Origin: a virus
Length of the DNA: 22,389 nucleotides
IMG/VR virus record: IMGVR_UViG_3300028025_000957
Location: 1-22,389 of that record
Strand: one strand, 5' to 3'
Below the pieces are notes generated by a model, which worked only from the letters and a program-made list of their open reading frames with translations, ran no database searches and was not told the DNA's origin. A program made the position numbers and the translations under genes. Below, piece by piece: positions 1-22,389 of this stretch. Each line of letters begins with the position of its first letter. Position 1 is the first letter of the stretch.

Positions 1-834
1 GTACGCAGTGTCCAGACCTCTTTGTTGCTGGGCTTGCTGTTGTGCGCCGTACTGCGCTTGCAAGGCGTTGATGCCCATGCCCTGCTGATACTGGCTCTGC
101 CCTAAGTTACCCAACTGACCAGCGGCTTGGTTAGCCATGCCGTAGCCTGCAAGTTGATTCTGCAAGTTCTGGTTGTATTGGTTCTGTGCGTTGGTAAACG
201 CGGTGTTGTAGCCCTGACCAACAATCTGATTGATACCTGTATTGCGATTGCGCTCGTTTTCAGCCGCCATGATCGCTTCGCGTGAGCCACCAAACGCACC
301 TGCCTGAGTAGCCGCAGACTGTTGTCTAGTACCACTAATGTCGTACGCACGGTTGGCCTCAGCAATTTGAGGAGCCAAAGACATCTGCAAGTAGGGGTTC
401 ATGTACCCGCCGACTTGGTTTTGGAATCCCCCAGTAGTAGATTGCCCAGCTACATCAAACCCACCCAAACCCGCACCGACCGATGCGGCAGTAGCCTGAC
501 CAATCTGAGGCGCAACGCGCATATTCTGCGCACCTTGGAACGCTTGCTGTTGCATCGGGTCGAACCCAGCAATGCGCTCGCCACCATAAGGTTGGTATGG
601 ATTCTGGTCAAGGTCAGTTACTGCCTTACCCTTGGACAGTACGTCTTGCGCATACGGCTTCGCCCAATCAGGTAAGTCTTGGGTCTGTGTAGTAGACGAT
701 GCAGGTTGTGAACCGCCGCCACCCCCACCACCATCACCAAGGACAAGACCCCCATCGGCTTTTAAATAGGTGGCGCTGTCCCCAAGCGGCTCGCCTAATG
801 CGTAGAGTTCACGGCGTGAATAACTTGTTCTCAT
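1..834 (-). CDS. Gln/Gly-rich virion protein, possible DNA-ejection component (C-terminus beyond window edge)
   Basis: An open frame of 278 codons runs from ATG at 834 to the left edge with no stop, so the C-terminal part is missing. The ATG overlaps the stop of the upstream GNAT-like gene (ATGA). Residues 34-41 are a polyglycine linker. Residues 56-92 contain LPDWAKPYAQDVL and a YQPYGGERIAGF stretch. Residues 140-200 carry GGYMNPYLQ and AGAFGGSREAIMAAENERN, after which the chain becomes Gln/Asn-rich (QQQAQQQ near residue 265) and is probably long-helical. From memory, this matches a recurrent aquatic-phage family next to tail genes. A role as an internal or ejected virion protein is inferred from composition and position only. 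It could instead be a tail or fibre-attachment protein. The coding frame is certain and the function is not. Confidence 0.8.
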   Translation of the reverse strand, partial: MRTSYSRRELYALGEPLGDSATYLKADGGLVLGDGGGGGGGSQPASSTTQTQDLPDWAKPYAQDVLSKGKAVTDLDQNPYQPYGGERIAGFDPMQQQAFQGAQNMRVAPQIGQATAASVGAGLGGFDVAGQSTTGGFQNQVGGYMNPYLQMSLAPQIAEANRAYDISGTRQQSAATQAGAFGGSREAIMAAENERNRNTGINQIVGQGYNTAFTNAQNQYNQNLQNQLAGYGMANQAAGQLGNLGQSQYQQGMGINALQAQYGAQQQAQQQRGLDTAY

Positions 835-1238
835 AGATCAACCCTCATTACTTGGTGGGTGTTTTCCATACCCATTTTCTTGTACATATCAACCAGTGTG
901 CCCCTTGCCCAGCACTGGGCTTTCTTGGCACCGTTGAGTCGCATGAAGTTTTTAGCTTCTTCAAACACATAGTCCCTGACAATACCTTTACCACCCATCA
1001 GGTTTACATGCGCAACGCGCTCCATCGGGTAGTCAATAAACTCAACTGTACAAGCACCAGTAATGCCTTCATCGGGCTCTTCCCACACCAACAAGTGTGT
1101 CTTACCTGTACGGATGCTGTACTCAATAAACTGTTCACTGTGTGACCCGGGCTCTAAGTCCATCGCTTTTTTTAGCAAGGGTAGGGCAACAGGCCATACA
1201 TTAGGCAGATAGTTAGGGTGGACGTGGTGTAGTGGCAT
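831..1238 (-). CDS. GNAT-like acetyltransferase-fold phage protein
   Basis: This is a 135-residue protein. Its N-terminal helix region (MPLHHVHPNYLPNVWPVALP) is followed by alternating strands such as THLLVWEE and ITGACTVEFIDYP. A central segment, VAHVNLMGGKGIVRDYVFEE, occupies the place where GNAT folds bind the acyl-CoA pyrophosphate, and the C-terminus YKKMGMENTHQVMRVDL resembles the last GNAT strands. Small proteins of this type sit beside tail genes in many podovirus-like phages. The usual R/Q-x-x-G-x-G/A signature is only loosely present, so enzymatic activity is doubtful and a structural use of the fold is possible. The gene starts 2 nt after the stop of the 666-aa gene without a clear Shine-Dalgarno sequence, which suggests translational coupling. 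It overlaps the downstream gene by 4 nt. Confidence 0.7.
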   Translation of the reverse strand: MPLHHVHPNYLPNVWPVALPLLKKAMDLEPGSHSEQFIEYSIRTGKTHLLVWEEPDEGITGACTVEFIDYPMERVAHVNLMGGKGIVRDYVFEEAKNFMRLNGAKKAQCWARGTLVDMYKKMGMENTHQVMRVDL

Positions 1239-1240
1239 GT

Positions 1241-3241
1241 CTACGCAGGGAGATACTTCTCAGACCGGCTGTTCTTTGCCACTCTACCTTTACCTACAGT
1301 TTTACCACGAGCCGCTTGGATTCTGTCCATCATGGCGTACAGTTTGCGTGCGCCAGCCTCGGTTGAACCGTTGCCCAACTCTGACACGATACGGGCGGGA
1401 ACTACAAATTCACCATCAGCCAAACGAGCAGGTTGCTTCTTACCAATCACGGCAGGAATCGAATCAGATACGCCATCGCCCGGCCCGCGAAGTAAGCGAC
1501 CACCATCAGAATAGCCACCCAAGTTATATCCCGCATCTGAGATACCCCCCATAGCCATACGTGGGCGCTGGTCAAAACGCCCATGAGATAAGTAACCCCC
1601 ACGAGCATCGCCACCCATACCGGGGGCACCTCCATCACCGCCGCCGGAAGCGCCTCCACCATCACTACCGTCAGTAGCAACACCCATCCCATTAGAACTG
1701 GGGCCGGGGCTTACAGAAACGTTTCCGCTTGCATCTGATGTAACACTATGCCCGCCAGCATTTGCTGCTGCGATTGCAGCGGCGACATCTGACATAGAAC
1801 CTAATTGCCCATCAACAATCGCCTGACCTATAAGGCCAGCTAAACCAGAAACAACACCGGGTGCTTGACCAAGACCCATCATCCCTAGACCAACACTTTG
1901 TGCGGTGTTACTTACTCCCTGCCCTGTAGAACTCGAAGGTGCTCCCGACGAAGCTGGGCCACCGCCAGAACCGGGACCGCCTGTGTCGTTATAGATATTT
2001 ACATCACGGTTTTCTGGCTTAATTGCGTCGGCAATACCGCCTGTATAGCGTTGAGTCTGTGGGTCATAAGACACGCCACCAGCCGCCATGCGTTGTTCAC
2101 CCGTGTATGGGTCAACCGATACATCACCCGCACCCATCAATACGTTCTGAGAGATAGGAGTTTGGTATGGGGTAGCGTAAGCATTGTTATGCAGGTAGGC
2201 TTGTGGAAAACCCGTATTAGCGCCGATAGCGTTGTCGTTAGACATTTGTTCTACTGGACCGCCCCCTGCGTAACCCATAAGTCCACCATCTGCGGCAGTT
2301 TGGGGAACATACGCACCATAACCGGGGTACATCTGTTTAGCCTCTTCGTCAGAAAGGGCGGTGTATTGTGGTTTGAAATATACGTTTTCTACGCCAGTTG
2401 GACTGGCAGTAGGCGTAGGTGTTTGCATACCGGGGCTAAACTTGTAATGCGGTACAACTTGTTTTCCAGCGGTAGCAGATGTAGGGGGAGGTGTAAATTT
2501 CGCCGGTTCCGTTATAGCAGGAGCCGCAGCCGCTAACCCCATTCTGGCTAAACCAGAGTAGCTTCCACCACCTATGGCTTTAAATTTATCTGCTGTTGGG
2601 TTGTCGTATAAAGACTTAGCGCCTTGTTTCACTGCGTCAAACCCTGTAGGCGGTGGATTAGCCAACAGTTGTTCATTTACGATATTGCTTTTTATTGTTG
2701 CAAGCTGGTCAGCAGGTAATGCTGATGGAGTTACTACCCCCGGGTCTATGTTTGCATAGCCGGAGTTCATAGCAAGTTGTTGTTGTGCCTGTTGTTGCGC
2801 AGTTTGTCTTGCTACTTCTTGTTGAGCACCTTCAGTAGCAGCGGTCTGTGCCGTTAGTCCAGCTTCAGAAGTAGCAAGACCTGATAACCCACCGGCTAAA
2901 CCTGCGCCACCATAAGCACCCAGACCAGCCGATAACGCACCCATTAAACCTTTATTTGGGTTCATTAAATAACTACCACCGCCAACAAGTAATCCCGCTG
3001 TCATTGGGTTTATAGCACCGCCAGAAACAGCCATCAATCCCGCGCCCGCGACCATTGGAAGAATAGAAGACAAGAACCCTGCTTCGGGCAGACCAGTCTG
3101 TGGATTGATAGTTAGTTGACCACCATGCGCCATAGCCAAGTCGTTAAGGCTCTTCACCTCATCGCGGGACATGTGGACAAGCGTAGTGTCGGGTCCACGA
3201 CCTTTGTGGGCTATATGTTTGGCAGCAAGTTCTAGGCTCAT
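1241..3241 (-). CDS. Gly-rich hydrophobic virion protein with conserved C-terminal SDSIPA module
   Basis: A 666-residue protein with three visible parts. Residues 1-50 are a short soluble head. Residues 55-124 are a long hydrophobic Gly/Ala-rich stretch (for example GGAINPMTAGLLVGGGSYLM) that could enter membranes. The middle is Pro/Gly/Ser-rich and low in complexity, with AxGG motifs (MGYAGGG, MAAGGV, MAMGGI). Residues 586-666 form a C-terminal module beginning GPGDGVSDSIPAVI and continuing with ARLADGEFVVPARIV, ELGNGS and an amphipathic end. I recall that module at the C-termini of many aquatic-phage virion proteins. Its function is unknown to me. The hydrophobic segment and the position among tail genes would fit a membrane-interacting ejection protein, but this is inference. 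GAGG lies 5 nt before the ATG. Confidence 0.8.
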   Translation of the reverse strand: MSLELAAKHIAHKGRGPDTTLVHMSRDEVKSLNDLAMAHGGQLTINPQTGLPEAGFLSSILPMVAGAGLMAVSGGAINPMTAGLLVGGGSYLMNPNKGLMGALSAGLGAYGGAGLAGGLSGLATSEAGLTAQTAATEGAQQEVARQTAQQQAQQQLAMNSGYANIDPGVVTPSALPADQLATIKSNIVNEQLLANPPPTGFDAVKQGAKSLYDNPTADKFKAIGGGSYSGLARMGLAAAAPAITEPAKFTPPPTSATAGKQVVPHYKFSPGMQTPTPTASPTGVENVYFKPQYTALSDEEAKQMYPGYGAYVPQTAADGGLMGYAGGGPVEQMSNDNAIGANTGFPQAYLHNNAYATPYQTPISQNVLMGAGDVSVDPYTGEQRMAAGGVSYDPQTQRYTGGIADAIKPENRDVNIYNDTGGPGSGGGPASSGAPSSSTGQGVSNTAQSVGLGMMGLGQAPGVVSGLAGLIGQAIVDGQLGSMSDVAAAIAAANAGGHSVTSDASGNVSVSPGPSSNGMGVATDGSDGGGASGGGDGGAPGMGGDARGGYLSHGRFDQRPRMAMGGISDAGYNLGGYSDGGRLLRGPGDGVSDSIPAVIGKKQPARLADGEFVVPARIVSELGNGSTEAGARKLYAMMDRIQAARGKTVGKGRVAKNSRSEKYLPA

Positions 3242-3275
3242 TTTTGCCTCGTAGATGGGGGGTTAATCGAGTTTA

Positions 3276-3611
3276 TCACGCCTTAATCCTTAATGGGTAA
3301 CTAGATGCAGCCCCACCAGACGTATCGTAGTAAATATCACCTGAACGCAAGTTAGCAAAATCCGCTTGTGTTGGCAAGCTAATAGCTGGCGCACCCGCTA
3401 GGGTCGGTGTAGAACAACTTAACGCAGAAATGACTTGTGCAGGAAACCCACCACTAGCGGGTGTTCTTTGTGTGGATACTATTATTGGGCCGGGGTTATC
3501 CAGTGCATTAAAATACTGGCGAAGAATACTCAACAGAGCATCTACAAAACGCTGGTCATATTCAACCGGAGCGGCTGGAAGTCGTGGGGCGCTTACACCT
3601 TTGCTTGCCAT
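3276..3611 (-). CDS. Small phage structural protein, function unknown
   Basis: A 111-residue protein starting MASKGVSAPRLPAAPVEYDQ, followed by a helix (RFVDALLSILRQYFNALDN) and then a Pro/Ser/Thr-rich beta-prone half ending DIYYDTSGGAASSYPLRIKA. An N-terminal helix with a short beta C-terminus that includes a Gly-D-I-Y-Y-D-T segment is a pattern I remember for small proteins next to the large nozzle-like gene in aquatic phages. AGGAG lies upstream of the ATG and the gene starts 2 nt after the 782-aa gene, so the two are probably co-translated and may act in the same tail substructure. No catalytic motif is visible. Confidence 0.75.
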   Translation of the reverse strand: MASKGVSAPRLPAAPVEYDQRFVDALLSILRQYFNALDNPGPIIVSTQRTPASGGFPAQVISALSCSTPTLAGAPAISLPTQADFANLRSGDIYYDTSGGAASSYPLRIKA

Positions 3612-3613
3612 AC

Positions 3614-5962
3614 TTATCTCCTACCATCAGCGCGAACATCAATACGTGGAGCACCTAGTTGCCACTGTGTGCCTAATGTATTTGACTCAAGTTTGAACGC
3701 CATCTGACGTCCGCGAATACGTACGTATATCTGTTGAGTAAATTGTTGGACGTTATATGCCGTAGTGCTTGCATATGATTGCGCACTGGTTACCGCTGGG
3801 TTGTCGGAGTCGCCATAGTTGGCACCGGGGTTTTGACGTGGGCGGACCGTAAAGTTAACGGAAGGCGCTGCTGAGGTGGAGCCGTCAAAAGTGACGTCAG
3901 GTATAAGACGCCACACAAAACCAAAATTATGGCCGTCACCAATATCAAAGTCCGAAGATTGAACATAAGCGTCAATCGCAACTGGAGTGCCAGTCTCGTT
4001 GTTATCCACACCTGTTTCTTGGTATACAAGAGCGCCGTTTGTGTATGCACCGCTAGAGGTATACCCAATAGCCGACATAGGCTCAGAACGCAACGGACTA
4101 TCTAACCAAGCAGTGCGTGGGCGCACAGTTGTGCCGTCCCAAGTACCGTAGTACCAAGTACGCTCAAGGTGGTTATAGATTACATACCGGTCAACTAATA
4201 CATTTGGAGTTGCCGCAGTGCCTGTCCCATTTTCACCGGTTGAAGTAGTACCCGTAAGAGATACATAAGACCACCAGATTTCGTTGTAGCCTTCGTTTGT
4301 ACCAGAAAAGAATTGAAACGCTTCCTGCACATTGATATTAGTGTAGATGTATTGACGCAAAGCACACGGTAGCGTTTCTACACGACCAGAATATGTATAG
4401 AACTTATCGGTGCCCATCCAGTATGTGACGTTGTTAGCTGTAGCTACAGCATTAGGACTAACAATAGAAATGTTATCCGCAAGAAGTTGATTACCCCACA
4501 CATATGGAGCACCAAGGTACTGGAACGAATAAACCGCTGAGTCCGTATACACCAAAATTTCTTGTCGTGCTTGTATAGCAGTAACAATAGCGGAGCCGTG
4601 ACTTAACCGAATACCCCCTGCTTGGTTAGTAATAGCAGGTAGCCATGTGACTAAAGTATTTTGATCGGACCAGCGAACTTGTAATGGGTCTTGCGCTGTT
4701 GTAGCGTATACGCCTGTCGGGTCGTTACAACCAAAAGCAAATGTAAAGCGTGACGAGTCAGAGACCAATACAAAATTAGCTACAGAAGGGCAGGTAGCAT
4801 CGGGGGTAAATGTGCCTGACTTTGTAACTACACCGACACCTGCCGCAATAAGTTGCCCACGGTCAAACACGTTTGGACTTGAGTTGTTAGCCCAGTAGTA
4901 CATAGGGTTGCCGCGAGGGTTAAATACCAAGTCTTCGCCGTAGTTAGACTGGCTCCATAGGCGTAGCTGAATACCTACACCAGTAGTTGCAGGAGAACCG
5001 TAACCTGTAGCAGTTGATGGATACTGATAAATTGCAGAACCATCTGCATGTGCCGCCGCAGTGCTATTTACACCACGAGTTATCGTGCCAGCGAAGGTAG
5101 TGCCTGTAATTGCCGTATAGGTTATACCCTCGGTGCCAATCCAAATAGTTCCGCTTGCCGCAAAGCCTGTTGTAGAGACTACAGTGATAGCAGTAGTAGA
5201 ACTTGCAGTAACCGCAGTGCCACCATTTATCGTAGTTGCAGCAGAAGGCCCAGTTGAACCGCCGTATCCACCCGCACCATAGCCCGTACCAAAAGTAAAT
5301 GTTGAGTTACCAGATGTGATCTGGTAGTTTCCTACCGTAGCACTACCACCATTACCAGAATCGCTTCCGTTTGCGTTTACAGAAGCAGTGATTGTGTATG
5401 TGCTAATAGTAGGTACAGTTTGTACTTGGTACTCTCGGTTTAGAACTGCGGCAGTAATGTTGCCCCCAAGAGAAACTGCGCCAGTAAAACAAACAAAGTC
5501 TCCAATTTGAACACCACTGCTTGTGTCGCTAACAGTAATAGTGGGGGAACCAGATGTGGCTGAAAAAGTTACATCCCCCGCCGATGTAGTAGCACGGATA
5601 GGGGTCACGTCGTTGAACGCGCCGCCACTAGAGTTTTGTATATAATATTTGTAGTTAGTGCCAATGGCTAATAGGTTGTAGCTAACTAAGTTAATCCAAT
5701 TCCACATAGACCGAGCTACGCCCCAATATACGCCAGTCCCACTTGGTACTGAGGCCGCTGTATCTGTTCCGCTAGTAGCCGTCAACGTTGTAACAGGAAC
5801 TGTGGGGAAGTAAACACCACCGTCAACTTGCCATCCGCCAATCTTCTCAGGATAACCGGAACGAAAACGTACCTTGTCGCAGTCATACCAACCACCCTCA
5901 TTAGATAGGGTAGTGCCTTCGCGGTTAACGCCGGGTCTAAACTGTAGTTTCTGTAATGGCAT
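3614..5962 (-). CDS. Large tail protein, probable nozzle-type (T7 gp12 / P22 gp10-like)
   Basis: A 782-residue protein. The N-terminus MPLQKLQFRPGVNREGTTLS, followed by GGWYDCDKVRFRSGYPEKIGGW, marks a common aquatic-phage tail family. The second half has repeating strand/turn segments such as ILVYTDSAVYSFQYLG, VTYWMGTDKFYTYSGRVETL, YNEIWWSYVS and VDRYVIYNHLERTWYYGTWD, which look like beta-propeller blades. This supports an analogy with the nozzle proteins of podovirus tails, by reasoning rather than by alignment. Two insert-like beta modules interrupt the N-terminal half: residues about 130-213 (ITVSDTSSGVQIGDFVCFTG) and about 251-313. The latter also occurs in the 314-aa adaptor-like protein. 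AGGA precedes the ATG. The gene follows the endolysin after 3 nt. Confidence 0.8.
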   Translation of the reverse strand: MPLQKLQFRPGVNREGTTLSNEGGWYDCDKVRFRSGYPEKIGGWQVDGGVYFPTVPVTTLTATSGTDTAASVPSGTGVYWGVARSMWNWINLVSYNLLAIGTNYKYYIQNSSGGAFNDVTPIRATTSAGDVTFSATSGSPTITVSDTSSGVQIGDFVCFTGAVSLGGNITAAVLNREYQVQTVPTISTYTITASVNANGSDSGNGGSATVGNYQITSGNSTFTFGTGYGAGGYGGSTGPSAATTINGGTAVTASSTTAITVVSTTGFAASGTIWIGTEGITYTAITGTTFAGTITRGVNSTAAAHADGSAIYQYPSTATGYGSPATTGVGIQLRLWSQSNYGEDLVFNPRGNPMYYWANNSSPNVFDRGQLIAAGVGVVTKSGTFTPDATCPSVANFVLVSDSSRFTFAFGCNDPTGVYATTAQDPLQVRWSDQNTLVTWLPAITNQAGGIRLSHGSAIVTAIQARQEILVYTDSAVYSFQYLGAPYVWGNQLLADNISIVSPNAVATANNVTYWMGTDKFYTYSGRVETLPCALRQYIYTNINVQEAFQFFSGTNEGYNEIWWSYVSLTGTTSTGENGTGTAATPNVLVDRYVIYNHLERTWYYGTWDGTTVRPRTAWLDSPLRSEPMSAIGYTSSGAYTNGALVYQETGVDNNETGTPVAIDAYVQSSDFDIGDGHNFGFVWRLIPDVTFDGSTSAAPSVNFTVRPRQNPGANYGDSDNPAVTSAQSYASTTAYNVQQFTQQIYVRIRGRQMAFKLESNTLGTQWQLGAPRIDVRADGRR

Positions 5963-5965
5963 TTT

Positions 5966-6442
5966 TTATCCTAAGAACAGGGCACGCTCGTCTTTGCGAC
6001 GATTCTCCAACCCTTTGAGTATTTTGCCACCCGCCTTGCAATACTTCAAGAGTTCTTCCGCAGCGCCTTCCATATCCCCACGCAGAACCTTTTGACGGAG
6101 GGTTGAACGCTGTAGTGTTCCCAGACCAACATTAAAACTAAAAGATATGAGAGCATCATATTGACCTTGAGTGAGGGGAACAGGACAGAACTGAACCACA
6201 CCTCGCTCAAACCGAGCCAAATCTGCTTTAAGAATTCCATTGACTTCTTCCATGCTGAATGTGCGGTTGTCTGCGTCTTTAAGGGCAAACCCGTCACGGT
6301 CTTCTATCTTCATCTTGCCTTGCTCTGGGTACAAGACATGCCCCACCCCCACCGTCCACAGTTTGGCTGGGCAGCGATAAGGCTTCTGACGCACACCTTC
6401 ATGGTGCGTAATCATCTTCAAGGCTTTGTCTGACAGGTTCAT
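5966..6442 (-). CDS. Endolysin, T4-lysozyme-like muramidase (GH24)
   Basis: A 158-residue enzyme expected to hydrolyse the MurNAc-GlcNAc linkage of peptidoglycan at lysis. The active-site region reads HHEGVRQKPYRCPAKLWT, giving Glu15, eight residues, Cys24, five residues, Thr30. This is the E-8-D/C-5-T arrangement of GH24 endolysins, with Cys in place of Asp, a substitution known in several phage enzymes. VGVGHV follows, and QGQYDALISFSFNVGLG is the typical second conserved block. No signal peptide or SAR segment is seen when the ATG at 6442 is used, so export would need a holin. I chose that ATG because it overlaps the holin stop (ATGA). An upstream in-frame ATG at 6493 would add 17 residues inside the holin gene. 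Confidence 0.93.
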   Translation of the reverse strand: MNLSDKALKMITHHEGVRQKPYRCPAKLWTVGVGHVLYPEQGKMKIEDRDGFALKDADNRTFSMEEVNGILKADLARFERGVVQFCPVPLTQGQYDALISFSFNVGLGTLQRSTLRQKVLRGDMEGAAEELLKYCKAGGKILKGLENRRKDERALFLG

Positions 6443-6945
6443 TTCTTGCCAAATGCTTGTGTACCAAACCAGAACGACACCACAGATGCCCATATGATTT
6501 GTGTCTCGTTATCCCAAAGCAGGTCTAACGCAACTTCAAACGGCACTTCCTTGTAGAAAGCAAACCAAAAGCCAAAGATTTCTACAAAGGCAAACAAAAT
6601 GAACAAGCCATAAGTTATGGCAGGGCGCACCATAGCGCGGGCGTTAGTTACCCACTGACTAGCACCTTGACCGATAGCAATGTCGTGGGCATATAGGGCT
6701 TGACGCTCTTGCATAGCAGTCTGTGCGTTGGTCACTTCAGCGTTAATCTGAATCTGCTCTGTTTGGATATGCTCGATGCGCTCTTGGGCTTCTAAACCGG
6801 CCTTACGTAAAGCCAGTTCTCTTTCGGTCTGCATCTGCGCCAAGGCTAGTTCATGCGACTTGTCTGCACGGTCTTGAAAGAAGTCCATCAGTTTGGGTAA
6901 CCCGCCCATCAGGAAAGACAGCAGGGTTGAGAATAGTGTCATCAT
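6439..6945 (-). CDS. Holin candidate, GTA-type three-TM family
   Basis: A 168-residue membrane protein. Residues 1-18 are hydrophobic. Residues about 25-90 form a charged coiled coil (RADKSHELALAQMQTERELA). Residues 108-131 (PAITYGLFILFAFVEIFGFW) and 148-162 (TQIIWASVVSFWFGTQAF) are membrane segments. The pairing of MVRPAITYG with a terminal SFWFGxxAF motif is characteristic of the GTA_holin_3TM family (holins for gene-transfer-agent release). It overlaps the 90-aa membrane gene and the endolysin by 4 nt each, so it sits in the expected holin/endolysin order. Lysis function is inferred from family and position. The long coiled coil is compatible with some extra role. Confidence 0.8.
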   Translation of the reverse strand: MMTLFSTLLSFLMGGLPKLMDFFQDRADKSHELALAQMQTERELALRKAGLEAQERIEHIQTEQIQINAEVTNAQTAMQERQALYAHDIAIGQGASQWVTNARAMVRPAITYGLFILFAFVEIFGFWFAFYKEVPFEVALDLLWDNETQIIWASVVSFWFGTQAFGKK

Positions 6946-7214
6946 TTCTTGGCTCCCATTTTTTCACGTTCTTCCAGCAGTTGAACCTTGACTTGAAGCT
7001 GGTGGATGTCCTTGTAAATTTCTTCTTTTAAAATATGACGACGCTCGGCTGAAAGCGGGGAATCGGTGGGAACACCCTCTTTGGTAATCAATGCAGGCAT
7101 AGCGCCTTCGATTCGTGTCAACCGCGTGGAGAAGTCATTGACCTGCCCCAAGAGCCAAGCAAGGGATGCCACAATGATAGGAATGACCGCTTTTAATACA
7201 TCTGCCCAATTCAT
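6942..7214 (-). CDS. Small membrane-anchored coiled-coil protein, lysis-cassette member (spanin-like?)
   Basis: A 90-residue protein with one N-terminal membrane segment (VLKAVIPIIVASLAWLLGQV, residues 7-26). It continues with FSTRLTRIEGAMPALIT and a charged helical tail, LKEEIYKDIHQLQVKVQLLE. This N-in topology with a coiled-coil tail resembles inner-membrane spanins, but it is shorter than typical Rz proteins. No outer-membrane lipoprotein partner with a lipobox is visible. The conserved-looking TKEGVPTDSPLSAERRHIL stretch suggests a family that I recall only as hypothetical. Start and stop overlap both neighbours by 4 nt, so it is firmly part of the holin/endolysin operon. Confidence 0.75.
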   Translation of the reverse strand: MNWADVLKAVIPIIVASLAWLLGQVNDFSTRLTRIEGAMPALITKEGVPTDSPLSAERRHILKEEIYKDIHQLQVKVQLLEEREKMGAKK

Positions 7215-7378
7215 TTCTGCTCCTTTAATTCACGTTTAAGTTTGCGCAACTCTTTGATCTCTTGTTTGAGTTGTGCTTTCATATATAGGGTTTCTACGTA
7301 TGCCATCGAAGTTACTCCTACGACAATACATATTGCTACCCCTATCAAAATCCACCAGACAAGTTTCGTAGTTGCCAC
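7211..7378 (-). CDS. 55-aa membrane protein with basic coiled-coil tail
   Basis: A short frame beginning at GTG 7378 encodes MATTKLVWWILIGVAICIVV, then GVTSMAYVETLYMK and a strongly charged helix (QLKQEIKELRKLKRELKEQK). Residues about 6-28 are a single membrane segment. Three facts support it as a real gene: it fills an otherwise empty gap between two genes, its TGA overlaps the next ATG (ATGA) as elsewhere in this operon, and its composition is that of a small phage membrane protein. Its first 34 nt overlap the end of the upstream gene. No strong Shine-Dalgarno is seen, only GGTGG about 7 nt upstream. An internal ATG (Met25) would leave a soluble helix. Function is unknown; it may be a lysis accessory. 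Confidence 0.65.
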   Translation of the reverse strand: MATTKLVWWILIGVAICIVVGVTSMAYVETLYMKAQLKQEIKELRKLKRELKEQK

Positions 7379-8064
7379 ATGAACCACCCAAAAAACATTG
7401 ATACGAACATCACGGCAATCACCCCACTTATTGTTTCAATAACCCGAATCTCGTCTTGCTCTTGCTTCCACCTTGCCAACCTATTCCTGCGTATTGTCTC
7501 TGACCTTGCCCACGCTTGTTCTTGTTCAATTCTGGCGTGCATCTTGAGGAATCGGCTATACAAGTTCTTTAACTCCGCTGGCGCGTAGACCATTGCCTCA
7601 CGAACCTGTTCTAGCAACTTCTCCATCTGAAGCTCTATAAGCACGCGCTCCACCGCTTTCTTGCTGGTGTTTTGCGTTGGGTCGTAGTTGGTTTTGCTCG
7701 TCTCCTCTAGTTCAAGGTAATGGTTGTTAATCTGTTGTTGCGTGTCAAAGAGGACTCCGAGGTTTGCCCCAATCTCGCTGATGAGTTTGAGTTCAAGTTC
7801 CTCGTAAGACTGTTGCTGTTTGGTTGTGGCTTTGGCTTTCGCTTTTGCCACAGGCTTTTCTTCGGTTGGCTTGGCTGGTTTACTAACGAATAGACCAATG
7901 AACCAATCAAAAATGCCCTTGATTGCTTTGACATCGCCAATGACCTGCTCGGCTGTCTTCTTAGCCCCTTCAAGCTCCATACGCCCTTCATGTAGGAGAG
8001 CGCACCCCTGCTTGATAAAGCCAACGGCGGTTTGGGCCGCCATGAGAAGAGTGAAAGGGTCCAC
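7345..8064 (-). CDS. Coiled-coil protein with C-terminal membrane anchor, function unknown
   Basis: A 239-residue protein starting at GTG (MDPFTLLMAAQTAVGFIKQG). Residues 30-60 are amphipathic. Residues 62-85 are Lys/Pro/Ala-rich (AKPTEEKPVAKAKAKATTKQ). Residues 90-205 are long charged helices (for example ERVLIELQMEKLLEQVREAM), and residues about 210-231 are a membrane segment (ISGVIAVMFVSMFFGWFMWQ). It sits immediately upstream of the membrane/lysis genes. The MDPxTLL...A N-terminus recurs in aquatic phages as an uncharacterised family, by recall. The start codon is set by an in-frame stop two codons upstream, which is the TAA of the cupin-like gene. The two genes are therefore in the same frame, and readthrough would fuse them. 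Confidence 0.75.
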   Translation of the reverse strand: MDPFTLLMAAQTAVGFIKQGCALLHEGRMELEGAKKTAEQVIGDVKAIKGIFDWFIGLFVSKPAKPTEEKPVAKAKAKATTKQQQSYEELELKLISEIGANLGVLFDTQQQINNHYLELEETSKTNYDPTQNTSKKAVERVLIELQMEKLLEQVREAMVYAPAELKNLYSRFLKMHARIEQEQAWARSETIRRNRLARWKQEQDEIRVIETISGVIAVMFVSMFFGWFMWQLRNLSGGF

Positions 8065-8067
8065 ACC

Positions 8068-8349
8068 TTAGTACTTACCCTCAGAAAAAACATTAACAAA
8101 AACAGTTCCATCTTCCAAGGCTTCGATCTCGTGCCATTCTGCGGCTTTAAGATTTATGGGTTGTGTGTTTTTGTCAATGATTTTTTCTATACCTTCTTTG
8201 CGTATGACGCAACTTCCAGCATGGCAAATAGTTAAATGCGCGTATGTATGATCGTGGCGTGGTAGCCCCTCGCCTTTGTTAACGTGATACACATTAACGC
8301 TTGCACCATCATAAGTGACTTGATGTTTCGGGCTGACTGCTTGTGTCAT
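8068..8349 (-). CDS. Small cupin-like protein
   Basis: A 93-residue protein that fits a single cupin domain. Residues 25-44 (KGEGLPRHDHTYAHLTICHA) resemble cupin motif 1, with His32, His34 and His38 as possible metal ligands. The second half (INLKAAEWHEIEALEDGTVF) resembles motif 2, with His73. The usual motif-1 glutamate is not evident. Similar small cupin-like proteins occur near phage tail-fibre genes, where they may modify or bind sugars or simply be structural. No substrate can be inferred. It overlaps the preceding gene by 41 nt. Confidence 0.65.
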   Translation of the reverse strand: MTQAVSPKHQVTYDGASVNVYHVNKGEGLPRHDHTYAHLTICHAGSCVIRKEGIEKIIDKNTQPINLKAAEWHEIEALEDGTVFVNVFSEGKY

Positions 8350-8494
8350 TTTCTTTTTCCGTTTTCACATCTAGCCACTTACCAACATAACCCATTGGTG
8401 TGTTGATATATCTAACTTGCATTGCCATTGTTCCGTCGGCTTTGTGAAGCATACGAAACTCAGGTGTAGAGTTTGGATATATCCCGTACGTCAT
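8309..8494 (-). CDS. 61-aa hypothetical phage protein
   Basis: This short protein has a conserved-looking core, RMLHKADGTMAMQVRYINTP, then MGYVGKWLDVK and a charged, Ser/Thr-rich tail. The FRMLHKADGT...VRYIN...GKW arrangement looks like a small beta-sheet protein, which I recall near tail fibres of aquatic phages without a function. The ATG overlaps the stop of the 89-aa gene (ATGA), which supports translation. Its 3' end runs 41 nt into the cupin-like gene in another frame. Confidence 0.6.
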   Translation of the reverse strand: MTYGIYPNSTPEFRMLHKADGTMAMQVRYINTPMGYVGKWLDVKTEKENDTSSQPETSSHL

Positions 8495-8760
8495 AGAGTT
8501 TGTGAGCCTGTTGTTGCTGGTTGATTATTATCCGCATTAGCAGAAACTGGTGGTTTTGGTGGTGGTACATATTCAGCAATAACGCCATATTCACCCGCAT
8601 TGCCTTTTACCCATAATTCTTGGATATGACCATATGGGTCTGTAGCATTTACGCCCGTTGGATGTGTTTCATTAAATTCTGCATATTTAACATTGCATGA
8701 AAAAAATGTGTGTTCTACATCACACCATTGCAAATCTGTAACTGTTTGAATAGTAAACAT
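8491..8760 (-). CDS. 89-aa hypothetical protein of the fibre region
   Basis: The N-terminal two thirds look folded (MFTIQTVTDLQWCDVEHTFF, then NVKYAEFNETHPTGVNATDP and IQELWVKGNAGEYGVIAEYV). After a PPPKPP linker the C-terminus is disordered and Asn/Thr-rich. Cys13 and Cys22 could pair. GAGAGG lies just upstream of the ATG. Position directly after three fibre-like genes suggests a fibre-associated or assembly protein, but this rests on context only. Confidence 0.65.
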   Translation of the reverse strand: MFTIQTVTDLQWCDVEHTFFSCNVKYAEFNETHPTGVNATDPYGHIQELWVKGNAGEYGVIAEYVPPPKPPVSANADNNQPATTGSQTL

Positions 8761-8773
8761 TTTTTACCTCTCT

Positions 8774-9319
8774 TTAAGAAATACGAATCCATAAGCCCCA
8801 ATATACTTGGGTTTGATTAGGACAAGGGTCATAACTTCTACCTACCGCTCCAGATAACGTTCTCCATGTGCCTGAAGCCGCAGTTGTAGTTACGTATCCA
8901 CCAGAGCCAGTTCCGGGTGCTGATACGTTAAAATCTCTTCGTGTAGAACCATAAGGGGCACCTTGGTCACCACCGGGGCTAGCGGACCAATACCCAAGAC
9001 TTGACCCTGCTACTGTGCCGTTACAAAAAGTTCGGCTTGAAAAATTACACAATATCGCCTGCGTTCCAATACTGTTAAAAGATGTATCAATACTTAGTGA
9101 ACCACTTGTCGTAACAGTTCCAGTTAGTCCGTTTGTTCCAGATACTGAGGTTACTGTGCCAGAACCAGACGCATTGACTGTTACTGCACCAGTAGCGCCA
9201 CTAACAGTAATACCAGTACCAGCAACAATAGATGTAACTGTGTTTGACGAAGTCCGTGCAGTAGTCTGCGTTGTTGCGTCGTTAAACGTAAGGGTTGTGC
9301 CGCTTATTGAAACTGCCAT
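8774..9319 (-). CDS. Tail-fibre-like protein (short)
   Basis: A 181-residue beta-rich protein. The N-terminus MAVSISGTTLTFNDATTQTT is a widespread phage-fibre start. Residues 25-80 are Thr/Val/Ser/Gly repeats (TVTSIVAGTGITVSGATGAV and GTVTSVSGTNGLTGTVTTSG), as in trimeric fibre shafts. The C-terminal half, containing GYWSASPGGDQGAPYGSTRR and PCPNQTQVYWGLWIRIS, is likely the globular tip that meets the host. AAGGAG precedes the ATG. Fibre identity is well supported by composition, and receptor specificity is unknown. Confidence 0.75.
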   Translation of the reverse strand: MAVSISGTTLTFNDATTQTTARTSSNTVTSIVAGTGITVSGATGAVTVNASGSGTVTSVSGTNGLTGTVTTSGSLSIDTSFNSIGTQAILCNFSSRTFCNGTVAGSSLGYWSASPGGDQGAPYGSTRRDFNVSAPGTGSGGYVTTTAASGTWRTLSGAVGRSYDPCPNQTQVYWGLWIRIS

Positions 9320-9330
9320 GTTTTACTCCT

Positions 9331-9924
9331 TTAGGGTGTTCCACCGGCACTGACATCGCCGAGGGTTATTAGGTTACCAGATGAATCCAACGATGCTACG
9401 TTAGTGCCGTTGTAATTGAAGTACAACTTTGTACCGGTTGGTGTTACGTTCCACCCACCTGCGTTTGCAATACTGCCAGCACTTCCAGTTATGTTTTGTA
9501 CTGAAGAAATGTAACTTGTGGCGTTAACAATATCTGTACCGTTGGACACCAAAATAACTTTAGTAGCATTTGCAACTGATATACCCGTCTGCCCGCTTAC
9601 CTTGACTGTGACCTGCCCAGATGACGTGTTGTTGTAGATGAAGTACAGTTTCTTGTTAGCAGGAACAATTAAGTTAGTGCTTGCTCCACCTGTGCCAGTC
9701 AACTCAATGAACATGTTCCTTGCGTTAAGGGTTGTATTTGACGCCCCTTGAGGGATGGTCATTGTGGTGTCCGTACCAGTGGAAACGGCTTGAGTTACGT
9801 AACCAGAAATAGCCTGTTCAATCAGCGTACCAAGGTTCAAGTTGTTGGTCGCACCCCAGTTACCAGCTTGGTCACCCGTGCCTACAAGCTCTAAGGCTAA
9901 ATTGGTTGAGTATGTTGCTGACAT
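9331..9924 (-). CDS. Tail-fibre/virion surface protein
   Basis: A 197-residue protein. The N-terminal block MSATYSTNLALELVGTGDQA, followed by GNWGATNNLNLGTLIEQAISGY, is a very common module in aquatic-phage fibre proteins. The middle is beta-rich (NLIVPANKKLYFIYNNTSSG and QVTVKVSGQTGISV). The C-terminus, KLYFNYNGTNVASLDSSGNL, resembles the attachment repeat of fibres that normally continue into a chaperone or tip. Here it simply stops at GDVSAGGTP, so this may be a shortened fibre. GAGG precedes the ATG. Confidence 0.75.
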   Translation of the reverse strand: MSATYSTNLALELVGTGDQAGNWGATNNLNLGTLIEQAISGYVTQAVSTGTDTTMTIPQGASNTTLNARNMFIELTGTGGASTNLIVPANKKLYFIYNNTSSGQVTVKVSGQTGISVANATKVILVSNGTDIVNATSYISSVQNITGSAGSIANAGGWNVTPTGTKLYFNYNGTNVASLDSSGNLITLGDVSAGGTP

Positions 9925-9932
9925 GTTCTACC

Positions 9933-10769
9933 TCATTGTGAGTTGTTTATGGTTGTCCAGACAACTGTCTGTGCATCAATAATCTTAATCCAGCCTGATA
10001 CAGCTTGATTATCCGCCATGACAACGTTTTCAGCAATCGCCGCCTTGAACTGAGCAAGGATTGTTATGACATCCGCTGGACTGAAGTTCTCCGCTATGGT
10101 TTGCACAAATGCGGACTGCTGAGTGCTGGAGTCAGCGGAAGTTAACGCCTCTGTAATACTAAACAAAATTACTAAACCGGCAAGATAGTCCGCTTCGGAA
10201 GTTAAGTCTTCTGTCAAGCTCACCGCAAACTGTGCGGCAATCGTAGGGGCGTCTTCACTTGTTAGGGCTTCGGTGATTGCCGATTGGAACTGCGCTGTGA
10301 TAGCCAGTACATCCAAGTCCGTGGTGTCTTCTGTAATAGAAGAGGCAAACTGAGCGGCTATGGCCTGCGCGTTATCCGCACTGAAGTTTTCTGTAATGGT
10401 TTGTAATACCGCTAAAAAAGACACCACAACATCTGTCACCGTTGTATCTTCAGACTGGGATACGGCAAACTGAGCGGCTATTGTTGGGGTGTCAGCGGGG
10501 GTGTAGTTCTCTGCTATGGTTTGAAGGAACGCGGACTGCTGAGTGCTCGAATCGTCAAAAGTAAAACTCTCAACCACACCAGCAAAGAAGTTACCACCTA
10601 CGTCGTTGTCAACGTCATCTACAACTATATTTTCGGCGATTAAGTTAAATAGTACTTGTGATTGGGTGCTGAAATCCGCCATGCCAATGTTTTCCGCCAC
10701 GGAAAACGAAAAGGCGTTGTTTGCTTGAGAAGCAAAAGGTGTTACGCCAAGGGAAGGTATCCCAAACAT
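9933..10769 (-). CDS. Acidic 20-residue-repeat protein of the fibre cluster
   Basis: A 278-residue protein built from 12 tandem units anchored on a glutamate at residues 26, 46, 67, 87, 107, 127, 147, 167, 187, 207, 227 and 247. The spacing is 20 residues everywhere except one 21. Consensus: F-x-x-x-I-[AT]-E-[ND]-x-[ST]-x-x-D, then a small/Gln-rich stretch, for example QTIAENFSPADVITILAQF. The protein has no arginine and only two lysines (both C-terminal), so it is strongly acidic. A 20-residue period with alternating hydrophobic positions suggests a solenoid, but the fold is unknown to me. It ends with VSGWIKIIDAQTVVWTTINN, a possible cap. The ATG overlaps the stop of the S74 fibre gene (TAATG). 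Fibre or adhesion role is inferred from context. Confidence 0.8.
   Translation of the reverse strand: MFGIPSLGVTPFASQANNAFSFSVAENIGMADFSTQSQVLFNLIAENIVVDDVDNDVGGNFFAGVVESFTFDDSSTQQSAFLQTIAENYTPADTPTIAAQFAVSQSEDTTVTDVVVSFLAVLQTITENFSADNAQAIAAQFASSITEDTTDLDVLAITAQFQSAITEALTSEDAPTIAAQFAVSLTEDLTSEADYLAGLVILFSITEALTSADSSTQQSAFVQTIAENFSPADVITILAQFKAAIAENVVMADNQAVSGWIKIIDAQTVVWTTINNSQ
9996..10706 (-). repeat. Tandem 60-bp coding repeats (20-residue units)
   Basis: Twelve units of 60 bp (one of 63 bp) lie inside the acidic repeat gene. Some are near-identical at DNA level, for example plus-strand GCGGACTGCTGAGTGCT at 10111 and 10531, and CAAACTGAGCGGCTAT at two other units, which points to recent duplication. 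Confidence 0.85.
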
Positions 10770-12388
10770 TACTTCTCCAGCGCAGCTAATCGCGCCTCAA
10801 GAGCCACAACCCGTTCAGCTAACTTAATAGCCGCAACGAGAGCCGCGCCACCGTAGTTCACAGACAAAGTGCCGTCTTCGCCAGCAATAACCGCTTGCTC
10901 TAAAACTTTTTGAAGGGACTGAGCACCAACACCAACCTCGGTAGTTTCAAAGTCTGTACGATCAAAAATACCGTTTTTAACGCCAGCCAACTGTTCAACA
11001 AAGTCGGGGGCAACATCGCGCCAATTAGTCTTTAGCCGCTCATCTGAAGACGCTGAAAACACCGTAGCAGACATAGTGCCCGTACTTGGGTTGTAGGTAA
11101 GTTTGGTGCTCGAGACTTTTATTGAGGTGAGAGACCCAGATGTGGCTGTAGCAAAAGTTGGATAGTAGGTAGCGGCTGTAGTAGTGTCATCCGATATGGT
11201 TGCGCCAGCCGCCGCTTGGAATGTAGGTAACGCACTTGCGCCATTAGAAGTCAGCACCTGCCCAGCCGTACCAACACCAGCAATAGATTGATACGCACCA
11301 GTGGAAGTAGTTCCACCACAAAGCACAGCGTATGCTGTCTGAGTAGTAGCGCCTGTGCCGCCGTTTGCAACGGGCAAAGTACCCGTGACGTTGCTTGCTA
11401 AATTGCAGTATGTTGTTGATGTTGACCCGGTACCACCAGCCGCCACAGGTAAAGTACCAGCCGCAAGAGCAGAAGCAGAAGTGGAATAGAGAGCGCCGTT
11501 AGCCGCAGTAAAGGTTGTTAAGCCTGTGCCACCGTAGCCTGTAGGAATAGTTCCGCCGTTCCACGTACCGTTTGTGATAACCGTAGTACCAAGGTTAAGA
11601 GCGTTAGTACCCCAAGTCACTGCTTCTGGCAAGAATCCGTGGACATCCCATGTACCAGCAGTTGTGCCGTTAGATAGCAATACAAGTTCAACCGCACCGC
11701 CAGCGGTGATAGTGCCAATAGCGCCAGTAGCGTAGTCTTGCAATGTCAGTGTGCCAGTAGCGTTGTTGTTGAACACAAACGCCACACCTGTAGTCAAAGT
11801 AGTAGCGTCAGGCATCGTATAGGTCTGGTTGCCCGTGCCGTTTAATGTCTGTGAATAACTAGAAGCCGCTGTTAACGCAGTTGTACCGCCCGCTGCTGAG
11901 ACAGAAGAGTTTGATTGATTAAGCCTGTTTACATCTACGTTCTGGTTGGCATCGCGCAACATTACCGAAGTTGCGCCAGAAGAAGCGGTTACACCTGTGC
12001 CACCATAAGCCACGCCTATGGTTGTGCCTTGCCAAGTAGCGGAAGATATAGTGCCTAGGGCGCTTACGTTACCCGACGCATCTTCATATACAGCACGACC
12101 AGATGGGTAAGTAACAAAGATGTTGCAAGTGCCACTAAAAGTAACCGCGCTTCCAGAGTTACTAGAAGCGTAGACGGTCGTACGCGTGAGCGTAGGCCCC
12201 GTAGTAGAGTACGTGCCCAGACCAACTTCCCAGTTACCAGAAGCATCAGTAGCCGCGTAGTACGTCGTATTGGTATTACCAATAACAGCGAATGTCTGAA
12301 AGCCAGCAGCCGCACCAGTAAGCGTGAAACTTACAGTGGTGTTAGCCGTACCCGTTTCTTGAACACGGTTTTCTAGAACGAGAGCCAT
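10769..12388 (-). CDS. Tail fibre with C-terminal S74 intramolecular chaperone domain
   Basis: A 539-residue fibre. Residues 1-105 are a conserved N-terminal beta domain (VQETGTANTTVSFTLTGAAA and FVTYPSGRAVYED). Residues 110-440 are shaft-like, with repeated GGTG units such as LPVAAGGTGST and LPVANGGTGATT. Residues from about 448 are an S74 chaperone: SDERLKTNW holds the conserved S-D-x-R-x-K cleavage motif, followed by GVGAQSLQKVLEQAV and the terminal coiled coil AERVVALEARLAALEK. In this family the chaperone trimerises the fibre and cuts itself off at the serine. AAGGAG lies upstream. This is the best supported host-recognition fibre in the window. Confidence 0.92.
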   Translation of the reverse strand: MALVLENRVQETGTANTTVSFTLTGAAAGFQTFAVIGNTNTTYYAATDASGNWEVGLGTYSTTGPTLTRTTVYASSNSGSAVTFSGTCNIFVTYPSGRAVYEDASGNVSALGTISSATWQGTTIGVAYGGTGVTASSGATSVMLRDANQNVDVNRLNQSNSSVSAAGGTTALTAASSYSQTLNGTGNQTYTMPDATTLTTGVAFVFNNNATGTLTLQDYATGAIGTITAGGAVELVLLSNGTTAGTWDVHGFLPEAVTWGTNALNLGTTVITNGTWNGGTIPTGYGGTGLTTFTAANGALYSTSASALAAGTLPVAAGGTGSTSTTYCNLASNVTGTLPVANGGTGATTQTAYAVLCGGTTSTGAYQSIAGVGTAGQVLTSNGASALPTFQAAAGATISDDTTTAATYYPTFATATSGSLTSIKVSSTKLTYNPSTGTMSATVFSASSDERLKTNWRDVAPDFVEQLAGVKNGIFDRTDFETTEVGVGAQSLQKVLEQAVIAGEDGTLSVNYGGAALVAAIKLAERVVALEARLAALEK

Positions 12389-12402
12389 TTAAGACTCCTT
12401 TA

Positions 12403-13002
12403 TTAAGATGTCGCGGTAGTCGAATAAGTAACGCTGACAGTATCGCCGGAAGTAACAGTCTTGGCAGTGCTGAAGTTACCTTCTGAGTACAAAGTACCCG
12501 CAGTGCTAGAGAGTGTGCTGACAGCGCCTGTGCCTGTTACCAAGAAGCATCCATACACAGTAGCAGAACCAGTCATCGTGTAGGTAATTGCTGTTGCTGT
12601 AGAAGTTGTTACGTTTGATGGTGTTGTGCCAGTTGAAGAGGCTGCTGCAAATACAGCAGTACCACGTACGCCAGAACCGCCAACGGTGTAAGTAGTCAAC
12701 TCAGTCCATGTCTTAGAAGTCATGGTGTCTGCGGCTGCAAACGTAGTGCTGTTGTTGATCAAGCCTAAGAATGGGCCAACAGTTGTGTAAGTACCAGAAG
12801 TACGTAGTAAGGTATCAAGCATCAACTGCTTACCAACAGCTACAACTAAGTTAGGGAATTCTTCGTTCCACTTGAGTTTGCCATCAGCATCGCGGCACTC
12901 TACTTTATAGTAGCCGTCAACACCCATGCCCTCTGGGATAGAAGCGTTTGCTTGTAGCGTTGCTACTGCATGGTCGCCAAAGTTAGAAAGTTCGTTTTGC
13001 AT
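12403..13002 (-). CDS. Beta-rich virion protein, function unknown
   Basis: A 199-residue protein. The N-terminal 60 residues are mixed (GVDGYYKVECRDADGKLKWN and FPNLVVAVGKQLMLDTLLRT). The rest is Thr/Ser/Gly/Ala-rich beta sequence ending DTVSVTYSTTATS. The N-terminal segment, in which a D-A-D-G-K turn is followed by NLVV..GK..MLD, is a signature I recall in small structural proteins upstream of phage fibres. No lysine-rich tag is present. AGGAG is well placed before the ATG. A fibre-adaptor or decoration role is possible but not shown. Confidence 0.7.
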   Translation of the reverse strand: MQNELSNFGDHAVATLQANASIPEGMGVDGYYKVECRDADGKLKWNEEFPNLVVAVGKQLMLDTLLRTSGTYTTVGPFLGLINNSTTFAAADTMTSKTWTELTTYTVGGSGVRGTAVFAAASSTGTTPSNVTTSTATAITYTMTGSATVYGCFLVTGTGAVSTLSSTAGTLYSEGNFSTAKTVTSGDTVSVTYSTTATS

Positions 13003-13013
13003 ATGTGCTCCTA

Positions 13014-13457
13014 TTAAGAGATGCGGATGATTGCAGACGTGTTAGTGACTGCGGGGAATTGTACAGTGAATGTACTCGTAGAGGTCTTATCTGAACCAAA
13101 GTCAAGCACGCATACTGCGGGGTTTGTTGTACCGTTATCCAAGTAAATCAATGCACCTCTTGCGGTGATTGAGCCTGTCCATGCGGCGTTTGTAAAAGAT
13201 AAATAGGCTGTAGCCATTCCAGTTTGGTTACCGATCGTGGGGACTTGAGAAACTGCCAGAGTCTGCCCCCCTGCCGCGTAATTTCCACCTGATGCCTCAC
13301 CTGTGCTTGTGTAAGCCGTGGTCGTAGCATCTAACGTAGCCGCGTTGGTATACAACGCAATCTTGTAGACCTGTGTTGTGCCAGTACCAAAATCAAACGT
13401 GCCATCAAGCAAGCCAACTAAGAACGTATTGGTAGTGAAGTTACCCGTGAACGCCAT
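13014..13457 (-). CDS. Small beta-rich structural protein
   Basis: A 147-residue protein of almost pure strand/turn composition: FLVGLLDGTFDFGTGTTQVY, IALYTNAATLDATTTAYTST, ARGALIYLDNGTTNPAVCVL and STFTVQFPAVTNTSAIIRIS. It has one lysine in the first third and few charges. The pattern is that of a single jelly-roll or Ig-like domain, which I recall as a common unannotated aquatic-phage family beside the adaptor gene. The ATG overlaps the adaptor stop by one base (TAATG), so production is coupled to the adaptor. Confidence 0.7.
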   Translation of the reverse strand: MAFTGNFTTNTFLVGLLDGTFDFGTGTTQVYKIALYTNAATLDATTTAYTSTGEASGGNYAAGGQTLAVSQVPTIGNQTGMATAYLSFTNAAWTGSITARGALIYLDNGTTNPAVCVLDFGSDKTSTSTFTVQFPAVTNTSAIIRIS

Positions 13458-14185
13458 TATTGAACCCCGTTATTCTGAGGTAGCGGAGCCACACGAGCCT
13501 GACCAGAGCGATAAGCATCGCTACGCTCCAGACCATCACCGAGGCGTTTAGCAAGTGCAAGGGCTTCCTTGTACTTACCATCATATAAAGCCATCATGTC
13601 TGTCTCACCCTTCATGTAGGTGTACGCCTCAACCAGTGAGCCGTATAACAGAACAGTATCGAAGTTATCGCCCAGCCAAGTCTGACCGGTTGAAGAAACA
13701 GTAATAGATACAGGATAGTAGTAATAGTGCAGTTCTACTGTGTAAGAAGAGTCTGGGGTCGGTCCAACCATGAATGAGAGTTCATTGGTGATTGTGCCGC
13801 TACCGTTAACAGTTGGCCCAAACAGTGCGTAGTATTTAGGAATCCCAGTATCTGTTGTTGGGTTGGGGTATGCCTGACGAATGAAGTTCACGTCCTTATT
13901 CAACAAATACTCATACGCACCGGTAGCATCGACTACAGCTAAAGAGTAGGTGGACAAGAAGTCATCAGGGCAAGACAAATATTTATTGGTAGATGTCAAA
14001 TTGCCTACTACGTTTTTACGTAACGACGGAAACTGAACAGAGTTGTATATACGCTGTTCAGCTTGAGTAATAAAGCGATTCAGTTGAGTCGTTGAAGACA
14101 CAACAGTGTTGTCCGCCAAAGTGGTAGACGGAAACGTATTTTCTGTATACGTTTGAATCGCTGTTATTAGTTCCGTGTAGGTCAC
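13457..14185 (-). CDS. Head-tail adaptor protein (SU10 / P22 gp4-like)
   Basis: A 242-residue protein. The N-terminal helices, TYTELITAIQTYTENTFPST and LNRFITQAEQRIYNSVQFPS, match the helical core of podovirus adaptors that dock on the portal. A beta insertion follows (ELSFMVGPTPDSSYTVELHY), then a C-terminal helical return (LLYGSLVEAYTYMKGETDMM and YDGKYKEALALAKRLGDGLE) that is highly typical of the family. I chose GTG at 14185 because it overlaps the previous TGA (GTGA), has AGAGGA about 8 nt upstream and gives the usual M-T-Y-T-E-L start. A GTG at 14203 would add six residues. The portal partner is outside the window. Confidence 0.85.
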   Translation of the reverse strand: MTYTELITAIQTYTENTFPSTTLADNTVVSSTTQLNRFITQAEQRIYNSVQFPSLRKNVVGNLTSTNKYLSCPDDFLSTYSLAVVDATGAYEYLLNKDVNFIRQAYPNPTTDTGIPKYYALFGPTVNGSGTITNELSFMVGPTPDSSYTVELHYYYYPVSITVSSTGQTWLGDNFDTVLLYGSLVEAYTYMKGETDMMALYDGKYKEALALAKRLGDGLERSDAYRSGQARVAPLPQNNGVQ

Positions 14186-14460
14186 GCCATCGGTCCTCTG
14201 CACATAACGCCCTTAGTAGCCGCGCCCGTACCACGCATCTTGATGCCGGTAGTTTTGACGTTAGTGTTAGCTGGGTTGCCACCACTTACACGACGAGCGG
14301 GCATACCACCGGGTGTGGACTCACTAGCAGACATACTGTTAGGGTCAGTCTTGTACCCAATATCAGAACCTACAGCCTTACCAGACATATCGTGTGGTTG
14401 CGCGTAGACGCTGGCAGAACCAACTTCTTTGCCGCCTTGTTTCATGCTGAATTTAGCCAT
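14182..14460 (-). CDS. Small Gly-rich phage protein with C-terminal GxxTKG-type motif
   Basis: A 92-residue protein starting MAKFSMKQGGKEVGSASVYA, with a low-complexity middle and a C-terminus TGIKMRGTGAATKGVMCRGP. The end is reminiscent of the tag on neighbouring proteins (A-x-x-G-K-T-K-G, then M-C) but clearly diverged, so common origin is only suggested. I recall the KFSMKxGGKEVG...RGTGAATKG family as widespread and uncharacterised. I chose the ATG at 14460 because GGAGG lies 6 nt upstream. An upstream in-frame start at 14493 would overlap the 59-aa gene. Confidence 0.7.
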   Translation of the reverse strand: MAKFSMKQGGKEVGSASVYAQPHDMSGKAVGSDIGYKTDPNSMSASESTPGGMPARRVSGGNPANTNVKTTGIKMRGTGAATKGVMCRGPMA

Positions 14461-14461
14461 A

Positions 14462-14641
14462 TTAGCCTCCGCGTTGATTGTTAGCGCGTGCAACGTTACG
14501 ACCCACAGCCTTCATAGCTTTGCTGGTAACACCGCCTTTAGCCAACTTAGTCATTGGCTTGCCGGGGTGCAATTTTTTCTCGTGCTTGTGCACAGCGCCC
14601 GCGATCATTTTCTTGTCCTGCTTTAAGTCTTTCTTGTCCAT
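14462..14641 (-). CDS. 59-aa Lys-rich phage protein
   Basis: A small, very basic protein, MDKKDLKQDKKMIAGAVHKH, followed by EKKLHPGKPMTKLAKGGVTS and KAMKAVGRNVARANNQRGG. A first helix of charged residues, the H-K-H-E-K-K...GKPxTKLAKGG centre and a basic C-terminal helix look like a nucleic-acid-contacting peptide. The LAKGGVT segment is one of the A-x-G-G motifs repeated across this gene block. AGGAG sits 6 nt before the ATG at 14641 and overlaps the upstream TAG stop. No function is known to me. Confidence 0.7.
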   Translation of the reverse strand: MDKKDLKQDKKMIAGAVHKHEKKLHPGKPMTKLAKGGVTSKAMKAVGRNVARANNQRGG

Positions 14642-14650
14642 TTTCAACTC

Positions 14651-15079
14651 CTAAGTTGTTGCTACCGTAACTGTACCTAATTGCACCGATAAAGCCAAGT
14701 TATTTGGCGTCAATGACGCATCAAAACTGCTTGACCCGCCTACTGGTGCCCAACCCCATTGGAAGATTCGGCTACCACCTTCATTTGTCCCAGTACCACT
14801 TTGTGTAGTACCACCACTCACATTCGTCTGCAATCCACTGTTGCCAGAAATTATGTAACTTCTGTCGGGGCGAGGATTCCTCAAAGCCTGTGGGTCGTCC
14901 ACAGGGAACATACCCAACTGCAACTGCGGATGATCTGGGTCCCAACACTCTGGGCATACCAGCAAATTGTAGTTCTTTAACTTGATAATCTCAGTCTTCA
15001 GAACCTTCAACTTGAACCGCTGACCACAGCGGTCACACTCCGAAATCGCATATTTGCCAGAAGCAAAACGATTACCCAT
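14651..15079 (-). CDS. Zinc-ribbon phage structural protein
   Basis: A 142-residue protein. The N-terminus MGNRFASGKYAISECDRCGQ carries Cys15 and Cys18, and LLVCPECWDPDHPQLQLGMF carries Cys42 and Cys45. The two C-x-x-C pairs make a four-cysteine zinc ribbon. VDDPQALRNPRPDRSYI follows, and the C-terminal 60 residues are Gly/Ser/Thr-rich beta sequence. This N-terminus is one I recall as highly conserved in aquatic phages, without a known job. Genes on both sides are virion-like, so a structural or assembly role is likelier than transcriptional control. Zinc binding itself is inferred from the cysteines. Confidence 0.8.
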   Translation of the reverse strand: MGNRFASGKYAISECDRCGQRFKLKVLKTEIIKLKNYNLLVCPECWDPDHPQLQLGMFPVDDPQALRNPRPDRSYIISGNSGLQTNVSGGTTQSGTGTNEGGSRIFQWGWAPVGGSSSFDASLTPNNLALSVQLGTVTVATT

Positions 15080-15639
15080 TAGAGAACCCTGCCTCTCGTT
15101 CTACCTCTTGCAGCAATCCCATCCGCACGGCTAGAAGCAGTTACTTTACCGCCTCTCTTTAGCATTGGTTTGTTATTCTCTTCTTCAATACGTTGCTCAA
15201 GCCGTAATTGCTTAACTTTACTCTGTTCATCACGTTGATTACGGTCAACCGCTGACCTCGCCCCTGCTTCACCGGCAAGATTTTTAGTGGCTCTTTCTGC
15301 CGAGTTTACTAAAGCGTTATCCATCATATAACTATTAGTGGCTCTTTCAGCTTGTTTTTTAGCTTCTTGTCTTTCAGCTTGACTAGTGCCCCAACCGACG
15401 TTCTTCCATACACTATCTGGAGCAATCCCAGACCCTATTTCTGGGGTTTCTATTGTTCTAGTAGTCGGTCTTTTGGTAGCACTTTTCAACGCCGTATAAC
15501 CAGCCCTAGCTGGCGCAATCAATAAACCTTCTAAAGTCGTATCAGGCTCAATAGCTTGTTCTTTTTCTTTTAGCCGTTTCCAAGCCTCGGACCCATGCGG
15601 TGGGTGCTTTTCTAATACAGATTTATATTTGGTAGCCAT
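15079..15639 (-). CDS. Basic helical protein with C-terminal SRADGIA tag
   Basis: A 186-residue protein. The N-terminus, ATKYKSVLEKHPPHGSEAWK, and long charged helices (SQAERQEAKKQAERATNSYM and DEQSKVKQLRLEQRIEEENN) precede a short Gly-containing linker (MLKRGGKVT) and the 19-residue tag ASSRADGIAARGRTRGRVL, here with Arg replacing Lys. The body is unlike the other tagged proteins, so the tag behaves as an independent module. GGGAGG precedes the ATG. It is followed by the zinc-ribbon gene with a TAATG overlap. Function is unknown; a virion-internal role is a guess. Confidence 0.75.
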   Translation of the reverse strand: MATKYKSVLEKHPPHGSEAWKRLKEKEQAIEPDTTLEGLLIAPARAGYTALKSATKRPTTRTIETPEIGSGIAPDSVWKNVGWGTSQAERQEAKKQAERATNSYMMDNALVNSAERATKNLAGEAGARSAVDRNQRDEQSKVKQLRLEQRIEEENNKPMLKRGGKVTASSRADGIAARGRTRGRVL

Positions 15640-15641
15640 GA

Positions 15642-16586
15642 CTACCTCCCGATGTAGGTCTGTCTAGGAACCAAACGCAACGCTGCTTTCTCGTGATCTT
15701 CATACGCGGCAAGTTCCCAAGCCTCGTCATACTGTGCCTTCAACATGGCTATACGCTCCATACCCTGTGGTACTTTGCCAGCGATGTAGTACGACAGACC
15801 AGCCGCCATACAAGGAATAAAACGAAACGGCACGTCCATGATGTTCACACCGCCACCAGCATCTTGGGTGCGACGTAGACGCCAATACACAAATGTGTAC
15901 GCTTGTGAGTTGTCGGGAGTAGGCCAAACAGTTATAGCTGGTACTTGTTGCCAGTACACAGTAGCCGTAGCCGTATGCCCCGCCGCAATAGTGTTTTGTT
16001 GCCCACGGAAGCAATTATTCAACGTACCGCTAATAGCGTTTGTGTTCTGGGTGATGTACCCGTAATTGATAATCTCGTTATCAATCTTCACGAACCCAGA
16101 TGCAGGTAAACCCGTAACATCGCTCAACACGATAGACGTGTCGGTGGAGGTAATTGTTGTTGTCAGCGTAGATGTTATAGGCGAAGTCTGCCCGTTGTAA
16201 CGCTGAATCCAAACCTGAATAGGTCTGGCTTGTGTTAACTTGTTGGGGATAGTTGCGTACGTAGAAACACTAATACGCGTGATTGTCAAGTCGGCTTGGT
16301 TAGACGTGTTATTTGCATCTGTACGAATCAAATGCTCAAGCAAGTCAATCGTATCGTTTGGCAGGGCGTATGTGTTCTGACCGGGAACTAGGGTGATAGA
16401 CCCCGGCTCGATAGTCCACATGTTGATGCCACGGTTTGCCCAATCAGCAAACATGATGTTAAGGCTACGTCGCGCAGTGCGCAGGTCATATCCAGTGCGC
16501 AGTTCACTACCGGCGCGTTCAAACGCCTCCTCGACCAACTCAGTGAGGTCGAGGTTAAATGCGGACGCTCCGGAGGTATTTGCCAT
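15642..16586 (-). CDS. Adaptor-like/tail-tube-type head completion protein with beta insert
   Basis: A 314-residue protein. The N-terminal helices, FNLDLTELVEEAFERAGSEL and YDLRTARRSLNIMFADWANR, followed by TLVPGQNTYALPNDTIDLLE, and the C-terminal part (GVNIMDVPFRFIPCMAAGLS and MLKAQYDEAWELAAYEDHEK) form the helical frame typical of podovirus adaptor proteins. I recall this family in many marine phages with T7 gp11/P22 gp4-like connector roles. Residues about 142-211 are a separate beta module with TGLPASG, IDNEIINY and a FRGQQNT...AAGH motif that also occurs in the 782-aa nozzle-like protein. The ATG overlaps the previous stop (TAATG). Exact position in the neck is unproven. Confidence 0.8.
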   Translation of the reverse strand: MANTSGASAFNLDLTELVEEAFERAGSELRTGYDLRTARRSLNIMFADWANRGINMWTIEPGSITLVPGQNTYALPNDTIDLLEHLIRTDANNTSNQADLTITRISVSTYATIPNKLTQARPIQVWIQRYNGQTSPITSTLTTTITSTDTSIVLSDVTGLPASGFVKIDNEIINYGYITQNTNAISGTLNNCFRGQQNTIAAGHTATATVYWQQVPAITVWPTPDNSQAYTFVYWRLRRTQDAGGGVNIMDVPFRFIPCMAAGLSYYIAGKVPQGMERIAMLKAQYDEAWELAAYEDHEKAALRLVPRQTYIGR

Positions 16587-16813
16587 TACTTGGCTTTCTT
16601 CTTACGAGTTGAGGTTTCTTCGGCAAAGTGTGCTTCAATTTCCGCTTCAGTAGGCTCAACAATAGGAGCAGGTAATTGAGCCGCAACCTTAACAACCAAG
16701 GCTTCTAGTGTAGGGTCAGCAGCACCATACAAAGTTTCGTATTGGATAGCTTTAGAACGAAGAGCATCTAGAACGATTGCGTCTTCTTCAGCAGTTAGAG
16801 TGAATTGAGACAT
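16586..16813 (-). CDS. 75-aa acidic phage protein
   Basis: A small protein starting MSQFTLTAEEDAIVLDALRS, with a second helix ADPTLEALVVKVAAQLPAPI, an acidic segment (VEPTEAEIEAHFAEE) and a basic end, RKKKAK. It looks like two helices with a disordered tail. I chose the ATG at 16813 because AAGGA lies about 6 nt upstream and it falls just after the previous stop. An in-frame TTG at 16852 would overlap that gene by 29 nt. It directly precedes the adaptor-like gene and could be a small assembly partner. No family is recognised. Confidence 0.7.
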   Translation of the reverse strand: MSQFTLTAEEDAIVLDALRSKAIQYETLYGAADPTLEALVVKVAAQLPAPIVEPTEAEIEAHFAEETSTRKKKAK

Positions 16814-16823
16814 ATATTTCCTT

Positions 16824-17057
16824 TTACCTAAAACTTGCAGTTTTCTTTGCAACCGTTTTGGGTTGCGCTACGAATTGTTTTCCGGCTTTTTTGCCAGCGC
16901 GTTTCGCACGCGTTGTTGCAGCGTACTCAGCAGGGCTGAGACTTTTGATCGCAGCTTCTGGAAGGTATCGCTCACCTGTTTTACTAGACGGTTTTCCACT
17001 TTTGGTTCTCCATTTTTGGTCACCCCAGTTTTTTAAGGACTGCTGTGGCGCTTTCAA
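16824..17057 (-). CDS. Small basic phage protein of the SKTGERYLP family
   Basis: The coding frame gives LKAPQQSLKNWGDQKWRTKS, then GKPSSKTGERYLPEAAIKSL, SPAEYAATTRAKRAGKKAGK and the basic end TVAKKTASFR. The KWRTKSGKPSSKTGERYLP block is strongly patterned and recurs in aquatic phages, by recall. The start is unusual. The first in-frame ATG (17123) would place 22 unconserved residues inside the neighbouring gene. A TTG at 17057, overlapping that gene's TGA, gives the expected M-K-A-P beginning and a 77-residue protein. I favour the TTG start, with moderate certainty. The protein is very basic, compatible with DNA or RNA contact. Confidence 0.7.
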   Translation of the reverse strand: MKAPQQSLKNWGDQKWRTKSGKPSSKTGERYLPEAAIKSLSPAEYAATTRAKRAGKKAGKQFVAQPKTVAKKTASFR

Positions 17058-17329
17058 TCTCGGTAACCCCCACCTGCCGCCTTGTACTTCTTGGCTACAA
17101 GTTGGGCTTTGCGTGCTGACCATTGTCCTGCACCTGTGCCCTGCGTTGCTGCGGCTTTTACTTGAGACACAATCCGCTTACGCAGTTCGGGTTTTGTGTA
17201 ATTGTTAGCGGCGTTAACTTTTCCACCTTCAGCGTATTGTGTGAAGTCGGTGTCATCCCTTCGGGCAGTTCTCTTACCCTTGGGCATCTTGGAGGGGTTG
17301 ATGTCCCCCATACCCCGACTTGACATCAT
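17054..17329 (-). CDS. Small phage protein with QWSARKAQLxAKKYK domain (DUF5872-like)
   Basis: A 91-residue protein with a short basic N-terminus (MMSSRGMGDINPSKMPKGKR), an AEGGKVNAA linker, and a helical C-terminal domain YTKPELRKRIVSQVKAAATQ followed by GAGQWSARKAQLVAKKYKAA and GGGYRD. The P-G/A-x-W-S-A-R-K-A-Q-L...Y-x-x-x-G-G-G-Y pattern is one I associate with DUF5872, a domain recalled from both phages and giant eukaryotic viruses. The exact family name is from memory. No enzymatic residues are evident. It overlaps the previous stop by 4 nt (ATGATG start), preceded by AAGGG. Confidence 0.75.
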   Translation of the reverse strand: MMSSRGMGDINPSKMPKGKRTARRDDTDFTQYAEGGKVNAANNYTKPELRKRIVSQVKAAATQGTGAGQWSARKAQLVAKKYKAAGGGYRD

Positions 17330-17706
17330 TTTTTACCCTTTGTGTAGCCACCGCCACACATTACCATAGTGCCTTTGGTCTTACCACGTTGGGCGCAACC
17401 ATCGGCACGGGAAGAAGCAGTCATGCCGCCTTTAGCGTAGAGTTCGCCAGCTTTTACACGCTTATCAAACTCGTTAGACATATTCTTACGCAGTTGGTCA
17501 ACAGTAACGCCTTTATTTTTGGCGTGGGCTTCAGCACGGGCGTTTTGAAGCGCGTCTAAATCGTTTTTAGGTTTAGCGTAACCTTCAGCCTTTAAAGGCT
17601 TACCATCAACGCGAATATCACTGCCGGGTTCTTGAGCCTTTACTTTCCCTTTGGGGATTGGCTCATCCACCGGAGTGGAGTCTTCGTATTTATAGTCTTT
17701 AGCCAT
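17326..17706 (-). CDS. Basic low-complexity protein with SRADGCA tag
   Basis: A 126-residue protein. The N-terminus MAKDYKYEDSTPVDEPIPKG is disordered. A helical centre follows (KPKNDLDALQNARAEAHAKN and KGVTVDQLRKNMSNEFDKRV), then AKGGMT and the tag ASSRADGCAQRGKTKGTMVM, with a short extra end CGGGYTKGKK. Compared with its paralogous tags, Ile is replaced by Cys and the sequence continues 11 residues past the usual end. I chose ATG 17706 because AAGGA lies about 10 nt upstream. A GTG at 17715 would be too close to it. Function is unknown. Confidence 0.75.
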   Translation of the reverse strand: MAKDYKYEDSTPVDEPIPKGKVKAQEPGSDIRVDGKPLKAEGYAKPKNDLDALQNARAEAHAKNKGVTVDQLRKNMSNEFDKRVKAGELYAKGGMTASSRADGCAQRGKTKGTMVMCGGGYTKGKK

Positions 17707-17708
17707 GA

Positions 17709-18449
17709 TTAGCACATCCTTCCTTTGGTCTTGCCTTTTTGAGCAATACCATCGGCACGGCTTGAAGCGGAGGAGACTTTACCGCCAGAAGCCATCTTCT
17801 TGACTGCGCCACCTTTTTTGAAGCCGTCTTCACTACCACGGGGGCGTATAGGGACGTTAAATGCACCAGCGAGGTTACGAACGCGGTCAACTTCAGAAGT
17901 ATCACGCTCCATGCCTGTGGGGGCACGAGACACATAGTTACGCATACCTTCTTCGGTAGTGCTGTTGGCTTGTGGTGTACGACGTGGTACATAGTTACGC
18001 ATACCTTCAGCAGTCGTACTGTCTGCTTGTGGTTGGGTTGGCATAGTTACACCACGACCAGCGCCAGCCATTGAAGTTGTACGAGTACCACGACTCATAC
18101 CAGCCTCAGCATTACGAGGATCACGGGGACGAGTGCCACGACTCATACCAGCTTCATCGTCAGCAGAAATAGTAGACCTAGAACTGGGAGCGGTTGCGCG
18201 TGCGCGTGAAACGGTTGGCTTACTTGCTGCTGAAGGCTTTGTATCCCAACCCGGTTCTTTTTCTGAACCAAAGTCTGGCCCACCGGGTTCCTTCTCAGAC
18301 ATGCCAGTATCTCTACGTGGTAAGTCCTTGATACCTTCAAAGCCACCGGTATCCATACCAGATGTGTCCGAACCCTTTTTACCTTTGGACAGCATCATGC
18401 CCAAGGCTCCAAGAGCGGCTAATCCTGCTAAATCTTTTCCTCTTGCCAT
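17709..18449 (-). CDS. Repeat-containing basic protein with SRADGIA tag
   Basis: A 246-residue protein. Residues 5-20 are a hydrophobic, Ala/Leu-rich N-terminal helix (KDLAGLAALGALGMML). The middle is disordered and contains two pairs of internal repeats: AGMSRGTR at residues 100 and 116, and QADSTTAEGMRNYV / QANSTTEEGMRNYV at residues 141 and 160. The end reads KKMASGGKVSS and then the tag ASSRADGIAQKGKTKGRMC (residues 228-246). The hydrophobic N-terminus could be a membrane or assembly anchor. AAGGAG precedes the ATG. The low-complexity body with a conserved tail argues that the tail is the part under constraint. Confidence 0.75.
   Translation of the reverse strand: MARGKDLAGLAALGALGMMLSKGKKGSDTSGMDTGGFEGIKDLPRRDTGMSEKEPGGPDFGSEKEPGWDTKPSAASKPTVSRARATAPSSRSTISADDEAGMSRGTRPRDPRNAEAGMSRGTRTTSMAGAGRGVTMPTQPQADSTTAEGMRNYVPRRTPQANSTTEEGMRNYVSRAPTGMERDTSEVDRVRNLAGAFNVPIRPRGSEDGFKKGGAVKKMASGGKVSSASSRADGIAQKGKTKGRMC
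17931..18155 (-). repeat. Two pairs of internal direct repeats in the 246-aa tagged protein gene
   Basis: One pair has a period of 57 bp (17931-18029, encoding QAxSTTxEGMRNYV). The other has a period of 48 bp (18081-18155, encoding EAGMSRGTR). Both are nearly conserved at the DNA level, showing recent local duplication in the disordered part of the protein. Confidence 0.8.
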
Positions 18450-18459
18450 GATGTGCTCC

Positions 18460-19053
18460 TTAGCAATATTTTTTAGTCATTCCGCCTTTTTTCATGGCGG
18501 GGCCGGTACCAATTTTGTTACCAGCCATTTTAGGCATCATGCCCTTGGTTTTGCCCTTAGAGGCTACACCATCTTTGCTAGGGGCGGCAGTTTTAACTTT
18601 GCCCATGCTAGAAGCAGCCATGCCACCAGAAGCCATCTTCTTCATGGGCATACCGCCTTTTTTCATACCTGCCATGTCGGTATTAGCCATAGGAGTAGGC
18701 TTTTTCATGCCGTCCTTAGCGGTACTCATACCGGCCTTCATTGTTGGCTTGCCCATTGCTGAAGGCTTTGCGTCCTTCTTCTTAGCCATCATTGCCATAA
18801 ATCCGGGGTTCATTTTTGTAGCCATACGGCCTCCTTGTTTAAAAAGTGCCATTGCGCCATGATCGGTCTTTGGCTGGTTTACTACTTGGCGATCTGCTCT
18901 AGTGCCACTGCCACCAGAGCCAAACTTCATTCCCTTACTCTTGTCACTGAACTCAGCGCCAACAGACTGGGGTACACCCACTTTCTTGGCAAACCCTTTG
19001 TTATGGGCTACCGCGTCCATGAATTTCTTTTGTTTCTCACTCACCGCTGGCAT
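18460..19053 (-). CDS. Met/Lys/Gly-rich protein with diverged tag
   Basis: A 197-residue protein. The N-terminus, MPAVSEKQKKFMDAVAHNKG followed by FAKKVGVPQSVGAEF, is a compact conserved block that I recall from many small phage proteins and that resembles DUF3008-type sequences. From residue 70 on, the chain is made of Lys, Met, Gly, Ala and Pro (for example KKGGMPMKKMASGGMAASSM), with more than 20 methionines. A diverged tag, PSKDGVASKGKTKGMMPK, lies about 40 residues before the end, which is MKKGGMTKKYC. The protein is very basic, suggesting nucleic-acid contact. It overlaps the holin candidate by 17 nt. A moderate AAGGGG precedes the ATG. Confidence 0.75.
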   Translation of the reverse strand: MPAVSEKQKKFMDAVAHNKGFAKKVGVPQSVGAEFSDKSKGMKFGSGGSGTRADRQVVNQPKTDHGAMALFKQGGRMATKMNPGFMAMMAKKKDAKPSAMGKPTMKAGMSTAKDGMKKPTPMANTDMAGMKKGGMPMKKMASGGMAASSMGKVKTAAPSKDGVASKGKTKGMMPKMAGNKIGTGPAMKKGGMTKKYC

Positions 19054-19234
19054 CTTTGTTCCCCTTGCGGTTTAACCAACCCTGTACCGTATTGGTTTCC
19101 CAAATACGAATACCCACCCAAATAATACTTAGGATGGCGGATAGTGAAGGTAGCATTTCGGTAAGTGTTCCAATAACAGTGATGAGCGACAGCCCATCAA
19201 TGAATTGTTTAGCGGTTTCGTGGTTATCAGTCAT
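19037..19234 (-). CDS. Small membrane protein, holin candidate
   Basis: A 65-residue protein. A polar N-terminus (MTDNHETAKQF) is followed by hydrophobic residues 14-45 (LSLITVIGTLTEMLPSLSAI and LSIIWVGIRIWET). The tail is charged (WLNRKGNKDASGE). The LP.LSAILSIIWxxIRIxE pattern matches small holin-like proteins I recall in aquatic phages, in the size class of T7 gp17.5. It is far (over 12 kb) from the endolysin, in the head-gene block, so a lysis role is inferred from topology alone. AGGA lies about 10 nt upstream of the ATG. Confidence 0.65.
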   Translation of the reverse strand: MTDNHETAKQFIDGLSLITVIGTLTEMLPSLSAILSIIWVGIRIWETNTVQGWLNRKGNKDASGE

Positions 19235-19235
19235 T

Positions 19236-19550
19236 TCAGCACATCCTGCCTTTAGTCTTACCCTTTTGGGCTATACCATCTGCGGAGTTCACATATCCAC
19301 CATCAGCGCAGTTCCACGCTCTAAGACTCTTGTTAATCCTAGAGTTCGGGTCGTTCGCTGTTTTTGCGGATGTCAATTTCTTTTTCATCCCACTCATACG
19401 GGCGCAGAAAGAGTCGCGCCTTGAGCCGCCCTCTGGTTGCGGCGGTTTCAAGTTCATCCCTTGCTTTTTCGCGGAGGCTCGCCCCTTGGCGTTCAAGCCA
19501 CCCTTCTCCGATTTGCCTTCTTTTCTCTGCCATGCGGGGGATTTAGCCAT
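19236..19550 (-). CDS. Basic phage protein with ADGIA tag (KSPAWQRKEGKS family)
   Basis: A 104-residue protein. The start, MAKSPAWQRKEGKSEKGGLN, followed by AKGRASAKKQGMNLKPPQ, is a conserved N-terminus I recall from many aquatic phages. The centre has SRRDSFCARMSGMKKKLTSA. The C-terminus is CADGGYVNSADGIAQKGKTK then GRMC, which is the shared tag without its usual Ser-Arg. The overall composition is strongly basic. Its first 8 nt overlap the end of the preceding beta-rich gene and no clear Shine-Dalgarno is seen, so coupling is likely. No function is known to me; a DNA-associated virion protein is possible. Confidence 0.75.
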   Translation of the reverse strand: MAKSPAWQRKEGKSEKGGLNAKGRASAKKQGMNLKPPQPEGGSRRDSFCARMSGMKKKLTSAKTANDPNSRINKSLRAWNCADGGYVNSADGIAQKGKTKGRMC

Positions 19551-19824
19551 AGAACACCGTAATTTTTGCGCCAGTTGGCAAAGTTACGTGGACATCCGTG
19601 TAAAACAAAATACCCTCTCCGGGAATTAAAAAAGATAGGGGGTTTAACGGGGTTGCAGAAATGTTAAATTGCAACCGAATAGTGCCGCCAGAACCGCCGT
19701 CTCGAAGAATAATATCCCCTGCCGTACCTGCACCTAAAAACTGATAGCCTTTAACCCGGACACGTCCGGTAACCATAGTGCCAGTAGCTTCAACGTGTGT
19801 TGCTAAAACATCGGTTTGTTGCAT
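19543..19824 (-). CDS. 93-aa beta-rich phage protein
   Basis: The protein starts MQQTDVLATHVEATGTMVTG and runs through short strands (RVRVKGYQFLGAGTAGDIIL, RLQFNISATPLNPLSFLIPG and ILFYTDVHVTLPTGAKITVF). It is low in charge in its second half and looks like a single beta sandwich. I chose ATG 19824 over the TTG at 19830 because AAGGAG lies 7 nt upstream. That ribosome site is part of a hairpin downstream of a terminator (see the separate entry). It may be a head decoration or accessory protein, on context only. Confidence 0.7.
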   Translation of the reverse strand: MQQTDVLATHVEATGTMVTGRVRVKGYQFLGAGTAGDIILRDGGSGGTIRLQFNISATPLNPLSFLIPGEGILFYTDVHVTLPTGAKITVFYG

Positions 19825-19833
19825 AACCAATCT

Positions 19834-19851
19834 CCTTGTTTAAAAACAAGG
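19834..19851 (-). promoter_or_regulatory. Hairpin covering the ribosome site of the 93-aa gene
   Basis: On the minus strand CCTTGTT pairs with AACAAGG across a TTTA loop (7 bp). The second arm includes the AAGG of the Shine-Dalgarno AAGGAG for the 93-aa gene. The first arm shares its CCT with the 3' arm of the adjacent terminator, so the two structures compete. In vivo use is unknown. Confidence 0.45.
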
Positions 19852-19864
19852 GGCCGAAGCCCCT
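19842..19864 (-). terminator. Rho-independent terminator with UUCG loop
   Basis: On the minus strand, AGGGGC and GCCCCT form a 6-bp G+C-rich stem closed by a TTCG tetraloop, followed by TG and a run of five T. It lies about 9 nt after the stop of the 229-aa gene and ends the short transcript that begins at the promoter near 20651-20678, or at least weakens reading into region 2. Confidence 0.85.
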
Positions 19865-19872
19865 AGGACTGA

Positions 19873-20562
19873 TTAGTCAAAGTTACCGTATGGGTAAGTT
19901 GTAGTTGTACCAATGTTGCCATCAGGCTGTGTGTAGCGGATTGTGAAGTAGTAAGTACCACCTGTAATTGCCACGTTGGTGCCGTTGATCGACGCTACTG
20001 TGAACACAACTTGAGACAAGTTAGGCTCGCCATTTGACTGAACAATATCAGTAGAAGTTGCTTGTTGGTTAGCCAACTGAGTCGCAGTAAACGCATTGAA
20101 TGATTGACGACCCACTGCTGGAGAAGTCAAAACAGCAGTTTGTGCGTATGTGCAAGTACCTGTAGCGGCAACATAGTCATTGCTGACGTTAACTTGGATA
20201 GAGGTCAAAGTACCGCTTGTGAAGGTGGTGATAACACCAATATCAACAAAGATGTCATTGATGCGGCTACCTGCGGGGAGGTATGCAACAAAACCACGAT
20301 ACACAGTAGCAGAGTCAGCAGGGATGCTGGTTGCAGTTAATGTAGTGGAAGTGCTAGGTGTGTAAACGGTTGTTGCCGTATTAGGGATACCGTTTGAATC
20401 AACAAAGATACCAGAAGAACCACCAAAACCAGCAGTGTTTGCTGTGGTGTTAGCAATGTTTAAAGTTGCTGATTGAACGAGGCTTGCGTAGCCTACGTTA
20501 CGAAATGCGCCAAAACGTTGTGTGCCCGAAAGAATTGGGCCATCAAATGTGGAACGTGCCAT
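19873..20562 (-). CDS. Beta-rich head-associated protein
   Basis: A 229-residue protein starting MARSTFDGPILSGTQRFGAF, then RNVGYASLVQSATLN. The middle is Thr/Ala/Gly-rich beta sequence (VYTPSTSTTLTATSIPADSA). The C-terminal region includes YRGFVAYLPAGSRINDIFVD and TYYFTIRYTQPDGNIGTTTT. I recall an N-terminus of this type (MARSTF-x-GPILSG) as common beside capsid genes of aquatic phages. It is the only gene between a strong promoter/leader and a strong terminator, so it can be made in quantity independently of its neighbours. This fits a high-copy structural component, such as a decoration protein, but that is inference. AAGGA is 8 nt upstream of the ATG. Confidence 0.75.
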   Translation of the reverse strand: MARSTFDGPILSGTQRFGAFRNVGYASLVQSATLNIANTTANTAGFGGSSGIFVDSNGIPNTATTVYTPSTSTTLTATSIPADSATVYRGFVAYLPAGSRINDIFVDIGVITTFTSGTLTSIQVNVSNDYVAATGTCTYAQTAVLTSPAVGRQSFNAFTATQLANQQATSTDIVQSNGEPNLSQVVFTVASINGTNVAITGGTYYFTIRYTQPDGNIGTTTTYPYGNFD

Positions 20563-20570
20563 GACAAAAG

Positions 20571-20644
20571 TCCTTATGCAAAAGTAACTCTACCAATCGT
20601 TGCATCGTCTGCTGGGGCAGTCCGGTAGAGTCAATCACCCAGAT
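20571..20644 (-). promoter_or_regulatory. Structured 5' leader, possible pseudoknot next to the ribosome site
   Basis: On the minus strand, ACTCTACC (20624-20631) pairs perfectly with GGTAGAGT (20587-20594), extendable by G-U pairs. An inner hairpin CTGC-CCCA-GCAG (20609-20620) lies in the loop. Also in the loop, ATGCAA (20600-20605) is complementary to TTGCAT (20576-20581), which abuts the Shine-Dalgarno AAGGA (20571-20575). Together this is an H-type pseudoknot arrangement. The pairings are seen in the sequence; formation and function are inferred. I do not recognise a known RNA family. Confidence 0.4.
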
Positions 20645-20650
20645 GTTTGG

Positions 20651-20678
20651 AATATACACCATATTTCTATGATGTCAA
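20651..20678 (-). promoter_or_regulatory. Sigma70-type promoter downstream of the capsid gene
   Basis: On the minus strand there is a perfect -35 hexamer TTGACA (20673-20678), a 16-nt spacer and a -10 hexamer TATATT (20651-20656), one mismatch from consensus. It begins 1-2 nt after the U-tract of the capsid terminator. Transcription would start near 20644, giving an 80-nt leader for the 229-aa gene. This is the only clear promoter I found in the window. Confidence 0.75.
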
Positions 20679-20705
20679 TAAAAAAGGGGGCTTGTGACCC
20701 CCTTT
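20679..20705 (-). terminator. Rho-independent terminator after the major capsid gene
   Basis: On the minus strand AAAGGGGG, loop TCACAAG, CCCCCTTT, with a T-run of six continuing the stem. It starts only 3 nt after the capsid stop codon. It would end capsid transcripts and reduce expression of everything downstream unless the adjacent promoter re-initiates. Confidence 0.9.
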
Positions 20706-20708
20706 CTT

Positions 20709-21620
20709 TTAGTATGAACCAGATGAGCCGAAAACGCCCAAAGGATCAGACCAGCCGAAGCTGTAACGCTCACGAGCCTTGTAACGCACGTTGCCGGTAT
20801 CGAAGTCGCCGTCCATGCTGTTTTGCAGCGGTGTACGAACGAAGTGCTTCAAACCGTTAGGTACGTCAGTTGTCAAGAACCAAGCAGTGTTGTCGGTCAA
20901 GAAGTGGTTAATTGAATAACCTTCTGGAATTGCACCATTGTTCTTGATCGCGTTGATGTCGTTGTTGTTAGTACCGACGCGGAGTTCGGTTTCCAACAAG
21001 CGAGTAGCAACGAATTGCAGTGCTGGTGGGATGATCAACTTCTTAGGCTTTGCAGCAATTAACAGTCCACGCTCATCAGTCCAAGCAGCGATTTGAATAA
21101 CGGCGGCTTCCAAAGAAGTCTCGTTCAAGTCAGCTTGAGTAGATGGAGTGTTGCTGTTAGTGCCACCAGCGACCAATGGGTGTGATGTAGAGAACAGAGG
21201 AACGCCATCGCCACCCACATAGAGGGCAGAGAAACCGTTGTTCAATACAGAAGCACCTTTGACCTGCTTGGTGTAAGCCATAGCACGAGCCAAACCTTTG
21301 GTGTAACGAGCAGACAAGCTGTCGTACAAGTTATCTTCAATCGCTTCTTCAGTGATTGAGAAACCCAAAGCAATGGTTTCGTGGTTGTAGCGAGTTGTCC
21401 ATGCCTCTTGTGCATTGTCATAAGCGATGGCAGAACCTTCGTTTTTGACTGGTGCGGCAGAGAAGCCAGACAGCTTTGTTTCTTCTTCAAAGCTACGCTC
21501 TGAAGTTTCTGTTTCGTAAATCTCTTTGTGCTCTTCGCCGTAGCGAGCGTACTCAAGACCGAACAAAGCATTTAAACCCGGGAGGAGTTCTTTAAGTAGT
21601 TGTGCGCGTGAAATAGCCAT
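20709..21620 (-). CDS. Major capsid protein (Mu gpT-like, HK97 fold)
   Basis: A 303-residue protein. The N-terminus AISRAQLLKELLPGLNALFG, then a long acidic segment (EIYETETSERSFEEETKLSG), resembles the N-arm/E-loop part of HK97-fold capsids. TTRYNHETIALGFSITEEAI and a central LFSTSHPLVAGG (residues 142-153), typical of gpT-like major head subunits, follow. The C-terminal A-domain-like part includes KLIIPPALQFVATRLLETEL, then AWFLTTDVPNGLKHF and a closing YKARERYSFGWSDP. No protease or scaffold domain is fused, and no obvious cleaved delta-domain is present. AGGAG lies 9 nt before the ATG. A terminator follows at once, as is usual for such an abundant product. Confidence 0.93.
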   Translation of the reverse strand: MAISRAQLLKELLPGLNALFGLEYARYGEEHKEIYETETSERSFEEETKLSGFSAAPVKNEGSAIAYDNAQEAWTTRYNHETIALGFSITEEAIEDNLYDSLSARYTKGLARAMAYTKQVKGASVLNNGFSALYVGGDGVPLFSTSHPLVAGGTNSNTPSTQADLNETSLEAAVIQIAAWTDERGLLIAAKPKKLIIPPALQFVATRLLETELRVGTNNNDINAIKNNGAIPEGYSINHFLTDNTAWFLTTDVPNGLKHFVRTPLQNSMDGDFDTGNVRYKARERYSFGWSDPLGVFGSSGSY

Positions 21621-21633
21621 TTGTATTTACTCC

Positions 21634-22389
21634 TTAGGCGATGCTGGTAGCAGCGTAATACTGGTGTTGACCGAAGTTCAACTTAACCAGCAACTCTGGG
21701 TACTGTGCAAACACAATGGTCGAACTAGCAGCAAAAGCGGCTATAGGAGCTTGGTTTAACACAAATGAAGTTGAACCAGCAGTGGCTGCTGTGTCAACAA
21801 ACGAACCCGAGGGGATGTACTGACCGTTAGAAGCAAGTGAACCAACGTCTGTACCGACAGGCAATGCGAAAGGCAATGCAGAGCAGGTAACAGTAGCGGT
21901 AGAAATGCTAGTGTAGGTAGCAGAACCCAAGGTCACAACTGTGTCAGGCACTAAAGCCAAAACACGAATTGGGAGCGCATCGGTAGTAGCGGGTGTATCG
22001 CTAGGAGCTAACAAAGCGTTAGCAGAGTCGCCGGTGTTCACGTTACCAGTGTTGTTGATCATTGCCAAGTTTTGGCCGATCATGGCGCGAGCGCCAGAAG
22101 CAACAGTAGTACCAGAAGAACAAACGACAGCCTTGAACACTTGATCAGGGTCTTCACAAACAATAGCAACTGCGTCACCAGCGGTGGTGCCACCGGGCCA
22201 GTATTGAGCAAACTGCTTTTGTTTGGTGGTTGGGTTTGTATAAGAACAACCCAAGAAAACACCAGTCACAGTACCAAGAGTACCGGTAGAAACAGACAAA
22301 CGCTGTACATTACCACGGGTCAATCCAATGATGTCGCCGTAGAAAATGCTAGTCGCGTATCCGTAAGGGATCGCATATTCACGGGTAGC
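21634..22389 (-). CDS. Capsid-adjacent structural protein (N-terminus beyond window edge)
   Basis: The frame stays open to the right edge, so the start is missing. The first visible residues are ATREYAIPYGYATSIFYGDI. 251 residues are visible. GVFLGCSYTNPTTKQKQFAQ, then YWPGGTTAGDAVAIVCEDPD, and the ending LLVKLNFGQHQYYAATSIA are, by recall, conserved blocks of an uncharacterised family encoded just upstream of capsid genes in aquatic phages. Between them, 69 residues (coordinates about 21703-21909) are a Ser/Thr/Ala-rich stretch containing LPVGTDVGSLASNGQYIPSG that looks inserted. The role is probably virion head or capsid-associated. It is 13 nt upstream of the capsid gene and co-transcribed with it. 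Confidence 0.75.
   Translation of the reverse strand, partial: ATREYAIPYGYATSIFYGDIIGLTRGNVQRLSVSTGTLGTVTGVFLGCSYTNPTTKQKQFAQYWPGGTTAGDAVAIVCEDPDQVFKAVVCSSGTTVASGARAMIGQNLAMINNTGNVNTGDSANALLAPSDTPATTDALPIRVLALVPDTVVTLGSATYTSISTATVTCSALPFALPVGTDVGSLASNGQYIPSGSFVDTAATAGSTSFVLNQAPIAAFAASSTIVFAQYPELLVKLNFGQHQYYAATSIA

Follow-up and report, generated by a model that had tools for sequence, protein, structure and literature searches.

What is the role of a strictly periodic and strongly acidic protein in the fibre gene cluster of a virus, and what determines the number of its repeats? The locus lies in IMG/VR record IMGVR_UViG_3300028025_000957, of which a stretch of 22,389 nucleotides was analysed (positions 1 to 22,389, hereafter the window); its features are collected in Table 1. 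The twelve 20-residue units initially described for this reading frame are borne out by our data: each unit carries a glutamate (residues 26, 46, 67, 87, 107, 127, 147, 167, 187, 207, 227 and 247), and the self-identity of the protein at lags of 20 and 40 residues (0.25 and 0.26) exceeds the maximum of 0.17 reached over lags 2-60 in 2000 shuffles. The spacing is as exact as had been claimed, 20 residues in all of the 11 intervals except the second, which has 21. As to the two acidic residues said to stand in fixed places, this holds for the glutamate in 12 of 12 units and for the aspartate at +6 in 10 of 12, the aspartate being one residue off in units 6 and 9. The protein contains no arginine, two lysines, 21 aspartates and 14 glutamates, and its net charge of -33 is by far the most negative among the 15 window proteins compared. 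Against three relatives (L002-L004), which are 72-79% identical in amino acids and keep 11-12 of the 12 glutamate anchors, dN/dS is about 0.15-0.17. The gene is genuine and under purifying selection.

Table 1. Coordinates of the features of the window.
Feature	Position	Strand	Description
Downstream gene	9331..9924	-	197 aa; phrog_31104
Repeat-rod gene	9933..10769	-	278 aa; start codon ATG at 10769, last base of the stop at 9933; twelve 20-residue units
C-terminal tail	9936..9995	-	residues 259-278; GWIKIIDAQ and one 11-residue Trp repeat
Rod	9996..10718	-	residues 18-258; 12 units, pattern F-x-x-S-I-T-E-N-I-T-x-A-D
N-terminal cap	10719..10769	-	residues 1-17, MFGIPSLGVTPFASQAN; family consensus MFGxSxFAQxPFASLAG
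S74 fibre	10769..12388	-	539 aa; Pfam PF13884 above cut-off (Peptidase_S74 intramolecular chaperone); PHROG tail fiber
SU10-type portal adaptor	13457..14203	-	Pfam PF24175, 85.9 bits (cut-off 27)
Small head-region ORF	15079-15639	-	SSRADGIAQKGKTKGRMC-like motif
Small head-region ORF	17326-17715	-	SSRADGIAQKGKTKGRMC-like motif
Small head-region ORF	17709-18449	-	SSRADGIAQKGKTKGRMC-like motif
Small head-region ORF	18460-19053	-	SSRADGIAQKGKTKGRMC-like motif
Small head-region ORF	19236-19550	-	SSRADGIAQKGKTKGRMC-like motif

The position of the periodic protein inside a fibre gene cluster is likewise confirmed, with fibre-type neighbours on both sides. The S74 fibre gene is located upstream, its stop overlapping the start of the repeat gene by one base, and homologs of this fibre are present in 88 of the relatives' loci. 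In 110 of 117 relatives the repeat gene is followed immediately by a homolog of the gene for the 197-residue protein, whose counterparts in isolated phages carry the annotation tail fibre, tail spike or tail protein. The genes for head and tail in the window are those of a podovirus-like phage, and the SU10-type adaptor points to a podovirus-like context of the virion genes. The MCP of the window shares 71% identity with its counterpart in Planktothrix phage Pag-Yong1 and 64% with the one in Pelagibacter phage HTVC023P.

The protein search of IMG/VR returned 18 loci, the four nearest being 72-78% identical to the window protein, and each profile search hit between 198 and 341 loci, of which the top 80 were retained; by these profile searches the relatives in IMG/VR number several hundred. 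None was confirmed in a scan of 84,980 bacterial and archaeal genomes. A tblastn search of 50,697 phage records, in which the low-complexity filter may hide some members, gave no protein with 20-residue units at normal thresholds and a single match at E=5. Sequence searches of Pfam, NCBIfam and the PDB with the repeat protein yielded no family match, only chance-level or marginal ones, and the matches in PHROG were marginal. A keyword search of the papers on HTVC023P, HTVC027P and CRP-901 (PMC9599517, PMC12753301, PMC10149686) found no mention of the repeat protein. The protein is a real, conserved and undescribed one from the tail-fibre cluster of aquatic viruses of bacteria; the family is large, occurs commonly in the aquatic-phage contigs of IMG/VR, and is absent from the protein-family libraries that were searched.

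All members share a strongly conserved cap, from whose consensus the window's own cap deviates at several positions, and the 20-residue units; nearly all have a tail with GWxKI and a Trp every 11 residues. Among 1057 units the glutamate is present in 98%, Asp(+6) in 81%, Phe(-6) in 78%, Ser(-3) in 62% and Ile/Val/Leu(-2) in about 80%. The strong acidity is general: in 87 non-redundant members Asp amounts to 6.2%, Glu to 5.7%, Arg to 0.9% and Lys to 0.5% of the residues. The zero arginines and two lysines stressed in the preliminary description are correct for the window protein, but they are not a family trait, given that only 5 of these 87 members lack arginine and 7 lack lysine. The hydrophobic positions of the unit are -6 (F), -2 (I), +2 (I/L) and +4 (L), and the polar or small ones are -3, -1, +1, +3 and +5; such an alternation from -6 to +5 suggests that the units form beta strands.

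A different rod occupies the same slot in HTVC023P, 023Pt_psg01, HTVC027P and DSL-LC04, where the gene just upstream of the homolog of the 197-residue fibre gene encodes a tandem-repeat protein with VTG-type units (HTVC023P gp68, DSL-LC04 WJZ48131, 023Pt_psg01 URG13121, HTVC027P gp68), annotated in each case as a hypothetical protein. Common to this type and the window family are the slot, the tandem repeats and a Trp-containing tail, and the 11-residue Trp spacing is also found in the tails of HTVC023P and DSL-LC04. A cap like that of the window family is present in HTVC023P and its close relatives (of the MLGITALSQSPIASLGG or MAFGITTFAESPFAATGS kind in HTVC023P and metagenomic relatives), whereas the N-terminus of DSL-LC04 and HTVC027P is of another, WG-rich kind. 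The shared cap pattern is (M)[FL]GIxxx[AS]QxP[FI]ASLxG, to which the window family conforms at the level of a cap profile. When 3557 ORFs were searched with a profile of the window-family cap, the top five matches were the N-termini of syntenic 22-residue-repeat proteins, at E-values that are individually weak (0.008 to 1.1), the cap being only 17 residues long. The units themselves differ: in the HTVC023P group they have about 22 residues around VTGxQ with Gly, in the window family 20 residues around ITEN/AD, and a comparison by eye suggests that Gly (VTG) stands in the place of the glutamate. The window protein has a period of 20 and the glutamate instead of the 22-residue VTGxQ unit, and is, judged from the sequence, a variant of this rod type and not a member of it. 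A related cap and Trp tail thus enclose units of either 20 or 22 residues, so that one slot of the tail cluster holds a cap-rod-tail protein and accepts two unrelated-looking kinds of rod. This slot is empty in the isolate relatives Pag-Yong1 and CRP-901, so that the wider group can do without the protein. The lengths of the 22-residue rods correspond to about 8, 9 and 11 units, without the steps of four that are seen in the window family. In the HTVC023P-type proteins L184 and L185-L252 the intervals are mostly 22 residues, one central interval is often 24, and the two main length classes lie 66 residues apart.

The C-terminal tails of the window family combine a rigid spacing with a variable content. 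Of 363 Trp intervals, 357 measure 11 residues. Compared with L002, L003, L004 and L006, the window protein and L005 lack one of the 11-residue Trp repeats, and all of these proteins have 12 rod units. In 119 tails the Trp count is 2, 3, 4 or 6 and never 5. In L013 (5899-7788) the series of 11-residue Trp repeats is interrupted by an insert of about 300 residues, which on visual inspection looks like a beta-propeller-type sequence and has no match in Pfam, PHROG or the PDB. In L048 (1887-2888) and L053 (4001-4999) the GW/Trp tail is replaced by an unrelated C-terminus of about 60 residues, which gave no database match.

The number of units is constrained across the family. Among 122 non-redundant proteins with an identifiable GW tail, 12 units were counted in 101, 16 in 10, 8 in 6, 20 in 4 and 17 in one, so that 121 of the 122 have 8, 12, 16 or 20 units and the only exception is L131 with 17. 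The GW motif, whose position can be read independently of any unit finding, falls at residues 176-178, 256-261, 338-340 and 417, and at 358 in L131. Three length-blind scans with the N-cap only gave the same picture. On a quick tree built from the columns common to all lengths, in which 40 inner branches are poorly supported, parsimony requires about 13 switches of unit number; if only the starred branches are counted, the 12-unit state must still have changed six times. Losses occurred independently in L014, in L135 and in the clade of L016, L017, L341 and L350, and gains in several clades. The common view is that repeat arrays change by single units. A total that is almost always 8, 12, 16 or 20 suggests, as far as sequences can tell, that the length of the rod is fixed by selection and is not free to drift. 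The comparison of repeat number proposed in the preliminary description therefore gives a divided answer: close relatives are invariant at 12, and distant lineages do differ, by multiples of four.

One would argue that the totals in fours arise from copying of four-unit blocks. We reject this explanation, because the internal duplications visible in some members span one or two units, the break points are scattered and no period of four units is seen in the similarity between units. In several long members the best-matching neighbours lie one or two units apart, for example in L262 (0.80 at distance 2), L011 (0.75 at distance 2) and L168 (0.72 at distance 1). One-residue insertions are found mostly at intervals 2 and 6, that is four units apart, which is suggestive at most.

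We consider it probable (roughly 0.6) that the protein serves as a structural fibre or rod in a podovirus-like particle related to HTVC023P and Pag-Yong1, with a shaft length selected in steps of four units. The architecture, conservation, synteny, the two rod types found in one slot of related phages and the unit counts described above are observed directly; from them we infer a location in the virion, a beta structure, an oligomeric state, the distal end and the reason for the steps of four. The N-terminal cap would dock onto the tail or a neighbouring fibre, the twelve beta-rich units of 20 residues would form a rigid acidic and probably oligomeric shaft, and the 11-residue Trp repeats would form or carry the distal tip. 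Phage fibres usually combine a conserved N-terminus with a variable C-terminal end, and we take the C-terminal end of this protein as distal because it is the variable one, in the number of Trp repeats, the insert of L013 and the replaced tails of L048 and L053. Fibrous shafts of viral attachment proteins such as the adenovirus triple beta-spiral and the T4 gp5 triple beta-helix are likewise built of short beta-type repeats in tandem, flanked by an N-terminal anchor and a C-terminal end; the window rod differs from them in its 20-residue unit with Glu and Asp and has no sequence match in the PDB. To our knowledge, there is no virion proteomics for this family.

The allowed shaft lengths would step by four units (about 80 residues), and the simplest cause that we can offer for the counts is that four units return the rod to register with its base or partner. 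If, for example, each unit turned the rod by 90 degrees, or by 30 degrees in a trimer, only whole turns would align the tip with the base or with a second fibre. We propose, tentatively, that selection keeps the number of copies at multiples of four though units come and go singly or in pairs, and that the four-unit helical register acts as a molecular ruler. If true, this ruler would be legible from sequence alone, and it would offer direct access to the pitch of an unsolved viral rod and to the factors that set the length of podovirus appendages.

The fixed acidic positions could alternatively serve to bind metal: ladders of Glu(0) and Asp(+6) in a beta-solenoid would bind Ca2+ and lend the shaft stiffness, in the manner of RTX-type rolls. 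The frequency of these residues in the 1057 units, the acidic chain with almost no lysine or arginine and the extreme net charge of the window protein are in line with this possibility, and the Ca2+-binding beta-roll of RTX proteins is built from acidic periodic repeats too. However, the window units have a period of 20 instead of the GGxGxDxUx nonapeptide and gave no Pfam match above cut-off, nor did known metal-binding repeats match. Additionally, the apparent replacement of Glu by Gly in the syntenic 22-residue family, seen by eye, implies that the slot needs no acid. Thus we find metal binding unlikely as the explanation of the repeats.

Less likely still is a flexible and largely disordered acidic linker or coat protein, whose period would be kept by loose binding motifs. 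The composition is of low complexity, and two AlphaFold2 monomer runs gave models almost without secondary structure: the full window protein reached a pLDDT of 39.7 (61 alignment rows) and a very regular eight-unit fragment of L131 reached 52.3 (121 rows). The absence of a confident model comes near to the disordered chain that the preliminary description had set against its own proposal of a solenoid. However, low-confidence monomer models are common for obligate oligomeric fibres, and the low confidence here is not evidence of disorder because the protein is possibly an obligate oligomer. The strongly kept hydrophobic positions (-6 and -2), the near-exact spacing and the constrained total length also speak against disorder, all three being unusual for it. 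The earlier interpretation of the repeat protein is partly supported.

It could also be that the counts in fours are an accident of sampling or ancestry. The pattern was noticed post hoc, the starred branches force only six changes and the quick tree contains many weakly supported inner branches. On the other hand, losses and gains are independent in several lineages and the length-blind scans agree. By our own estimate, with a chance of 1/4 that a step is a multiple of four, 12 of 13 such steps have a probability of about 6e-7 and 5 of 6 a probability of about 0.005. We regard an accident as decidedly improbable.

Finally, the preliminary description expected that the repeat number may vary between close relatives and so make the protein a candidate length or host-range variable element; slippage would then tune the fibre or its hosts rapidly. 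Lineages do differ in unit number, and similar neighbouring units exist in L131 and in some 16- and 20-unit members, but this idea is very improbable, as about 83% of the 122 members have exactly 12 units and the five relatives at at least 60% identity to the window protein all have 12, which contradicts it for the window's own clade. The similarity between units at the DNA level that had been invoked is weak as well: their identity averages about 40% with a best pair of 68%, in the 101 genes with 12 units the mean is 44% and none exceeds 75%, and Tandem Repeats Finder did not report the repeat gene as an array in the window. Easy slippage is unlikely because this identity is too low, and the combination of high unit identity with copy change among close relatives, characteristic of slippage-prone tandem DNA, is absent.

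Two observations concern other parts of the window and its relatives. A short motif like SSRADGIAQKGKTKGRMC, rich in Lys and Gly, recurs at the C-terminus or internally in five different small ORFs of the head region. The records OQ594354.1, OL906435.1 and PP438419.1 (named for the hosts Synechococcus, Planktothrix and Planktothricoides) have the same length of 65,014 and the same match identity, and may be one phage deposited three times.
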